From positions 386,222 to 450,221 of the forward strand of contig VXNX01000013.1 of the NCBI GenBank assembly GCA_009840385.1: a stretch of DNA of 64,000 nt, written 5' to 3'. This document shows positions 1 to 64,000 of the stretch, in pieces. Positions within the stretch are counted from its first letter, which is position 1. Each line of letters opens with the position of its first letter. The notes beneath the pieces were generated by a model. The model was not told the DNA's origin. It was given only the letters and a program-made list of their open reading frames with translations, and ran no database searches. This DNA is from Candidatus Dadabacteria bacterium (lineage in GTDB: Bacteria; Desulfobacterota_D; UBA1144; Nemesobacterales; Nemesobacteraceae). A program made the translations under genes and the position numbers.

Positions 1-156
1 TATAATTTACTAGGTGAAAAATGTTGGAGCATAATATATTTCTATTCAAGTTAATGCTTTTATAGCAAGGATTTTACGTGAAGAGCTCTCTTACCAATGC
101 GCTATAACATACTCTAATAGGAGAAGAATAGATTATTGTGAGGAGATTTGCGAATA

Positions 157-408
157 ATGAAAACACTATTGATAACGGTATTTGTTTCGGTGACCGCGTT
201 CACGTTACCATTCAAAGCTGAACTATTCAGATTAAGCACATACGGAAACTGCACAATTTATAAAGAGATAAATGAATTCAATGATGAATTAAAAGGCTAT
301 CATCTTACATATAGCTTTGAAGGGACGGTTATTACAGTTCCGCACCGAAACCCGGTTATCAGGTCCAAGGCAGTTTCCGCTACACTTCAACCCTATATTC
401 AGAGGTAA
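157..408 (+). CDS. Small hypothetical protein with signal peptide
   Basis: Not recognised. The frame is open from a TTG at 148, but the AGGAG at 141-145 is 11 bases before the ATG at 157 and only 2 before the TTG, so the ATG is preferred (83 residues). A short basic start and the hydrophobic run LLITVFVSVTAFTL look like a Sec signal peptide; the remainder is polar and could be a small exported domain. It ends 15 bases before the DMT transporter. The surrounding DNA is AT-rich compared with the core genes to the right. It could be a chance frame. Confidence 0.45.
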   Translation: MKTLLITVFVSVTAFTLPFKAELFRLSTYGNCTIYKEINEFNDELKGYHLTYSFEGTVITVPHRNPVIRSKAVSATLQPYIQR

Positions 409-423
409 TGGAAGAAATATTTA

Positions 424-1308
424 ATGCGAGCAACGCTGATCGGATTTAGCGCAATCCTTATGTGGTCGCTGCTGGCCCTTCTGACGGCCTCATCAGGGAA
501 AGTGCCGCCATTCCAGCTTGCCGCGATGTGTTTTTCGATTGCCGCCTCCATCGGACTGATCGCACTTTCCGCAAAGCCGTCGGGCTTTCGCAATTTGCGC
601 CAGCCCTTGCACATATGGTTTCTCGGCGTTGGAGGACTGTTCGGCTATCACTTTTTCTATTTCACCGCACTGCGCAACGCACCGGCTGTTGAAGCGAGTC
701 TGATCGGCTATCTCTGGCCCCTGCTTATTGTCGTTGGTTCAACGTTCCTTCCCGGAGAGCGGCTTGGCTGGCATCACATAACAGGCGTACTGGCTGGTCT
801 GGCGGGAACAGTGCTGATCGTTTCGAAAAACAGCCTTTCTTTCGATGATAGCTTTGCCTTCGGCTATGGCGCGGCGCTGCTCTCCGCCTTTACCTGGGCT
901 GCCTACTCTCTTCTGTCACGGCGGTTCGGCGCGGTTCCGACCGATGTCGTCACCGGATTCTGCGCAATGACGGCCACTCTTTCGCTCATCTGCCATCTGG
1001 CGCTGGAACAGACCGTCTGGCCGCAAGGAACCGGACAATGGCTCGCCGTCGTCGGCCTCGGCCTGTTGCCTGTGGGTGCCGCCTTTTACGCTTGGGACTT
1101 TGGAGTCAAACACGGCGATATCCGGGCCTTAGGTACTGCGAGCTATGCAGCGCCGCTGCTTTCAACCCTGATCCTTATTGCATCAGGTGTCGGCCAAGCC
1201 GACTGGCGCATCGCTCTTGCCTGCGTCCTGATCACCGGGGGTGCCGTGCTGGCCGCAAAGGATCTGTTGTTTGCGTCGGCGCGCCAAGAAGAACGGGCAG
1301 AGGAATGA
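424..1308 (+). CDS. EamA/DMT-family inner-membrane transporter (YddG-like)
   Basis: A 294-residue, almost wholly hydrophobic protein with about ten membrane helices and the two-repeat layout of the EamA (DMT) family. The N-terminus (ATLIGFSAILMWSLLALLT) and the motif VEASLIGYLWPLLIVV resemble the YddG branch, which exports aromatic amino acids and related metabolites; the substrate here is an inference. The length is normal for the family. The gene uses many GGC/CTG/GCC codons and reads like a proteobacterial gene, unlike the AT-rich DNA before it and the AGG/ATA/GAG-rich style of xerC-hslU after it, so transfer from another lineage is plausible. It is followed by about 100 bases with no clear signal, then xerC. 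Confidence 0.85.
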   Translation: MRATLIGFSAILMWSLLALLTASSGKVPPFQLAAMCFSIAASIGLIALSAKPSGFRNLRQPLHIWFLGVGGLFGYHFFYFTALRNAPAVEASLIGYLWPLLIVVGSTFLPGERLGWHHITGVLAGLAGTVLIVSKNSLSFDDSFAFGYGAALLSAFTWAAYSLLSRRFGAVPTDVVTGFCAMTATLSLICHLALEQTVWPQGTGQWLAVVGLGLLPVGAAFYAWDFGVKHGDIRALGTASYAAPLLSTLILIASGVGQADWRIALACVLITGGAVLAAKDLLFASARQEERAEE

Positions 1309-1413
1309 TGCGGATATTCGAATACGCCCTCGGTTCGCCACAGTTCGGCAGCCGCTAACAATACTTCTTTTATCCCTTGTCCAAAGCAAATGAGCGTATA
1401 TATTTCAGAATAG

Positions 1414-2289
1414 ATGAACGAACTACTCGAAAGCTTCATAAAGCACCTCTCGGACGAAAGAAACTATTCGGAACACACGGTAAAAGCCTACAGGGGCGAT
1501 CTTGAGAATTTCTGCGATTTTCTCTTAAAAGAGGAAAAGAAAATCGAGGAAGCAGACGTCGCAACCATAAACGCGTACATCTCAACCCTCTACGGAAAAA
1601 ACTCCCCTGCTTCGGTCGAGAGAAAAATATCGGCCGTGAGATCCTTTTTCTCGTATCTCGTAAAAAAGAACATCGTGGCACGGAACCCCGCAAAACTTGT
1701 GCGCACCCCTAAAAAAGAAAAGCATCTCCCCGTGTTTTTAAGCGTGGACGAGGTATTCAATCTCGTCGACGTAAAGGATCCTGAGAATAGCCCTCTTCGC
1801 GTGCGTGACAGGGCGATTCTTGAGCTTCTTTACTCAAGCGGCCTACGGGTAAGCGAACTCGCGGAAGCCACCCTCGCCAACTTGAGCATAGGAGAGGCGA
1901 TAATAAGGGTGCGCGGCAAGGGGAACAAAGAGAGGATAGTTCCCGTGGGATCAAAGGCGCTTTCCGCCCTAGGAGAATATCTACAGATAAGGGAAAAGTT
2001 AAAACCCGTATCTGATCATATATTCCTTAATTCCAGGGGAGGCGGGATAACCACGAGAAGTCTCGCGCGGATAATAAAAAAATACGGTCTTGTCTCCGGG
2101 ATATCGAAAAACGTAAGTCCCCACGTGCTTAGGCACTCTTTCGCAACACATCTGCTCGCGGGCGGAGCCGACCTTAGGGCGATCCAAGAGATGCTCGGCC
2201 ACGCAAGCCTCTCGACCACTCAGAAATACACCCATCTCTCGGTCGAGCGGATAATGGAGGTATACGACAAGACCCACCCGAACGCCTAG
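1414..2289 (+). CDS. xerC: Tyrosine recombinase XerC/XerD
   Basis: Site-specific recombinase that resolves chromosome dimers at dif. It is 291 residues, the normal length. An N-terminal SAM-like core-binding domain (about 1-90) precedes the catalytic domain (about 105-290). The expected catalytic residues are present: R145 in SSGLRVSEL, K169, H237 and R240 in PHVLRHSFATH, H263 in LGHASLSTTQKYTH, and nucleophile Y272. It precedes hslV by 24 bases. The order xerC-hslV-hslU matches the codV-clpQ-clpY arrangement known from Bacillus and other bacteria, which supports the XerC assignment; XerD is hard to exclude from sequence alone. Confidence 0.9.
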   Translation: MNELLESFIKHLSDERNYSEHTVKAYRGDLENFCDFLLKEEKKIEEADVATINAYISTLYGKNSPASVERKISAVRSFFSYLVKKNIVARNPAKLVRTPKKEKHLPVFLSVDEVFNLVDVKDPENSPLRVRDRAILELLYSSGLRVSELAEATLANLSIGEAIIRVRGKGNKERIVPVGSKALSALGEYLQIREKLKPVSDHIFLNSRGGGITTRSLARIIKKYGLVSGISKNVSPHVLRHSFATHLLAGGADLRAIQEMLGHASLSTTQKYTHLSVERIMEVYDKTHPNA

Positions 2290-2313
2290 GCGCTAGGGAA
2301 AGGAAGAAAGACT

Positions 2314-2850
2314 ATGAGCCAGTTTCACGGAACAACGATACTCTGCGTTAAAAAAGACGGCCGGGTGGCCTTGGGGGGCGACGGCCAGGTGACCATGGGG
2401 GCGACCGCGGTAAAACATAACGCGAACAAGATAAGGAAGATGTACGGCGGGAAGATCTGCGCCGGCTTCGCGGGCTCGACGGCTGACGCCATGACTCTTT
2501 TTGACAAATTCGAGGGAAAGCTTGAAGAATTCCGCGGCAGCCTAGAGCGTGCCGCGGTCGAACTTGCGAAGGAATGGAGAACCGACAGGATCCTTAGAAG
2601 ACTCGAGGCCCTGCTTATAGTGGCCAACGCGGAGACCATGCTTATAATTTCTGGAAGCGGAGACATAATAGAGCCCGACGAGAGCGTGATAGCCATAGGA
2701 TCGGGAGGTCCCTTCGCCCAGGCAGCGGCCCTAGCTCTTGCCAAGTACTCGGAGCTCTCCGCCACGGAAATAGTTGAGCGCTCCCTTGAGATCGCAGCCG
2801 GTATCTGCATTTACACAAACAGCCACATATCGATAGAGGAAATAGAATAG
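2314..2850 (+). CDS. hslV: HslV (ClpQ) peptidase subunit of the HslUV protease
   Basis: Threonine peptidase that forms the proteolytic double hexamer of the HslUV (ClpYQ) ATP-dependent protease in the cytoplasm. It is 178 residues. The mature N-terminus should be T7 ([10 protein letters not shown]) after removal of MSQFHG. The signature GGDGQVTMG follows, with the active-site lysine region in [16 protein letters not shown]. An AAGGAAG lies a few bases before the ATG. The stop TAG is followed directly by the ATG of hslU, so the two are almost certainly co-translated. Confidence 0.96.
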
Positions 2851-4200
2851 ATGTCCCAGGAATCCTATCTCACCCCCAGAGAAATAGTATCGGAACTTGA
2901 CAAATACATAGTCGGACAGAACATGGCCAAAAGGGCCGTTGGCGTCGCACTTAGAAACAGGTGGAGAAGACAGAAGGTATCTCCTGAGCTCAGAGACGAG
3001 ATTTCTCCCAAGAACATACTGATGATGGGACCCACCGGGGTCGGGAAAACCGAGATAGCGCGGCGTCTCGCGAAACTCGCTCAGGCACCCTTCGTAAAAG
3101 TAGAAGCGTCCAAGTTCACCGAGGTCGGCTACGTAGGGAGGGACGTTGAGTCGATGATACGGGATCTCACGGAGATAGCCGTCAACATGGTGACCGAGGA
3201 AGAGACCTTGTCCGTTAACACAAGGGCCAGAGAACTTGCCGAGGACAAGCTGATTGACCTGCTCGTTCCGACGCGCCCCGTCACGGAGGCGGATGGGGAC
3301 ATCGACGAGGCAAAAAGGAAAATGAGCGAGACCAAGAAGAAGATGAGAAAACTTCTCTGGGACGGAAAGCTTGACGACAGGGAGGTCGAGATAGAGATAA
3401 CGGCGAGGTCACTCCCGATACAGGTGTTCAGTCAGGCGGGAGTGGAGGAGATGGATCCCGGGATCTCGGAGATGATCGGAAGTCTCATGCCCAAGAAATC
3501 AAAGGTGAGAAAGGTGAAGGTCCCTGAAGCCATGGACATCCTCACCGAGGAGGAAGCCCGAAGGCTGATAGACATGGACAAGGTAACGCAGCTCGCTTTA
3601 GAGAGAACAGAGAACTCGGGGATTATCTTCATAGACGAGATAGACAAGGTCGCAGGGAAAAACGGCGTTTCGGGCCCCGATGTTTCAAGGGAGGGAGTGC
3701 AGAGGGACCTTCTCCCGATAATCGAGGGAAGCAGCGTAACAACAAAGCACGGGATGGTCAGAACCGACCATATACTTTTCATCGGAGCCGGGGCGTTTCA
3801 CGTCTCAAAACCATCTGATCTAATACCCGAACTCCAAGGGCGTTTCCCAATAAGGGTAGAGCTTGAGGCGCTCACAAAAGACGACTTCATACGAATCCTC
3901 ACCGAGCCCAAAAACGCGCTCATAAAACAGTACACCGAGCTTATGAGGACCGAGGATATAAACCTCGTATTCAGCGAACAAGCGGTGGAAAAAATAGCTG
4001 AGACCGCTGCTGAGGTTAACAGCTCCACCGAGAACATAGGGGCGAGAAGACTCCACACCGTTCTTGAGAAACTGCTTGACGAGATATCCTTTAACGCTCC
4101 CGACATGAAGGAGAAGAAATTCACCATAGACAAAAGCTATGTCGAGGAGAAAATAGCCGACATCGTCAGGGACCGTGACCTCAGCAGGTACATACTCTAG
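2851..4200 (+). CDS. hslU: HslU (ClpY) AAA+ unfoldase subunit
   Basis: ATPase that unfolds substrates and feeds them to HslV. It is 449 residues, the normal size. Walker A GPTGVGKT is at 60-67, pore loop GYVG at 93-96, the intermediate domain lies between about 105 and 245, Walker B IIFIDEID at about 258-265, and the conserved C-terminal tail RDLSRYIL, which docks into HslV, is present. No junction bases separate it from hslV. It is followed after 61 bases, with no T-tract terminator visible, by the ATP-grasp/alpha-E/Anbu/transglutaminase genes on the same strand. Confidence 0.97.
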
Positions 4201-4261
4201 GGAGCTTTTGTCATAACCCTCGCTTTTAGTTAGATTTTCTGAAAAACTCCTTGGAGCCAAG

Positions 4262-5737
4262 ATGGATTTTAAAGACTACGACACAGAAGGCTTTTACGAC
4301 GAGGTCTTCAAGGATAGTTCCACCCCGTACGAGTGGACTCGCTTTCTGACCGACAAAATAGAAAGCCTCTCCGACGGAGAACTCATCGAAAGGCAGAAAG
4401 CTGCCGAGATGAACCTCTTCGAGATGGGGGTCACGTTCACCCTCTACTCTGAGAAGAAGAAAGGCTCAGAAGAAAACATCTTCCCCTTCGACATAATCCC
4501 GAGAATAGTTTCAGCCGAGGACTGGGAGATAATCGAAAGGGGCCTTAAGCAGAGAATCCACGCGCTTAACCTCTTCATAGACGACATATACAACGACCGG
4601 AAGATCCTGAGGGACAAAGTGGTCCCCAAGGAGCTTATCCTCTCAAGCAGAGAGTTTCGCTTGGATTGCGTGGGTTTTTCTCCACCGAGGAATATCTGGT
4701 GTCACATCACGGGAACAGATCTCATAAGACATTCTGACGGCAACTTCTACATCCTGGAGGACAACCTCCGTTCCCCTTCGGGCGTTTCCTACGTGCTTGA
4801 GAACCGCGAGCTGCTAAAGCGCACGTTCCCCAAGGTGTTTGACGCGGTGGAGATAATGCCGATAAGCGATTACGGGCTCCATCTTCTGGACACTCTCCAG
4901 TATCTGCTCTCCGACAGAACGGCGAATCCCAAGGTGGTGCTTCTCACCCCGGGGATCTACAACTCGGCCTACTTTGAGCACTCGTTTCTGGCCAAGGAGA
5001 TGGGAATAGAGCTTGTCGAGGGAAGAGACCTAATCGTAGTCGACAATTTCGTTTACCTGAAAACCACTAAGGGACCTGAGAAAGTAGACGTCATATACAG
5101 ACGGATAGATGATAACTTTCTCGACCCGCAGGTGTTCCGCCCGGATTCCATGCTTGGAGTTCCAGGTCTTTTCAGCGCGTACAAGGCGGGAAACATCGCC
5201 ATAGCGAACGCCCCCGGAGGAGGAGTAGCCGACGACAAGATAATATACGCCTACGTGGAGAAGATAATAAAGTACTACCTCGGGGAGGATCCGATGATTC
5301 CGAACGTGCCGACGTATATCTGCGAGGAGGACGAGGCCCGAAAATACGTGCTTGACAATATAGAGAAGCTGGTAGTGAAACCCGCAAACGAATCCGGCGG
5401 ATACGGGATAGTGTTCGGTCCCAAGGCCACCAAGGAAGAACTTGCCCGGGCTAAAAGGAACATAAAGACCGATCCAAGAAATTACATAGCGCAGAAGACC
5501 ATGGCGCTTTCTAGGGCCCCGGTGATAGTCGACGATCACTTTGAGGGACGCCACGTCGACCTAAGACCCTTCATTCTCTACGGAGAAGAGATATTCGTCC
5601 TGCCGGGAGGCCTCACCAGGGTGGCTCTTCGCAAAGATTCGATGATAGTTAATTCGTCCCAAGGCGGGGGAAGCAAGGACACGTGGGTTCTCGCTCCCGG
5701 AAATAACAGCGGGAGCAAAGGAGGCAAAAAATCCTAA
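4262..5737 (+). CDS. Circularly permuted type 2 ATP-grasp protein (DUF404/DUF407)
   Basis: Predicted ATP-dependent carboxylate-amine ligase of the circularly permuted ATP-grasp class (491 residues). Family landmarks are ILEDNLRSPSGVSYVLENR near residue 163, the nucleotide-binding stretch VVKPANESGGYGIVFGP from residue 371, and HVDLRPFILYG from residue 431. Members occur with alpha-E, transglutaminase and Anbu genes and are predicted to make or modify peptides; the substrate is unknown. A TTGGAG precedes the ATG. The end is unusual: the frame closes as GGC AAA AAA TCC TAA, and the alpha-E sequence begins in the -1 frame inside those last codons. The frame may therefore continue into alpha-E by slippage or a base-call error; natural ATP-grasp/alpha-E fusions are known. 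Confidence 0.93.
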   Translation: MDFKDYDTEGFYDEVFKDSSTPYEWTRFLTDKIESLSDGELIERQKAAEMNLFEMGVTFTLYSEKKKGSEENIFPFDIIPRIVSAEDWEIIERGLKQRIHALNLFIDDIYNDRKILRDKVVPKELILSSREFRLDCVGFSPPRNIWCHITGTDLIRHSDGNFYILEDNLRSPSGVSYVLENRELLKRTFPKVFDAVEIMPISDYGLHLLDTLQYLLSDRTANPKVVLLTPGIYNSAYFEHSFLAKEMGIELVEGRDLIVVDNFVYLKTTKGPEKVDVIYRRIDDNFLDPQVFRPDSMLGVPGLFSAYKAGNIAIANAPGGGVADDKIIYAYVEKIIKYYLGEDPMIPNVPTYICEEDEARKYVLDNIEKLVVKPANESGGYGIVFGPKATKEELARAKRNIKTDPRNYIAQKTMALSRAPVIVDDHFEGRHVDLRPFILYGEEIFVLPGGLTRVALRKDSMIVNSSQGGGSKDTWVLAPGNNSGSKGGKKS

Positions 5738-6711
5738 GCCGCGTCGCAGAATCAATATACTGGATGAGCCGCTACGCCGAGCGCGCAGGAAACACCGCAA
5801 GGCTTATAAGCACTAATCTCGGCCTGGCTATCGACACCCACGACTCCGTTGAGCAGGAGTGGGATCCCATAGTAAGGGTCACGGGGGACATGGAACTTTT
5901 CAGAAGCCTCTATGAAAGCGCGACCCGAGAGAACGTAATAAACTTCATGGTGCTTGACCGCAACAACCCCAACTCCATCATCTCCTGCGTTAACCACGCC
6001 CGGGAGAACGCAAGCTCGGTAAGGGAGATAATCTCCTCCGAGATGTGGCTTCTCATAAACCGCTTCTACCACCGACTAAACAGCAACGAGGCCAAAGGGA
6101 AGCTGCTTGACAATCCCGGCAAGTTCTGCGAAGTGTCAAAAGTGCAGAGTCTTCTTTTTCACGGCTCTGGGTACATCAGCATATCCCACGGGGAGGCGTG
6201 GCATTTCTCGGAGCTCGGAAAGCAGATGGAGCGGGCCGATAATACCTCGAGAATACTTGACGTGAAGTACTACACCCTGCTTCCCAAGGCAGAACTTGTG
6301 GGAACGTCGATAGACAACATGCAGTGGATATCGCTTCTTAAGTCCTCAAACGCCCTTGAGACCTACAAGGCAAAGCACCAGCAGATATCGATAGAGAATG
6401 TGCTTAACTTCCTCATCCTCGACAACCAGTTTCCCCGATCGATAATCTACTGCGTCGCGCGCGCCGACGAGTCGCTTCACTGCATATCGAACAGCCCGGC
6501 GGGCACTTACAACAACGAGACCGAAAAGAAAATGGGGAGACTTCTCTCCGACCTTCGATTTATAAGCGTGGAGGAAATAATAGAGCACGGAATGCACGAA
6601 TACCTGAGCAGTTTCCAGTCCCGCATAAACGAGGTCGGAAACCGCATATACGACGATTACTTCAGCTATAACCTAAAAAACGGCGTCCTTAGTGGCTTTG
6701 ACGATATCTGA
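5731..6711 (+). CDS. Alpha-E domain protein (DUF403)
   Basis: All-helical alpha-E (DUF403) protein, the usual partner of circularly permuted ATP-grasp enzymes; its biochemical role is not established. The first ATG in frame is at 5764, but the conserved family N-terminus lies upstream of it: ILSRVAESIYWMSRYAERA is readable from 5731, where families normally read M-L-S-R-V-A. The codon at 5731 is ATC, six bases after a full Shine-Dalgarno AAAGGAGG (5717-5724). No ATG, GTG or TTG exists between the upstream in-frame stop at 5704 and 5764. Either ATC initiates, or this domain is made as a fusion to the ATP-grasp protein through a -1 shift on the A6 run (5726-5731). Length from 5731 is 326 residues, typical for the family. 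Confidence 0.88.
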   Translation: MLSRVAESIYWMSRYAERAGNTARLISTNLGLAIDTHDSVEQEWDPIVRVTGDMELFRSLYESATRENVINFMVLDRNNPNSIISCVNHARENASSVREIISSEMWLLINRFYHRLNSNEAKGKLLDNPGKFCEVSKVQSLLFHGSGYISISHGEAWHFSELGKQMERADNTSRILDVKYYTLLPKAELVGTSIDNMQWISLLKSSNALETYKAKHQQISIENVLNFLILDNQFPRSIIYCVARADESLHCISNSPAGTYNNETEKKMGRLLSDLRFISVEEIIEHGMHEYLSSFQSRINEVGNRIYDDYFSYNLKNGVLSGFDDI

Positions 6712-6725
6712 GAGGAAAAAACAAA

Positions 6726-7463
6726 ATGACTTTCTGCGTGGGAATGAGACTCAAAGAAGGGATAATCGGCCTCGCCGACAACCTCATAATAACGGGAAAC
6801 GAAGCCATACGGGCAAAAAAGGTCACCTCCCACAGGACCGGGAATAACTCATTTTTCCTGATGACCTCGGGTCTTCGCTCCGCAAGAGACAAGACGATCA
6901 CCTACCTTGACGAGGCGCTTGAGCACCCCGAAGAACCCCTTGACCGTATCTATAAGGCCGTGAACCTGTTCTCAAAGCAGCTTCGAAAAGTAAAGGAAGA
7001 AGACGGAGAGGCGCTTTCCGAGTCGGGATTTACCTTCAACATGTACTCCATAATAGGAGGGCAGTTCGAGGACGACCCCGAGCCACAGCTTTTCCTAGTC
7101 TACCCCCAGGGAAACTGGATAAACGTGGGAACCACCTCCCCTTACGTGATAATAGGCGAGTCGAAATACGGAAAACCGATTATAAAAAGAACCCTTACCT
7201 ACGACACGAGCCTAGATACCGCGCTTCGCATCGCGTACCTCGCGTTTGATTCAAGCCGCATAAACGCCATAGATGTCGATTTCCCGATAGACGTGATCGT
7301 CTACAGAACCAATTCGTTTTACCTCGAGCAGTACCGCTTCAGCGAAAGCGAGCTGGCCTATATATCCGAGTGGTGGCAGGAGAGACTCAGAAAATCGGCC
7401 GAGGAAATGCCTGCCGAATGGGTAAGGAAGATCCTTAACGGAAAACCCCAAAGTGCTGCTTAG
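6726..7463 (+). CDS. Anbu-family proteasome-like peptidase
   Basis: Member of the Anbu (ancestral beta-subunit) branch of Ntn peptidases, related to HslV and the 20S proteasome. It is 245 residues, the usual Anbu length and longer than HslV. The N-terminus MTFCVGMRLKEGIIGLADN places the nucleophile threonine at residue 2, to be exposed after Met removal; an aspartate in LADN and basic residues in AIRAKKV occupy the expected active-site positions. It sits in the canonical Anbu operon with ATP-grasp, alpha-E and transglutaminase genes. AGAGGAAAA lies just before the ATG. Anbu has no assigned ATPase partner; here hslU is encoded about 2.5 kb upstream on the same strand, which is suggestive but not evidence of partnership. 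Confidence 0.9.
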   Translation: MTFCVGMRLKEGIIGLADNLIITGNEAIRAKKVTSHRTGNNSFFLMTSGLRSARDKTITYLDEALEHPEEPLDRIYKAVNLFSKQLRKVKEEDGEALSESGFTFNMYSIIGGQFEDDPEPQLFLVYPQGNWINVGTTSPYVIIGESKYGKPIIKRTLTYDTSLDTALRIAYLAFDSSRINAIDVDFPIDVIVYRTNSFYLEQYRFSESELAYISEWWQERLRKSAEEMPAEWVRKILNGKPQSAA

Positions 7464-8334
7464 CATAGATCACAACACGACCTACTCCTACGGGAGAGAA
7501 GTTGTTCTGGCTCCCCACACCGTTAGGCTCCGCCCGAGAGACGGCGGCGGGCAGATGACCCATATGTTTTCGCTCAGGACCACTCCCCCCGAAGCGGGAA
7601 GAAGCGTAAATTCCGATCTTGACGGGAATGTCACCATTACCCTGTGGTTTGTGGGCGAATTCGACCGCCTGGTGATTGACACCGGCTGCGTCGTTGAGAC
7701 GCTCAGGGAAAACCCCTTTGATTTCATCCTCTCCGATGTAAGGTTCCTCGATCTGCCCATGCAGTACCCGCCGGAGCAGAAGGCCGCCTTGGGACCTTAT
7801 CTGGCGGTGAGCAGAAAAACCGCCCTTGCAGTCACAGAACTTCGCGAGACCATTCTTTCTCGGACTCGGGGAAGAACCACGGATTTCATTCTCTCGCTCT
7901 GCGAGCACATACACGAAAACTTTCCTCATGTGGCGAGAGATGAGGGAGCCCCATGGCCCGCCGAGAGAACCCTCAGGGAAAAAAAGGGCTCCTGCAGGGA
8001 TATTGTGGAGCTTTTCGCAAGCGTCTGCCGTTCGACGGGACTCGCGTGCAGGCACGTAAGCGGCTACGCCCTAAGTGAAAGGAGCAGGACAGGGAACGAG
8101 CTTCACGCCTGGGCAGAGGTCTATTTGCCGGGTGGGGGGTGGAGAGGATATGACCCTTCGGCAGGTCTTGCGGTCGCAGACCGACACGTAGCGGTCGCAA
8201 GCGGAGCGACCCATGAGCTTATCGCCCCTATTTCGGGAAGCTTCTACGGAGAGGGCGCCGAAGCCGAACTCCAGTTCCAGGTAAGGGTAAGGAAAACGGG
8301 GAAACGCGAAAAAAAAGCTCTGGGGCTTCTGTAA
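7453..8334 (+). CDS. Transglutaminase-like cysteine peptidase
   Basis: Transglutaminase-like protein (293 residues) with an N-terminal beta region (about 1-115) typical of the bacterial group linked to alpha-E and ATP-grasp genes, then the catalytic core. The Cys-His-Asp triad is visible: C181 in KKGSCRDIVELFASVCR, H218 in NELHAWAEVYLPGGGW, and D234 in GYDPSAGL. It is predicted to be a peptidase or amide-bond-forming enzyme acting on the same unknown peptide as its neighbours. The start is a GTG at 7453 that overlaps the end of Anbu by 11 bases, so the two are probably translationally coupled. Confidence 0.92.
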   Translation: MLLSIDHNTTYSYGREVVLAPHTVRLRPRDGGGQMTHMFSLRTTPPEAGRSVNSDLDGNVTITLWFVGEFDRLVIDTGCVVETLRENPFDFILSDVRFLDLPMQYPPEQKAALGPYLAVSRKTALAVTELRETILSRTRGRTTDFILSLCEHIHENFPHVARDEGAPWPAERTLREKKGSCRDIVELFASVCRSTGLACRHVSGYALSERSRTGNELHAWAEVYLPGGGWRGYDPSAGLAVADRHVAVASGATHELIAPISGSFYGEGAEAELQFQVRVRKTGKREKKALGLL

Positions 8335-8374
8335 ATCCAAGAAAGCTCCCCCTAACGCCCCTCCCTAAAAAATC

Positions 8375-8404
8375 GTGCGATCAAGATCCGGTTCATGCTA
8401 TAAT
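8375..8404 (+). promoter_or_regulatory. Extended -10 promoter of the TonB receptor gene
   Basis: A perfect -10 box TATAAT at 8399-8404 is preceded by TG plus one base, making an extended -10 (TGCTATAAT). The -35 position carries a poor match (GTGCGA at about 8375-8380). Transcription would start near 8411, giving a leader of about 50 bases before the ATG at 8463. Confidence 0.6.
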
Positions 8405-8462
8405 GGAAATTTGAGGGGAGTATCAGCTATACCTAAAGAATGCAGTAAGGGGGATTATCAAC

Positions 8463-10712
8463 ATGATTCGCAGGAAACTAATATCTCGGATAAAAGCGCT
8501 TTTCGCCACGTTTGCCGCGGGAGCAATCTTGATTCTTATCAGCAGCACGGGAGCCTATGCCCAGGAAGCGTTCGGCGTAAGCAGCGTTTTGCTTGAAAAA
8601 ATCACGGTCACGGCGCGAAAGCGGGAGGAGCCGATCCAGAACGTTCCGCTCTCGGTAACGCATTTCAGTTCCGAGCAAATTGACACCCTTAAGGTAAGAA
8701 ACCTTGAGAGTCTCACGGTAACGATGCCCAATGTCGCGCTTGACGACATCGGGACCGTGGGAGGAATTGCCAACTTTTCGATTCGCGGATCCGGGATAAA
8801 CAGTTCCATCCCGTCTGTCGACCCGACAGTGGGAATGTTCGTAGACGGCGTGTATTTCGGGGCCAACATCGGCGCCTTGTTCGATACGTTTGATATTGAA
8901 AGCATCGAAGTGCTGAGAGGGCCCCAAGGAACGCTTTTTGGCCGTAACGTGATCGGAGGCGCAATACTTGTGAACACAAAAAAACCCGGCGACAGCCTTG
9001 AGATGTCCGTTCGCACCTCGTTTGAAGGAGGCGGAGAAAGCCTGAACTCCTATTACATGGGCACCGTCGGAGGTCCGTTAAGCGAAACCGTCAGCGCCAG
9101 GATAACCGCGTACACAAACCAGGATAACGGCTGGTTCAAAAACCTCCACACCGGCGAAGCTTTCGGCGATCTCGATATCCGAATGGTACGGCCGGTGCTC
9201 GTCTGGGAACCCATGGACGACTTGAGCCTGGTGCTCCGATACCAGTACGAGAGGGTTGACGGCGACGGCCCAGCGGCACAGAGTCACACGAACGGGTTCG
9301 GTGTTACAAACCCATTGGTTCCCTTTGACCGCGACAGCCACGACTTCAGCATTGACGAGAAAGGCAAAAGAGAAAACGATGCTCACTTTTTCACGGCCCA
9401 GATGGACTGGGAGGTGGATTTCGGTGGCGGAACGATAACAAACATCTTTAGCTGGCGCGATTCAGAAACCTCCTCTTTAGTCGACCTCGACGCTTCTCCG
9501 CTTAATCTCCTCCACGCGGAGGCATGGAGCAACTACAGTCAGTTAAGCAACGAGTTGCGTTACTCGGGCAGGTTTCTCGAAAAACTCCACGCAACCACGG
9601 GAGTTTACTACTTTACAAACGAGATTAACTACCATGAGCGCCGCTCCCTGCTTACCGGCGCTATTTCTCTGCTCGGAGGCGGAAATTACGACATTGAAAC
9701 TCTGGGTCTGTTTCTGTCCTTGGACTATGATCTCACGAGTCAGTTGACGCTCACCGCGGGCACACGATACACGCGTGAGAAAAGAGAAGCCGAAATAGCC
9801 CGGATCGATGCCATTCAGCCCTGCAACATCGTGGAAGGCCCAGCCTGCGAGTTTGACTTTACAGGCGAGGAAACTTGGCACAGTTGGTCACCCAAGCTAG
9901 GCGCCGCCTATTACATAAGCCCCGGAGCCAACGTTTACGGACACTGGACTAGGGGATTCCGCTCGGGAGGCTACAATCTGCGCAACCTTATTCCCATTGA
10001 GATCCAACCCCCGGGACCGTATGATGAAGAAAAGATCGACAGCTTCGAAGCCGGATTCAAGATTTCAAAAGACCGCGGACGTCTCTACGGGGCGGTTTTC
10101 TACAACATGATTGATGACATGCAGAGGGAGATCAACTTTTCCGATGAAACACTACCCGGCGGCATAGTCCAGCTGATCGACAACACTGCCGACGTTGAGA
10201 TCTACGGATTCGAGCTTGACGGACTGTTCGCCATCACGGAGAGCCTGTTTCTAGTCGGTTCGGCGGGGTACCTGAATCCCGAGTACACCAAGGTGAAACA
10301 GGACCTGAATCGCGATGGCACCTTGGATGAAAATGACTTAGCCCTTGAGGTTCCCCGCGCCGCAAAGTGGACTTACAGCGTGGGACTTACTCACGACACG
10401 GGAACGACTAACTGGGGTCGGATGACCTCCCGCATAAGCTACGCTTACCGAGATAAGGCATATTTCACCGATGACAACAGGGGCTACATCATGGAGCAGA
10501 ACATCCTTGACGCAGGAATTGACATAACTCCCGCAAACGGCCGGTTCTCAATCGGTCTTTACGGCAAGAATCTGCTTAACGAAGTCAAGCATGGAGGCGA
10601 CAGCCAGCTACCCGCCACGCTGTCGGGTCTGGCGGATCTGGGTGGCACGTTCTCGCCGCTTGCCAAAGGCAGGATTTTTGGAGTGCAACTGACCTACAGG
10701 CACAGGAGTTAA
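8463..10712 (+). CDS. TonB-dependent outer-membrane receptor
   Basis: Outer-membrane active transporter (749 residues). A signal peptide ends near AYA/QEAFG (residue 33). The plug domain starts with VTARKREEPIQNVPLSVTHF and includes SIRGSG and EVLRGPQGTLFGRNVIGGAI, and the 22-strand barrel follows with the usual closing strand FGVQLTYRHRS. The subgroup resembles receptors for iron chelates and organic ligands in proteobacteria; the ligand is unknown. Residues 614-625 (D-x-N-x-D-G-x-L-D-x-N-D) match an EF-hand or dockerin-type calcium loop placed within a barrel loop, which is unusual. It stands alone with its own promoter and terminator; no exbB, exbD or tonB is near. Confidence 0.95.
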   Translation: MIRRKLISRIKALFATFAAGAILILISSTGAYAQEAFGVSSVLLEKITVTARKREEPIQNVPLSVTHFSSEQIDTLKVRNLESLTVTMPNVALDDIGTVGGIANFSIRGSGINSSIPSVDPTVGMFVDGVYFGANIGALFDTFDIESIEVLRGPQGTLFGRNVIGGAILVNTKKPGDSLEMSVRTSFEGGGESLNSYYMGTVGGPLSETVSARITAYTNQDNGWFKNLHTGEAFGDLDIRMVRPVLVWEPMDDLSLVLRYQYERVDGDGPAAQSHTNGFGVTNPLVPFDRDSHDFSIDEKGKRENDAHFFTAQMDWEVDFGGGTITNIFSWRDSETSSLVDLDASPLNLLHAEAWSNYSQLSNELRYSGRFLEKLHATTGVYYFTNEINYHERRSLLTGAISLLGGGNYDIETLGLFLSLDYDLTSQLTLTAGTRYTREKREAEIARIDAIQPCNIVEGPACEFDFTGEETWHSWSPKLGAAYYISPGANVYGHWTRGFRSGGYNLRNLIPIEIQPPGPYDEEKIDSFEAGFKISKDRGRLYGAVFYNMIDDMQREINFSDETLPGGIVQLIDNTADVEIYGFELDGLFAITESLFLVGSAGYLNPEYTKVKQDLNRDGTLDENDLALEVPRAAKWTYSVGLTHDTGTTNWGRMTSRISYAYRDKAYFTDDNRGYIMEQNILDAGIDITPANGRFSIGLYGKNLLNEVKHGGDSQLPATLSGLADLGGTFSPLAKGRIFGVQLTYRHRS

Positions 10713-10757
10713 CGGACCGGTAACCGCGGAAAGACATCTTAGACTTAAATTCCATCT

Positions 10758-10796
10758 CCGCCCGCAAGCGGCTTTCTCACTTGCGGGCGGATTTTC
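10758..10796 (+). terminator. Rho-independent terminator after the TonB receptor gene
   Basis: A perfect 11-base inverted repeat (CCGCCCGCAAG at 10758-10768 and CTTGCGGGCGG at 10780-10790) with an 11-base loop is followed by ATTTTCC. It lies 45 bases past the TonB receptor stop and separates it from the arginine genes. Confidence 0.8.
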
Positions 10797-10865
10797 CATC
10801 CGGGACACGCCATCTTAGTACTCTGCCCCGAAATCTGAATTCTCATATATGATTATCCCCGGGTG

Positions 10866-10895
10866 TTGTAATAAAAACCCCGGTTGCTATATAAT
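10866..10895 (+). promoter_or_regulatory. Sigma70-type promoter of argB-argD-argF
   Basis: A -35-like TTGTAA (10866-10871), an 18-base spacer and a perfect -10 TATAAT (10890-10895) lie just upstream of argB. A start near 10902 leaves a short leader containing the Shine-Dalgarno AAGGAG at 10910-10915 before the ATG at 10922. No convincing ArgR box was seen. Confidence 0.6.
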
Positions 10896-10921
10896 GTTTT
10901 TTTCGCAAAAAGGAGTTTTTC

Positions 10922-11803
10922 ATGGACAACTCGGCAAAAAGGGCAGAGATACTGGTTGAAGCCCTCCCGTACATAGAGGCCTTTCACGGCAAAACCGTAG
11001 TGGTCAAGTACGGGGGAAGCGTCGCCAGCGAAGATCTCGCGAATTTCGTGCGTGACCTGATACTCATGAAATACGTCGGGATAAAACCGGTAGTGGTGCA
11101 CGGGGGCGGCCCGCAGATCCAGGAGCATCTCGACAGTCTGGGAATAAAATCCGACTTCGTCGCCGGGCTTCGAGTTACAGACGAGCAGGTAATGGAAGTG
11201 GTAGAGATGGTGCTTGTCGGGAAGATAAACCAGCAGATCGTAACGTCGATAAATAAACACCAGATGGAAACGGTAGGACTTTCGGGCAAGGAAGGAAAAC
11301 TCATAAAGGCCAAAAAATTCGATCTGCAGAAATTCGCCGCCGAGCACAAAATAGACATTCCCGAGGACTCGGACCTCGGGTACGTCGGGGAAGTCCAGGA
11401 AATAAACCCCGAGATAGTCAAGGTTCTTGAGAGCAAGGACGTCATTCCGATAATAGCCCCGATAGGCGCGGGGGAGGACGGAACCACCTACAACATAAAC
11501 GCGGACCATGCGGCGGGAAAAATAGCCGGGGCACTTCGCGCCGCAAAGCTCATACTGCTTACAAACGTGGACGGCATACTCGATAAGGAGGAAAAGCTCA
11601 TATCCTCCGTGACGAAAAAGCAGGCCGCAAAACTTATCCGCAACGGAACAATAAACAGCGGAATGATCCCGAAGGTGATGTGCGCGCTTGAAGCCTTGGA
11701 AGAAGGGGTAGAGAAAGTGCACATAATAAACGGAAAGGTGAAAAGGGCTTTGATACTCGAACTTCTTACCGATTCCGGAATAGGGACGGAGATAACTCTT
11801 TGA
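10922..11803 (+). CDS. argB: Acetylglutamate kinase
   Basis: Second step of arginine synthesis: phosphorylates N-acetylglutamate in the cytoplasm. It is 293 residues. Amino-acid-kinase-fold motifs are VVKYGGSV near residues 27-34, VVHGGGPQI near 58-66, and the C-terminal ADHAAGKIAGALRAAKLILL with LTNVDGIL. The N-terminal helix before the kinase core suggests the hexameric, arginine-inhibitable type; that is an inference from length and the helix. It opens an argB-argD-argF run with small gaps and has its own promoter. Confidence 0.96.
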   Translation: MDNSAKRAEILVEALPYIEAFHGKTVVVKYGGSVASEDLANFVRDLILMKYVGIKPVVVHGGGPQIQEHLDSLGIKSDFVAGLRVTDEQVMEVVEMVLVGKINQQIVTSINKHQMETVGLSGKEGKLIKAKKFDLQKFAAEHKIDIPEDSDLGYVGEVQEINPEIVKVLESKDVIPIIAPIGAGEDGTTYNINADHAAGKIAGALRAAKLILLTNVDGILDKEEKLISSVTKKQAAKLIRNGTINSGMIPKVMCALEALEEGVEKVHIINGKVKRALILELLTDSGIGTEITL

Positions 11804-11814
11804 GGTAAGAGGAT

Positions 11815-13008
11815 ATGAAAGACCCAAGGGCAAAACACCTGATGGAGACCTACAGCCGTCTCCCCATAACGATGCAGAAGGGAAGCGGTTCGTGGCTATG
11901 GGACACCGAAGGCAAAAAGTATCTTGACTACACAACTGGGATAGCCGTTAACAACCTCGGGCACTGCCACCCGAAGATCAAAGATGCCATAATCTCCCAA
12001 GCGGCTACTTTAGTTCACACCTCAAACCTCTTTAACATAGAAAACCAGAGCACACTCGCAGAAATGCTCATATCAAACTCGTTTGCGGACAGGGTGTTTT
12101 TCTGCAACAGCGGAACCGAAGCTGTTGAGGGTTCGATAAAACTCGCTAGGAGGTGGGGAGCGCAAAACGGCGGAAGACACGCGATCATCTCAACAGAAGG
12201 AGCTTTTCACGGAAGGACTTTAGGGGCGCTTAGCGCGACGGAATCGGAAAAATACAGAGAGGGATTCTCTCCTTTTCTTGAGGGATTTCACTTCGCTCCC
12301 TACGCGGACCCCGACGCGATAGCCCGCCTGGCCGCCGAGACAAACCCCTGCGCGGTCATTCTCGAACCGGTGCAGGGAGAAAACGGAGTCATCGTTCCGC
12401 CCCCGGGATACCTAAGGCAAGTAAGGGAGATATGCGGGGAAAACAACATTCTGCTCATACTTGATGAGATCCAAGTCGGGATGGGAAGGACGGGAAAACT
12501 GTTCGCCTACGAGCACGAGGACATAAGGCCAGACATAGTGGCTCTTGCAAAGGCCCTCGGCGGCGGTGTGCCGTGCGGTGCGGTTCTGGCCACGGAGGAA
12601 GTGGCGAAGCACTTCACTCCCGGGGCACACGGAAGCACTTTCGGCGGGAACCCCTTGGCCGCGGGGGCGGCATGCGCCACGATCGAAACAATACTCAAAG
12701 AAAACCTGCCCGAGAGAGCGGGCAAGCTCGGGAACTATTTTCTCGAGAAGCTTGAAGAAATACGGCAAAAGTATCCCGAGTACATAAAGGACGTAAGGGG
12801 AAAAGGGTTTATAATCGGGGTTGAGTTTTTTGACGGGGATTTCGCGCGGGACTGTTTTTCGGCTTCGGTTAAAAACGGACTTTTAGTTATTCTTACTGTC
12901 GAGCGCGTGTTTCGGATTCTCCCTCCGCTCAATACGAGCGAGGAGGAAATTGACTTTGCCGTCGCGGCAATAACGAAATCCATCGAGGAGGTAGTTTCAA
13001 ATGGGTAG
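11815..13008 (+). CDS. argD: Acetylornithine aminotransferase
   Basis: Class III PLP-dependent transaminase converting N-acetylglutamate semialdehyde to N-acetylornithine (397 residues). Features are NSGTEAVEGSIKLAR near residues 98-112, FHGRTLGALS at 131-140, D217 in LILDEIQVGMGRTG, and the PLP lysine K246 in IVALAKALGGG. It begins 11 bases after argB and overlaps argF by 8 bases. Enzymes of this family can also act in lysine synthesis; the operon context favours arginine. Confidence 0.95.
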   Translation: MKDPRAKHLMETYSRLPITMQKGSGSWLWDTEGKKYLDYTTGIAVNNLGHCHPKIKDAIISQAATLVHTSNLFNIENQSTLAEMLISNSFADRVFFCNSGTEAVEGSIKLARRWGAQNGGRHAIISTEGAFHGRTLGALSATESEKYREGFSPFLEGFHFAPYADPDAIARLAAETNPCAVILEPVQGENGVIVPPPGYLRQVREICGENNILLILDEIQVGMGRTGKLFAYEHEDIRPDIVALAKALGGGVPCGAVLATEEVAKHFTPGAHGSTFGGNPLAAGAACATIETILKENLPERAGKLGNYFLEKLEEIRQKYPEYIKDVRGKGFIIGVEFFDGDFARDCFSASVKNGLLVILTVERVFRILPPLNTSEEEIDFAVAAITKSIEEVVSNG

Positions 13009-13906
13009 GAGTCTTCTTGCAGTCTCTGACCTTAAAAAAAACGACTTCAGGGGAATACTCCGTCGCACGGGCGAACTAAAGGAACTTAAAAAACAAGGCG
13101 GGAGTCCCAAGAGCCTTGAGGGTATGTCGGTAGGCCTTCTCTTTGAAAAACAGTCGACCAGAACAAGACTTTCCTTTGAAGCGGGGCTTTTTGATCTGGG
13201 CGCCCAGGCGGTTTACATGAATCCTGCGGACACTCAGCTCGGAAGGGGAGAAACCATAGCCGACACGGCGAAAATTCTCTCCTCCTATCTTGACGGAATA
13301 ATAGTAAGAACCTACGGACAGGAAAAGGTTCAGGAGCTCGCGGAGAACTCGTCAGTTCCCGTTATAAACGCCCTTACCGATCTTGAACATCCAACGCAGA
13401 TAATCTCCGATCTTTTCTCGATCTCGGAGCAGGGAGTGGACCCAGAAAGTTTCAAGCTTGCCTTTCTCGGCGACGGAAACAATATCGCCAATTCCTTCGT
13501 GGCCGCTTCCGCGATAATGGGATTTGATCTTTCGGTTGCGGTTCCCCCAGGACATGAACCCGACCCGACAATTATGGGCGAGGCCACGGAACACGGAAGT
13601 TCCAAAATCGAAGTCACCTACGACCCCGCCTCCGCTGTAAGAGATGCCAACGTGATCTACACCGATGTCTGGGTAAGCATGGGAGAAGAGGGAAAGGGAA
13701 CTGAGATTTTCAGGCCCTTTCAGGTAAACAAGAAGCTTCTTTCCCTCTGCAGTAAAGACCCATTGATAATGCACTGTCTCCCGGCACACAGGGGAGAAGA
13801 GATAACCGCGGAAGTCATGGACAGTCCGCGCTGCGTCGCCTTCACGCAGGCCGAGAACAAGCTTCACGCGGGAAAGGCCATACTTGAATTCTGTCTTCAG
13901 GATTAG
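13001..13906 (+). CDS. argF: Ornithine carbamoyltransferase
   Basis: Makes citrulline from ornithine and carbamoyl phosphate (301 residues). Carbamoyl-phosphate motif STRTR is at 52-56, HPTQ at 130-133, the ornithine-loop motif DVWVSMGEE at about 222-230, and MHCLPAHRGEE at about 257-267. The SMG motif favours the ornithine over the aspartate enzyme. The ATG overlaps the end of argD by 8 bases. It converges on uvrC across a 56-base gap; no strong terminator was recognised there. argC, argG, argH and argJ are not in the window. Confidence 0.96.
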   Translation: MGRSLLAVSDLKKNDFRGILRRTGELKELKKQGGSPKSLEGMSVGLLFEKQSTRTRLSFEAGLFDLGAQAVYMNPADTQLGRGETIADTAKILSSYLDGIIVRTYGQEKVQELAENSSVPVINALTDLEHPTQIISDLFSISEQGVDPESFKLAFLGDGNNIANSFVAASAIMGFDLSVAVPPGHEPDPTIMGEATEHGSSKIEVTYDPASAVRDANVIYTDVWVSMGEEGKGTEIFRPFQVNKKLLSLCSKDPLIMHCLPAHRGEEITAEVMDSPRCVAFTQAENKLHAGKAILEFCLQD

Positions 13907-13962
13907 CCGTAAGGCTTAGTCAGTAAATCCGCATGCCATGATCGAATCTGGCGTTTAACCGA

Positions 13963-15774
13963 CTAGCGCAAAAACTCTTTTATGTTCCGTGCGGCCTGTT
14001 TCGTCATTCCCTTAACGGAGGCAAGTTCTTCGGCGGTGGCTCCTTTTATTTTCTCCACACTCCCGAAGTGATTAAGAAGCAGAAATTTTCTTTTTTTCCC
14101 TATACCCGGAACGCCGTCCATCTGCGAAGCCAGGGTTTTATCCTTCCTTAGTCCCCTGTGATAGGTAATCGCAAAGCGGTGGGCCTCGTCCCTTACCCTC
14201 ATCAGGAAGTAAACACCCTTTTTGTTGGAAGAGAAATCGCAGGGCTCGCCATTTCCATGCACGTAAATCCTGTCAACTCCGGATCGACCTTCGGTTTTCG
14301 CTATAGAGGCAAGATCGACCTCATTTTGCACCCTGCAGTCCTGAAGCGCGGCGTAGGCAGCGTTTAGCTGTCCCTTGCCTCCGTCTATAAGAATGAGGTC
14401 GGGAAGATCCCAGTTATCCTCCGCCGCCCTAAGAGCCCTCCTGTAAACTACCTCGTACATCGACCGGAAGTCATCCTGCCCCGTGGTGGCCGTGATTCTG
14501 TATTTTCTGTACCTGTCCCTCTCCGGTCTCGCGTTTCGAAACCTTACGAGCGACGCGACCGTCTGGCTCCCCTGAATATTTGATATGTCAAAACACTCTA
14601 TGGTATAGGGAATCCGTTTTATCCCGGCTGACTTTCTTATGCTTCGAAGAAGCGTGCCCTGCCTAGCTTTTTCCTCGGCCTTTCTCGAAGAACTTTCCTG
14701 TGCGTTTTTCATGGCGAAACGCACAAGCTCGTTTTTAGGCCCTCTACGGGGGGTCTCGAGGTAAACACGCTTGCCTCTTTTTTCGGTAAGCCACTCTGAG
14801 TACCCTTCTCGGTCCCTTATGGAAAGAGGCAGCAGTATCCTCTTGGGGACGTAGTGATCTGAGAAATAAAACCTGCCGAGAAATTCCCTCAGGCATTCGG
14901 CCTCATCGCCGTGGAGACTCTTTACCGAAAAATCAAGCTTGTCGACCACGGAACCTCCTCTCGAAAGCAGAACGGTAAATTCGTACTGTTCCGATTCCCG
15001 GTAAAAACCCACTATGTCCATATCTTCAAACTTCGAGGAAGTAACCTTTTCGATCTCGGCGTTTTCTCTCAGGCTCACAAGCTGATCCCGGTAGTAGGCC
15101 GCGTTCTCGTATCTCCCCTCCTCCGAGGCCTTTTGCATCATCTCCCTGATCATCCTCACGAGTTTTTTCCTCTCTCCCCGAAGAAACGATGTCGCCTGGC
15201 GTACCAGTTCTCCGTAGTTTTCCTCCGAGATCTTGCCCGCGCACGGCCCCGAGCAAAGCTTCATGAAGTAGTTAAGACAGGGACGGGCCCTGTGTCTTTC
15301 GAACTTGCCCTGAGTGCAGTCCCTGAGAGGAAAAAGTCTGTGGACAAGATTTATTGTGCTTTTCAGAAACTTCCCAGAGGCAAACGGACCGAAATAAAGC
15401 GCCCCGTCATCCCGTACTCTCCTTGTGCGTGAAAGCCTGGGGAACTTATCTCCCACGGAGAGACGAAGAGAAGAGAAAGTCTTGTCGTCCTTAAGCCGTA
15501 TGTTGTACTTCGGCTTGTGGCGCTTTATAAGGGAATTCTCGATGAAAAGGGCTTCGCTTTCTCCCTCCGTCACCACGTAGTCGATCGAGTCGACCTCTCT
15601 TACCAGATAGGAAATCTGTCCTCTGTCCCTTCCCCCCTGGAAATAGGACATTACGCGGGAACGAAGGTTCTTGGCCTTGCCTATGTAAACAGGGGTGCCG
15701 CCCGCCCCTTTCATTATGTAAACCCCGGTTGTGGAGGGAAAAGATTCGGAAAGCTCAAGAATTTTTTCACGCAT
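13963..15774 (-). CDS. uvrC: Excinuclease ABC subunit C
   Basis: Dual-incision endonuclease of nucleotide excision repair (603 residues). The N-terminal GIY-YIG nuclease domain (TTGVYIMKG then TPVYIGKAKNLRSRV, about residues 16-42) makes the 3' cut. A UVR motif that binds UvrB lies near 203-238, the RNase H-like domain for the 5' cut is in the second half (IECFDISNIQGS; LPDLILIDGGKGQLNAA), and tandem helix-hairpin-helix motifs close the protein (DGVPGIGKKRKFLLLNHFGS). Upstream on the same strand lies a decayed second copy of part of a GIY-YIG domain. Confidence 0.97.
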   Translation of the reverse strand: MREKILELSESFPSTTGVYIMKGAGGTPVYIGKAKNLRSRVMSYFQGGRDRGQISYLVREVDSIDYVVTEGESEALFIENSLIKRHKPKYNIRLKDDKTFSSLRLSVGDKFPRLSRTRRVRDDGALYFGPFASGKFLKSTINLVHRLFPLRDCTQGKFERHRARPCLNYFMKLCSGPCAGKISEENYGELVRQATSFLRGERKKLVRMIREMMQKASEEGRYENAAYYRDQLVSLRENAEIEKVTSSKFEDMDIVGFYRESEQYEFTVLLSRGGSVVDKLDFSVKSLHGDEAECLREFLGRFYFSDHYVPKRILLPLSIRDREGYSEWLTEKRGKRVYLETPRRGPKNELVRFAMKNAQESSSRKAEEKARQGTLLRSIRKSAGIKRIPYTIECFDISNIQGSQTVASLVRFRNARPERDRYRKYRITATTGQDDFRSMYEVVYRRALRAAEDNWDLPDLILIDGGKGQLNAAYAALQDCRVQNEVDLASIAKTEGRSGVDRIYVHGNGEPCDFSSNKKGVYFLMRVRDEAHRFAITYHRGLRKDKTLASQMDGVPGIGKKRKFLLLNHFGSVEKIKGATAEELASVKGMTKQAARNIKEFLR

Positions 15775-15812
15775 AAGATGTAAAAATCAGAAGCCGCTAT
15801 ACGTCAAGGTCC

Positions 15813-15995
15813 TTACCACTGGTCTTCTAATTCCTTAATTAAACAATTTATTTGAGGCCCGTTGTTGCCACTGACATTAAAATAAGAGCTGATCCTGCTT
15901 CTCAAATTCTTGGCTTTTCCTGTATAAACAGGCCTGCCGGATGCATTTTTCACAATATATTTTAAATAATTGAAAATATTTTTCAGATTATAAAG
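15813..15995 (-). pseudogene. Decayed fragment of a UvrC-like GIY-YIG domain
   Basis: On the minus strand the 60 codons from 15995 to the TAA at 15815-15813 read LYNLKNIFNYLKYIVKN, then SGRPVYTGKAKNLRSRISSY. This aligns with the GIY-YIG core of UvrC (TPVYIGKAKNLRSRVMSYF in the intact gene next door). The family YIG is changed to YTG, an in-frame TAG precedes the fragment, there is no start codon, and it ends soon after the first catalytic block. It is more AT-rich than uvrC, so it looks like a relic of a divergent UvrC/Cho-type gene rather than a recent duplication. The rest of 15996-16079 shows nothing. Confidence 0.7.
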
Positions 15996-16079
15996 CTATA
16001 GAGACAGCACCAAGCTGGCGTGAAAATTGTCGGAAATATGCATTGAAAGGAATTCAGGCGGGGCAGCCTCTTAATAATT

Positions 16080-17519
16080 TCAAGACGGCTGCTGGAATGT
16101 TTTATTTGTTTTTTTCAACTCGGTTAAAACCACCGAAATCGTAATCAGCGTATTGATGGCAAGTAGTATCAGATCCGTGCGTAAACCCATTACCATGCTT
16201 GGCACGAGTCCAAAAAGCGACAGTAAAAACACAACTAGGCTGATAGCCGTAACAACTGGGATTACTGTACCGAAGCTTCTTCCTTTGCATAGAATTGAGG
16301 TAAGGACCATAGGTGCCATGAGAGCAGTACCCATGAATCCCGACACAGCAAGAGATATAATTCCCTGAGAGCTCTTCATGGCAACAATGAAAGCGGCTAT
16401 GCAAAATACCAGTATCACTAGTTTCACAAAAACAATAGGAGATACTTTTAACTTCCTGCTAAACCTGCCAAGAGCATTGTTAATCTCAGATCCAAGAGCG
16501 AAAAACTGAGAGTCGGATGTGGACATAGCTGCCGCCAGAATACCTATCAAGGCAACGGCACCTATAACAGGATTCTGCTCAAGTATCAGTTTACCGATGA
16601 ACTCCGGACCCGTTTTAGCCGGTATTGCAACTGCACCGTATAAACCAATTATAAGGCCCGCTATCAGAAGCAGGAAGGTGAAAGACGCATGCAAAACCGG
16701 GATTTTGCGCCTCTCGTTCAAACCCTTCAGAATGCTGAGCCTCGAGGTCAACTGAGGTTGCGACACAGGCAGCAGCACAATTGATATAAATCCCGCAATA
16801 AGCCACTGAACCGATAACAACCCCTTGGGGCCGGGAGTAGACAGCAGTTCAGGTTTCTCCGCCGCTACGGCCTGAACTAATTTCCCAAGACCTCCAAAGT
16901 TATCCAAAACAATGAACGCCATTATCCATATAACGGTAAACAGTACAACTCCCTGAAGTGAATCACAGTACATAATACCCCTGAGTCCTCCTATGGAAGA
17001 GTACAGATACATAAGAAACAGTATAATGACAGCCCAACCCCACTGGGGAACTTCATAGGGAACAATATGGGCTAGAATGCCCGACGCTCCTTTTATTTGA
17101 ATTGCTATGTAGGGAACGAGAAATATGACAAGGCCCAGAACATACACGAAAACTCCACGGGAACTAAAAGTTTCACGTACCAGATCCGATATGCTCCGAA
17201 AATCCGTTGAAGAGATCCTTTCCCTTAATTTGAGTGAGAGCCAAAGCGTGAAAACGGCTAAAGCCATATCGGTAACGCCAAGAAATATCCATGTTCCCAC
17301 GCCGTGTACGCGGAAGAAATTGGGCATCCCTATCAATATGAATGTACTGTAGAGGGTAGCAAAAAAGGTTAAGAAGCCAATTATAGTTCCAAGACTGCCG
17401 CCGGCAAGAAGGAACTGATGCTCATCCCCTTTGTTTTTCCTGTTTCCTATGACAGCGAGGGATATCAACACTGCAAGATATACTAGTGCAACCGCAACAA
17501 ATGCCATTCCCCTGTTCAT
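16080..17519 (-). CDS. Sodium:solute symporter family protein
   Basis: Inner-membrane symporter of the SSS family (479 residues, about 13 helices). Family features are FFATLYSTFILIGMPNFFRV near residue 52, SSIGGLRGIMYCDSLQGVVLF near the middle, and LIGILAAAMSTSDSQFFALGSEIN, which matches the conserved Na2-site helix. The substrate cannot be read; relatives carry pantothenate, monocarboxylates or amino acids. The immediately upstream small gene encodes a DUF3311-like helper, a pairing seen for pantothenate- and monocarboxylate-type symporters. Codon use is more AT-rich than in uvrC and miaB on either side, and a decayed gene fragment lies next to it, so the pair may have been acquired. Confidence 0.88.
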   Translation of the reverse strand: MNRGMAFVAVALVYLAVLISLAVIGNRKNKGDEHQFLLAGGSLGTIIGFLTFFATLYSTFILIGMPNFFRVHGVGTWIFLGVTDMALAVFTLWLSLKLRERISSTDFRSISDLVRETFSSRGVFVYVLGLVIFLVPYIAIQIKGASGILAHIVPYEVPQWGWAVIILFLMYLYSSIGGLRGIMYCDSLQGVVLFTVIWIMAFIVLDNFGGLGKLVQAVAAEKPELLSTPGPKGLLSVQWLIAGFISIVLLPVSQPQLTSRLSILKGLNERRKIPVLHASFTFLLLIAGLIIGLYGAVAIPAKTGPEFIGKLILEQNPVIGAVALIGILAAAMSTSDSQFFALGSEINNALGRFSRKLKVSPIVFVKLVILVFCIAAFIVAMKSSQGIISLAVSGFMGTALMAPMVLTSILCKGRSFGTVIPVVTAISLVVFLLSLFGLVPSMVMGLRTDLILLAINTLITISVVLTELKKTNKTFQQPS

Positions 17520-17547
17520 GTCTATTTCTTCCTCTTATATGAGTAGA

Positions 17548-17754
17548 CTACCCTTGGTCACCGGACGTAAGCATTGCCAAAACAAGCAGCACATATATGC
17601 AGAGTGATATTCCCAACCCAGCCCAGAGAGTCCTAGGGAGTCCCAGAAAATATGGCTCCGCCACTCCATAGGGAATTACCAGAGGAGTGAAAGACACCGC
17701 CGACAGAATAGATACCGCCACCCCAAAGAATATCCATCGATTCTTGTTATTCAT
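17548..17754 (-). CDS. DUF3311-like small membrane subunit of the symporter
   Basis: A 68-residue protein with two predicted membrane helices (WIFFGVAVSILSAVSF and GLGISLCIYVLLVLAML), separated by a loop with EPYFLGLPRTLW that fits the short DUF3311 family found beside SSS symporters. The frame is open further upstream, but the ATG at 17754 gives the natural start for this family. It ends 28 bases before the symporter start, so the two are likely co-transcribed. Confidence 0.65.
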   Translation of the reverse strand: MNNKNRWIFFGVAVSILSAVSFTPLVIPYGVAEPYFLGLPRTLWAGLGISLCIYVLLVLAMLTSGDQG

Positions 17755-18087
17755 ATCTAAAACACAACTGCCTATTAAGGTTAGAGTTTCTGAAGAAACC
17801 AACCTACTAAATCTACAAGAAAGTGTCAAATAGATTAAGGCTAAATATAAATTTCTTTACAATTATAGACAAGTTAAATATGCCGATAACCTTTTCATCT
17901 GCAAGTACCGTTTTCCTGATATTGATGTAGTTGAGAAAATGGTTTTGCCATTTGATCCTTTTCGTTATACCCGCAACAGGCAGGGTTAAAAACAATCGAG
18001 GCTGACGCCGCTGGAATTTCCTTTCAGAAAAGCTCATCTCGCCTTTCTTGATACTTATATTCCCATGCGTTAGGATTTCCCTTAACC
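17755..18087 (+). other. Intergenic region between divergent genes
   Basis: About 330 AT-rich bases separate the symporter pair (minus) from miaB (plus). Both transcription units must start here, but no promoter stands out. Open frames inside it (a 74-codon minus frame and a 45-codon plus stretch at 17852-17989) show no family resemblance. Confidence 0.4.
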
Positions 18088-19398
18088 ATGAAGACCGATA
18101 CCCTTTACCTTGAAACCTACGGTTGCCAGATGAACGAGTATGACTCGGACAGGATACAGAACGCCCTCGGCGCCAGCATCACCAGCAACCCCAAGGAAGC
18201 CGATATAGTGATTGTAAACACCTGCGCCATAAGGGAAAAGGCTGACCAGAAGGCGCTCAGCAGCCTGGGACGGTTCAAGCACTTAAAGGCGAAGAACCCG
18301 GAGCTTATAGTCGGGGTATCGGGATGCGTGGCGCAGCTCTACGGGGAGGAACTCATCCGCAGGATGCCGCATCTTGATTTCGTGCTCGGGCCCCGCGCGA
18401 TCCCGGGACTCCCGCGGCTCATAGAAGAAATAAGAGAGAAAAAATCAAGGCCCGTCGAAACATCTTTCGACGTGGAAGAGCCCTTCGATGTACTTCCCTA
18501 CCACCAGGAGGGAAAACCCACCGCGTTTCTGTCCATACAGCAGGGATGCAACAAGAAATGCGCTTACTGCATAGTGCCTACGGTAAGGGGCTCTGAGGTA
18601 AACAGGCCGGTTGAGGACATAACCTCAGAAGCGCATTACCTTATCGAAAAAGGCGTAAGGGAGATAACCCTGATAGGACAAACGGTCAACTCCTGGAAAC
18701 TGGAGGGGCTTAAGTTCGGGGACCTGCTCCGGGCCCTTGGGGAACTCGACGGTCTTGAGAGAATAAGGTTCACGACTTCCTATCCAAGAGACATAACGAA
18801 AAAGATGGTGGAAGCGATGGCGGATGTGCCCAAGGTATGCCGCCACATTCATCTGCCCGTGCAGTCGGGCTCCGACAAGGTGCTTAGACTTATGAACAGG
18901 ACATATACCAGGGGCTGGTATCTGGACTCGGTTAACAGGCTCCGCGACGCCATGCCGGACATAGCCATATCTTCTGATATAATAGTAGGGTTCCCCGGGG
19001 AGACCGAAGATGACTTCGAGCAGACGATGAGCCTTGTCGGGGAAGTGGGTTTTGACAGTTCCTTCTCGTTTAAATACTCGCCGCGCCCGGGAACTGTTGG
19101 TGAGGAGCTTTGGAGATCGGACGAAAGGGTTGGAGACTCGACGGCGGGCGGGCGGCTCGCGCGCCTTCAGGAGTATCAGAGGGAAATCACTCTTGCCAAA
19201 AACATGGAGAGGGTAGGAAAATCAGAACGGGTGCTGGTTGAGGAGGAGAGCAGAAACGACTCCTCGTGGCTTTCCGGGAGAACCGAGCATAACAGGATAG
19301 TCAATTTCCCTGGAGGAAAAGAGCTTATCGGAGAAATGGTGGACGTGAGGATAACCGAAGGACTTGCGAATTCGCTTAGAGGACAATATCTGAATTAA
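18088..19398 (+). CDS. miaB: tRNA-2-methylthio-N6-dimethylallyladenosine synthase MiaB
   Basis: Radical-SAM methylthiotransferase that modifies i6A37 in tRNAs reading UNN codons (436 residues). The N-terminal UPF0004 domain carries the second 4Fe-4S cluster through C13, C46 and C80. The radical-SAM cluster is C154, C158 and C161 in QQGCNKKCAYCIVPTVRG. A TRAM domain closes the protein (about 365-432). Early residues YGCQMNEYDS and the radical-SAM motif favour MiaB over MtaB and RimO. It is followed after 17 bases by the DUF151 gene. Confidence 0.95.
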   Translation: MKTDTLYLETYGCQMNEYDSDRIQNALGASITSNPKEADIVIVNTCAIREKADQKALSSLGRFKHLKAKNPELIVGVSGCVAQLYGEELIRRMPHLDFVLGPRAIPGLPRLIEEIREKKSRPVETSFDVEEPFDVLPYHQEGKPTAFLSIQQGCNKKCAYCIVPTVRGSEVNRPVEDITSEAHYLIEKGVREITLIGQTVNSWKLEGLKFGDLLRALGELDGLERIRFTTSYPRDITKKMVEAMADVPKVCRHIHLPVQSGSDKVLRLMNRTYTRGWYLDSVNRLRDAMPDIAISSDIIVGFPGETEDDFEQTMSLVGEVGFDSSFSFKYSPRPGTVGEELWRSDERVGDSTAGGRLARLQEYQREITLAKNMERVGKSERVLVEEESRNDSSWLSGRTEHNRIVNFPGGKELIGEMVDVRITEGLANSLRGQYLN

Positions 19399-19415
19399 AA
19401 CAGGGAGGAGAGAAA

Positions 19416-19892
19416 ATGTTTCTTGAGATGAAAGTTTCCTGCATAGTTGCCGACCCGTTTACCGACATGCCCGTCGTTATCCTAAACGACGAGGAGGGAG
19501 AAAAAAGTCTTCCGCTCTGGGTAGGATTCGAGGAAGCAAGCGCTATAGCCATGGAGATCAAAAAAACCCCAAGACCGAGGCCTCTCACCCACGATCTTCT
19601 GAAAAACGTAATCGCCGCCACGGGCTACGAGGTCAGCGAAATAGAGATTACGGAACTTCGGGAAAATACCTTTTACGCGCGTCTTCGCATCAAAAAAGAC
19701 GGAGAGGAACTCCTTGTGGACTCCCGTCCGAGCGATGCCATAGCCATAGCGCTCAGGACGGGGTGCCGCATCATGGTTGACGAAGAGGTGATAAAAGCGT
19801 CCCTGAGCGTAAAGGTCGGGGACAAGGGCCAGAGCGCGGGCGACATCCTAGAAGACATGCCGGATGAGGATTTCGGCAAGTACAAGATGTGA
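19416..19892 (+). CDS. Bifunctional nuclease family protein (DUF151)
   Basis: DUF151/BFN domain protein, 158 residues. The family hallmark is the stretch from LPLWVGFEEASAIAMEIKK to the second half DSRPSDAIAIALRTGCRIMV. A plant member has nuclease activity on RNA and DNA, but the role in bacteria is not settled. It follows miaB with GGGAGGAGAG just before the ATG, an arrangement seen in other genomes. Its stop TGA abuts the stop of the convergent zinc-ribbon gene with no spacer. Confidence 0.9.
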   Translation: MFLEMKVSCIVADPFTDMPVVILNDEEGEKSLPLWVGFEEASAIAMEIKKTPRPRPLTHDLLKNVIAATGYEVSEIEITELRENTFYARLRIKKDGEELLVDSRPSDAIAIALRTGCRIMVDEEVIKASLSVKVGDKGQSAGDILEDMPDEDFGKYKM

Positions 19893-20123
19893 TCAGCGGT
19901 TGCGGAGCATATACTCCTCGAGGAATTTTCCGTCTCCCTCAATCACGTCGAAAATCTCCCCGCAACGGTCACACTCTATGTTGATCCGCTTCGCCGGGTA
20001 GCTTATCCCGCAACTCATAACGAACCAGCCGAAAAGAGAGTACCTCTGCTTCGGAACCACCCACGGGTCCCCAACGGAGTACCCGCAGGCACAGACCACA
20101 GTTTCCCGTGCAGGAGGGCTCAT
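19893..20123 (-). CDS. Small zinc-ribbon-like protein
   Basis: 76 residues, not recognised as a named family. Four or five cysteines can form a metal site: CACG near residues 11-14, a cysteine in MSCGIS, and CDRCGE near 51-56. The C-terminal tail is acidic and helical (GDGKFLEEYMLRNR). It is the first gene downstream of amt in the same direction, but separated from it only by about 36 bases of unrelated-looking sequence upstream of its GTG/ATG region. Tail-to-tail contact with the DUF151 gene leaves no room for a terminator. Confidence 0.55.
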   Translation of the reverse strand: MSPPARETVVCACGYSVGDPWVVPKQRYSLFGWFVMSCGISYPAKRINIECDRCGEIFDVIEGDGKFLEEYMLRNR

Positions 20124-20159
20124 ACATAAACCATGCGGGTGCAGACCTCCGCTCCCACT

Positions 20160-21485
20160 CTAGATGCCGTGGTAACCCTCTTCTCCATGATCCGTTATGT
20201 CAAGACCCTGGCGCTCTTCGTCCTCATCGACCCTGAGCCCTACGAGCATGTCAACAACTTTGAGCACGATATAGCTCACTATGGCGGTGTAGACGACCGC
20301 GAATATGCCCCCGTAGATCTGCACGCCGAGCTGCGCGCCTATGTCCAGGTCTGCAATCGACCCGCCGTAAGAGGTTGAGGCGAAAATCGCAACCAGTATG
20401 ATTCCCACAAGGCCTCCGACTCCGTGGACTCCCACGACGTCAAGTGCGTCGTCATAACTGAACCGAAACTTTATATAAGTAGCCGCTATGTAAGCCAGTA
20501 TGGAAGATGCAGCCCCTATGACTATGGCTCCAAGCGGTCCCACTGTGCCCGAGGCGGGAGTTATGGCGGCAAGACCCGCGATGGCCCCCGTTACGAAACC
20601 CAAGGCGCTAGGCTTGCCCGATCTTACGCTTTCCAGGAATATCCAGGTGAGGGCGGCAACGCACGGAGAAATCTGGGTCACGACAACCGCCATGGCTGCC
20701 TGTCCCCCCGACGCGAGAGCGCTTCCACCATTGAACCCGAACCACCCGACCCAGAGCATCGCGGTACCGATCATCGTAAGAGTGAGGTTGTGCGGGGGCG
20801 CAAGCTGGTTGGGGTAGCCTCTTCTAGCGCCGATCACTATCGCCGCCACCAGAGCCGCGGTACCCGCCGTGATGTGAACTACTATTCCTCCGGCAAAGTC
20901 GATCACTCCCTTGTCTCCAAGGAAGGAACCTTCCCCTCCCCAGACCATGTGCGCGATCGGGAAGTAACAGAATATCACCCACAGTCCGGTAAACAGAAGC
21001 ATCGCCGAGAACTTCATTCTCTCCGCAAACGACCCGATTATAAGTGCCGGAGTGATAATCGCGAAGGTAAGCTGAAAGGCGAAGAACAGAACTTCGGGGA
21101 TTGTTCCCGAAAGAGTGTCAACACCCACTCCGTTTAGAAAGGCCTTTGAGAAACCTCCCACAAAGGCGTTCATCCCGACCTCTCCTGCTACCATGCCGGT
21201 GGTGTCAAAAGCCATGCTGTAACCGAAAATGGTCCATATAACCGTTACGACCGCAGTAATAGAAAAACACTGCATAAGCACAGAAAGAACGTTCTTCTTG
21301 CCGACAAGGCCCCCGTAGAAAAGCGCAAGTCCGGGAATCGTCATGAAAAGAACAAGCGCGGTTGAAGTCAGTATCCAAGCGGTATCGCCCGTATCAAGTT
21401 CACTCGCCGAAGCGGGATCGGTGAAAGCAAGAAAAGCAAAACCAAAAAAGAAAACCAAAAGTGAAAGCGTTTTTTTGAAACTCAT
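20160..21485 (-). CDS. amt: Ammonium transporter
   Basis: Amt/MEP/Rh channel, 441 residues: a cleavable-type N-terminal signal (TDPASASELDTGDTAWILTS) and eleven membrane helices. Landmarks are MTIPGLALFYGGLVGKKN, the conserved DFAGGIVVHITAGTAALVAA with a pore histidine, and the second pore histidine in VVGVHGVGGLVG. The cytoplasmic tail GLRVDEDEERQGLDITDHGE is the segment through which GlnK regulates Amt. No glnK is adjacent, which is unusual. The leader carries AGAGGAGGAG before the ATG. A second amt lies at the right edge of the window. Confidence 0.96.
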   Translation of the reverse strand: MSFKKTLSLLVFFFGFAFLAFTDPASASELDTGDTAWILTSTALVLFMTIPGLALFYGGLVGKKNVLSVLMQCFSITAVVTVIWTIFGYSMAFDTTGMVAGEVGMNAFVGGFSKAFLNGVGVDTLSGTIPEVLFFAFQLTFAIITPALIIGSFAERMKFSAMLLFTGLWVIFCYFPIAHMVWGGEGSFLGDKGVIDFAGGIVVHITAGTAALVAAIVIGARRGYPNQLAPPHNLTLTMIGTAMLWVGWFGFNGGSALASGGQAAMAVVVTQISPCVAALTWIFLESVRSGKPSALGFVTGAIAGLAAITPASGTVGPLGAIVIGAASSILAYIAATYIKFRFSYDDALDVVGVHGVGGLVGIILVAIFASTSYGGSIADLDIGAQLGVQIYGGIFAVVYTAIVSYIVLKVVDMLVGLRVDEDEERQGLDITDHGEEGYHGI

Positions 21486-21559
21486 CGCACACTCTCCTCC
21501 TCTTATTCCATGTTCAATTCCCTAAGTATATCACATAATTGGGGCCCGAAAACACGACC

Positions 21560-22351
21560 TCAAAAAGCGTCATCCAGTCTGCTAAGCTGCTCAGGGGAAA
21601 GTCTCCACCCCGAAGCCCCGCAGTTCTCAACGGTTCTTGCGACCGAATCCGCCTTCGGAATCACGATGACGTTCTCCTGGCAAACGCACCAGTTAAGTGC
21701 AACCTGAGCTTCTGTCTTTCCCGTCTCGACCGCTATCTGAGACAAAACTCCTAAAATTCCTCCCCGGCGGGTTCGGCAGAGCCTTCCTGCGTCAAGCGGG
21801 GTATAGGCCATCACGGTTATGTCGTTATTCTGGCAGTAGGGAAGCAACTCTTTTTCTATATCTCTTGATCTAAGATTATAGAGCACCTGGTTTGATACTA
21901 TCGGATAATTCGGAAAACAGTGCTGCGCCTCGCGCATCTGTCTCACGGAGAAATTGCTCACCCCCACGTAACTCACGCATCCGCGGTCAACCAGCTTCTC
22001 AAGCGCTCTCATCGTCGCGTCTATAGGATAGGCGGGATTCGGCCAGTGTATCTGGTAAAGATCTATGCAGTCCGTGCGAAGCTTCTCGAGACTCGCCTCG
22101 CAGGATCTCAGCACGCTGTCATGGGCGAGATTCCTTCCCGAAACCTTGGTAGCTATGATGACTTCGTCTCTGAAAGGCAATACGGCCTCGCCAACTATGT
22201 CCTCTGTGTAATACCCCTCGGCGGTATCTATGAGCGAGGCCCCCAGTTCGATCCCGGCTCTTAGAGGCTCGACCCCTCCCTTGTAGTTCCACGTGCCGAG
22301 CCCGATCTCGGGAACGAAAACTTCCGTTTTTCCAAGTCTCTTGAGGTTCAT
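21560..22351 (-). CDS. Aldo/keto reductase
   Basis: NAD(P)H-dependent oxidoreductase of the AKR superfamily (263 residues from the ATG at 22351). The frame is open another 35 codons, but those are polar, low-complexity and not family-like, while MNLKRLGKTEVFVPEIGLGTW is a standard AKR start. The catalytic tetrad is visible: Asp in SLIDTAEGYY, Tyr in GYY, Lys in IIATKVSG, His in YQIHWPNP. The cofactor-site sequence VIPKADSVARTVENCGA is present near the C-terminus. Substrate unknown. Confidence 0.9.
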   Translation of the reverse strand: MNLKRLGKTEVFVPEIGLGTWNYKGGVEPLRAGIELGASLIDTAEGYYTEDIVGEAVLPFRDEVIIATKVSGRNLAHDSVLRSCEASLEKLRTDCIDLYQIHWPNPAYPIDATMRALEKLVDRGCVSYVGVSNFSVRQMREAQHCFPNYPIVSNQVLYNLRSRDIEKELLPYCQNNDITVMAYTPLDAGRLCRTRRGGILGVLSQIAVETGKTEAQVALNWCVCQENVIVIPKADSVARTVENCGASGWRLSPEQLSRLDDAF

Positions 22352-22557
22352 CTCATTCAGTTCTTGCAACCTGATGGGACGCGCCGCGAATCTACTCGTC
22401 CGAGTGGATGAGTTTGTAGATTGCCGCAGCGAAAAAGCCTCTGATGGAGTTCGCACACAGGTAAATTCATGAAGACCCTGAGATTCCCATTATGATTATT
22501 CCCACAGGCACCGCAGAATTAAAAAGTCCCTATGAACTCGACGAAATATTTATTCAT

Positions 22558-23076
22558 TCAAAACCCTTCGCGAATTCTGTTTCCATAACTATTTAGGTGA
22601 AAGACCTCGTCGGGGCTTTTCCTCGATTTCCCAGTGGCGACCCGTCTTTTGTCAAAGTACCCGAACGGAAGTACCGTCAGGACGTCAAGCTCATTCGGCA
22701 CTCCCAGGTAGCTTTTAAGCTCCTCTTTCTCTATTCTTCCTATCCAGCAGGATCCGATCCCGTGGCTCCACGCCACAAGAACCATGTTCTGAGCTGCTCT
22801 GGTGCCGTCGATCTGGTGCCACTTGCTTCGGGGGTCCACCAGAAGCACTACCGCGAAAGCCACCTGCACTATGAAACTGCCACTGGTGCAGTATTTTCCC
22901 ATTTCCCGGAGCATCGCCCGGTCATTTATTAGCACAAACTCCCACGGCTGATTGTTGTGGGCACTTGGCGAGAGCCTGCCCGCCTCTATGACTTCCATTA
23001 TGATTTCGTCCGGGACTTCCCCATCGGTGTAGCTTCTTACGGAACTAAGGGATCTTACGCACTCATAAACGTTCAT
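22558..23076 (-). CDS. Nitroreductase-family FMN oxidoreductase
   Basis: 172 residues. Family features are the FMN phosphate-binding R-S-x-R element (RSLSSVRSYTD), RLSPSAHNNQPWEFVLI, and GIGSCWIGRI in the second half. I start at the ATG at 23076; an in-frame TTG at 23088 forms part of the Shine-Dalgarno TTGGAGG and is unlikely to be used. Relatives reduce nitro compounds, quinones or flavins; no specific substrate can be read. It stands apart from its neighbours. Confidence 0.88.
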   Translation of the reverse strand: MNVYECVRSLSSVRSYTDGEVPDEIIMEVIEAGRLSPSAHNNQPWEFVLINDRAMLREMGKYCTSGSFIVQVAFAVVLLVDPRSKWHQIDGTRAAQNMVLVAWSHGIGSCWIGRIEKEELKSYLGVPNELDVLTVLPFGYFDKRRVATGKSRKSPDEVFHLNSYGNRIREGF

Positions 23077-23174
23077 AACTACCTCCAAGGCTTATTAAAA
23101 GTTAGTATACCGGCTTTGACCGCACGTAAGAACGGGCAAAAGCTCAAGGAAATTCCTGAGAGGCAACACCGTTT

Positions 23175-23786
23175 CTATGTCCAAACAAATTTGGATTTCC
23201 CTCTGGTCAAAGAAGCGATTCTCTCTTCAAGGTTCTCGGCGACGTTAAACGGCGCTGCGAAACTGAAACGTACGTCTTCGGCGCGCTCGACGCTCGTTAT
23301 CGTAACCCCCGATTTTTCAAACAGAACCCGTATGGAATTCTCATGAGCGTATGAAAACACCAGATATCCGTTACGCACCGGAACGTGTTCCTTTATCTCA
23401 AGTTCCCCGAGGGCAGTTCGCAGACAGTCCGTGTATGCTCTCAGGAGCCCACCGGGGCCGAGCTTTATCCCTCCGAAATACCGGCTTACAACCGCCACTA
23501 CCTCCCCTATGCCGCTGTGTTCCAAAAGAGTAAACATGGGCCGTCCTGCGGTTCCCGAGACCTCTCCGTCGTCGCCAAAACCTATATCGGTCCCGCCCGG
23601 AGCGCAGGCCACAAACGCGTAGCAGTTATGGCTCGCCGCGGGGTGAAGGTCCCTTACGCTTTCTATGAAATCTTCGGCGTCCCGTCTTGTGGCTGCCCTG
23701 CCGACGGCAGCCACAAACCTGCTTTTCTTTATAACCAGTTCAGCAGTAGAGGCTCCCACGGGAACCTTGTAGGAAATATCTTCCAC
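23175..23786 (-). CDS. yigZ: YigZ/IMPACT family protein (UPF0029)
   Basis: 203 residues from a GTG at 23786. Upstream in-frame sequence to 23948 is open but not family-like, while CGGAGG sits eight bases before this GTG. The conserved block KKSRFVAAVGRAATRRDAED is followed by HPAASHNCYAFV, DDGEVSGTAGRPM and VVSRYFGGIKLGPGGL, which define UPF0029. The C-terminal DUF1949-type ferredoxin-like domain follows from about residue 140. In eukaryotes the family (IMPACT) binds translation factors; bacterial function is uncertain. Confidence 0.88.
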   Translation of the reverse strand: MEDISYKVPVGASTAELVIKKSRFVAAVGRAATRRDAEDFIESVRDLHPAASHNCYAFVACAPGGTDIGFGDDGEVSGTAGRPMFTLLEHSGIGEVVAVVSRYFGGIKLGPGGLLRAYTDCLRTALGELEIKEHVPVRNGYLVFSYAHENSIRVLFEKSGVTITSVERAEDVRFSFAAPFNVAENLEERIASLTRGKSKFVWT

Positions 23787-24010
23787 GCTCTTTGCCTCCG
23801 CCGGAGAAAAATACCCTATCAACCGCCACGCGGGCAAAATCCGTTGCCGGTCGCAGCGGATTACCCTCTGGGGGTTTTTCACTGTATAATGATTCGCGGC
23901 GGGATTTACCGCGCGGTGCGCGGCTCCCAGAATTTGCTTTTTATCCAAAAGGACTGAGGCTCGGCAGCCGCCTAGCTTTTCAGTCCCGTAAAATATTTAC
24001 TCGTATACAG

Positions 24011-25726
24011 TTGGTCAAAAAAACAAGCATCTCCTCCCTCATTCTGCGCTACAGGTACTCATTTCTAACGGGTATCGCCTCCCTCACTATGGTGGATCTG
24101 GCCCAGCTTTCGGTTCCCATAGTAATCCAGTGGATAATAGACGAACTCACCCTGCAAAGCGCGAATTTTTCCCTCATAACCAAGTACTCACTCTACATAC
24201 TCGGCCTTGGGTTGTTCATGGCGTTTTTCCGCCTCGGCTGGCGGTATTTCATAATGGGCGGCGCGAGGAAAATAGAGTATTCGCTCAGAAACGATTTCTT
24301 CAAGCATCTCCAGAAGCTTAACTTTGATTTTTTCTCGGGAAGAAAGGTCGGCGATCTGATGGCGCACACGGTAAACGACATAGAGACTCTCAAGTTCTCC
24401 TGCGGCCTCGGACTGCTCATAGCGTACGACGGAATATTCCTGTTTTTCTTCATCTTCGGCGCAATGATTTACATTTCTCCGGAGATGGCCTTCTACGCGT
24501 TTTTGCCGTTTCCCGCACTTGCCGTCTTTGTATACAAGTTCGGAAACATGATAGAGAGAAGGTTCCAGCGGTCCCAGGATTCTTTCTCGGAACTCACCGA
24601 AAGCGCGAGGAAGCCAGTCTCGGGAATCAAGGTGGTAAAGGCGTTCGGGCTTGAACAGGCCGAGGGACGGGATTTTGACCGCGCAAGCGCAGATTACCTT
24701 GAAAAGAACGTACACCTCGTGAAGATCCGGGCGGCCTTCCAGCCGTTTATATATTTCGTACCCTCACTAGCAATGGCCCTGTTTCTCTTCTTCGGCGGAA
24801 AGGGCGCGATCGGCACCGAAATAACCCTAGGGGAGTTCACCGCCATACTCGTCTACCTAATGATGCTCGCTTGGCCCATGATGGCAATGGGATGGGCAAT
24901 TGATCTTTTAAAAAGGGGAAACGCTTCGATAAACCGACTAAACGACATTTTCGCAGTTGAGTCAAAAAACGCGGCTCAGGAAGGGGAGAAGGATTACGAA
25001 CTCAAGGGAGACATAAGATTCTCCGGGGTTTCCTTCTCCTACGACTCCACCCCGGCTCTGCGCAATGTTGATCTCCATATGCCCCGAGGAACAACTCTGG
25101 GAATAACGGGACTTGTGGGCTCCGGGAAGACCACGCTGATGAAGCTGCTCATGAAAATCCACGAACCCGACTCGGGCGCAATAACGATCGACGGGATCGA
25201 TATAAGGGAGATATCGAGAAAAAGCCTCCAGGATACCATCGTCTACGTGCCGCAGGAAATAACCGTGTTCAGCGGAACGGTTTATGACAACATCACTTTC
25301 ATAAACCCGAACATAACACGCGAGCAGGTAGAGCAGGCTGCCAAAACGGCGGGGATATACGAACAGATAATGGAGTTTCAGCAAGGATTTGATACCGTGG
25401 TGGGAGAACGGGGACTCAGTCTATCGGGAGGGCAGAGACAACGCTTGGCTATAGCGAGAGCCCTGGTGCTCAAGCCCGAGGTCCTGATACTCGATGACGT
25501 GCTTTCGTCTCTTGATCCACAGACGGAGAACACCGTGATAACAAACGTGATAGGGGCAATGCGCGGGCGCACCGTGGTGATAATCTCAAACAGGATATCC
25601 TCCGTAACGGGGCTCTCGCGGATCGCGGTAATGAAAGACGGACAGATAATCGAAAGCGGGGGACGGAGAGACCTCGTGGAGCGACGCGGAGTTTACTACG
25701 CGCTTGAAAAACTGCAGTCGGCTTAG
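24011..25726 (+). CDS. ABC exporter half-transporter with degenerate catalytic site
   Basis: Type I ABC exporter (six membrane helices then a nucleotide-binding domain), about 571 residues from a TTG at 24011. The frame stays open upstream to 23792, but the membrane domain starts right after this TTG (LVKKTSISSLILRYRYSFL); no good Shine-Dalgarno marks any start. Walker A GLVGSGKT is at 367-374, the signature LSGGQRQR is intact, and Walker B reads LILDDVLSSLD with Asp in place of the catalytic Glu, as in MdlA-type halves of heterodimers. The partner follows after 8 bases. Substrate unknown; such pairs export lipids, peptides or drugs. Confidence 0.9.
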   Translation: MVKKTSISSLILRYRYSFLTGIASLTMVDLAQLSVPIVIQWIIDELTLQSANFSLITKYSLYILGLGLFMAFFRLGWRYFIMGGARKIEYSLRNDFFKHLQKLNFDFFSGRKVGDLMAHTVNDIETLKFSCGLGLLIAYDGIFLFFFIFGAMIYISPEMAFYAFLPFPALAVFVYKFGNMIERRFQRSQDSFSELTESARKPVSGIKVVKAFGLEQAEGRDFDRASADYLEKNVHLVKIRAAFQPFIYFVPSLAMALFLFFGGKGAIGTEITLGEFTAILVYLMMLAWPMMAMGWAIDLLKRGNASINRLNDIFAVESKNAAQEGEKDYELKGDIRFSGVSFSYDSTPALRNVDLHMPRGTTLGITGLVGSGKTTLMKLLMKIHEPDSGAITIDGIDIREISRKSLQDTIVYVPQEITVFSGTVYDNITFINPNITREQVEQAAKTAGIYEQIMEFQQGFDTVVGERGLSLSGGQRQRLAIARALVLKPEVLILDDVLSSLDPQTENTVITNVIGAMRGRTVVIISNRISSVTGLSRIAVMKDGQIIESGGRRDLVERRGVYYALEKLQSA

Positions 25727-25734
25727 GCAAAACA

Positions 25735-27768
25735 ATGAGCGACTTGGAGAGAAACAGAAAATCAACCTACGATCTTAAGATACTGAGGTGGATTCTGGGA
25801 TTTTTGGGAAAGTACCGCGGTTACTTCGCCCTGTCCCTTCTTCTGATGATCGCTACCGCAGCGCTTGAAATCACGGTTCCCTACCTAATCAAAGTCGCGG
25901 TCGACGACTATATCTATCCCACCTGGAGCAAAGCGGAGGGAGGAGGAGAAACGGAGCGTATGCTCTCGGGACTCGAGGGGAAGTCCGTACTCGCCCTTGT
26001 GGACGGAGAATTCCTGGTTGATTTCTCAAAGCTCTCCTCCTCAGAGAAAGACAGAATCGAGCGCTCGGGCGTTGAGTTCTCCGAGACAAAATACATCGTG
26101 GTCAACCCCGGGGAATTCGAGGGAGACGAAAAACAGGAGGTTCTGGGAATAATAGCCCGAAACGCCTCCCTGTTCGAGAGGACCGAAGGAGTCGCGTTTC
26201 TGCCTCATTCAGACCTTGACTCACTCAGCAAAGAGGAGGTATCGCTTCTCCGCTCAAAACAAACTAAAAGGCTCGGGACCCTAGCTCTCTACGTGGTTTT
26301 GTCCGTGATCGGAATTTTTGTCTTCACCTCGGCTTTTACCTACATTCTTCACTACTCGGGCCAGAAAATAATGCACGACATGCGAAACCATACTCTCTCC
26401 CACATACTCTCCCTTCCCCAGCAGTATTTCGACCAAAACCCCGTGGGCAGGATAACCACCCGGGTCACAAACGACGTAAACGCCATAAACGAGATGTACA
26501 CCTCCGTTCTCATACATTTCATAAAGGACATCATAATCATAATTGGCACCTTAGTGATCATGTTCAGGATGAATGTCGGACTCACGCTTATAATCGTCGG
26601 GCTTACCGTGTTTCTGACTTTCACGGTTTCCATTTTCCGAATGAAGCTTCGACTGGTGTACAGGGAAATTCGAAGGACCATAGCCAAGCTAAACGCCTTC
26701 GTCGCTGAAAGCATGAGGGGAATTGTACTCCTTAAGCTTTACGGGAAAGAGGAGAGGAACTTCGAGAAATTCTGGGAGGTAAACAGGGAGAACTACAGGG
26801 CAAACATACGGCAATTGTGGGTCTACGTGATTTTCCGTCCCTCCATAGAGTACGTGGGCATAGCCGCGACCGGAATAATTCTCTGGTACGGGGCGATCAG
26901 GGTGATGAACCTTGACCTTTCCCTGGGCGCGCTGCTCGCGTTTCTCTACTACGTAAGGATGATATTCAAACCCATACAGGAGCTCTCGGAAAAATTCAAC
27001 GTCTTCCAGTCCGCAGTGGCCGCCTCGGAGAATCTCTACGACACTTTGGCTGAAAAACCGGAGGCAACCGGGTCTATGGTACCTGCGACAACCGAGGGTA
27101 CGCTTGAGTTCCGGGGCGTATGGTTTTCGTACAACGAGCGGGAGTGGGTGCTTAAGGACGCATCCTTTGCAATAGGACCGGGGCAAAGCGCTGCTTTGGT
27201 GGGAATCACCGGAGCGGGAAAAACGACCATCGTTAACCTGATCCTTAAATTCTACAAGCCCCAGAGAGGGGAAATCCTGTTTAACGGCGTGAACGTAGAA
27301 GAGCTGTCAAACGAGTACCTGCGCTCTAACGTAACCGCCATTTTCCAGGATCTGTTTCTGTTCGAAAAGGACGTCTCGGACGAAAGAGACGAGCGGGATG
27401 GCCCGGCTCCCGAGACCCAAAGGCTATCTTCCGGACAGACCCAGGCCCGCTCGATTGAAAAAGCGGTCAGGAAAAATTCAAAGCTCCTTATAATGGACGA
27501 GGCCACATCCCACCTGGACGCAGAAACGGAGGAAAGGATACAGGGAATTATAAGGAAAAATGCGGGCGCCCAGACAAGGCTTATCATAACCCACAAGCTC
27601 TCGACCCTGAAAAACGTGGATAACGTAATAGTCATCCACAAAGGGGTGGTGGTGGAGCAGGGAACTCACGAGAAGCTCCTGGAAAACGAAAGCATTTACT
27701 ACACGCTCTATGAGTTTCTAAGAAAAACCGCCGCAGATCCGGATCCGCTCCCAAGTGCCAGCACATGA
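25735..27768 (+). CDS. ABC exporter half-transporter with large extracytoplasmic insert and shortened NBD
   Basis: Partner half-transporter, 677 residues. Two features are unusual. Residues about 62-178, between the first and second helices, form a charged insert like that of BmrD/YheH-type halves. In the nucleotide-binding domain Walker A (GITGAGKT, 490-497), Q-loop Q538, Walker B with catalytic E589 (LLIMDEATSHLD) and switch H620 are present, but only 25 residues separate the Q-loop from the signature (LSSGQT at 564) against about 55 in the neighbouring half. Most of the helical subdomain is missing in frame. The intact composite site would be this Walker A/B plus the partner's LSGGQ. Confidence 0.9.
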   Translation: MSDLERNRKSTYDLKILRWILGFLGKYRGYFALSLLLMIATAALEITVPYLIKVAVDDYIYPTWSKAEGGGETERMLSGLEGKSVLALVDGEFLVDFSKLSSSEKDRIERSGVEFSETKYIVVNPGEFEGDEKQEVLGIIARNASLFERTEGVAFLPHSDLDSLSKEEVSLLRSKQTKRLGTLALYVVLSVIGIFVFTSAFTYILHYSGQKIMHDMRNHTLSHILSLPQQYFDQNPVGRITTRVTNDVNAINEMYTSVLIHFIKDIIIIIGTLVIMFRMNVGLTLIIVGLTVFLTFTVSIFRMKLRLVYREIRRTIAKLNAFVAESMRGIVLLKLYGKEERNFEKFWEVNRENYRANIRQLWVYVIFRPSIEYVGIAATGIILWYGAIRVMNLDLSLGALLAFLYYVRMIFKPIQELSEKFNVFQSAVAASENLYDTLAEKPEATGSMVPATTEGTLEFRGVWFSYNEREWVLKDASFAIGPGQSAALVGITGAGKTTIVNLILKFYKPQRGEILFNGVNVEELSNEYLRSNVTAIFQDLFLFEKDVSDERDERDGPAPETQRLSSGQTQARSIEKAVRKNSKLLIMDEATSHLDAETEERIQGIIRKNAGAQTRLIITHKLSTLKNVDNVIVIHKGVVVEQGTHEKLLENESIYYTLYEFLRKTAADPDPLPSAST

Positions 27769-27782
27769 CATCCGACTAAGGC

Positions 27783-28544
27783 CTAAAACACTCCGAGAAG
27801 CTTAAAAGCCATCAATCCGACGGCAATGACAAGCGCCACCCTTATGTATTTTTCGCCCCCTCTTACGGAAAACGTGGCGCCGAACCATCCTCCGATCGAG
27901 TTCCCCGCGGCGAGACAGATTCCTATAAACCAGCTTATGTTCCCGCTTAGAAAAAATATGATGATCACGGGAATTGTGTAAAGAAGGACCACGATCACCT
28001 TGTGCGCGTTCACCCTAGCAAGGGATGCTCCCATAAGATGGTAGAGAGCCGCCATTATGAAAAGCCCCACGCCGACCTGGATAAAACCGCCGTAGAACCC
28101 TATCAGCACAAGCGCCGGGTAGAGAATCCACCCCCGTCCCGATCCGTTGCGCCCGCCGAGCAGGTTTCTGAAAGAATCCACATTGAGGAAAAAGGAGACG
28201 CAGACGAAAATAAGCACTACGGCCAGGATCTTCTCGAAAAGCTCATCCCCAACCCGCACCGCCGCAAACGCTCCCACCAGGACGCCCGGGAGAGTAAAAG
28301 CCGCGAGTTTGATGCCGGTTTTTACATCAGCGATGCCCTCTTTTCTGAAGGAAAGAGTCGCGAAGAAATTCTGAAACAGGATCGCCACCCTGTTTGTTCC
28401 GTTTGCGACAGTGGGATCGATTCCAAGAAATATGAGCACGGGAAGCACTATGCTGCTTCCACCGCCCGCCATCACGTTTATTACTCCTGCCAGAACACCT
28501 GTGAAAAAGAGCAGAATTAGAGAAAGAAGATCGTATTCGTACAT
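27783..28544 (-). CDS. TauE/SafE-family sulfite/anion exporter (membrane)
   Basis: 253-residue membrane protein of the TauE/SafE (DUF81) family with about eight helices. The two repeated family motifs are GVLAGVINVMAGGGSSIVLP near the N-terminus and GGFIQVGVGLFIMAAL in the second half. The family includes sulfite, sulfoacetate and organosulfonate exporters; the substrate is not predictable here. It converges on the ABC operon across 14 bases. Confidence 0.88.
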   Translation of the reverse strand: MYEYDLLSLILLFFTGVLAGVINVMAGGGSSIVLPVLIFLGIDPTVANGTNRVAILFQNFFATLSFRKEGIADVKTGIKLAAFTLPGVLVGAFAAVRVGDELFEKILAVVLIFVCVSFFLNVDSFRNLLGGRNGSGRGWILYPALVLIGFYGGFIQVGVGLFIMAALYHLMGASLARVNAHKVIVVLLYTIPVIIIFFLSGNISWFIGICLAAGNSIGGWFGATFSVRGGEKYIRVALVIAVGLMAFKLLGVF

Positions 28545-28578
28545 GTTGCCCAGCTACCTGATCAGTATAATCGCTCGG

Positions 28579-28947
28579 TCAGAGCTCCGGAAGGTCGTAG
28601 TAATCGCCAGCGTCCTCGGTGTAGATATTGCGCTCGATTGTGAGCCCAGTCGCGCCGTCGAGGGTACCGGCGGCAATCGAGACGCGATCCTCGCCCGTCG
28701 GTTCCCAGAACAGGTTGCCGCCGCAACGCCCACAGAACCCGCGCCTGGCTAAATCAGAAGACTTGAACCAGACCAGGGTCTCGTCAGACTCGAAAACGAG
28801 GTTGGCACGGGGTACCGAGGTCATGGCCGTATGATGACCGGATGTCTTGCGGCACTGCGTGCAGTGGCAGGCGATCACTGAGCGCAGGGGACCGGTAGCC
28901 TTGTATCTGACGCCGCCGCAGAGGCAGCCGCCTGTGTGGATATCCAT
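28579..28947 (-). CDS. GFA/CENP-V zinc-binding domain protein
   Basis: 122-residue GFA-family protein (glutathione-dependent formaldehyde-activating-like fold). Zinc-ligand cysteines are in GGCLCGGVRY, ACHCTQCRKTSG and FCGRCGGNLFW, the standard three-part pattern. The start is either GTG at 28950 or ATG at 28947; AGGAGG lies eight bases before the ATG. Most members have no assigned substrate. The codon style (CGC/GCC-rich) resembles proteobacterial genes more than its neighbours. Confidence 0.88.
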   Translation of the reverse strand: MDIHTGGCLCGGVRYKATGPLRSVIACHCTQCRKTSGHHTAMTSVPRANLVFESDETLVWFKSSDLARRGFCGRCGGNLFWEPTGEDRVSIAAGTLDGATGLTIERNIYTEDAGDYYDLPEL

Positions 28948-29081
28948 CACGTCGCCCTCCTGATCCTATTTCCTTCATAACATAATTAGAAAATCGGCTT
29001 TTACAAAATAAGTCGAAAAGTCGCATGTAGAAGCTGCTTCATCTTCTTTTATTCTCCGTCTTCGGGGGTTATCGTATTCGC

Positions 29082-29978
29082 ATGAGCGCTTTTAAAGTCG
29101 CCCTTGTTCAGACCCGGGTGCATAAAGACAGAGAAGAAAACCTAAAAAAAGCCATATTAAACGTAGAAAAGGCTTCTGCCCTCGGAGCAGATATAGTCTG
29201 TCTTCCGGAACTTTTTCTTACTAGGTATTTCTGTCAGTCAGAGGACACAAGCTGTTTTGACCTCGCCGAGCCCATCCCTGGTCCTGCCACAAACAGATTC
29301 TGCGGGGAGGCAAAAAAAAGAAGGGTTTTCATCGTATGCCCGCTTTTCGAGAAAAGGGCTTCTGGCGTATATCACAACTCTCTTGTACTTATCAGCCCTG
29401 AAGGTGAGATACGCGGCATTTACAGAAAGATGCATATACCGGATGACCTAGGCTATTTCGAGAAGTTCTACTTTGCTCCAGGAGACACGGGGTTTTCCTG
29501 CTTTGAAACCGGCTTTGCAAAAATAGGAACGCTTATCTGCTGGGACCAGTGGTATCCCGAAGCGGCGCGCATAACCTCGCTCAAAGGAGCGGACATGATT
29601 TTTTATCCGACCGCCATAGGATGGCGCACGGACGAGGACGAGCGTTCGAAAAATACCCAGCTTGAAGCTTGGAAAACCGCCCAGCGTGCCCACGCTATCT
29701 CAAACGGAATTTACGTCGCGGCCGTTAACAGGGTGGGGTTCGAGGAACTGGGAAAAACAGGCGAAGGAATAGATTTCTGGGGAAGTTCCTTTGTATGTGA
29801 CCCGGAAGGGGTAGTGATTTCCGAGGCATCGGGCGAAAAAGAGGAAATCATCCTGGCTGACATAGATCTTCGAAAGCTTGAGGAAACCAGAAGAAACTGG
29901 CCTTTTCTCCGGGATCGAAGAATTGACGCCTACTCGGAGCTTCAGCAAAGGTTTATTGATAATGATTCCGGGACCTGA
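29082..29978 (+). CDS. aguB: N-carbamoylputrescine amidase
   Basis: Carbon-nitrogen hydrolase of the nitrilase superfamily, 298 residues. The catalytic triad is E43 (CLPELFLTRYFCQ), K116 (IYRKMHIPDD) and C153 (LICWDQWYPEAAR). The latter two motifs are characteristic of N-carbamoylputrescine amidase, which yields putrescine, CO2 and ammonia. The next gene, two bases on, is agmatine deiminase, the enzyme for the preceding step, which confirms the assignment. Confidence 0.95.
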   Translation: MSAFKVALVQTRVHKDREENLKKAILNVEKASALGADIVCLPELFLTRYFCQSEDTSCFDLAEPIPGPATNRFCGEAKKRRVFIVCPLFEKRASGVYHNSLVLISPEGEIRGIYRKMHIPDDLGYFEKFYFAPGDTGFSCFETGFAKIGTLICWDQWYPEAARITSLKGADMIFYPTAIGWRTDEDERSKNTQLEAWKTAQRAHAISNGIYVAAVNRVGFEELGKTGEGIDFWGSSFVCDPEGVVISEASGEKEEIILADIDLRKLEETRRNWPFLRDRRIDAYSELQQRFIDNDSGT

Positions 29979-29980
29979 AA

Positions 29981-31036
29981 TTGAGTGACTCGCACGCGGT
30001 TCGCTACAGACTTCCAGCTGAATGGGAGCCTCACGGCGCCACATGGCTCGTGTGGCCGCAGAACACAAGGGACTGGCCGGGAAAATTCCAGAAGATAAAA
30101 TTTGTTTACCGCAAGATCGTAAGCCACCTTTTAGAATCGGAGAAAGTAAGAATAATCGTCAATCCCGGAGAAACCCGGAAGCACGTTAAGAGTTTTCTCA
30201 AAAAAGAATCAGTTGACCTTGCCAACGTAGAGTTTTACGAGTGCCCGACCAACAGGTCCTGGATACGGGACTCAGGACCTTTTTTCGTAAGGGAAGATTC
30301 CGCAGAGCCAAGCATTCTGGATTTCAGGTTTAACGGATGGGCAAAATACCACGACTGGGAAAACGACGACCTGGTCCCGGGATTCATCGCCGAAACCCTC
30401 GGTATTGACCTGTTAAGTCCAAACCGCCTCGGAAAGAAAATCGTTCTTGAGGGCGGAAGCATTGATGTAAACGGAAAAGGTTCTCTCATCACGACAGAGC
30501 AGTGCCTTTTAAGCTTGGATAAACAGGCAAGAAACCCTTCCTTCGAGAAAAAAGACTACGAGGAGATATTTTCCGAGTACCTAGGCGCAACGAATGTTCT
30601 TTGGCTGAGCGAAGGAATTGAAGGGGATGACACAAACGGTCATGTCGACGATATATGCCGGTTTATCGACCCCTCGACCGTTGTTTTATCTCTAGAGGAC
30701 AGTCCCGAAGATCCGAACTGCTCACCGCTTCGCGAAAACCTCGAGATACTCCAAGACCTTAGACTCGAGGACGGGGGGAAAATCGAGGTCGTGCCTCTTC
30801 CGATGCCCTCCCCTCTTTTTTTTGACGGCGAGAGGCTTCCGGCGACTTACGCCAATTTCTATATCTCAAACGAAAAGGTTCTAGTTCCCACCTATAACGA
30901 CCCGAAGGACCGTGAGGCACTCGGCATACTGTCGGAGCTTTTTCCCGCAAAGCGTGTCGTGGGAATAGACTGTGTTGATCTTGCGTGGGGATTCGGAGCT
31001 ATTCACTGCATGACAAAAGAAGAGCCTGTCCGCTAA
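29981..31036 (+). CDS. aguA: Agmatine deiminase
   Basis: Converts agmatine to N-carbamoylputrescine (351 residues). Family features are LPAEWEPHGATWLVWPQN near the start, TNRSWIRDSGPFFV, GGSIDVNGKGSLITTEQCLL, EGDDTNGHVDDICRFI, and the nucleophile C343 in GFGAIHCMTKEEP. It starts with TTG two bases after the aguB stop, so translation is probably coupled. Together the two genes give the arginine-decarboxylase route to putrescine; speA is not in the window. Confidence 0.95.
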   Translation: MSDSHAVRYRLPAEWEPHGATWLVWPQNTRDWPGKFQKIKFVYRKIVSHLLESEKVRIIVNPGETRKHVKSFLKKESVDLANVEFYECPTNRSWIRDSGPFFVREDSAEPSILDFRFNGWAKYHDWENDDLVPGFIAETLGIDLLSPNRLGKKIVLEGGSIDVNGKGSLITTEQCLLSLDKQARNPSFEKKDYEEIFSEYLGATNVLWLSEGIEGDDTNGHVDDICRFIDPSTVVLSLEDSPEDPNCSPLRENLEILQDLRLEDGGKIEVVPLPMPSPLFFDGERLPATYANFYISNEKVLVPTYNDPKDREALGILSELFPAKRVVGIDCVDLAWGFGAIHCMTKEEPVR

Positions 31037-31066
31037 CTCTGAAGACTCGAATCAAATCCGTCGTCC

Positions 31067-31690
31067 CTAGACTGTGCTCACGCCCTCGTATTCAAGAATC
31101 GCCCTTTTTATGTCCAGACCCCAGCGGTAACCGTGAAGGTCCCCCGTTTTGCCTATGACGCGGTGGCACGGCACCAGGTAAGCAACCGGGTTTCCAGCCA
31201 CAGCGTTCGAAACGGCTCTTACGGCTGCCGGCTTTCCGATCGACCTCGCGAGATCTGAATAGGACAGGGTTTCTCCCTCTTTGACTTCCAGCAGTTTTTC
31301 CCAGACCCTGAGCTGAAACTGCGTCCCAAGAAGCAGTATAGTAGGTGGCCGTCTTTCCGGAGAGAAAAGCACTTCCCGCAATGCCTCGGCCGTCTTCCCT
31401 TCATCTCTACAGTTCTTCGGGTTCTGCCATGTCTTCTTGAACTTTTCCATATGGGTCTGCGGGTCGGAGCGGAAAAAACTCATATGACATATACCTTCTT
31501 CGCAAACTCCGACAAGGCATTTTCCAAACGGGGTGCCATGAACTCCGAAGACAAGGCGAATCTCAGCCCTGACTCTCTTCTTTTTCTGAGAGGAAACCTC
31601 TTTTGCATTAACCAGAATATTCCGCCATAGGAGGCTCTTGGAATTTTTCAAGACACTTTTGTTGTGGTTATCAGTATTTATCAGCCTCAA
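31067..31690 (-). CDS. ogt: Methylated-DNA--protein-cysteine methyltransferase
   Basis: Suicidal DNA-repair protein that takes alkyl groups from O6-alkylguanine (207 residues). The active-site cysteine is C175 in LVPCHRVIG, followed by GYRWGLDIKRAILEYE; the GYRWG form is typical of the C-terminal half of Ada proteins. The start is a TTG at 31690, ten bases after AAGGAGG, which is itself overlapped by the stop of the acyl-CoA dehydrogenase gene. This gives an extra basic N-terminal stretch of about 40 residues not seen in most Ogt proteins. Confidence 0.92.
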   Translation of the reverse strand: MRLINTDNHNKSVLKNSKSLLWRNILVNAKEVSSQKKKRVRAEIRLVFGVHGTPFGKCLVGVCEEGICHMSFFRSDPQTHMEKFKKTWQNPKNCRDEGKTAEALREVLFSPERRPPTILLLGTQFQLRVWEKLLEVKEGETLSYSDLARSIGKPAAVRAVSNAVAGNPVAYLVPCHRVIGKTGDLHGYRWGLDIKRAILEYEGVSTV

Positions 31691-31697
31691 GACAGAA

Positions 31698-32915
31698 CTA
31701 CCTCCTTCCGAAAATAGATCTCGCTATTATCATCTTGTGTATCTCGTTTGTACCCTCGTATATCTCCCCGACCTTCGAATCCCTGTAAATCTCTTCAACC
31801 TTGTAGGTGGAGGAGTCGTGGGCGAGTTCCACCATGAGCCCGAGGCCTCCAAATATCTGAACCGCGTCACGGGCCATGGTAACGCTTATTTCCGAGCCGT
31901 AGTACTTGGCGGCGGATGTCTCGAATGTTGGGAAAGGATCCCCCTTGTCAAGGCAGAGCGCGGCTTTCAGATACAAGTTTCTCGCGTTTTCTATCTCCAC
32001 CGCCCTTTGCGCCAGCAGAAACTGCCAGTATTGAAAATCCGCTATCTTCTTTCCAAAAACCTCCCTTTGGTTCATGAACTCTATGCACTCATCAAACGCC
32101 GACTGAGCCATCCCCACTCCGCTTGCCCCGATCCCGGTCCTTCCGTAAAGAAGAGAGTTGACCGCCACTCGGAGGCCGTCTCCTTCCTTCCCTATGAGAT
32201 TTTCCCGGGGCACCTCCACATCCTCAAGATATATGTCGTAGGTAAGCTCCCCCCTGTTTCCGAGTTTTTTATCCGGAGCGCTCACGGAACAACCCGGCGA
32301 ATCAAGATCGACCACTATCATTATGGATTTGTCTCCTCCCACGCTTGCGAGCAGGGTAACGAAATCCGCCACTCCGGCGTTTGTTATGTAGCGCTTGCGG
32401 CCATTTATAATGTATTTTTTGCCCTTTTTCCTGGCTTTCGTTACGAGAGACTCGGTCCTTACGTCAGAACCTGACTGGGGCTCGGTCATCGCAAACGATG
32501 CCACGGAAGTTCCGTCGAGGGCAGGAGCGAGATATTTTTCCTTTATGTGGGGGGAGCCCATGGCTAAGGTCTTTCCCGAGAGCAGAAAGTGGGCATTTAT
32601 CGTTCCCGCCACGCTAGCGCTTATGTAGGCCAGTTCCTCGGCCATGACCGCAGCTCCGCATGCGGGGTAGGAGAGGCCAAGTCCCCCGTCTTCCTTTGAA
32701 AACGGAATCCGGAAAAACCCTTCGGCCGCCATTTTCCTGAAAAGCCTGCGGGGAAAGTTCCTGTTTCTCTCTTTTTTCTCTCCTATATCCCGGGCCAGTG
32801 GAAAAACCTCTTTTTCCGCAAAGGCCCTCACCTTCTGTCTAATCTCCCTCGTCTCCTCGGGAAAAAGGTGCTCCTTGTAAAGCTTGGTCTGCATTCTTGA
32901 GGGTAACTTGCGCAT
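31698..32915 (-). CDS. Acyl-CoA dehydrogenase
   Basis: FAD-dependent dehydrogenase, 405 residues from the ATG at 32915 (GGGAG eight bases upstream); an in-frame extension to 32987 is not family-like. Motifs are FAMTEPQSGSDVRTESL for FAD and substrate binding, and the C-terminal KVGEIYEGTNEIHKMIIAR, whose Glu is the usual catalytic base. This matches short- or branched-chain acyl-CoA dehydrogenases. The downstream ogt gene starts 7 bases after its stop, so they share a message although their roles are unrelated. Confidence 0.93.
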   Translation of the reverse strand: MRKLPSRMQTKLYKEHLFPEETREIRQKVRAFAEKEVFPLARDIGEKKERNRNFPRRLFRKMAAEGFFRIPFSKEDGGLGLSYPACGAAVMAEELAYISASVAGTINAHFLLSGKTLAMGSPHIKEKYLAPALDGTSVASFAMTEPQSGSDVRTESLVTKARKKGKKYIINGRKRYITNAGVADFVTLLASVGGDKSIMIVVDLDSPGCSVSAPDKKLGNRGELTYDIYLEDVEVPRENLIGKEGDGLRVAVNSLLYGRTGIGASGVGMAQSAFDECIEFMNQREVFGKKIADFQYWQFLLAQRAVEIENARNLYLKAALCLDKGDPFPTFETSAAKYYGSEISVTMARDAVQIFGGLGLMVELAHDSSTYKVEEIYRDSKVGEIYEGTNEIHKMIIARSIFGRR

Positions 32916-33119
32916 TGTGCTAACTCCCGAAAAGATCGTGTTTTCAGAAAGACATCTCGGCAGATATCCTGTAAACAGTCTAACCAACTATCGGAGGAAG
33001 GTTAAAGCCGTCCCCAAGAGGCTAGCGCCCCGGAGGTGCAGGCAGGAACCGCGCCTTCTCACGGTCTTAAAATTCAAGTAAAATGAACCCGAGCAAACCC
33101 ACGCGGAAGGAGGAAGCAA

Positions 33120-34088
33120 TTGTCTTCGACGGGGATCGTCGTGCCCTACTGGGCGGACGTAAAAAAAGATGATCTTACCTATTTTTCGAAACTGGCCGAG
33201 AACCTAGGATATCATTCGATCTGGGTTCCCGAGATGTGGGGGCGTGACGCGTTCTCCCTTATATCCCACATGGCTTCGGTCACGGAGAAAATCAAACTGG
33301 CCACGGGAATCATCTCAGTCTACAGCAGAAGCCCAGCGCTTATCGCTCAGAGCGCCGCAACTATGGATGAGTATTGCGGGGGAAGACTGATTCTCGGCTT
33401 GGGAATAAGCAGTGTTTACCTGAATGAATACTGGCACGGCACAAAATTCGAGAGACCTATCCGCCGAACGCTTGAATGCGTCGAGATAATAAGAACGATA
33501 ATCGCGGGAAAAAGGGTTAACTACGACGGGGAGATCTTCAGGCTCAGAAACTTCAGGCTTCTTTTCGAACCGCTTCGAAGCGAGATTCCTATATACATAG
33601 CGTCCATGGGACCGAAGAACATCGAGCTTACCTCCCGTGTCGCAGACGGCTGGATTCCCTATCTCTGCCCCGTGAGTCTCATAAACGAGAGGAAGAAAGT
33701 ACTCGCTTCCGGCGAAAGAGAAATAACGGTAGCTCCGTTTTTACCGGCAATGGTTTCCGATGACCGAAGCGAATCAAGGGAAATCGTAAGAGAGTTCGTG
33801 GCTCTCTACGTATGCTCCATGGGAGATTACTACCACAAGCTTGTGAGCAGCTACGGATTCGGAGAGGAAGCGGACAGGGCAAAAAAACTCTGGCGCGATA
33901 ACAGAGCAAAAGCAATAAAAAGCATAAGCGACGAACTGATTGACCTTGTTTCCGTGAGCGGATCCCCGGATGAGGGAAGAGAGAGCCTCAGGGCGTTCGC
34001 CGAGAACTCCGATCTTCCTATTTTAATGTTTCCCTACAACGCCTCGAAGGAGCAGATGGTCTTTGCCATGAAGGCGCTTGCGCCTTGA
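33120..34088 (+). CDS. LLM-class flavin/F420-dependent oxidoreductase
   Basis: Luciferase-like monooxygenase family protein, 322 residues. Features are WVPEMWGRDAFSLISHMAS, KLATGIISVYSRSPALIAQ, GRLILGLGISS, and PIYIASMGPKNIELTSRVADGWIP. These match the F420-dependent methylene-tetrahydromethanopterin-reductase-like branch, but F420 versus FMN use cannot be decided. The start is TTG with AAGGAGG seven bases upstream. It is monocistronic between genes on the other strand and the RAYT gene. Confidence 0.9.
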   Translation: MSSTGIVVPYWADVKKDDLTYFSKLAENLGYHSIWVPEMWGRDAFSLISHMASVTEKIKLATGIISVYSRSPALIAQSAATMDEYCGGRLILGLGISSVYLNEYWHGTKFERPIRRTLECVEIIRTIIAGKRVNYDGEIFRLRNFRLLFEPLRSEIPIYIASMGPKNIELTSRVADGWIPYLCPVSLINERKKVLASGEREITVAPFLPAMVSDDRSESREIVREFVALYVCSMGDYYHKLVSSYGFGEEADRAKKLWRDNRAKAIKSISDELIDLVSVSGSPDEGRESLRAFAENSDLPILMFPYNASKEQMVFAMKALAP

Positions 34089-34115
34089 GGGAATAATTCG
34101 ACTAAGGGTCAGGTC

Positions 34116-34144
34116 TTGAAATAATTTTCCGTCTTTGTTATAAT
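34116..34144 (+). promoter_or_regulatory. Strong sigma70 promoter giving a leaderless RAYT message
   Basis: TTGAAA (34116-34121), a 17-base spacer and TATAAT (34139-34144) make a near-consensus promoter. The expected start point, about seven bases past the -10, coincides with the ATG at 34152, and no Shine-Dalgarno is present, so translation is probably leaderless. Just upstream, AAGGGTCAGGTCTTG resembles a sequence I recall before many RAYT genes. Confidence 0.65.
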
Positions 34145-34151
34145 TTACCGT

Positions 34152-34997
34152 ATGGCAAGACCCTTAAGACCGGAATACCCAGGAGCGATCTATTACGTCT
34201 CCTCCGTAGGAAACAGGGGGCAGAGCGTCTTTCAGAACTCGGCCGACGGCAACGCGTGGATAGAAATTCTTGAGGGAGTATGCGGAAGGTTCGGCTGTCG
34301 CTGCTTCGGCTACTGCCTTATGTCCGACGGATACCATCTCGTCATTGAAACCCCGAAGCCTAACCTCTCAAAAGCCGTAAGACAGTTAAACGGAGTTTAC
34401 ACCCAGCGCTCAAACAGGCTGCACGACACAGACGGCCATGTTTTCCGGGGAAGGTATAAATCCATAGTCGTTGAAAAGGAGAGATACCTTCTGCCGCTTA
34501 TGACCCACATTTTTCTCCTGCCGCTTCGAGCCGGCTTCGTAAAACATCCGAACCAGTTTAAATGGAGCAGCTGCAGGTATCTCTACAGAAAAGATGAAGC
34601 GCCTGAATATATCGACCTTGAATGGTTCTCCGAGGGCTTCTCCTCGGACACAGACAGTTTTGATGAATTTTGGGAGGAGAACCGTTCTCGCGACGTGATC
34701 TCGGAGACTCGAAAGCAGATATATCTCGGCGATGACAAATTCATAGAGCTTGTGCAGAAAAAAACCAAGAAAGGACCCCACTCAAAAGATATTCCCAGGT
34801 ATCAGGTCACAAAACCCGCATCAAGCGTCTTAAACGGTCTCGAGCGAAGCGGGCATTCAAGGGACGAGGCCATAGCAAAGACCTATCTAACCGGGGACTA
34901 CACGCTAAGGGAGGTCGCAGACGCAGTCTCCGTTCACTACTCGGTTGTAAGCAAAATCGTAAGCGAGTACGAAAAAAGCTCCACCCGCCCGCAGTAA
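34152..34997 (+). CDS. RAYT-like (Y1 transposase family) protein with degenerate active site
   Basis: REP-associated tyrosine transposase family, 281 residues. MARPLRPEYPGAIYYV, QLNGVYTQRSNRLH, GHVFRGRYKSIVVEKERYLL and LPLRAGFVKHP are all family hallmarks. The C-terminus carries a DnaA-like helix-turn-helix (YTLREVADAVSVHYSVVSKI), as in long RAYTs. The HUH pair, usually H-Y-H, reads G60-Y61-H62, and the catalytic tyrosine position in the helix before PLRAG aligns with H119. Both changes should abolish DNA cleavage, while the frame is intact, so a DNA-binding or regulatory role is more likely than transposition. Confidence 0.9.
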   Translation: MARPLRPEYPGAIYYVSSVGNRGQSVFQNSADGNAWIEILEGVCGRFGCRCFGYCLMSDGYHLVIETPKPNLSKAVRQLNGVYTQRSNRLHDTDGHVFRGRYKSIVVEKERYLLPLMTHIFLLPLRAGFVKHPNQFKWSSCRYLYRKDEAPEYIDLEWFSEGFSSDTDSFDEFWEENRSRDVISETRKQIYLGDDKFIELVQKKTKKGPHSKDIPRYQVTKPASSVLNGLERSGHSRDEAIAKTYLTGDYTLREVADAVSVHYSVVSKIVSEYEKSSTRPQ

Positions 34998-35003
34998 AAA
35001 CTC

Positions 35004-36800
35004 TCATCCAAGTCCCGAGAGTTCCTCGACCTCGTCCACCATCGCGCCTATTACGTTAAGTCCTGACTGCCAGAAATCGGGGTTGTTTATATCCACTCCT
35101 ACCCCCGAGAGAAGCTGTGCCGGAGAAGCGCTTCCCCCAGAGCGGAGAAGCCGCATGTAATCGGGAACGAAAGATCTTCCCCGCTCCAGAAACATTCCGT
35201 AGAGAGCGAGGGTAAGCAGTTCGCCGAAGGAGTACGCATAGCAGTAAAATGGGGAGTGTATGAAATGGGGGATGTAGAGCCACCAGTAAGAGTAGTTTTC
35301 GGTGAGGGTGACAGAATCTCCGAACATCTGCCGGTTGGCCTCAATCCAAAGCTCGTTTATCCTCGGGGTCGCAAGCTCCCCTTTCTCTCTTCTTTCGCGG
35401 TGCAAGTTCTGCTCGAATCTTGTAAGCACCGCTTGTCTGAAAACCGTGGCCATTATGTCCTCAAGTTTCTCCGCTACCAGAATCAGCCTGCCTTCCCTCT
35501 CCGTCTCCACCTCTTTTAACCGATGAAACACGAGCATCTCAGCAAAAACGCTCGCGGTCTCGGCAGTGGTAAGAGGTGTGTGGGCCTGGAGATATCCTTG
35601 GCGCCTCGAGAGATACTGGTGCACTCCGTGACCGAGTTCATGGGCCAAGACCATCACGTCCCTGGGTTTTCCGGTGTAGTTTGTAAAGACGTAGGGATGC
35701 ACGCTGGGAACCGTTCCGTGACTGAAGGCACCTCCTCTTTTTCCGTCCCGAAGTTCGGCATCTATCCAGTTTTTCTCGAAAAACAAAGATGCAGTCTTTT
35801 TCATCTTGGAAGAAAACTCTCCGAACGAAGAAAGTACGATCTCCTTTGCCTTCTCCCACGGCACCTGTTCCCTCTCTGAGCCCAGTGGAGCGTAGCGATC
35901 GTAGTCGTAGAACCTGCGGTATCCGAGAAGTTCTCTTTTAAGGCTGTAATAGCGCCTTACGAATCCAAAACTCTGCTCGCACGATTCAAGAAGCGTGTTC
36001 ACAGCCCCGTGGGATATCTCGTTGCTGAGATGCCGCGCCGACATGGGATCTTCGTAGCTCCTAAGCCTGTCGTTTATCGAGTGGTCGTTTACAAGCGTGT
36101 TGAATATATAGGTAAGCACGTGCGAGTTTTCCTTAAGTCCTCTGGTAAGACCGGACCAGGCCGTCTTTCTCTTCTTTCTGTCCGGATCGTAGAGAAGGGA
36201 AAGAGTCCGGGACTGGTTCAGCCTCTCGACCTTGCCCGAAAGCCTCACACGAAACTGGATATTGTTCACCACCTCATCAAAAAGCCTTGAAAACGCCTTC
36301 TGTCCAGTGTTTGATTTTTCCTGAAGTATTTTTTCCTCGGGTTCCGAGAGGGTGTGGTCTCTGTACTGTCTTTCCTGCTCAAGGAAATGTCTGTATCCCG
36401 AAAGTTTCGGGTTATTCAGTAGTTTCTTCGCCCTTTTCTTGGGAACTGAAACCCACTCTACGTAAAAGAAGATAAGCTTTCTCTGAACTTCAGTCGCCTT
36501 CTGCTGCATTGACGAGCGAAAGGCACCGGTTTCGGGGTTCCGAGTGTCGGTAGCGAAAAGAAGGTAGGCAAAGGAAAGTATTTTTCCGATTCCCTCCGAT
36601 AAGTGCTCAAGCTCCCTTACCGCTTCCGCGAGTTTCCCCGCAGTAAGCGAAGAAGACTTTATCTTGCCCCTGTACTTTTCCTCAAACCTGTCGGCACGCG
36701 CCGATATTCTCTCGAAATCCTTCTCCAAGCGGGGATCAGAAATTCCTTCGTAAAGGTCTCCAAGATCCCACCTTACGTCTTCTGCTTTCGCCATGTCCAT
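35004..36800 (-). CDS. pepF: M3-family oligoendopeptidase F
   Basis: Zinc metallopeptidase that degrades oligopeptides in the cytoplasm, 598 residues. The zinc motif HELGH is at 387-391 (VLAHELGHGVHQYLS), with a third ligand in LTTAETASVF about 25 residues on. The N-terminus WDLGDLYEG is typical of PepF. Either ATG, 36800 or 36794, could start it. It is the last gene of a minus-strand run with the folate genes, 33 bases behind the FolK-HPRT fusion; a functional link to folate is not obvious. Confidence 0.94.
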   Translation of the reverse strand: MDMAKAEDVRWDLGDLYEGISDPRLEKDFERISARADRFEEKYRGKIKSSSLTAGKLAEAVRELEHLSEGIGKILSFAYLLFATDTRNPETGAFRSSMQQKATEVQRKLIFFYVEWVSVPKKRAKKLLNNPKLSGYRHFLEQERQYRDHTLSEPEEKILQEKSNTGQKAFSRLFDEVVNNIQFRVRLSGKVERLNQSRTLSLLYDPDRKKRKTAWSGLTRGLKENSHVLTYIFNTLVNDHSINDRLRSYEDPMSARHLSNEISHGAVNTLLESCEQSFGFVRRYYSLKRELLGYRRFYDYDRYAPLGSEREQVPWEKAKEIVLSSFGEFSSKMKKTASLFFEKNWIDAELRDGKRGGAFSHGTVPSVHPYVFTNYTGKPRDVMVLAHELGHGVHQYLSRRQGYLQAHTPLTTAETASVFAEMLVFHRLKEVETEREGRLILVAEKLEDIMATVFRQAVLTRFEQNLHRERREKGELATPRINELWIEANRQMFGDSVTLTENYSYWWLYIPHFIHSPFYCYAYSFGELLTLALYGMFLERGRSFVPDYMRLLRSGGSASPAQLLSGVGVDINNPDFWQSGLNVIGAMVDEVEELSGLG

Positions 36801-36833
36801 CTTTCTAACCCTTTGTCGGGAGCAAAAACAAAT

Positions 36834-37778
36834 TTACTCCTGAAGCAGGTATATGTCCTCAAGCGCCCGTCCCCTTTCCATGTAATCCATTCCATAGCCC
36901 ACGAGAAATCCTTCGTCCACCCTAAAACCCACATAATCAGGTTCTGGACCCCTTGGATTTTTTCCCCTTTTGTCCACAAGCGCGCATATCCGAAGCGAAC
37001 CCGGGTTTTTAGATTCCATGTACCGGAGGATAAACTTCGCCGTCTCCGAAGTGTCAATTATATCCTCAATGATTATAACGTCCCTGCCATTCACTTCGCA
37101 TTCAATGTCTCTTACGAGCTCGAGACGCCCCGGCCGTGTCGCCTCTCTGTAACTTGAAACCCTGAGAAACTGTCTTTGGACCGTCACGGTCACCTGCGCC
37201 AGAAGATCTTCAAAAAAGGGACGCGCTCCCTTAAGAACACAGACCGCAACGGGAGTTTTCCCCTCGTAGTCTCCTGAAATTTGCTTGGCGAGTCTCCAGA
37301 CGGCGTTTTTTACATCGTCTTTTGAGAGAAACTTTCTAAGCGTGATACCTTCTAGGATTTCGGTTTTTTCAGGCAGGACCCTGTCCCCCTCAAGTGTTTT
37401 TTCAAGTTCAGGACAAAGTTCGATCACGGAACGGCGAAGAAATTCCCGCTCGTAAACGTCAGAATCGACAATCTCTCCGTTCCACACCAGTATATCCAGA
37501 TCCATTTTTCTCGGGCCATAGCGATCCTCCCCTGCACCCCTTCCAAGGGCAATTTCCACCCCCTTAAGCAGGACTTTTAGACGTTTGCGGCCGAGACGGG
37601 TTTTTACCAGCAGGGAACCGTTTAGGAAATCCCGCTGCTTCCGGGATCCTACAGGTTTGGTTCTTATGAATTCTGACTCTCCAAGAACATTGAGTTTTTC
37701 GCGGAGCATTCGTTTGGCTACGCTTACGTTGTTCTCGGCATCTATGTTTGAACCGACTCCGATAATGACCGTGTTCAC
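36834..37778 (-). CDS. Fusion: HPPK (FolK) and hypoxanthine phosphoribosyltransferase
   Basis: A 314-residue two-domain protein. Residues 1 to about 130 are 6-hydroxymethyl-7,8-dihydropterin pyrophosphokinase: IIGVGSNIDAENN, KPVGSRKQRDFLNGSLLV and RYGPRKMDLDILVWNG with D93 and D95 for magnesium. Residues about 140-314 are an HPRT: VAVCVLKGARPFFEDL, the PRPP-binding loop DVIIIEDIIDTSET (about 233-246), ALVDKRGKN, and VGFRVDEGFLVGYGMDY. One chain thus carries a folate-synthesis kinase and a purine-salvage enzyme. Both domains keep their motifs. It follows folB by 15 bases. I do not know of this fusion as a standard architecture. Confidence 0.92.
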   Translation of the reverse strand: MNTVIIGVGSNIDAENNVSVAKRMLREKLNVLGESEFIRTKPVGSRKQRDFLNGSLLVKTRLGRKRLKVLLKGVEIALGRGAGEDRYGPRKMDLDILVWNGEIVDSDVYEREFLRRSVIELCPELEKTLEGDRVLPEKTEILEGITLRKFLSKDDVKNAVWRLAKQISGDYEGKTPVAVCVLKGARPFFEDLLAQVTVTVQRQFLRVSSYREATRPGRLELVRDIECEVNGRDVIIIEDIIDTSETAKFILRYMESKNPGSLRICALVDKRGKNPRGPEPDYVGFRVDEGFLVGYGMDYMERGRALEDIYLLQE

Positions 37779-37793
37779 ACCCTGATACCCCGT

Positions 37794-38141
37794 CTATCTC
37801 TCTCTTGCTTCGGTCACCGAGACGGAGTCGGCAAAGCGGAGCGCTCCGGGTTTTTCCACCTTTACAGAAGCCCACCTGACCGCGGGGTCCTCAAAAACTA
37901 TATCGCATATGCCGGCGGCGACTCTCTCAAGCAGATTAAAACTGTTTGTCTCTACAAAGCTTATGATCTTTTTGTTCATGGCCTTGTAGTCAATAGTATC
38001 TTCTATATCGTCGCTCGCCGCAGCTTTTTCCCCGTCAAAATCGATAGTGACGTTTATAACTAGGTCCTGGAGGGTTTCCTTCTCCCAGTCATAAATCCCT
38101 ATTATCGTGCGAAGCCTCAGGTTTTCGATTTTTATTATCAT
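37794..38141 (-). CDS. folB: Dihydroneopterin aldolase
   Basis: Converts dihydroneopterin to 6-hydroxymethyldihydropterin for folate synthesis, 115 residues. MIIKIENLRLRTIIGIYDWE is the typical start; the conserved Glu in the first block, DTIDYKAMNKKI, and NSFNLLERVAAGICDIVF are present. The frame opens earlier, inside the SDR gene, but the ATG at 38141 gives the family-length protein and lies one base past the SDR stop (TGAGATG), which indicates coupling. The product is the substrate of the next gene's HPPK domain. Confidence 0.94.
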   Translation of the reverse strand: MIIKIENLRLRTIIGIYDWEKETLQDLVINVTIDFDGEKAAASDDIEDTIDYKAMNKKIISFVETNSFNLLERVAAGICDIVFEDPAVRWASVKVEKPGALRFADSVSVTEARER

Positions 38142-38142
38142 C

Positions 38143-38859
38143 TCAATAGGTAAGGCTCTTTCCCCCGTCAACAAAGAGACACTCTCCGGTGACGTAATCA
38201 TTTTCCAGAAGATAGTTAAACGCGTTAATTATATCCTCAATAGAACCCGGCCGCTTCATCGGAGCACCACGAGCCATCTTGCGAAGATAGTCTTCCCCCT
38301 GCCCCGGAGGCGCAAGAATGGCTCCCGGACAAATGGCGTTTACACGGAAACCGGGAGCGAGTTCTCTGGCGAGCATTTTCGTTAAGTGATAAAGGCTCTT
38401 TTTGCTCAGGTTGTAGCAGAAATGCTCTACGGGGGTTTTCTTAACCCTAGTGTCAAGGAAGTTAACGATAAGCCCTCCGCTTGTCCCGGCAGAAAAAGAC
38501 TGGGAGAGGAACAAAGGAGCCTTGAAGTTTACGGCCATATCCGTTTCAAGAAACTCCGGGGTCACATCATGGAACCCGATGTTCTCGAAAATCGAGGCAT
38601 TGTTAACCAGAACGCAGAGTCCCTCAAAGTTTTTCATGACTTTCGGAACAAGCTCTCTCGCGTCATGAGGAGATGAGAGATCGCATCTGAAAAGCTCGCA
38701 GCCCGCGCCGCTCTCAAGAATCAGCTGCCTTGTAGCAAGGGCTTCTTTTTCAGAGGAATTGTAATGAAGGGCGATATCGTAGCCCTTTCGTGCGAGGTTA
38801 AGGGAGATTTCCTTTCCTATTCTCACCGCCCCGCCTGTAACTAAAGCCGCCTTTTTCAT
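38143..38859 (-). CDS. SDR oxidoreductase, pteridine-reductase-like (FolM type)
   Basis: Short-chain dehydrogenase, 238 residues from the ATG at 38859; the upstream open frame is not family-like. The cofactor motif TGGAVRIGKEI has Arg before the last Gly (TGxxxRxG), as in pteridine reductase PTR1 and FolM, in place of TGxxxGxG. NNAS and the catalytic pair in CYNLSKKSLYHL (Tyr-x3-Lys) are present. Its position at the head of folB and folK-hpt, with a 1-base gap to folB, supports a dihydropterin or dihydrofolate reductase role. A generic SDR cannot be excluded. Confidence 0.85.
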   Translation of the reverse strand: MKKAALVTGGAVRIGKEISLNLARKGYDIALHYNSSEKEALATRQLILESGAGCELFRCDLSSPHDARELVPKVMKNFEGLCVLVNNASIFENIGFHDVTPEFLETDMAVNFKAPLFLSQSFSAGTSGGLIVNFLDTRVKKTPVEHFCYNLSKKSLYHLTKMLARELAPGFRVNAICPGAILAPPGQGEDYLRKMARGAPMKRPGSIEDIINAFNYLLENDYVTGECLFVDGGKSLTY

Positions 38860-38874
38860 TTCGCCGGGAAAGCA

Positions 38875-38908
38875 GCGGTTTTTATGTTGCGCACGTCGCG
38901 AAAACCGC
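38875..38908 (-). promoter_or_regulatory. Perfect hairpin in the leader of the folate operon
   Basis: An exact 8-base inverted repeat, GCGGTTTT at 38875-38882 and AAAACCGC at 38901-38908, with an 18-base loop, ends 15 bases before the SDR start codon on the minus strand. In RNA it would form a stem close to the ribosome site; as DNA it could be an operator. A second small palindrome, TGATA-TAT-TATCA (38923-38935), lies in the AT-rich centre of the divergent region. Function is not established. Confidence 0.4.
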
Positions 38909-39032
38909 CTAGGGGTATATATTGATATATTATCACTATTGTTTATGATAAGTAAATTTAAAAGCGGCCCGCGCAAGCGAAACCCCGGTCGTCTTTTTAC
39001 ATGAATCAAACGCGCGGCGCGGCAGATTTTCA

Positions 39033-41063
39033 ATGTTCCCGCGTGGATTTCTCCCCGAGGATGAAGAATTGGAAAGCCTTGTAATCAACTGCATAAGAAC
39101 ACTCGCCATGGACGCTGTCCAGAAAGCTAAATCCGGCCACCCGGGAACCCCGATGGCCCTAGCTCCAGCGGCTTTCGTGCTTTTCGACAAGTTCTTGCGG
39201 CATAACCCCCAGAATCCGAACTGGCCCAACCGTGACCGCTTCGTACTTTCCGCAGGTCACGCTTCCATGCTCCTCTACGCTACTCTTTACATAAACGGAT
39301 ACGACATCTCGATTGACGACATGAAGAAATTCAGAAGCCTTCACAGCCTCTGCCCCGGTCATCCGGAGCTTGGAATCACCGCCGGAGTCGAGACCACAAC
39401 CGGACCTCTGGGCCAAGGAGTCTCCAATTCGGTCGGAATGGCCATAGCGGGCAAATGGCTTTCGGAGCACTTTAACCGACCCGGTCACAACATCGTAGAC
39501 CACCTCGTGTACTCGATCTGCAGCGACGGGGACATGATGGAGGGCATTTCCTCAGAAGCCGCATCAATAGCGGGTCATCTGGGGCTTGGAAACCTGATCT
39601 GGATATACGACAGCAACAGCATAACCATCGAGGGCAGCACCTCGCTTGCGTATTCAGAGGATACGGAAATGCGCTTCGGTTCCTACAACTGGCATGTGGA
39701 AAAAGTCGAGGACGCAAACGATCTTAAGGAAATAGAAGGAGCCCTTGTGCGTGCACGGTCCGAAACCGAGAAACCCTCAATTGTCATACTCAAAAGCCAG
39801 ATAGCCTACGGAAGCCCGAACAAGCAGAACACGTGTGAGGCTCACGGAGCACCGCTTGGAGATGAGGAAGTCCAGCTTACGAAGGAGTTTTACGGATGGG
39901 ACGCCCCGGGGGATTTTCACGTCCCCCCCGAAATCCTCTCCTACAGGGAGGAGACTATCGCTAAGGGAAGCGAGACCGAAGCGCTTTGGACTGAGAACTT
40001 CAGGAAGTACTCAAACGAATATCCAGAACTCGCTCACGAGTTCGAGATGCTTGAGAAAAGAAAACTGCCCGAGGGATGGGACAGCGATATCCCGTCTTTT
40101 CCCTATCCGGCCGACCCGGTTGCGACGCGCTCTGCGAACTCAAGCGTAATTAACGCCATCGGGAAAAAGGTGCCTTGGTTCATGGGCGGCGCCGCAGACG
40201 TGGGTTCCTCGACGAAAACCTATCTTAAGTGCACAACAAGCTTTTCCGCAGAGGACCGTGAGGGAAGGAACTTTCATTTCGGAGTCAGGGAACATTCAAT
40301 GGCTGCGATAGCAAGCGGCATGTGTCTTAGCGGACTCAGAGCTTACGCCTCGACCTATTTCGTCTTTGCCGATTACATGAAACCTTCAATGAGGCTTGCT
40401 GCCTTGATGAAACTACCCGTCATCTACATTTTCACCCATGACAGCATAGGGGTAGGCGAAGACGGACCCACGCACCAGCCCATAGAACACCTCGCGGCCC
40501 TGAGGGTGACACCCAACATCGACGTCATCCGACCCTGCGACGCGAACGAGCTTGCGATTCTGTGGAAACACGTGATGGGACTTTCTGACCGTCCCGCAGC
40601 GTTCGTTCTCACAAGACAGAATGTTCCGGTAATAGACAGAGATTGTTACGCCGCGGCCGAGGGAGCGCTTGCTGGCGGATACGTGATAGCGGATTCAGAC
40701 GGCACGCCCGACATCATACTGATATCAACGGGTTCTGAAGTCCACATCTGCCTTGAAGTGTATGAAAAACTGCGTGAGACTGGAGTAAACCCCAGGGTGG
40801 TGAGCCTTCCGTGCTGGAGCCTTTTTGAAGCACAGCCCCAGGAGTACAGAGACAGTGTTTTGCCGCCTTCTGTGCGCGTGAGAATCAGCGTCGAGGCCGG
40901 AGCAACATTTGGATGGGAAAAATTCACGGGATCGGGCCCTAACGCAAAGGCCTACGGAATAGACTGCTTTGGAGAGTCGGCGCCGTATCAAGATGTGATG
41001 AACAACTTCGGTTTCAACGCGGAAACCATCCTCAAGGAATGCCTCGAACTGCTTGGTAACTAA
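39033..41063 (+). CDS. tkt: Transketolase
   Basis: Thiamine-diphosphate enzyme of the pentose phosphate pathway, 676 residues. VQKAKSGHPGTPMALAPAAF, the GPLGQGVSNSVGMAIA block, and the ThDP motif CSDGDMMEGISSEAASIAGH with IYDSNSITIEG are in the N-terminal half. FHFGVREHSMAAIASGM and HDSIGVGEDGPTHQPIEHLA with the acceptor-site histidines lie in the middle domain. It diverges from the folate operon and is followed, with an 11-base overlap, by pgi. Confidence 0.96.
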   Translation: MFPRGFLPEDEELESLVINCIRTLAMDAVQKAKSGHPGTPMALAPAAFVLFDKFLRHNPQNPNWPNRDRFVLSAGHASMLLYATLYINGYDISIDDMKKFRSLHSLCPGHPELGITAGVETTTGPLGQGVSNSVGMAIAGKWLSEHFNRPGHNIVDHLVYSICSDGDMMEGISSEAASIAGHLGLGNLIWIYDSNSITIEGSTSLAYSEDTEMRFGSYNWHVEKVEDANDLKEIEGALVRARSETEKPSIVILKSQIAYGSPNKQNTCEAHGAPLGDEEVQLTKEFYGWDAPGDFHVPPEILSYREETIAKGSETEALWTENFRKYSNEYPELAHEFEMLEKRKLPEGWDSDIPSFPYPADPVATRSANSSVINAIGKKVPWFMGGAADVGSSTKTYLKCTTSFSAEDREGRNFHFGVREHSMAAIASGMCLSGLRAYASTYFVFADYMKPSMRLAALMKLPVIYIFTHDSIGVGEDGPTHQPIEHLAALRVTPNIDVIRPCDANELAILWKHVMGLSDRPAAFVLTRQNVPVIDRDCYAAAEGALAGGYVIADSDGTPDIILISTGSEVHICLEVYEKLRETGVNPRVVSLPCWSLFEAQPQEYRDSVLPPSVRVRISVEAGATFGWEKFTGSGPNAKAYGIDCFGESAPYQDVMNNFGFNAETILKECLELLGN

Positions 41064-42798
41064 GGCCGTGTCCACTGAAAACAAAGCCGGTTTCGAGTCG
41101 CAAAACTACTTCGAGTACCTTGACGATTATCAAACCGTAATCAAATCTGAACTCCTTAAGCTTGAAAGAAACCGATTTGCCGAAAGATTCTTCAATTATG
41201 ATTATCTGCTCTGGGCTGATGATCCTTCGGAAATCACAAACCGTCTAGGCTGGGTTCACCTCCCCGAAGAGATGCTTCGGGTGACGGATGAAATTGACGA
41301 TTTCTCAGAATCCGCAAGGAAAAAAGGCTTCACCGACGTCGTAGTTCTGGGCATGGGGGGATCAAGCCTCTCCTCCGAGGTTTTCAGAAACATATTCACT
41401 CCGCAAGAAGGTTTTTTGCAACTAACTCTTCTCGATACGACGGATCCGGATTCCATCCTTAGGGCTCGAAACAACCTCGATCTTCTGAAAACTCTATTCG
41501 TGGTCTCCTCGAAATCAGGCTCGACCGTGGAAACCGTTTCTCTGATGAAATATTTTTACGGCGAGCTAGCGGAGAAAACTGATTCTGCGGGAGAACATTT
41601 CGTCTGCATCACTGACCCGGGCTCAGAACTCATCGATGCGGCCAACAAACATGGTTTCAGCAGAGTGTTTATAAACGATCCGAATGTCGGCGGAAGGTTC
41701 AGTGCACTTTCCTACTTCGGTCTCGTGCCGGCTTCTCTCGCCGGGATCAATATACGAAAAATACTTCAGTCGGCCGCTTCCGTGCTGTTTGAACTTAAAA
41801 GCGCAGTCGGAAGAGACTGCCACGAAAGCCTCTCTTTTCGCCTAGGGGTTTTTCTCGGGGTCATGGCCAGGGAAGGAAGGAACAAGCTGGGTTTTGTTTT
41901 TTCGAAAAAACTTTTTCCTTTCGGTTACTGGGTGGAGCAGTTGATTGCCGAAAGTACCGGAAAAGATGGTACCGGCATCCTTCCCCTGCTTGATGAAGCA
42001 AGCATTGGAACACCGCGACCCGGAGAAGACAGGGCTTATATACTCCTTTCCTTAAAGGAAGACGAAGAAATAGACGCTGTGGCCAGGCGTCTAGTGGACG
42101 GAGAAGTCCCCTTCGTGAGAATAGCCGTTGACTCGCCCGATCAGATCGCAGCGGAGTTTCTGCGCTTTGAGTTTGCGGTTGCGGTTGCCGGAAGCATCAT
42201 GGAAATAAATCCTTTTGATCAGCCCGATGTCGAATCCGCAAAGGCTTTCGCCAGAAACTTCCTCAAGCTCTATAGAGAGACTGGCGAGCTTGAATTCGAA
42301 AAACCCGATTTTTCCGAAAACGGGCTTGTCTTTTCAAGTAACAGAAATATAGAATCCTCCGAGCATCTAATAGAGACTGTCTGTTCAAAAAAAAGAGGGT
42401 ACATATCGATTCAGGCGTATGTGGATCCCAGAGAAGAGAATTCAAAGGAGCTTCTTTCCCTCCGTGGGCAGATCGAAAGCATATCATCCGTGCCTGTAAC
42501 TCTGGGTTTCGGCCCGAGATTCCTGCACTCAACCGGCCAGCTTCACAAGGGAGACTCCGGAGAAGGGTTTTTCATTCAGATCGTGAGCCGGAACGCAAAC
42601 GATCTTCGCATACCTGACGATGTCGGCTCTCCGGAATCGGTATTTTCTTTCGGGATACTCAAGATGGCACAGGCCACGGGCGACTTCAAGTCTCTTGACG
42701 AAAAAGGAAGGGGGATAGTAAAAATCGACATTCCGTCAGAGGTTGCGGAAAACATCGCGAAGATTGCCCGGCTCTTTTCAACTGGAAAAACTGATTAA
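41053..42798 (+). CDS. pgi: Glucose-6-phosphate isomerase (TAL-PGI type)
   Basis: Sugar-phosphate isomerase, 581 residues. VVVLGMGGSSLSSEVF (GMGGSS at 100-105), VVSSKSGSTVETVSLMKYF, and NDPNVGGRFSALSYFGLVPASL are PGI motifs. The N-terminal layout and C-terminal half (LGFGPRFLHSTGQLHKGDSG) resemble the isomerase half of transaldolase-PGI fusion proteins rather than classic E. coli PGI, but no transaldolase domain is attached. The TTG start at 41053 overlaps transketolase by 11 bases; a GTG at 41068 is an alternative. Confidence 0.88.
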   Translation: MVTKAVSTENKAGFESQNYFEYLDDYQTVIKSELLKLERNRFAERFFNYDYLLWADDPSEITNRLGWVHLPEEMLRVTDEIDDFSESARKKGFTDVVVLGMGGSSLSSEVFRNIFTPQEGFLQLTLLDTTDPDSILRARNNLDLLKTLFVVSSKSGSTVETVSLMKYFYGELAEKTDSAGEHFVCITDPGSELIDAANKHGFSRVFINDPNVGGRFSALSYFGLVPASLAGINIRKILQSAASVLFELKSAVGRDCHESLSFRLGVFLGVMAREGRNKLGFVFSKKLFPFGYWVEQLIAESTGKDGTGILPLLDEASIGTPRPGEDRAYILLSLKEDEEIDAVARRLVDGEVPFVRIAVDSPDQIAAEFLRFEFAVAVAGSIMEINPFDQPDVESAKAFARNFLKLYRETGELEFEKPDFSENGLVFSSNRNIESSEHLIETVCSKKRGYISIQAYVDPREENSKELLSLRGQIESISSVPVTLGFGPRFLHSTGQLHKGDSGEGFFIQIVSRNANDLRIPDDVGSPESVFSFGILKMAQATGDFKSLDEKGRGIVKIDIPSEVAENIAKIARLFSTGKTD

Positions 42799-42887
42799 CC
42801 TTAAGATAAAACGCTGAACACTCCTCTATCACACGCAATCATGTTCTCCGACTGCAGTTAAGGCGCGTATACGGGAACCGCAAGGAC

Positions 42888-43589
42888 TCAAGCCGCTTCA
42901 CCTGGGACAAGATGCTCCACTCCTCCCGCAAAACCTATTATGATATCGCTTGCGACCCCCACAAAAAGACCGTGTTCAACTATCCCGGCCCTTTTTGACA
43001 GACGATCGGCGAAAAAAGAAGGATCACTAATCTCTCCAAAACCCCAGTCGACAATAAAATTACCCTGATCCGTCAAAAACGGAGAACCGTTCCGAGTAAG
43101 CCGCAAGCGCGCCGCTCCTCCAAGGCTCTCAAGGTAACCTTTTTCAGCTTCGAGGGCGAATTCAAGCACCTCGACGGGCACGGGAAAACGCTCTCCCAGC
43201 CGCTTTGAGAGCTTCGACTCGTCAGCGACGATTATGTTTCTCTCGCTGTTCTGGGCAAGTATTTTTTCTCTCAAAAGGGCGCCTCCGCCCCCTTTTATAA
43301 GATTGAAGTCGGAGTCGATTTCATCTGCTCCGTCAATAGTTACGTCAATCTTTCTTGCCGAATCAAGCTCAACGAGATGAAGGCCCAAGGAATGAGCGAA
43401 ATCTTTCGTTCTCTTGGAACTTGGAACGCAGGATATGTTCGAGAGTCTGCCGTCCCTTATCCGTTTTGAAAGCTCCTCTATGGCAAACTCGGCCGTTGAC
43501 CCAGTACCGAGACCAACGAGCATCCCGGTATAAACAAAGTCAACAGCTCTTACGCCCGCAGCCTTTTTAAGTTCTTCCTTTCCGCTCAT
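42888..43589 (-). CDS. rpiA: Ribose-5-phosphate isomerase A
   Basis: Interconverts ribose-5-phosphate and ribulose-5-phosphate (233 residues from the ATG at 43589). Motifs are MLVGLGTGSTAEFAIEEL, VTIDGADEIDSDFNLIKGGG, the catalytic ILREK-like ALLREKILA, and DESKLSKRLG. An upstream in-frame start at 43628 would add 13 residues and is less likely. It converges with pgi across about 90 bases; with tkt and pgi it completes a sugar-phosphate cluster. Confidence 0.95.
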   Translation of the reverse strand: MSGKEELKKAAGVRAVDFVYTGMLVGLGTGSTAEFAIEELSKRIRDGRLSNISCVPSSKRTKDFAHSLGLHLVELDSARKIDVTIDGADEIDSDFNLIKGGGGALLREKILAQNSERNIIVADESKLSKRLGERFPVPVEVLEFALEAEKGYLESLGGAARLRLTRNGSPFLTDQGNFIVDWGFGEISDPSFFADRLSKRAGIVEHGLFVGVASDIIIGFAGGVEHLVPGEAA

Positions 43590-43806
43590 TATGAAAAAAG
43601 AGTTAGCAAAATTATCCCGCGTACCCAAACACTTAACACAGACATAATACTATACGAATAATTACCGGATACGGTAACAAAAGAGATGAAATTTTCCGAA
43701 AGCAATTACGAAAAACAAGTGTCGGCTCCTAAAGCTTTCCCCAGTTACAACCCCCCTTGTTCTTAGGGCGCGTATCGTTTTGTTTTGGCGGAAAAAGCTT
43801 ATATAC

Positions 43807-43837
43807 TTGATAATGAGGCTAAATTACCAGATATAAA
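43807..43837 (+). promoter_or_regulatory. Possible promoter of the CBS protein gene
   Basis: TTGATA (43807-43812) and TATAAA (43832-43837) lie 19 bases apart just upstream of the ATG at 43852. The spacing is longer than ideal, so this is tentative. The rest of 43629-43850 shows nothing recognisable. Confidence 0.35.
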
Positions 43838-43851
43838 AGATAGAGTGGGTT

Positions 43852-44286
43852 ATGGAAAATCTAAGACACATACTCAAACACAAAGGCAGCAGCGTATGGT
43901 CGATAGGGCCGGATGAGACCGTGTACAAAGCCCTTCAGATGATGGCGGAGAAGGAAATAGGGGCTCTGCTCGTGCTTGACGGAGAAAAAGTCGTTGGGAT
44001 ATTCTCCGAGCGCGACTACGCGAGGAAGGTCATACTTCAGGGAAGATCGTCAGCCAACACTAAAATAAGCGAACTTATGATAAGGGATGTCATCTATGGT
44101 TCACCCGATGACCCGATTCAGGAAAGCATGGCGATCATGACGGCAAATAAGATAAGACACCTTCCGGTAATAGAAGACGGCAAGCTCTGCGGGATGGTGA
44201 CAAGCGGCGATATAATAAATCACATCATCTCCCGCCAGAAATTCGAAATTGAAGCGCTTAAAAAATACATAACCGGAGGCTACTGA
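43852..44286 (+). CDS. CBS-domain-pair protein
   Basis: 144 residues comprising two CBS domains and little else: VYKALQMMAEKEIGALLVLDGEKVVGIFSERDYARKV is split by family spacing, and the second repeat has AIMTANKIRHLPVIEDGKLC and GMVTSGDIINHII. Such stand-alone Bateman modules bind adenine nucleotides or NAD and regulate partners; no partner can be assigned here. It converges on the sulfite reductase gene. Confidence 0.93.
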   Translation: MENLRHILKHKGSSVWSIGPDETVYKALQMMAEKEIGALLVLDGEKVVGIFSERDYARKVILQGRSSANTKISELMIRDVIYGSPDDPIQESMAIMTANKIRHLPVIEDGKLCGMVTSGDIINHIISRQKFEIEALKKYITGGY

Positions 44287-44338
44287 TCCCCGACTGTCTG
44301 TAATTGATAAGGAGCAGGATTTATACGCTCCCGGGGTC

Positions 44339-46483
44339 CTACGCGGTCAGTTGTTCCTGAACCTTTTCGCAGTCTGAGTGGAAACTCTTTGCGACTTCAA
44401 GAAATTCTATGGCTTTTGACGCCGAGGCGTCTCCGTCCCTGTATTCACTGAACTTACGCGAAATATCAAGCCACTTATCATCGGTTTCCCCAGTTCTCAC
44501 AACAAGATTCTCAAACTCCCATATCGTCTGCTCCGGAGTGAACGGATCGACAAGCTTGGTGTAGAGGGGAACATGGGCGCTGTCTGAGCACGCCAGATAA
44601 AGTTCGTTTATGCACGCTTCGTAGTCGCCGTGGAGGAAAAGGGCCTGAGCCTGTTCAAGACGCCTCTCGGCATCTGCGAAAACCGGGATTTTCTCTTCGA
44701 CGGTAACCCCGGCGCACTCTCCCCTTACTCCCTGCTGAACGGCAAATTTCTCTTCTTCGTGCCCCCAGTCGGTGTAAAAGTCCGGGTCGTCCTCATACGA
44801 GGGAATCGTGTTGAATTCGGAAACCGCTTCCTTTATGTACTTGGCGCCGAGTCTTTTCATCGTGAGGTCAAAATGCTCGCCGTCTTCTTTTTCCCTCTCG
44901 TATATCTCAAGCAGCCTCTCGACAACCTTGGGAGCGTTTCTGGTCGGAATCTTGGTTACCGGCATGGCAAGACGCGAGTCGTCTCCATAAAGTCCCCCGC
45001 CGAGGAAAAGCATCTCCGCCGGAACGCTTCTCCCCTCTCTGGTTATGGAAGCCCCCTGAAACCCTATGCTGGCCGAGACATGCTGGGCACATGCGTTGGG
45101 GCAGCCTGATATTTTGATTCTCAGGTCCCCGAGAGTTTCCTTGTACTTTCCAAGACCGTTACCCATCATGCTGGTAAGCTTAGTCGCAAGACCCTTGGCC
45201 GAAGTGATGCCCAGACGGCAGGTATCGGCGCCCGGGCAAGCGGTTACATCCTCAAAAGTGTCCGCACCCGAGTTGGAGACACCCGTCTCTTTAAGACCTG
45301 CGTAAAGTGAGGGAATCGCCTGGTCCGGAACCCACCTGATCACGAAGTTCTGCTGGATCGTTATCCTTATTGAACTGTCGGCAAAGGCATCTATCATGTC
45401 CGCAAGCGCTCTTGCCGTATCAGACGGAACATCCCCAAGAAGGACTCTAACGTTAACGATGGAATATCCGTCAACCCCCGCCGGGGAAACGTTTTTCTGC
45501 CGCCACTCCGCAAAATCCGGGTCGTCCTCAACCCAGCCCGGAGCTTCTGGAAGGTCATGTCCGTTCAGTCTGGGGGTTTCGTGCTCCTGGTCAATTTCCT
45601 TAAGATAGTCATTCCAGGAAGGATCAACCTCAAGCGAAGCCCTCTCTTCCTCGACTACCTCCTTGAACTTATCAAAGCCGAGTTTTCTCACAAGAAATTT
45701 CATCCTCGCCTTCATCCGCACCTTCCTCTCCCCGTACCTGTCAAACACCCTGACTACCGAAGCGGAAAAAGGTATCATCTCCTCAACTGGCATGAACTCG
45801 GTCCAAAGATGTCCAAGCGAAGGTGAAGCGCCGAGCCCGCCGCCCACGTGAACCTGAAATCCGCGCTTTCCGTCCTCTTCCCTGACCCTAGCACGAAAAC
45901 CCAGATCGTGGATGCGCACTCCGGCGTTATCAACATCAGGATTGCTCTCGAAGCAGACTTTGAACTTCCTCCCCATGTTCTGGCATATGGGATTGCGGAG
46001 CATAAACTCCTTAAATGCCTCGGCGTAAGGAGTCACGTCGAAGGTTTCTGTAGGCGAAGCGCCGGTTATAGGGGAAGCCGTGACGTTTCTTATGGTGTTG
46101 CCGCATGCCTCTCGGGTGGTGATTCCCGCGCTCGCAAGATCCCTCATCATGTCGGGAACGGTTTCAAGATTGACATAGTAAAGCTGCGCGTCCTGACGGG
46201 TCGTAAGGTGAAAGAAACCGCTTGCGTACTTGTCCGAAACGTCCGCAAGCCTTCTTAGTTGAGCAGAGCTCAATTTCCCGTAGGGAATCTTTATCCTCTG
46301 CATCTGGACTCCTTCCTGACGCTGGGCGTACACTCCCAACTGAAGTCTTATCTTCTGGAATTTTACTTCGCTTATCTCTCCGTTCCTGTACTCGGAGATC
46401 TGATGCTCAAACTCGTCGATCTCGTCCTTTACAAGTTCAGGCAGTGCGACTGTCTCTTCATCCATGTCTTCTGGCTCCATCAA
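44339..46483 (-). CDS. Ferredoxin-type sulfite/nitrite reductase with helical C-terminal tail
   Basis: Siroheme and 4Fe-4S enzyme, 714 residues. Two ferredoxin-like/siroheme repeats are present, including FHLTTRQDAQLYYV and ACGNTIRNVTASP. The cluster cysteines are C416 and C422 (TACPGADTCRLG), then C461 and C465 (ISGCPNACAQH). The catalytic core ends near residue 590. The remaining ~120 residues (ERRLEQAQALFLHGDYEACI onward) form a helical extension resembling HEPN-type domains. Whether sulfite or nitrite is the substrate cannot be decided; sulfite is favoured by the lack of nearby nitrate genes. Confidence 0.92.
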   Translation of the reverse strand: MMEPEDMDEETVALPELVKDEIDEFEHQISEYRNGEISEVKFQKIRLQLGVYAQRQEGVQMQRIKIPYGKLSSAQLRRLADVSDKYASGFFHLTTRQDAQLYYVNLETVPDMMRDLASAGITTREACGNTIRNVTASPITGASPTETFDVTPYAEAFKEFMLRNPICQNMGRKFKVCFESNPDVDNAGVRIHDLGFRARVREEDGKRGFQVHVGGGLGASPSLGHLWTEFMPVEEMIPFSASVVRVFDRYGERKVRMKARMKFLVRKLGFDKFKEVVEEERASLEVDPSWNDYLKEIDQEHETPRLNGHDLPEAPGWVEDDPDFAEWRQKNVSPAGVDGYSIVNVRVLLGDVPSDTARALADMIDAFADSSIRITIQQNFVIRWVPDQAIPSLYAGLKETGVSNSGADTFEDVTACPGADTCRLGITSAKGLATKLTSMMGNGLGKYKETLGDLRIKISGCPNACAQHVSASIGFQGASITREGRSVPAEMLFLGGGLYGDDSRLAMPVTKIPTRNAPKVVERLLEIYEREKEDGEHFDLTMKRLGAKYIKEAVSEFNTIPSYEDDPDFYTDWGHEEEKFAVQQGVRGECAGVTVEEKIPVFADAERRLEQAQALFLHGDYEACINELYLACSDSAHVPLYTKLVDPFTPEQTIWEFENLVVRTGETDDKWLDISRKFSEYRDGDASASKAIEFLEVAKSFHSDCEKVQEQLTA

Positions 46484-46535
46484 AATCCTTTAATATCTCC
46501 CGATATTCTAACACAAAACAAATATTTTTTTGAAA

Positions 46536-46922
46536 TTAGGCTTGCGTGCTACTCTGGGCCGAAAGCCACCTCTCAATCACCAGAAGAATATAGCCAAGCT
46601 CCCGTTCCGTAAGCTTTTTTCCCTTGGGAATACCGTGCCACTTCAAAAGACAACTTCGACAGCACGTGGCCGTGGCATGCTGGGCCCGAAACACCGGATG
46701 CCCTCCCCAGGGGGTCTGCTTCCCGTCGTTTGCTGGCAGAGCTGGGGCAAGCCTTTTCTGAAGAAAATCCCTTCCGTGCGAAAGCACCGCAGGAAGCCCC
46801 TTTTCCCTGAGATAAAGCACCTCTTTCGGATTCAGCTTAAACCCCGAGCGGAACCGAGATCTGCGGAGCCTTCTGAAAACATTTTCCAAGCTCTTCTCTC
46901 CGCCGTTTTTCTCTTTATCCAT
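46536..46922 (-). CDS. DUF4186 family protein
   Basis: 128 residues. The core matches DUF4186: FRSGFKLNPKEVLYL, RLAPALPANDGKQTPWGGHP and FRAQHATATCCRSCLLKWHG. The CCRSC cluster and conserved histidines suggest metal binding. Function unknown. It starts 9 bases after the helicase gene and is probably translated from the same message; the sulfite reductase gene follows after about 50 bases. Confidence 0.88.
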   Translation of the reverse strand: MDKEKNGGEKSLENVFRRLRRSRFRSGFKLNPKEVLYLREKGLPAVLSHGRDFLQKRLAPALPANDGKQTPWGGHPVFRAQHATATCCRSCLLKWHGIPKGKKLTERELGYILLVIERWLSAQSSTQA

Positions 46923-46931
46923 GGAAGAAAT

Positions 46932-49442
46932 TCAGTGCTTCTCTGCTCTGAAGAAAAAATCCCGCATTCTCCCCAGGACTTCTTCCGTTTTCCCGCAGAA
47001 AAAAGCGCTCCCCGAAACGGAGTTTATAAAGAACTTCCCGTAATACTTTGACACTATGCGTCTGTCAAGAACCATGACCACGCCGCGGTCAGTCTTCGTG
47101 CGTATGAGCCTCCCGAAACCCTGCTTGAATCTCAGAACTGCGTGGGGAAGTATGTACTCGCGAAACGAATCGATATCCTGTTTTTCCATGTACTCGATTT
47201 TCGCCTCCGTAACGGGATCCGTTGGAACCTTGAAAGGAAGCCTGCATATAACGACCATACTCAGGGAATCCCCAGGGACGTCAACCCCCTCCCAGAAACT
47301 GTCGGTCGCGAAAAGCACCGAGTTTCCAAGCGTTTTGAATTTCTCAAGCAGCAGACCTCTGGGCATCTCTCCCTGTTTAAAAAGGGAGATGTGCGCGAAT
47401 CCGCTCTCCTCAAGGATCTTCCCTGTCTTTTCGTAAACCCTGTTAAGCGAAGAATAAGACGTAAAAAGCACCAAGGCGTTTCCGTTCGTTATGGAAATGG
47501 AGTCGGATAGTATCCGCGAGAGAGAATCCTCGTAGTCATCACGTCCAGGCTCGGGAATGTCCGCCGGGACCAGCAGCAGGGACTGCGTACGAAAATCAAA
47601 CGGGGAATCGACGATCAGTCCCCTGAATCTCTCGTCATCCGAAAGCCCAATGTTTTTTTTCTGAAAATCGAAATTCCTGTCCACGGCAAGCGACGCGGAG
47701 GTCATAACAACGGTCTTTGTCTTTGAGTAGAGCTTTTCTGAGAGCTCTTTAGACACGTCAAGCGGAGAGAGGTTGATGGAGCAGAAAATGGCCGCGCGTC
47801 TACGGTTTCCCTCAAACCACCTGATGTGACTCTCGTCCCCCTCGCCGAAGAACCTTGCTATGACTTCGCGGAAGGCAAGGGATCTTTTAGCAATGCCACC
47901 GAGTTCGGCGGTGAGTTTTATGTGGGAATCCGCGTGCGGTGAGGGCTCAACCACTCCCAGAAGGTGGCCAATCTCGTTTTCAAGCGAGAAAAGAGATTTT
48001 TCAAGCGCTCCGAAGCGCTCTTCCACGCCGGTCCATTTCTCATTCCGCACAATTTCCTCCGTAAGCCTAATGCTTATCGCTGCTTCCCCTGATATCTCCG
48101 CCCCGAAACCGTAAAGCGAGTTAAACACTTCTTCGCTCACGGCTTCGATCCGCTCGACGGCGGCGGCAAGAGCACCGCCCGAGCGCTCGAAAACCCCCCT
48201 CAGGGCGGAATCCTTTTCCCTCTGTGCAAGATGAGAGATGTAGGATAGGATCCCCTTGTTCCCGCCTTTGCTTTTCCGGGAGCGGAGCCTCGAGAGGGTT
48301 TTCATAATCCCGTGCTTGCTCAGTTTCAGGCTGAAATGCGAAGTCGCCGCCTCGGCAATATTGTGCGCTTCGTCGAAAACGACCTTCGCGTAGCGGGGAA
48401 TTATCCCGAAATCCGAATCAGGTCCAGCAGTCCCTTTTATTGCGATATCGGAGAAAAGCATATGGTGGTTAGCGACCAGCACCGAGGCTCTTGAGAGCTC
48501 TCTTCGGGACTTGAAGAAAAAGCAGTTTGAATAGTGGGGGCACTTCATCCCCGGGCAGCTTTCGCTTTCTGCAGACACCCTGTCCCACACGTCATCAGGA
48601 GGCGTGAAGGCAAGGTCGGAAAGAGAACCGTCCGTGGTAGTCTTCGCCCACTCGAGTACGTCCTTCATTGATCCTCTTTCTCCGTCATCTATAAAATCGA
48701 AAAGATCCTGTCCCACGGCTTCGCCGCGCAGAAGACAGAAATAGTTTCTCATTCCCTTAACAAGCGCGTAATCGAACTTCTTCGGGAAAACATCCCGAAG
48801 GAGCGGAAGATCCTTGTTTATCAGCTGTTCCTGCAGATTGATAGTGTTTGTAGAGATCAACACCCTTTCATCGTTGTTAATAGACCAGAGAATGGAGGGG
48901 ACGAGATAGGAGAGAGTTTTTCCGGTACCCGTGCCGGCCTCTATCATCGACAGGTATTCATCGTTAAAGGCATCGGTTACGTTTGAGAGGACTTCGAGCT
49001 GCTCGTCTCGGTATTCGTATTTCTCTCCCAAAACCCGGGCCACGGGACCTGCCGGCAGAAGGTATTCCCTCGCGGATTCATTATCGACGCGTACCGTCTC
49101 TCCCGGAACAAAAGGCTCAATCACAACGTATACATTTTCGACCTCGCTGTCCACTATGTAGAAACCGACCCCCTTATTTCCGAAAGCCGAGGCAACGGCC
49201 ACATCCTGAGGAGAAGGTTCTAGGTTGCCCGAGGGATGATTGTGCACAACCACGTTTCCCGTCTTCGCCGCGGCAAGGATCGCCGGAACCGCATGGCGGT
49301 TGCCACGGGCAAAGACCCTGACGTCGTAAACCAAGGAATTATCGTTTATTTTCCCGACGAAAAAAACCTCGTTTCCGTGGGCCTCGGTTATCGCCTCCCT
49401 GATGAATTCGGCAGCCTCGGGAGTAAAGTGGTCCTCAATCAT
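46932..49442 (-). CDS. DinG-family helicase with N-terminal JAB/RadC-like domain
   Basis: XPD/DinG-type superfamily 2 helicase, 836 residues. The N-terminal 115 residues form a JAB/MPN domain of the RadC type: VVVHNHPSGNLEPSPQDV has H67, H69, S71 and D80 in the metal-binding order. The helicase follows with Walker A AGTGTGKT (169-176), the four iron-sulfur cysteines C236, C296, C301 and C307, DEAH at 357-360, and the C-terminal motifs VLFATDSFWEGVDVPGD and HAVLRFKQGFGRLIRTKTDRG. The usual exonuclease domain of Gram-positive DinG is absent; the JAB domain takes its place. Confidence 0.93.
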   Translation of the reverse strand: MIEDHFTPEAAEFIREAITEAHGNEVFFVGKINDNSLVYDVRVFARGNRHAVPAILAAAKTGNVVVHNHPSGNLEPSPQDVAVASAFGNKGVGFYIVDSEVENVYVVIEPFVPGETVRVDNESAREYLLPAGPVARVLGEKYEYRDEQLEVLSNVTDAFNDEYLSMIEAGTGTGKTLSYLVPSILWSINNDERVLISTNTINLQEQLINKDLPLLRDVFPKKFDYALVKGMRNYFCLLRGEAVGQDLFDFIDDGERGSMKDVLEWAKTTTDGSLSDLAFTPPDDVWDRVSAESESCPGMKCPHYSNCFFFKSRRELSRASVLVANHHMLFSDIAIKGTAGPDSDFGIIPRYAKVVFDEAHNIAEAATSHFSLKLSKHGIMKTLSRLRSRKSKGGNKGILSYISHLAQREKDSALRGVFERSGGALAAAVERIEAVSEEVFNSLYGFGAEISGEAAISIRLTEEIVRNEKWTGVEERFGALEKSLFSLENEIGHLLGVVEPSPHADSHIKLTAELGGIAKRSLAFREVIARFFGEGDESHIRWFEGNRRRAAIFCSINLSPLDVSKELSEKLYSKTKTVVMTSASLAVDRNFDFQKKNIGLSDDERFRGLIVDSPFDFRTQSLLLVPADIPEPGRDDYEDSLSRILSDSISITNGNALVLFTSYSSLNRVYEKTGKILEESGFAHISLFKQGEMPRGLLLEKFKTLGNSVLFATDSFWEGVDVPGDSLSMVVICRLPFKVPTDPVTEAKIEYMEKQDIDSFREYILPHAVLRFKQGFGRLIRTKTDRGVVMVLDRRIVSKYYGKFFINSVSGSAFFCGKTEEVLGRMRDFFFRAEKH

Positions 49443-49490
49443 ATCCGCTTAATTTTACACGGAGGCGTTAATAACAAAACTTCCCAGGAA

Positions 49491-49533
49491 ATGTTGCCTT
49501 GCCTCTTGAGTTTGAATCCCACTCTGTCCACCA
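49491..49533 (+). pseudogene. Partial tRNA-Ser-like copy (5' flank plus 3' end)
   Basis: Bases 49491-49510 match the flank before the intact tRNA-Ser gene (51944-51963) at 18 of 20 positions. Directly after, 49508-49533 match the 3' end of that tRNA (52054-52079), including the T-loop and CCA, at 21 of 26. The body of the tRNA is missing and the T-stem cannot pair, so it is non-functional. It looks like a duplicate of the tRNA-Ser locus that has lost about 95 internal bases. Confidence 0.5.
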
Positions 49534-49676
49534 TCTTCTCCAATCCGTACCAGTTGCGCTATGATCAGATATTGTTGCACTCCCACAAGTTCTTACTGAA
49601 TATTGAAACAATTGTACGCTTGAGTACAGAGAGCGTTTCGCTCAGTGAAGAAATCTTCCTTGAGGATATGGCCCAC

Positions 49677-49890
49677 CATATACGTCTACAGCGAGAATCA
49701 CGGCGGGGTCACGTGCTGCTGTTCATGCCCGCGTATTACGTAGAATGGCAAATAAGGAGGACTTTCCGCCCTGTTGTTCGAGGGTGACGTCAGGAACGAA
49801 CTTTCGCCCGTTCAGAAGGAAGCACTTGACCTGTTGGGAATGGCGGAAGAAGATTTCTGGGGCAGTCTTGTCACCCAGCAATGTGATTGA
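49677..49890 (+). pseudogene. C-terminal remnant of an IS1634-type transposase
   Basis: The plus strand reads HIRLQRESRRGHVLLFMPAY followed by YVEWQIRRTFRP, then the frame breaks near 49770. It continues one frame over as LLFEGDVRNELSPVQKEALD LLGM, ending at TGA 49888-49890. The order 'R-x-H-V-x-L-x-M-x-AYYVEWxxR ... PLLFEDE ... LQxxALxLLG' is that of the end of IS1634-family DDE transposases as I recall them. The segment between the two blocks is shorter than in intact members. No terminal repeats were found. Confidence 0.5.
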
Positions 49891-50196
49891 TGATGTCCGG
49901 AATCAGAAAATTCGCAAAATTGGAAAGCAGGTTCCAGAATTATTCCCTTTGTTTTTTTTCAGCAAGTTAAGGAAATCCCTATTTTTGTCCGAACTTCTAT
50001 GGGAAGTTGTCCGTAATCTTGAACCGCAAACCAAATTTTTAGAAGTGCCCTGAATGCTATACTGGGTTCGGTGTGCCGAATATCAGGTTTTTCGCGCTTG
50101 AATTCTGTTTCAGCTCTTCGTTAGGAAAAGTCCGTATCCGAAGATCCGAGGGATACACATCCAGCTCCTTCCGGTGCCGCTCAGACAATTTGCCGG
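49891..50196 (+). other. Gene-free stretch
   Basis: About 300 AT-rich bases between the transposase remnant and the protease gene. Nothing recognisable; together with 49443-49676 it appears to be decayed mobile DNA. Confidence 0.4.
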
Positions 50197-51822
50197 TTAT
50201 TCACATCGAAAATCACTGTCTTCAATAAACCTTTTCATAGTTTCTGAGTTCGGCCCGTCCGAAGCATGCTGTTTCATGTAAGTCGGAATTCGGGTGTGAA
50301 TAAACAGAGAAGCCGGTTTGGTAGGCTGCTGTCCAGACGGCCCGACGAAGTCGAATGCCTCCGAGGCCAGAGAAATCACCTCGCCTTCTCTGTTTAAAAC
50401 CGGGCCGCCACTCATGCCGCCGCGAGAGGATGGCGAGAAGAATTCGGACAAATACTTCCGGGTTCCGCGATAAACGGCCGTGACTCCCTGCAGGTTTCCC
50501 GCCGGCCTGTAATCGGCGGCGGTGCCGATTACAATGACAGGGTCGCCACACCGAAGCGAAGAGGAATTGCCGATTTCAAGTTCTCTATATCCCGACAAGG
50601 CTCCCGGCGCCGTTTTTATAACGGCGATATCACATTTTCCCGGTTCGTTCTGTGTTTTGGAAACAGTACCCTTGTGAACTTCGCCGTCCGCTGTTGTAAT
50701 GTAGACTTCCAATCCCGTTTCAGTGACCACGTGTCCCGCGGTGATGACGGTACTGTCGTCATATATAAAACCGGAACCAACTGATATTTCCGAGTCTGAT
50801 GACACTTTCAGGCTCACGGCTCCTTCGCGCTCTCTTTTGTATACATCGTTCATGTGGTCAAACTGGTCGATCGGAAACGGGTTGTATTTGTCGCCGAACG
50901 CGTTATCCGTAGTTTTCCACTGGTTGTCATCCCTGTACTGACCGGCGTTTGCGGGTTCCCGAAGATCGGGAGCCGCGCTGTTGTTGTAAAGCTGTTTTAA
51001 TTCCTCGGGATTCGACCCGAACTCGTAGGAACCGGGAATCGGCTGATAAAATGCGTAAACCCAGAGCTTTTCGGGCAGCCCACGTGTCGTGAAACCAAGA
51101 GGTATCTTTGTTCCGGATACCGTGGAGACCACTTCTCCATTGCGATTGAGTACGGGCCCTCCACTCATTCCTCCTATTACGGGCGCCAAATGGTATACTC
51201 TGTCGCGCGGCAAATCACATCTGGATTCCACCCTTCGGCAGTGTGACTCATCAAGCGCGGGTCCCATCGTAACGATCCATCCTCCAAGACCTGATGCTAT
51301 GGAAGTCTGACCTATTACGATAAGCATGTCATCTTTTTCGGGTCTTGCGTCGGCGATTTTCAGAGGAACGGCATCAATCTCCCGCTCAAGCTTAAGCAGA
51401 GCCAAGTCGCTTGTTCCTGTTTTGTCATACCATGCGACTTCCGCGCCTATAGTTTCGCCGTCAAATGTCTGGACGTGCATGGTATTATAATTTTCATTTA
51501 TCGAGTGCGCGGCTGTGACAACATGGCGAGGAGCTATAAGCCAGCCTGTTCCCAGTCTTCGACCTGATCTTATCCGCAATACCGAGCGGCTTATCTTCTT
51601 TACGGTTTCGTAATCATTTTCGGTCGGGGATATGTCCCCAAGGGCGCGACTGTCCAGGTTCGGATAGTAAATCTCTCTTTCGTATCCTCCCCGCTCGGGA
51701 AGGTCGCACTCTACGGGAGGTTCGTAACCGGGTGGCGGCGGTTCAGACGTTTCGCAGGAAACCGCCACCAGAAAGAAGATAGCAAGCAAAAACGGGAGGA
51801 AATTTCTTAAGCGGAATGTCAT
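50197..51822 (-). CDS. Lipoprotein with two tandem trypsin-like serine protease domains
   Basis: 541 residues from the ATG at 51822. The N-terminus (FRLRNFLPFLLAIFFLVAVSC) is a lipoprotein signal with the modified Cys at 23, followed by a Pro-rich linker. Two S1/HtrA-like domains follow, each with a full triad: H106 (VTAAHS), D139 (SDLALL), S220 (GGMSGGPV); then H364 (ITAGHV), D398 (CDIAVI), S471 (GGMSGGPV). About 100 residues of linker separate them, and no PDZ domain is seen. It should act in the periplasm or on the cell surface. It lies between decayed mobile DNA and tRNA-Ser, with no partner genes. Confidence 0.88.
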   Translation of the reverse strand: MTFRLRNFLPFLLAIFFLVAVSCETSEPPPPGYEPPVECDLPERGGYEREIYYPNLDSRALGDISPTENDYETVKKISRSVLRIRSGRRLGTGWLIAPRHVVTAAHSINENYNTMHVQTFDGETIGAEVAWYDKTGTSDLALLKLEREIDAVPLKIADARPEKDDMLIVIGQTSIASGLGGWIVTMGPALDESHCRRVESRCDLPRDRVYHLAPVIGGMSGGPVLNRNGEVVSTVSGTKIPLGFTTRGLPEKLWVYAFYQPIPGSYEFGSNPEELKQLYNNSAAPDLREPANAGQYRDDNQWKTTDNAFGDKYNPFPIDQFDHMNDVYKREREGAVSLKVSSDSEISVGSGFIYDDSTVITAGHVVTETGLEVYITTADGEVHKGTVSKTQNEPGKCDIAVIKTAPGALSGYRELEIGNSSSLRCGDPVIVIGTAADYRPAGNLQGVTAVYRGTRKYLSEFFSPSSRGGMSGGPVLNREGEVISLASEAFDFVGPSGQQPTKPASLFIHTRIPTYMKQHASDGPNSETMKRFIEDSDFRCE

Positions 51823-51988
51823 GACAAAGGTACTGGGGGGATCCATACCTTTCCTCCGTTTGGGTATCGCTTTTCCCATGTTACTGGTATTCTAACATTC
51901 TGACAGTAATTTAAAAAAGTCGGGACTCTGCCTGTTTTCGTAGATGTTGCCTTGCCCCTTGGGCTTCGGTAGCCTGTTTTGCGGGTTG

Positions 51989-52079
51989 GGAGGGATGGCC
52001 GAGTGGTTTAAGGCGCTGGTCTCGAAAACCAGTGGGGTCTTTTTGGCCCTCGTGGGTTCGAATCCCACTCCCTCCGCCA
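51989..52079 (+). tRNA. tRNA-Ser (anticodon CGA)
   Basis: 91 bases. Acceptor GGAGGGA pairs with TCCCTCC; the anticodon stem CTGGT/ACCAG encloses CTCGAAA, giving anticodon CGA (reads UCG). A long variable arm (GGGGTC...GGCCCTC region) identifies a class II tRNA, and the T-arm is GTGGG-TTCGAAT-CCCAC. CCA is encoded. An AT-rich restriction-modification island begins immediately 3' of it, the usual side for integration at tRNA genes. Confidence 0.96.
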
Positions 52080-52254
52080 GTCAAAAAATTCAAACCAAAC
52101 TCTCTCTCAATTCACAAGGCCAACAAGATTAAATCCTTCTTTTTTCCCTGCCCACAAAAGTAACCCCTTAGGATAAAAAATTGTCCTAACATCTGTGTTC
52201 CTCTCTAAAGAGAAAGCTCCCCAGCACCCTTTTTAATATAAAACTTATCTGCCA

Positions 52255-52277
52255 ACTATAGTATGTAGAACTAAAGT
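52255..52277 (+). promoter_or_regulatory. C-box operator of the restriction-modification control protein
   Basis: Two palindromes, ACTATAGT (52255-52262, perfect) and ACTAAAGT (52270-52277, imperfect), start 15 bases apart, with TGT in the spacer. This matches the layout of tandem C-boxes (ACT..AGT - TGT - ACT..AGT) that control proteins of the C.PvuII/C.AhdI type bind. It lies 41 bases before the start of the XRE gene, where autoregulation is expected. Confidence 0.65.
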
Positions 52278-52318
52278 TAGCAAGAACATATGCTTTAACA
52301 GCGTAAAGTCATAAGTTC

Positions 52319-52534
52319 ATGAGTAAAACCACTCTAGAAAAATTTGGTCAGAAAGTACGGGAAGAAAGGCTTAAACAAGGACTTTCGCAAGAGGAGCTTG
52401 CTGCAAGGGCAAGAGTTCACAGAACTTACATTGGAATGATTGAAAGAGCTGAGAAGAACATAACTTTAGAAAACATAGAGAAGATTGCGACGGCTTTGAA
52501 GTTAAAAATAAATGACCTGTTAACATTTGAATAA
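52319..52534 (+). CDS. XRE-type control (C) protein of a restriction-modification system
   Basis: A 71-residue protein that is a single helix-turn-helix domain (KVREERLKQGLSQEELAARA, then VHRTYIGMIERAEKNITLEN). Size, position before the endonuclease gene and the tandem palindromes upstream all fit a C protein that delays endonuclease expression until the host DNA is methylated. The endonuclease frame starts inside its last codons. Base composition is AT-rich like the rest of the island. Confidence 0.85.
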   Translation: MSKTTLEKFGQKVREERLKQGLSQEELAARARVHRTYIGMIERAEKNITLENIEKIATALKLKINDLLTFE

Positions 52535-53474
52535 TACAAACAAAAACATCCTGAAAGATTTTGGAGTAAGTGAGCAAACCTTTTACGAAGCACTAAGGTC
52601 AAGTCCAAATGCAAGGGGCTATATACTAGGTGCTATCAGTGAGATATTGCTTAAAGACCACCTTGAAGCAAAAGGTTATAAAGTAGTTAGAATCAAGGAG
52701 AAACCGAGTGGTGGCAACAAAGCGAAAAATGACCAAGCAAGAGGCGATTTTTACATCAGAAAGAAGGGGAAAAAGGCCAAGAAGTGGCTAGTAATCGAAA
52801 GCAAAGGATTAAAAAGCAATTCCGAGTTTCGAGGTGGAAAACTTGATAATCCTAAGAAGGTTTTCAGATTTCTTAAAAATCGCATATTTAACGTGCAAAC
52901 CAAAGAGGCAATTTTCAACAAAGGGTCTGATAAATATTCAAAGGCAAAGCTATCTTTCAAAAAGAAAAACCCGAGAAAAAGGTTTCCCGATTTCAAGTGG
53001 GACCATAATTTCCCTGGACCAGAATGCTATAATCTTGACGACCTTTGGAGCAATGAAGATGAACTTAAAGAATGGGTTTTTTCTCTAGACAAAAAATTTT
53101 TCACAGAAGATGCTTATAGAGATGTTGCAGGTGCTATTGCAATACTGGAAACTCACCAACCAACTAGAAGAAAAGGAATTAAAACCGATATAATTCAGGC
53201 TGCTCCACTCGTTAGTGATTTTAATATTATGAGTATCGATTTATTTTTGAGAACTGGAAAGCATGAGTTCGTATTTACAAACAGTGAAAAAATTAGTCAT
53301 TCTCCAACATCACCGGAACATTTATATCAGAATTACACAATTGATATATTGGTCAAAGACAAAAAAGACAACCCTGTAATCCAACCTCCTTGGTATGATG
53401 ATATTGATATTTGCATACAAGAAACGAACCCAATGTATAGAAAAATCGATCACTCGCAAATAGATGATAGGTAG
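52527..53474 (+). CDS. Predicted PD-(D/E)xK restriction endonuclease
   Basis: 315 residues, no named family recognised. A nuclease core is visible near the N-terminus: a helix with acidic residues (GAISEILLKDHLEAKGYKVV), D74 in QARGDFYIRKK, and E91-x-K93 in KKWLVIESKGLKS, the D...ExK order. It starts with TTG at 52527, overlapping the control gene by 8 bases, as endonuclease genes in C-controlled systems commonly do. The methyltransferase gene follows after 188 bases on the same strand. AT-rich. Confidence 0.75.
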   Translation: MNNTNKNILKDFGVSEQTFYEALRSSPNARGYILGAISEILLKDHLEAKGYKVVRIKEKPSGGNKAKNDQARGDFYIRKKGKKAKKWLVIESKGLKSNSEFRGGKLDNPKKVFRFLKNRIFNVQTKEAIFNKGSDKYSKAKLSFKKKNPRKRFPDFKWDHNFPGPECYNLDDLWSNEDELKEWVFSLDKKFFTEDAYRDVAGAIAILETHQPTRRKGIKTDIIQAAPLVSDFNIMSIDLFLRTGKHEFVFTNSEKISHSPTSPEHLYQNYTIDILVKDKKDNPVIQPPWYDDIDICIQETNPMYRKIDHSQIDDR

Positions 53475-53662
53475 TCAATTGCAACCCCTTATATATGTAG
53501 GCATTTGAAGACCGACCCCCAAATCTTAGCGAGATACAGAAGTTATTTACAATCCTGAAACACTTCTGTATTATCTCTTTTATTGCATCATTGATAATTA
53601 AATCCTAGTATTGGTGTGTACAGTAAACAGACCAAAATTCAGGTTTTCTATTAGTAAAAACT

Positions 53663-55765
53663 ATGAGTCAAATTACACTTCCCTTATTTCCCCCTTCTGA
53701 GCAAACATCTTCCTTAGAAAAAAGCGATAAATTACTAAAAGTCTTTGAAGATGTTCATAACCATATTTACGCTAACGATGGCTTGTTCCCAGAACAGGCT
53801 TTGGAAGAAACAATAAAAATACTTTTTCTGAAAATTTTCGATGAAAAAAACAAAAAATTTGAATTCAAAATTACATCATCAGAGTATGAAAACATTATCA
53901 ACGGGAAAAACGAAAGCGATTTTCTTAGCAGGCTCTACAAGCTACAAGAAAACACTTTTACTTATTTCTCGGACCTCTTTGAAAAAGATGAAAAAATAAA
54001 ATTAAAAGATAATTCGCTTGCTTTTGTCTTCAATAAGCTTCAGAACATTGACCTTCTAAATTCTTCAAATGATGTTAAAGGTCTCGCTTTTCAAAAATTC
54101 ATACATGCCTCGCAGAGAGTTGGGAGAGGACAATTCTTCACTCCTGAACAAGTGGTTAAACTGTGTGTTGAAATAATACAACCAAAATCAAACGAGAAAG
54201 TCCTAGATCCAGCTTGCGGAAGTGGGGGTTTCCTGAGTTCAACTTTGCAATATATCTACTTAAACGAACCTGGTAAAGCTAAAGATTTCGCTAGAAACAA
54301 TGCTTATGGAATCGAGATAAACAAAACGGCCGCTACGGTCGCAAAAATGATGATGATTTTAGATGGCGACGGTTTCTGCAACATTATCCGACATGACTCA
54401 TTATCTGATTGGAATAGTATTGATGCAGAATTAAATAAAACCAGCAAAACCAACTTAAAAACATATCGAAATTATTTTGATATTGTTCTCACAAATCCAC
54501 CTTTCGGTACACAAGGCAAAATTACTAGTAAATCAATACTTAAAAACTTTGACTTAGGTTACAAATGGAATGAATTTGATTCTAAGTTTTACAAAAGCGG
54601 GGACCTGTTGCATGGACAGGTCCCGGAAATCTTATTCATTGAAAGATGTTTAAAGTTTTTAAAACCTGGAGGTAGAATGGCAATCGTTTTACCCAATGGT
54701 GATTTTGAGAACTCTAGCCTTTCTTATCTTCGTAATTATATAAAAGAACAAGCGGATGTGCTTGATATTATCAAGCTACCTCAAGAAACATTTATTCCAT
54801 CGGGTACAGGAGTGAAAACCTCTATTTTATTTTTAAAAAAGAAAAACGATGAAAAACCAACTGAAAAAATATATTTTGCTCAAGTAACAAAATTGGGCTA
54901 TGCAGGAAACAAGAATGGGTCTTTAATTTATAAAAAAGATAATTCAGGAAATATACAAAAAAATGAAAAAGGAGAATTCAAAGTAGATGAGGATATTTCT
55001 GATGTTATTTCTTCATACATAAATTTCAAAAAAGATAAAAAATTTAATAACACTGAAAATGCCTTTTTGATAAATAGAGACGACTTAAACTACATGCGAC
55101 TGGATTTCGAGTTTTATAAACCGAGCTACAGAGAAACCGAGAAAATTCTTCTAAAAAATGGTGCTAAAAGACTTGGAAATTTACTGGATATAAAAAAAGC
55201 GAAGTCAAGCAAACTTAAGCAAAGAAATCTCACCGTTCGCTATGTAGAATTGTCCGACATTAGCACACAGTACAATGAAATAACAAATGCGACAGAGCAG
55301 CTTGTTCATGAGTTACCAAGCAGAGCATCATACGAATTAAAAGAGGGTGACATAATCACCGCTGTAGCGGGCAACTCCATTGGTACAAATAACCATGTTT
55401 CAGCATACGTAACAAAAAAATATGATGGCTGTATTTGTACAAACGGATTTAGAGTTTTCAGTAAAAGAAAAAGAAATACACTAGACAAAGAATCCTTATA
55501 TCAACAGGGTTCTAATTTTGACGAAGAAGTATTAAACCCATTTTATCTATTATATTTTCTTAAGTCTAAATATTTTCTCGACCAAGTGTATCGATTCAGA
55601 ACCGGGGCTGCCATACCATCATTGTTAGATTCTGATTTACTTAATATTTTGATTCTAGTCCCAAGCAAAGAGGAACAGAATAGAATAGGAAAGATCGTAA
55701 AAAAGGGTTTTGAGCAGAGAAGAAAATATCAAGATCAAATTAACAACTTAAAAATTAACATATAG
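53663..55765 (+). CDS. N6-adenine DNA methyltransferase with fused specificity domain (M-S)
   Basis: 700 residues. An N-terminal helical part (1-140) resembles HsdM. The methyltransferase domain has QKFIHASQRVGRGQFFTPEQ, SAM motif I DPACGSGGF (182-190) and catalytic motif NPPFG (278-282). From about residue 475 the protein turns into a HsdS-like target-recognition domain (LSDISTQYNEITNATE; EGDIITAVAGNSIGTNNHVS; FRTGAAIPSLLDSDLLNILI), ending in a coiled coil. Modification and recognition are thus on one chain, as in type IIG/IIB-like enzymes, but the nuclease is a separate gene and no HsdR exists here. Confidence 0.92.
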   Translation: MSQITLPLFPPSEQTSSLEKSDKLLKVFEDVHNHIYANDGLFPEQALEETIKILFLKIFDEKNKKFEFKITSSEYENIINGKNESDFLSRLYKLQENTFTYFSDLFEKDEKIKLKDNSLAFVFNKLQNIDLLNSSNDVKGLAFQKFIHASQRVGRGQFFTPEQVVKLCVEIIQPKSNEKVLDPACGSGGFLSSTLQYIYLNEPGKAKDFARNNAYGIEINKTAATVAKMMMILDGDGFCNIIRHDSLSDWNSIDAELNKTSKTNLKTYRNYFDIVLTNPPFGTQGKITSKSILKNFDLGYKWNEFDSKFYKSGDLLHGQVPEILFIERCLKFLKPGGRMAIVLPNGDFENSSLSYLRNYIKEQADVLDIIKLPQETFIPSGTGVKTSILFLKKKNDEKPTEKIYFAQVTKLGYAGNKNGSLIYKKDNSGNIQKNEKGEFKVDEDISDVISSYINFKKDKKFNNTENAFLINRDDLNYMRLDFEFYKPSYRETEKILLKNGAKRLGNLLDIKKAKSSKLKQRNLTVRYVELSDISTQYNEITNATEQLVHELPSRASYELKEGDIITAVAGNSIGTNNHVSAYVTKKYDGCICTNGFRVFSKRKRNTLDKESLYQQGSNFDEEVLNPFYLLYFLKSKYFLDQVYRFRTGAAIPSLLDSDLLNILILVPSKEEQNRIGKIVKKGFEQRRKYQDQINNLKINI

Positions 55766-55843
55766 TCTAGAAAGAAATTATTGCAAAAGTCAGCAAACTG
55801 GAAGAAGGGTCACCAAAGTAGAACGAAAAACTTGAATGGGCAC

Positions 55844-57802
55844 CTAAGACGCAAGATCAAAAGTGAGCCTTCTTCTTTCCAGGTCAGCTGACACGAGTTT
55901 TACGCGAACATCCTCTCCGAGTTCAAACCACTTCCTTTTCTTGCCCTTGTGTTTGTAAAGGTGCTCGGGGATGAGTCCTTCGACGAAGTGTTCCTTTATT
56001 TCTATGAATACTCCGAAGGGATGTATGCTGAGTATTTTCCCGTGGAATACTTCGCCCACGCGAGTTTTCATGAAATTCGCAGTCTCGAGGTTCATGAACT
56101 GACGTTCCGCGCCCTCTGCCGCCCTCTCCAGAATCGAGCAGCGTTCGGCAATCTTTTTGAGAAGAGCGGAATCGTAGGAAGGGTCTTTTTTTTCCAGTAT
56201 ATCGTCGACAATCCTGTGAACAACAAGATCGGGATACCTTCTTATGGGCGAAGTGAAGTGGGTGTAATCATCTATCGCAAGACCGAAATGGGGAACATGC
56301 TTTGTCGAGTAGACAGCTTTTTTAAGCGCGCGCAGAATCATGAAATTTATCTGTTCCCGGTCCCGTCTTCCCGAAGCGGTCTTCATCACCGCCTGAATGT
56401 CAGGCTGTTTTGCTCTTGCTCCCAGGTTCGCCTTGATTCCTATTTTGAGAAGGCTTTCGCGCAACTGCTTTATTGAATCCGGGTCAGGAGGCTCATGAAT
56501 TCTGTAGATCGATTCGAAACCGTTTCTAAAGACAAAGTCCGCAACTACGGAGTTAGCCATGATCATGAACTCCTCTATTATCTCGTGGGCCGTGTTTCGC
56601 TTAAACCTGTCGACGTCTCTTACCTCTCCTGAGGAATTGCGAAGCAGCACAGCCTCGGGAAAATCGAAGTCAAGACCGCCTTTTCCGATTCTAAGCTCCT
56701 TGAGCTTGCCATAGAGCTCTCTCATCACAAGCAGGGAAGAAGTTATGCTTTTGCTAAGTGAGGAGGAGGCAGTACCATTTCCCTCCAAAACGGCCGCGGC
56801 CTTGGAATAGGTGAGCCTCGCGGAGCTTTTTATCACGCTGTTGTATATCCTTGAGTCTTTAAGTCTTCCCGAGGAATCAAAATCCATCTCGACTGTTTTG
56901 GTAAGCCGTCTTTTTCTCGGTCGCAGGCTGCAGAGATCATTCGAGAGCCGCTTGGGAAGCATGGGAATAACCCTGTCCGAGAGATAAGTGCTGGTGGCCC
57001 TGCGCGCGGCCTCCTCATCGCACGCGCTCCCGGAAAGCACGTAATGAGAAACATCCGCTATGCTTACCCAGAGTCTGTATCCCTTGCCCTTGCGGATTCT
57101 TTTTATGCCCACCGCATCGTCAAAATCCTTTGCGTCATCCCCGTCTATGGTGAAAATGGTTTCCCCCTCAAGATTCACCCTCGCCGAAAGATCACCGTTT
57201 GAGAATTCCGCGTTCAGGTTGCCGACCTCTTTGATCACGTTGCGCGAAAAACCCTTCGGAAGACTGTACTCGGAAATAATCCCTTTTTTCTCGGTTTCGA
57301 TTTCTCCAGATATCCCAAGACGCTCGGTCACTCTCGCCGATGTTTTCCCAAGCCCAATCTCTATAACCACGAGTTCCCCGTCGGAGAAGCTCCTTTTCCC
57401 CCCTCTGCTTTCAATCTCACACTCGGGAATCTCCGTCTTTCTCGGGCATGCAACAAAACCCCTTGGGGTTTTTCGCAGGTCGGCCAAAACCCTCAGGGAG
57501 TTCCCGTTTGACAGGCCGTTTGACCCGATCTTTTTCCGGTTCCCGTTTAAAGTGTGACCGGGAAAATTCGGACGCCGGTGATCTTTCCCGGCGGATTTTT
57601 TCCCGTATTTTCCAAGGCGGTAGCGCCCTTTGGAGGTCCTTTTGATCGTACCCTCAAGAACCATGCGCTCAAGTGTAGCACGGAGGTTTTTTCTTTTTCT
57701 CTCGGGTATCTTAAGCTCCCGGAGAATTTTTTGCTCGGAGAGGCTTTTGCCCTCTTTTTCGCTAAGCAGCCTCAGTACCCGTGACTCCCTTTTACTCAAC
57801 AT
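55844..57802 (-). CDS. rnr: Ribonuclease R
   Basis: 3'-5' exoribonuclease of the RNB family, 652 residues. An N-terminal winged-helix segment (1-65) and a basic linker come first, then cold-shock domains. The catalytic motif is TIDGDDAKDFDDAV with D220, D226, D228 and D229. FASPIRRYPDLVVHR-type sequence (HFTSPIRRYPDLVVHRIV) marks the active-site region, and a C-terminal S1 domain follows (GKILSIHPFGVFIEIKEHFV). Shorter than E. coli RNase R because the basic tail is absent. Confidence 0.95.
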   Translation of the reverse strand: MLSKRESRVLRLLSEKEGKSLSEQKILRELKIPERKRKNLRATLERMVLEGTIKRTSKGRYRLGKYGKKSAGKDHRRPNFPGHTLNGNRKKIGSNGLSNGNSLRVLADLRKTPRGFVACPRKTEIPECEIESRGGKRSFSDGELVVIEIGLGKTSARVTERLGISGEIETEKKGIISEYSLPKGFSRNVIKEVGNLNAEFSNGDLSARVNLEGETIFTIDGDDAKDFDDAVGIKRIRKGKGYRLWVSIADVSHYVLSGSACDEEAARRATSTYLSDRVIPMLPKRLSNDLCSLRPRKRRLTKTVEMDFDSSGRLKDSRIYNSVIKSSARLTYSKAAAVLEGNGTASSSLSKSITSSLLVMRELYGKLKELRIGKGGLDFDFPEAVLLRNSSGEVRDVDRFKRNTAHEIIEEFMIMANSVVADFVFRNGFESIYRIHEPPDPDSIKQLRESLLKIGIKANLGARAKQPDIQAVMKTASGRRDREQINFMILRALKKAVYSTKHVPHFGLAIDDYTHFTSPIRRYPDLVVHRIVDDILEKKDPSYDSALLKKIAERCSILERAAEGAERQFMNLETANFMKTRVGEVFHGKILSIHPFGVFIEIKEHFVEGLIPEHLYKHKGKKRKWFELGEDVRVKLVSADLERRRLTFDLAS

Positions 57803-57848
57803 TGTATTAGTTCAGCTCTCCAGCCGCGGTGATTCCCTGTTTTAAGAA

Positions 57849-57876
57849 TTGAAATTTGCGCGGTCTTATATACAAT
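57849..57876 (+). promoter_or_regulatory. Promoter of the small membrane protein gene
   Basis: TTGAAA (57849-57854), a 16-base spacer and TACAAT (57871-57876) precede the small gene at 57915; transcription would begin near 57883. A GGAG sits eight bases before its ATG. Confidence 0.55.
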
Positions 57877-57914
57877 AGTGCCGTTTTTATTAATTCTGCT
57901 TACTGGAGTTTCGT

Positions 57915-58097
57915 ATGCTTAGAACAAACATCCTCGGAGGAATTCTTATAACCGCACTCGTTCTCTTTATAATCGGTTTCGGAATTTCCCTCAAATTTTC
58001 ACTTGACTGGTCTTTTTACTTCAAGACTCTCTCGGTAGTCGGCGCGGTCGCGCTTGCGGTTTCCTTGATAATCCACCTTATACCTTCAAGAAACTGA
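57915..58097 (+). CDS. Small two-helix membrane protein
   Basis: 60 residues with two hydrophobic segments (GILITALVLFIIGFGISL and LSVVGAVALAVSLIIHL) joined by a short polar turn. No family recognised. It is supported as a real gene by a promoter upstream, a Shine-Dalgarno (GGAG), and a hairpin terminator beginning two bases past its stop. Function unknown. Confidence 0.65.
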   Translation: MLRTNILGGILITALVLFIIGFGISLKFSLDWSFYFKTLSVVGAVALAVSLIIHLIPSRN

Positions 58098-58098
58098 T

Positions 58099-58130
58099 CT
58101 GGTACGCGGAATTTCTTACCAGTTTTTTCT
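58099..58130 (+). terminator. Rho-independent terminator of the small membrane protein gene
   Basis: CTGGTA (58099-58104) and TACCAG (58117-58122) form a 6-base stem, followed by six T (58123-58128). It lies directly after the stop codon and before the end of the convergent pilM. Confidence 0.7.
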
Positions 58131-58135
58131 CCTAT

Positions 58136-59221
58136 TCACAAACCCCTAAGCGCAAGGCCTACTGCAACTGTCATCTTCGGGGCCAGATGCTCGATGTACT
58201 CCGAGTCAAAACGCGAATCCGAAACAGCGATATTGCGAAAAGGATTTGAAATCTCAACTGATGTCCCCGTAGCATCCCCTAACGCGTCAGGCATGGTAGC
58301 GATCTTGGAAGATCCCCCAGAAAGGATTATGCGGGCAAGCCCGCCTCCTGCATCGTCCAGAAACGTTTTTATCTCACCCACGGCACGGGCGACAAAATCG
58401 GCGAAAACAGAGGTTATCTCATCATATCTGCCGTAACCCTTTATGCTGCACTTTATTCTCTCCGCCTCCTCATAGGTGATCTTGAACTTCTCCATAAGGC
58501 GGAGCGTGACCCATTGCCCTCCAAACGGAATGTCTCTCAGCATGAAAGGCACGCCGTCGTCCAAAACGCTCAGATTGATCACCGACGCCCCAATGTCTAC
58601 AAGTGCCACTTTCTCGCCGCGAACTGCACAGGAAACCGCGTAGGCGTTTGAAAGGGCCATGGCGTCAATATCAATTACCCGAGCGCGAAGGCCCGCGGTG
58701 GAAACCAAGTTTTTATATCCCTGCGCCGTTTTTTTCGAAACCGCAGCGATCAGCACCGGGACCTCCGCTGATTTTCCGTTGCGCCGGAAAAGCGGAGTAT
58801 AGCTGTAATTAACCCCGCCAACGTTTCTCCGAAGACTGGTGCTCACAAGGTCCGGAACAAGCTTTTCCATGTCATTTCTGAGAAGAGTTTTGGGAACACT
58901 GACGATTTTTAAAGCAACGGCTTCGCCGGAGAGACCTATGGCTACCCTTCTTGCCTTTATGCCGAGTTTTGAAACAAGATTTGAGATGACCGCCGAAACC
59001 ACGTCTCCCTTTGAAACCGACTTGCCGGTTATAGCGCCGCTTGGGAGCATAGCCTCTCCAATATTCTCAAGCCGGTAATTTCCGCCCTCGTAGGCAAATT
59101 CCACGACCTTAACGGAATTTGAACCTATATCCACTCCAACCATGGAGTCTTTCCCCTCGGAGGACGAATCCGGGCGGTGAAGTTTGCCAAAAGCCAATTT
59201 TTTAAACGGAGAAATCAACAA
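58136..59221 (-). CDS. pilM: PilM-like actin-fold ATPase
   Basis: 361 residues of the PilM/FtsA-like family, which in type IV pilus machines forms a cytoplasmic ring bound to PilN. The phosphate-1 motif MVGVDIGSNSVKVVEF (about 27-42), EKVALVDIGASVINLSVL and RIILSGGSSKIATMPDAL fit the actin fold. No pilN, pilO, pilP or pilQ follows: the next DNA is an unrelated gene on the other strand. It is instead the last gene of an XRE-sensor-lipoprotein operon, 15 bases behind the lipoprotein, which suggests a role outside a standard pilus locus. Confidence 0.88.
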   Translation of the reverse strand: MLISPFKKLAFGKLHRPDSSSEGKDSMVGVDIGSNSVKVVEFAYEGGNYRLENIGEAMLPSGAITGKSVSKGDVVSAVISNLVSKLGIKARRVAIGLSGEAVALKIVSVPKTLLRNDMEKLVPDLVSTSLRRNVGGVNYSYTPLFRRNGKSAEVPVLIAAVSKKTAQGYKNLVSTAGLRARVIDIDAMALSNAYAVSCAVRGEKVALVDIGASVINLSVLDDGVPFMLRDIPFGGQWVTLRLMEKFKITYEEAERIKCSIKGYGRYDEITSVFADFVARAVGEIKTFLDDAGGGLARIILSGGSSKIATMPDALGDATGTSVEISNPFRNIAVSDSRFDSEYIEHLAPKMTVAVGLALRGL

Positions 59222-59236
59222 AACGAGGATGGAAGA

Positions 59237-59599
59237 CTACTCTTCCAAAAGGTCGTAATATATTTGTACTTCCCTGGAATGGGCTTCCGGGGGAAGATTA
59301 TCGAAACTGGCCGTGAAGAAAAAGCTTTGCGCCGGATCAAGTATATCCCCTTCTTCAACAAGGGCAGAGGTTGCGGCAAGGGCGTTTCCGTCCGAATCCT
59401 TCACGAAGATAACAACATAGACCGACTGCACGGGGAAATTCGCCGTGTTCACGACGGCGCCGTTAAAATCCACGCTCCCGTCAAAGTTCTCAGTCTCGAG
59501 AACGGGCCCGTCAAGCTCGACGGCGGATTCTTCCGCGATACAGGCCGCAAGGAAAAGAACCCCAAAAACAAAGGATATTATCAGAAAACTTTTTTTCAT
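59237..59599 (-). CDS. Lipoprotein with FxLYD-like domain
   Basis: 120 residues. A lipoprotein signal (KKSFLIISFVFGVLFLAAC, Cys at 20) is followed by one immunoglobulin-like FxLYD-type beta domain: GAVVNTANFPVQSVYVVIF, DSDGNALAATSALV and LDPAQSFFFTASF. Such domains are common in small secreted proteins and are thought to mediate binding. Its ATG overlaps the stop of the upstream sensor-like gene by four bases. Confidence 0.85.
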   Translation of the reverse strand: MKKSFLIISFVFGVLFLAACIAEESAVELDGPVLETENFDGSVDFNGAVVNTANFPVQSVYVVIFVKDSDGNALAATSALVEEGDILDPAQSFFFTASFDNLPPEAHSREVQIYYDLLEE

Positions 59600-60360
59600 T
59601 TTTCCGGTTTAGTACCCACGTTTGAAATCGAAATGACGTTCCTTGAGTCCGCGGTTTTTTCCTCCGGAGATTTTTTATCCTCCGAAGCGTGATCTTCTAT
59701 TATGTCTCCTAGCACCTTGTGCATAAGCTTAAGGGCACTTATGGAGTGTTCCTTCAGGTAACCCTCTCCGCCAAAAGGTATCTCTTCTTTTCTCCTTCTG
59801 AGAAACAGATGAAGAATGAAGGCCTGGTTGTTAAGCACCACTAAAATGGCTACATAAAGCAAAAAGTTGTCGGCGAAGACCTTTTTCATCAACGTTTTCG
59901 TATCGGAGTCGATTTTAACTATGCCGAGCGGCCCGTCGGCCTGCGGAGCGAGAAACGGAACGGAAACGGAAATCTTCCCTGCATATTTCTCAACCGAGTA
60001 TCCCTCGGGAGGATAAGAATTTTCCAGAAAATGCCCGGAAGCTATTTCATTTTCTCCCTGTTTCGTAAAAGTGACGCTGAAAAACTTTGGGGAAACGCCG
60101 AAAGTGTTAAACAGTTTTTCCCTGCCCAGCCTTTCGTCAAGAAAAAGATAGAATTCGTCGCTTGTGGATGCTTCCCCATGGTCTCTGTAAAAGGTGGTTG
60201 CCTGGTCCCCTATTGTTTCGGCAATAGCTCGTGTCCTCGTGACGAATTCTTTTTTCGCGTTGTCAAACTGGAAATAAAACACCACCCCTATAAGGGCGAT
60301 AATGCCCAATTCAACCATGGATATTTTGAACAACAATCCAAGTTTTTGGTTCAGGCGCAT
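59596..60360 (-). CDS. Sensor-like membrane protein with extracytoplasmic domain
   Basis: 254 residues, family not recognised. One helix (VELGIIALIGVVFYFQF) near the N-terminus, then about 140 residues outside the membrane, then a second helix (NFLLYVAILVVLNNQAFILH) and a cytoplasmic tail of about 75 residues with a helical start and a charged, disordered end. The outer domain looks like a Cache/PAS-type ligand sensor of chemoreceptors and kinases (SVPFLAPQADGPLGIVKIDS), but no kinase, HAMP or methyl-accepting domain follows. It overlaps the XRE gene by 10 bases and the lipoprotein gene by 4. Confidence 0.75.
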   Translation of the reverse strand: MRLNQKLGLLFKISMVELGIIALIGVVFYFQFDNAKKEFVTRTRAIAETIGDQATTFYRDHGEASTSDEFYLFLDERLGREKLFNTFGVSPKFFSVTFTKQGENEIASGHFLENSYPPEGYSVEKYAGKISVSVPFLAPQADGPLGIVKIDSDTKTLMKKVFADNFLLYVAILVVLNNQAFILHLFLRRRKEEIPFGGEGYLKEHSISALKLMHKVLGDIIEDHASEDKKSPEEKTADSRNVISISNVGTKPEK

Positions 60361-60764
60361 TTTACGAATTCTTCAAGTATCTTGCGTAATTTTTTGTCTT
60401 GGGAATGACGGAGAAGCATGAATATCATTCCGGCAAAATCCTTTTTTATCTCTCCGTCAAGGCTTCTGTAAAGCTTAACGAGCATCTTCTCCTCGTTTGT
60501 GAGAACCTCGAGTTCCTGCTCGGATATGGCTTCTTTATCGATGAATCTTTTGAGTCTCTCAGCCCTTGAAACGCTCCATATTTCTTCAACCTTGACCCCC
60601 AATATTGAAGATATCTGCCGGCAGCGATCAAGAGAGGGTGCGTCAACCTTCCCTGTCTCAAGCTGATGTATATACACGCTTGAAACGTCAAGAGATCGAG
60701 CTAGATTCTCCTGTGTAATTTTTTTTCTCTTCCTTATCCTCTTTAGATAATCTCCAAATTTCAT
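60351..60764 (-). CDS. XRE-family transcriptional regulator with helical tail
   Basis: 137 residues: an N-terminal helix-turn-helix (FGDYLKRIRKRKKITQENLA, then RSLDVSSVYIHQLETGKVDA) and a C-terminal helical region of about 65 residues (EEKMLVKLYRSLDGEIKKDF). First gene of the four-gene run ending in pilM, with CGGAGGAG before its ATG. It probably regulates the operon, perhaps in response to the sensor-like protein; that is inference. Confidence 0.85.
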   Translation of the reverse strand: MKFGDYLKRIRKRKKITQENLARSLDVSSVYIHQLETGKVDAPSLDRCRQISSILGVKVEEIWSVSRAERLKRFIDKEAISEQELEVLTNEEKMLVKLYRSLDGEIKKDFAGMIFMLLRHSQDKKLRKILEEFVKCA

Positions 60765-60889
60765 TTAAAACTCCTCCGAGAATAAAATAGTCCTATGTAT
60801 GGCAAGTTTAACCTAATGTATATAACAAAACAACTTGGCAAGACGCACCTCGGCTAAGACAGTTTAAAAACCTGGAACAGAAAAAAGAA

Positions 60890-61330
60890 TCAGAACGACG
60901 CGCAGGTGGCTTTAACCTCGCGCAAAACCCCCTGCTGGGAGAACCTCTGCTTGTACTCCTCGATAATCCTGTCTATTCCGGGAGCGGAGTCGGCATCAGG
61001 CGGGACGAGTATTATAAGTACCTTAGTATCCTCTTTTATCAGATTTCCTGCGGAGTCCGTGTACTGTCCATAGGCATCTAAGACGGTAAGACCGGCTGGA
61101 AACTCCACAGTGATGGTATCTTCGAGAAAACCTTCCCACTGCTGATCACTAACGACCTGGGGATTATCCGCATCTCCACGCCCGAAAAAAAGCCTGTATT
61201 CGGTATAGGGTTCGGTGCCGTCAGGACATGGGTTTGTCTGTGCCTCGGAAGAACATGAAAGGATAAGAGCGCAAGCCGCAAGAGCGACAACAGTGGCGAG
61301 AGCGCCAGACATCCGATTAAGCTTCGACAT
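60890..61330 (-). CDS. DUF3574 lipoprotein
   Basis: 146 residues. Lipoprotein signal with lipobox LILSC (Cys near residue 26), then the DUF3574 core: YRLFFGRGDAD, VSDQQWEGFLEDTITVEFPA, GLTVLDAYGQYTDSAG and KVLIILVPP. Function of the family is unknown. The gene lies just downstream of tRNA-Phe on the same strand, 46 bases away. Confidence 0.85.
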   Translation of the reverse strand: MSKLNRMSGALATVVALAACALILSCSSEAQTNPCPDGTEPYTEYRLFFGRGDADNPQVVSDQQWEGFLEDTITVEFPAGLTVLDAYGQYTDSAGNLIKEDTKVLIILVPPDADSAPGIDRIIEEYKQRFSQQGVLREVKATCASF

Positions 61331-61376
61331 AAATCACCTCGCTCAAGTGTCCCTGTAAGAACGTGACAAAATGATG

Positions 61377-61449
<73 letters not shown>

Positions 61450-61520
61450 AGAAACAAACGGGCTTTAATTCTACCCGAAGAAAATATTTCGTTTCAAGAA
61501 AGAGTGCCTCTTCGTTCATA

Positions 61521-61562
61521 AACAAAGGGGCCTCGGCCTTTTTTAAAAGAACCGAAGCCCCC
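61521..61562 (-). terminator. Terminator after the porin gene
   Basis: GGGGCTTCGG and CCGAGGCCCC (minus-strand sense, 61561-61552 and 61536-61527) form a 10-base stem with one mismatch, followed by TTTGTTTAT. An A/T-rich loop gives it a similar look on the other strand, so it may act both ways. It separates porin from tRNA-Phe. Confidence 0.7.
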
Positions 61563-61629
61563 CTGAACACAGAAAAAAGAGGTATGGAGAGATGGTTTTT
61601 TCTTCTGCGTTGTGGTTGTTTTCCTTTAT

Positions 61630-62736
61630 CTATACGTCAAGCCAGTAAAGAAGCTGTACGGCAAATCCGTGCTGATCATCTCCTCCGGCGAAATAAGCGT
61701 CGTCTCCGTCTGCCTTGTCGTACCTGTACTCAAGTCTCGTCTCGAAGTTCCCCACGGACTCGAAAGGAGTCAATATGAGCGTTGAGGTAAACTCGTAAAG
61801 CTTGACGCCCGCCAAACCCGTGAAGTTTCCGTCATCGTCATAGTTTCTTATTTCCTCGTCATCAACATATTCACCCCTGAGAGCGAGTGACATGGAGTCC
61901 GCAAGACTCACTATCGCGTAACCAGCAAAACCCCAGCGGTCTCCGCCGTAGTCATGCGACGTATACTCGAAATCGGCTATCAAGGTGACTTTCTCCATGA
62001 GGGTCATGGTACCAACGACCGTGACAAGGGTCCTAGTATCGCCGTCAGTATCGCCGAAGTATCCAGTAACGCCGAGCCAGCCGTCGTTTGGCAGATTAAG
62101 CGCGATCTGGCCTTCAAATGTCTTGCCGTCGTCTTCATCATCAAGCGCATCCCAGTCGTTGCTCAGGCCAAGCGCGAAATCAAGCGATCCGGCACTGAAG
62201 GTGGCGCGCACACCGCTATGCGCAAACGGAATCCTGTAGAAAAGCAGGGATCTCGTTATGTTGGTGTTGTCCTTGGCTTCTATAAGCTCCCAGCCGGCAA
62301 GCGTGGTGAACTGACCTGCGTAGACGTTAAGACCGCTTCCGGCCCCGGGAATGAGCACGTTTATGTAAGCCTGGTAAGGGCTTACCGCGCCGTCACCATC
62401 GCTGTTAAAACCGAAGCCGAGCCGCTCGGCCTGCTCGCCGAAAAGAACATCAGCCCTGAAACCCACCTGATCCATCACTCCTTCGCCGACGGTTGGAACC
62501 TTTTCAAGCGAAAGGGTGAAGGCATCTATCGAAAAATCGTTATGCTCGGGATAAAGGCCCCTCTCGTCGATCCCCTCTCCGACTTCCCCATCCGAAATAT
62601 ACTGATAGGTCGTGTCGAGCGAAACGCCGATCCCAATCGAATTTCCGATATCAACGGCGTTTGCCCTAGGGGCCGTAAACTGGGCCCCCAGCAGCAAAAC
62701 CGTTGCGATCATCAATTTAGAAACTATACTTCTCAT
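61630..62736 (-). CDS. Outer-membrane porin (beta-barrel)
   Basis: 368 residues. A signal peptide ends near PRANA/VDIGNS. The rest is alternating beta-strand sequence with aromatic girdles, short turns rich in Asp/Gly, and YWLDV as the closing strand. It fits the OmpL/BBP2-like barrel families found in deltaproteobacteria-like groups. Acidic loops (DWDALDDEDDGKTF, YDKADGDDAYFAGGDDQ) suggest cation preference. It follows amt by 61 bases with AAAGGAGGAG before its ATG, and ends at a clear terminator, so it may help ammonium cross the outer membrane; that link is inferred from position. Confidence 0.85.
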   Translation of the reverse strand: MRSIVSKLMIATVLLLGAQFTAPRANAVDIGNSIGIGVSLDTTYQYISDGEVGEGIDERGLYPEHNDFSIDAFTLSLEKVPTVGEGVMDQVGFRADVLFGEQAERLGFGFNSDGDGAVSPYQAYINVLIPGAGSGLNVYAGQFTTLAGWELIEAKDNTNITRSLLFYRIPFAHSGVRATFSAGSLDFALGLSNDWDALDDEDDGKTFEGQIALNLPNDGWLGVTGYFGDTDGDTRTLVTVVGTMTLMEKVTLIADFEYTSHDYGGDRWGFAGYAIVSLADSMSLALRGEYVDDEEIRNYDDDGNFTGLAGVKLYEFTSTLILTPFESVGNFETRLEYRYDKADGDDAYFAGGDDQHGFAVQLLYWLDV

Positions 62737-62797
62737 TTTTTCTCCTCCTTTAAGAGAGTTGTTTTTTCTCTACTTTTTTTCCTGTTCTAATACTTGA

Positions 62798-64000
62798 TTA
62801 AACCTGCGATACGGCTTGGAAATCCGGATAGGACTCCATTCCATGCTCGGTTATGTCGAGTCCTCTTCTCTCCTCTTCCTCGCTCACTCTTATGCCTATA
62901 GCCATCTTTATTGCATAGAAAATGATGAAGGCACAGACAACCGTGAAGACTCCGTAGGCCACAACTCCGATAAACTGGGTCACAATGCTGAAATCAGGTC
63001 CTCCGAAAATTCCCACGGCAAGCGTTCCCCATACACCGCAGACTAGGTGAACGGAAATCGCACCCACCGGGTCATCTATTCTTATCTTGTCAAAGAAGCT
63101 GACCGCGAAGACCACGATTATTCCGGCCACAAGTCCTATGATGACGGCCTCTCCGGGACTGACCACGTCAGCTCCCGCCGTGATTCCCACAAGACCGGCG
63201 AGCACACCGTTTAGGGCCATGGAGAGATCAGGGTACTTAAAGGTTCCCCACGACGTGAAAGCCGCTCCCAAGGCGCCCGCAGCAGCCGCAAGCGAAGTCG
63301 TCACTATGACCAGCGAAATAAGTTTCGGATCCGCGCTCAGAACCGAACCGCCGTTAAAACCGAACCATCCCATCCAGAGCAGGAATACACCAATAGCAAG
63401 AAGAGGTAGCGAGTGACCCGGAATCGGCCTCATCGCTCCCGAGGCAAGGTATTTCCCGACACGCGGGCCGAGAAGATACGCCCCGACAAGTCCTCCCCAT
63501 CCGCCGACGCTGTGAACGAGCGTGGAACCGGCGAAATCATAGAAACCCATCTGATCAAGCCATCCGCCGCCCCACTTCCAGGATCCCGCTATGGGATATA
63601 CGATCGCAACGAATACAGTTGCGAAAATGAGGAAGCTTGAAAGCTTTATACGTTCCGCGACCGCTCCGGAAACGATAGTGGCCGCCGTCGCGGCAAACAT
63701 CGCCTGGAATATGAAATCTGTGTAGTAGGTGTAACCACCATCGGCATATTCTATGAGCCCCTCAGCCCCTGCCGGCGATGAAATACCGAAACCCGCAAAC
63801 CCGAAGATCCCGCCGCCTATAAGGTTGAAGTCCCCCGGGTACATAAGGTTAAAGCCCATAAGGGCATAAGTGAGAATACCCGCCGAGATGATGAACGTGT
63901 TTTTAAACAGTATGTTTACTGTGTTCTTCGATCTGGTAAGTCCGGTCTCAAGAGCGGCAAATCCGAGATGCATTATAAAAACAAGAAAAGTAGCAAGTAG
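62798..64000 (-). CDS. amt: Ammonium transporter (5' end beyond the window)
   Basis: Amt/MEP/Rh channel truncated by the window edge. The first Met (63973) is internal: the frame runs on to 64000 and reads LATFLVFIMHLGFAALETGL, the typical second-helix region. Landmarks are TRSKNTVNILFKN, DFAGSTLVHSVGGWGGLVGA, LWMGWFGFNGGSVLSADP, AISVHLVCGVWGTLAVGIF, and the GlnK-responsive tail VSEEEERRGLDITEHGME. It is clearly different from the first amt (20160-21485), so the genome has two divergent channels. Followed by the porin gene. Confidence 0.95.
   Translation of the reverse strand, partial: LLATFLVFIMHLGFAALETGLTRSKNTVNILFKNTFIISAGILTYALMGFNLMYPGDFNLIGGGIFGFAGFGISSPAGAEGLIEYADGGYTYYTDFIFQAMFAATAATIVSGAVAERIKLSSFLIFATVFVAIVYPIAGSWKWGGGWLDQMGFYDFAGSTLVHSVGGWGGLVGAYLLGPRVGKYLASGAMRPIPGHSLPLLAIGVFLLWMGWFGFNGGSVLSADPKLISLVIVTTSLAAAAGALGAAFTSWGTFKYPDLSMALNGVLAGLVGITAGADVVSPGEAVIIGLVAGIIVVFAVSFFDKIRIDDPVGAISVHLVCGVWGTLAVGIFGGPDFSIVTQFIGVVAYGVFTVVCAFIIFYAIKMAIGIRVSEEEERRGLDITEHGMESYPDFQAVSQV

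Follow-up and report, generated by a model that had tools for sequence, protein, structure and literature searches.

Organization of the locus

The locus lies in the genome of a sponge-associated bacterium of the little-studied phylum Candidatus Dadabacteria (1.66 Mb in 14 contigs). In the window, that is, the whole stretch of 64,000 nucleotides that was analysed, four genes follow one another on the reverse strand. They are listed here in the direction of transcription, together with their upstream context and the parts discussed below.

61630–62736 (-): outer-membrane beta-barrel porin, an upstream neighbour conserved in most lineages; context.
61376–61449 (-): tRNA-Phe (ARAGORN), between the porin gene and xre; context, outside the unit.
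60804–60828 (-): conserved block 5′ of xre, TTGTTATATACATTAGGTTAAACTT, probable promoter and candidate operator for XRE (genus alignment).
60351–60764 (-): xre, XRE-family regulator of 137 aa (HTH_3, 6.4e-12), directly 5′ of the sensor gene in 57/57 sensor loci.
59596–60360 (-): membrane sensor of 254 aa (alignments, AlphaFold2 model), overlapping xre by 10 bases.
59869–60264 (-): sensor residues 33–164, extracytoplasmic Cache/PAS-like part, fast-diverging (20% identity with the outgroups).
59683–59763 (-): sensor residues 200–226, conserved cytoplasmic helix, GYLKEHSISALKLMHKVLGDIIEDH (57% identity between the order and the outgroup phyla).
59237–59599 (-): FxLYD-like lipoprotein of 120 aa (FxLYD_dom, 1e-3; lipobox LAAC), overlapping the sensor gene by 4 bases.
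58136–59143 (-): orphan pilM, 335 aa (PilM_2, 5.2e-52), conserved start at 59143.
58628–58912 (-): pilM region of about residues 78–172, including subdomain 1C, where most of the residues invariant in type IV pilus systems are lost.

An earlier note on this DNA had described a compact and uncharacterised operon of four genes. The genes, their strands and the overlaps of 10 and 4 bases are confirmed. The gap of 15 bases that it gave between the FxLYD gene and pilM has to be dropped, because it relies on a TTG at 59221 that is not conserved: in several relatives of the genus, stops interrupt the frame 5′ of 59143. At 59143, preceded here by GAGGGG, 9/10 genomes have an ATG or a GTG; this start leads to a gap of 93 bases and a PilM of 335 aa. 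A weak hairpin at the end of the FxLYD gene bears on the co-transcription of pilM; it was counted against the explanation preferred below.

The block of 25 bases at 60804–60828 covers the probable promoter of xre and is conserved in the genus. By eye, this conservation covers the promoter itself and not the stretch further up, and no other copy of the block is found in the genome at three mismatches or fewer. The motif TATAATGTAAAATTA, considered as a shared operator, was rejected: although strong in f7 and a few more families, it does not rise above shuffles in this genus or in family f8. Scans for sigma-70 promoters and terminators likewise gave matches no more frequent than in shuffles. Two further reading frames flank the four genes. 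Between tRNA-Phe and xre, a DUF3574 lipoprotein-like gene (60890–61330, -; Pfam 1.3e-31) is variable in the genus. Between pilM and rnr, positions 57915–58097 (+) encode a hydrophobic protein of 60 aa, 88–98% conserved in the genus, for which no family was matched at a meaningful score.

The regulator, the membrane protein and the lipoprotein

The regulator consists of an HTH domain (residues 1–62) and a conserved helical C-terminal part (residues 63–137), and its profile matches, among solved structures, HTH-type regulators only. In the membrane protein, TM1 (about residues 13–32) is followed by an extracytoplasmic domain, TM2 (about 165–188) and a cytoplasmic helix; in the AlphaFold2 model, two hydrophobic helices flank an extracytoplasmic alpha/beta domain. 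In Pfam and NCBIfam, no family reached a meaningful score with the protein and no kinase, HAMP, MCP or GGDEF output domain was revealed; the profile of the protein found nothing among solved structures. The topology of the model (pLDDT 65) fits what is expected of a Cache/PAS outer domain, a long N-terminal helix and then a PAS-like sheet, placed between two TM helices. With this low-confidence model, the best Foldseek matches were the outer domains of LuxQ, WalK, CitA and DctB (probability at most 0.99, E 0.003–0.1), none reaching E<=0.001. Such a model gives a weak indication of a Cache/PAS-type outer domain. The description of the protein in the earlier note, a Cache-like outer domain with no signalling output domain, agrees with these searches.

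Conservation is unevenly distributed along these two proteins. Between this order and the outgroups, identity of the sensor amounts to 20% in the outer domain, 29% in TM2 and 57% in the cytoplasmic helix of 27 residues, and the recognition region of the regulator is 67% identical. A variable outer domain, a fixed inner helix and a fixed DNA-reading region are the pattern expected of a split sensor-regulator. Thus, from sequence comparison, we infer that the membrane protein would signal directly to the XRE regulator with no kinase, as in LytTR regulatory systems. Within the genus, dN/dS is 0.04 for XRE, 0.06 for the sensor and 0.12 for the FxLYD protein.

The small protein encoded next had been called an FxLYD-like lipoprotein. 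It carries the lipobox LAAC, and matches FxLYD_dom of NCBIfam with 19 bits (1e-3), under the cut-off of 23 bits. As the match falls short of the cut-off, the name FxLYD-like is a fair one. Of the two proteins that the earlier note proposed to submit to profile searches, this one obtained a weak match and the sensor no family. The profile of the FxLYD protein found nothing among solved structures, and our literature search retrieved no work on FxLYD lipoproteins. In the streamlined family f8, some FxLYD proteins (L059:6745-7083, L060:5578-5958, L062:6903-7283) have lost the lipobox cysteine; these would probably be secreted or soluble proteins rather than lipoproteins.

Distribution of the three-gene module

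The sensor is present, in a single copy each, in 53/58 genomes of Candidatus Dadabacteria (40/43 of those near-complete). Outside the phylum, a first wide survey found it in four of about 330 genomes, which belong to two very small phyla (2 and 3 genomes; sensor in 4/5), and a second wide survey made with a more diverse alignment added one marginal match only. In each of the 57 sensor loci, xre lies immediately 5′ of the sensor gene. Within the phylum, all loci but one show an overlap of the two frames, of 10, 4 or 1 bases, and the FxLYD gene follows the sensor gene in 51/53 loci, being missing in family f5. The order XRE-sensor-FxLYD-pilM is common to 9/9 close relatives. Together with the constancy of the XRE-sensor pair, this indicates that the arrangement is not due to chance, and the conservation of the neighbourhood anticipated in the earlier note is borne out. 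The XRE-sensor-FxLYD trio is an ancient, conserved and undescribed module, found together across at least three phyla; a literature search returned no paper on it, nor on an orphan PilM encoded next to an operon of this sort.

The surroundings of the module vary. In most families of the order, a complete pilMNOPQ operon lies directly 3′ of the trio. In some relatives, inserted genes separate the trio from pilM, or pilM is divergent, or it lies on another contig. The trio is kept in the 14 genomes of about 1 Mb of family f8, where PilM, PilN, PilO, secretin and motor ATPase are all gone and only weak sub-family matches subsist. In the outgroup phyla (L085, L086, L087, L088), the XRE-sensor pair is divergent to gspC in 4/4 genomes, and to gspD too where the contig reaches that far. 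A B12-binding gene follows the FxLYD gene in two outgroup genomes and in f8, with 65–66% identity between f8 and the outgroups. On the other side, a porin, amt or another transporter, and tRNA-Phe are old upstream neighbours of xre, the same tRNA-Phe standing just 5′ of xre in other families. Because the housekeeping genes fmt, rimO and rnr are also collinear in parts of the phylum, this linkage says little on function.

The positions of the trio, directly 5′ of pilMNOPQ in many Dadabacteria and beside gspC-gspD (or gspC at a contig end) in the outgroups, may suggest that its task is to regulate type 4 filament machines specifically, whether type IV pili or type II secretion, and that the cases lacking a machine are leftovers. 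We regard this as unlikely, considering that the trio is kept in the 14 f8 genomes devoid of secretin and motor ATPase, that it evolves slowly in the present genus, which has no pilus, and that the type II operon is located elsewhere in the present genome. A role as regulator of the pilus only was also considered and rejected. A three-gene operon for envelope signalling is the reading that we favour for the trio.

An orphan PilM

The product of the fourth gene matches the PilM profile over its length, with 177 bits for TIGR01175 against a cut-off of 133 in addition to the PilM_2 match. It is the only PilM of the genome, the second match being FtsA, which is encoded beside ftsQ and ftsZ. As the earlier note had it, this PilM stands without PilNOPQ. 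Profile searches of the genome found no PilO, no pilus secretin and no PilB or PilT; the sole matches to the PilN domain, secretin and motor ATPase are GspL, GspD and GspE of type II secretion. PilN, PilO, PilP, PilQ, PilB and PilT were found neither beside pilM nor by the searches made, which covered PilN, PilO, secretin and motor ATPase by profile. The type II system (gspC to gspK, plus gspLMN apart) is encoded elsewhere in the genome, the Gsp names being based on gene order, size and profile matches.

In the 14 genomes of this genus and in the 7 genomes of g14, a genus from another family, pilNOPQ and the pilus ATPases have been lost while pilM was retained. In each genus, one genome gave no true PilM match; both assemblies are fragmented. 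By descent, PilM is part of pilMNOPQ and not of the trio, and the gene at this locus, still intact, is all that is left of a pilus operon. The PilM tree joins the orphans of this genus and of g14 (SH-aLRT 85), as a single common event might have produced, whereas the XRE+sensor tree puts g14 with its family, which bears type IV pili. As both orphans are fast and the two trees disagree, the grouping in the PilM tree is read as long-branch attraction, and the losses in the two genera were likely separate events.

The evolution of the orphan PilM combines conservation and change. Its predicted fold matches the solved structures 2YCH, 5EOU and 3JC8 (TM about 0.7–0.8), its length is 335 aa in 10/10 genomes compared, its dN/dS is 0.21, and the residues of the nucleotide site (DIG, GA, GG) are kept. 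The stem branch of the genus measures 1.89 changes per site in the PilM tree and 0.36 in the XRE+sensor tree; for g14, the values are 0.41 and 0.21. Pilus-bearing relatives share 85 invariant columns; at 26 of them, all compared members of the genus carry another residue. These losses are clustered: 21/26 fall at 85–177 (Fisher p 4e-5), a region that takes in subdomain 1C of the IA-IC cleft, into which PilN inserts; 21 of its 40 invariant columns are replaced. In g14, all 8 lost invariant columns fall within the same limits. Docking residues are judged here from invariance rather than from contacts, and PMC7613929 is the source for where the IA-IC cleft lies.

Because the protein is intact, keeps its nucleotide site, is under purifying selection and has its region including the PilN-docking subdomain rewritten, PilM has most likely been kept for a job independent of PilN. 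The main rival on PilM is that the gene is a relict in slow decay, with no new function and merely not yet deleted. The strong acceleration on the stem branch, the loss of pilus-specific residues, a dN/dS that is the highest among six genes compared, and the outright loss of the gene in f8 would all agree with decay. Against it stand the length of exactly 335 aa in all ten genomes, the dN/dS of 0.21 and the intact nucleotide site, as well as the retention of pilM in a second genus. We hold this explanation to be unlikely.

A further possibility, put forward in the earlier note, is that the four genes specify a single complex of the envelope, with PilM docked on the cytoplasmic part of the sensor in place of PilN. 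That pilM has stayed next to the trio in both genera that lost pilNOPQ, this one and g14, and remains under purifying selection, may be cited in its favour. However, f8 has the trio and no PilM, the trio lies away from pilM in several relatives and in the outgroups (beside other genes in the latter), and the adjacency of the FxLYD gene and pilM is ancestral. Furthermore, the N-terminus of the sensor (MRLNQKLGLL) is without the consensus of the PilN docking peptide, MI[RK][IV]NL[LI]P, and an alignment comparison reveals no obvious change of it in the lineages that have no PilN, while the PilM region with the PilN-docking subdomain is the one that was rewritten. The sensor was rejected as a PilN substitute, and the idea that the four genes form one functional unit with PilM under the sensor is not supported. 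Such docking is possible, unsupported by these data, and a four-gene complex appears improbable. No other pilMNOPQ was found in the genome and the neighbourhood is conserved, in agreement with the earlier note, but the pattern of conservation separates PilM from the other three proteins. Overall, the interpretation in that note is partly supported. A PilM retained for a PilN-independent task next to an ancient three-gene operon is the interpretation carried forward here.

Likeness to known systems

In the LytTR regulatory systems (LRS), such as HdrRM and BrsRM, a regulator is co-encoded with a membrane protein whose gene follows, and no kinase is involved (PMC6193735); membrane sequestration in LRS is summarised in PMC13384398. 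The order of the genes (57/57 loci here) and the absence of a kinase are shared with the present module. In both cases, the membrane protein is proposed to act directly on the regulator, and autoregulation is proposed. An LRS is further characterised by a membrane protein that inhibits its regulator and by autoregulation of positive sign. The differences are several. The LRS regulator is of the LytTR family, whereas an XRE regulator (HTH_3) is found here, and the LRS membrane protein has 3–4 TM helices and no outer domain, whereas the present one has two and an outer sensor domain. In addition, a lipoprotein is present here, and by eye no conserved block was seen 5′ of the promoter, where LRS have direct repeats upstream of the -35 element. 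By analogy, the trio may work like an LRS without being one; regulator family and membrane topology were tested and do not fit.

Another parallel is BcrR, whose DNA-binding part we take to be of the XRE type. In BcrR as in the present module, XRE-type DNA binding would be tied to a membrane signal with no kinase. BcrR is a membrane-bound bacitracin sensor (PMC13384398), whereas here two separate proteins are involved and the signal domain is outside the membrane. With the sensor kinases LuxQ, WalK, CitA, DctB and DcuS, the membrane protein may share the predicted fold of the outer domain; unlike sensor kinases and chemoreceptors, it has no histidine kinase, HAMP, GGDEF or methyl-accepting part. 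The orphan PilM shares with the PilM of type IVa pili (2YCH, 5EOU, 3JC8) its fold, the residues of the nucleotide site and the PilM_2 family, but no pilus partner genes were found and invariant residues at 85–177 are lost. Finally, FtsA, which is actin-like, binds the short cytoplasmic tail of FtsN in its IA-IC cleft (PMC7613929). FtsA and PilM have the same fold, and the host genome encodes its own separate FtsA.

A model for the operon

The explanation that we favour, as a probable though not a secure one, is that of a three-gene operon for envelope signalling and, 3′ of it, the one gene left from a former pilus operon, PilM being kept for a job independent of PilN. In this model, XRE and the sensor would form a split transmembrane regulator. 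The Cache/PAS-like outer domain would read a signal, which would be transmitted through TM2, and the conserved cytoplasmic helix would act on the XRE protein, made together with the sensor, directly and with no kinase, through tethering or allostery. The conserved promoter block is a candidate operator, through which XRE would control its own operon at least. The FxLYD lipoprotein would be an accessory on the outer face, and PilM would serve its separate task. An explanation of the neighbourhood by slow genome rearrangement only, with no need for XRE, sensor and FxLYD protein to cooperate, would account for the collinearity of fmt, rimO, tRNA-Phe and rnr in parts of the phylum, but is very improbable in view of the pairing of XRE and sensor across three phyla while other neighbours change, of the overlapping frames within the phylum and of the movement of the trio as a block when separated from pilM.

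If the model of a three-gene operon with a separately retained PilM holds, there would be a conserved and unnamed signalling module that withstands the streamlining of genomes in a widespread phylum of marine bacteria and that exists in two further phyla, and the helix of 27 residues together with XRE would offer a precise and testable interface. The orphan PilM would be a natural test of the cytoplasmic actin of the pilus without PilN, the same part having been left by what were probably two separate machine losses. It is tempting to go further and to imagine that Gram-negative bacteria have a new class of transmembrane signalling that needs no kinase, with a Cache-type sensor acting through a helix on a separate XRE regulator and having a lipoprotein partner, together with a PilM that outlives the pilus with a new partner in some lineages; this broader proposal is tentative, and we lean against it for the present.

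Other pilus-related genes in the phylum

Several genes of relatives deserve mention. The gspLMN genes of this phylum lie far from gspC-K, and a GspL-like protein (G000:C13:625247; L090:4018-5484) has a PilN-like part, the PilM profile being also matched in relatives. In g14, the orphan pilM is followed by a gene for a protein of 212–213 aa (L044:8161-8802, L045:3602-4240, L046:2698-3336) with a cysteine-rich, zinc-ribbon-like N-terminus; the one scanned matched no Pfam family. The 212-aa gene was considered as a hidden PilN and rejected, its product being a cysteine-rich, zinc-ribbon-like protein instead. In family f5, a gene for a protein of 137 aa (L050:5343-5756, -) is flanked by a pilM gene of divergent orientation and by a short secretin gene, and a probable counterpart is found in L051 near 3110–3540, these limits being approximate. 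By eye, the L050 protein resembles PilN in its start, MIKVNLI, contains a single TM helix and has a PilP-like C-terminal domain; it gave no Pfam match. It is possibly a miniature PilN-PilP fusion, in a genome without PilO.
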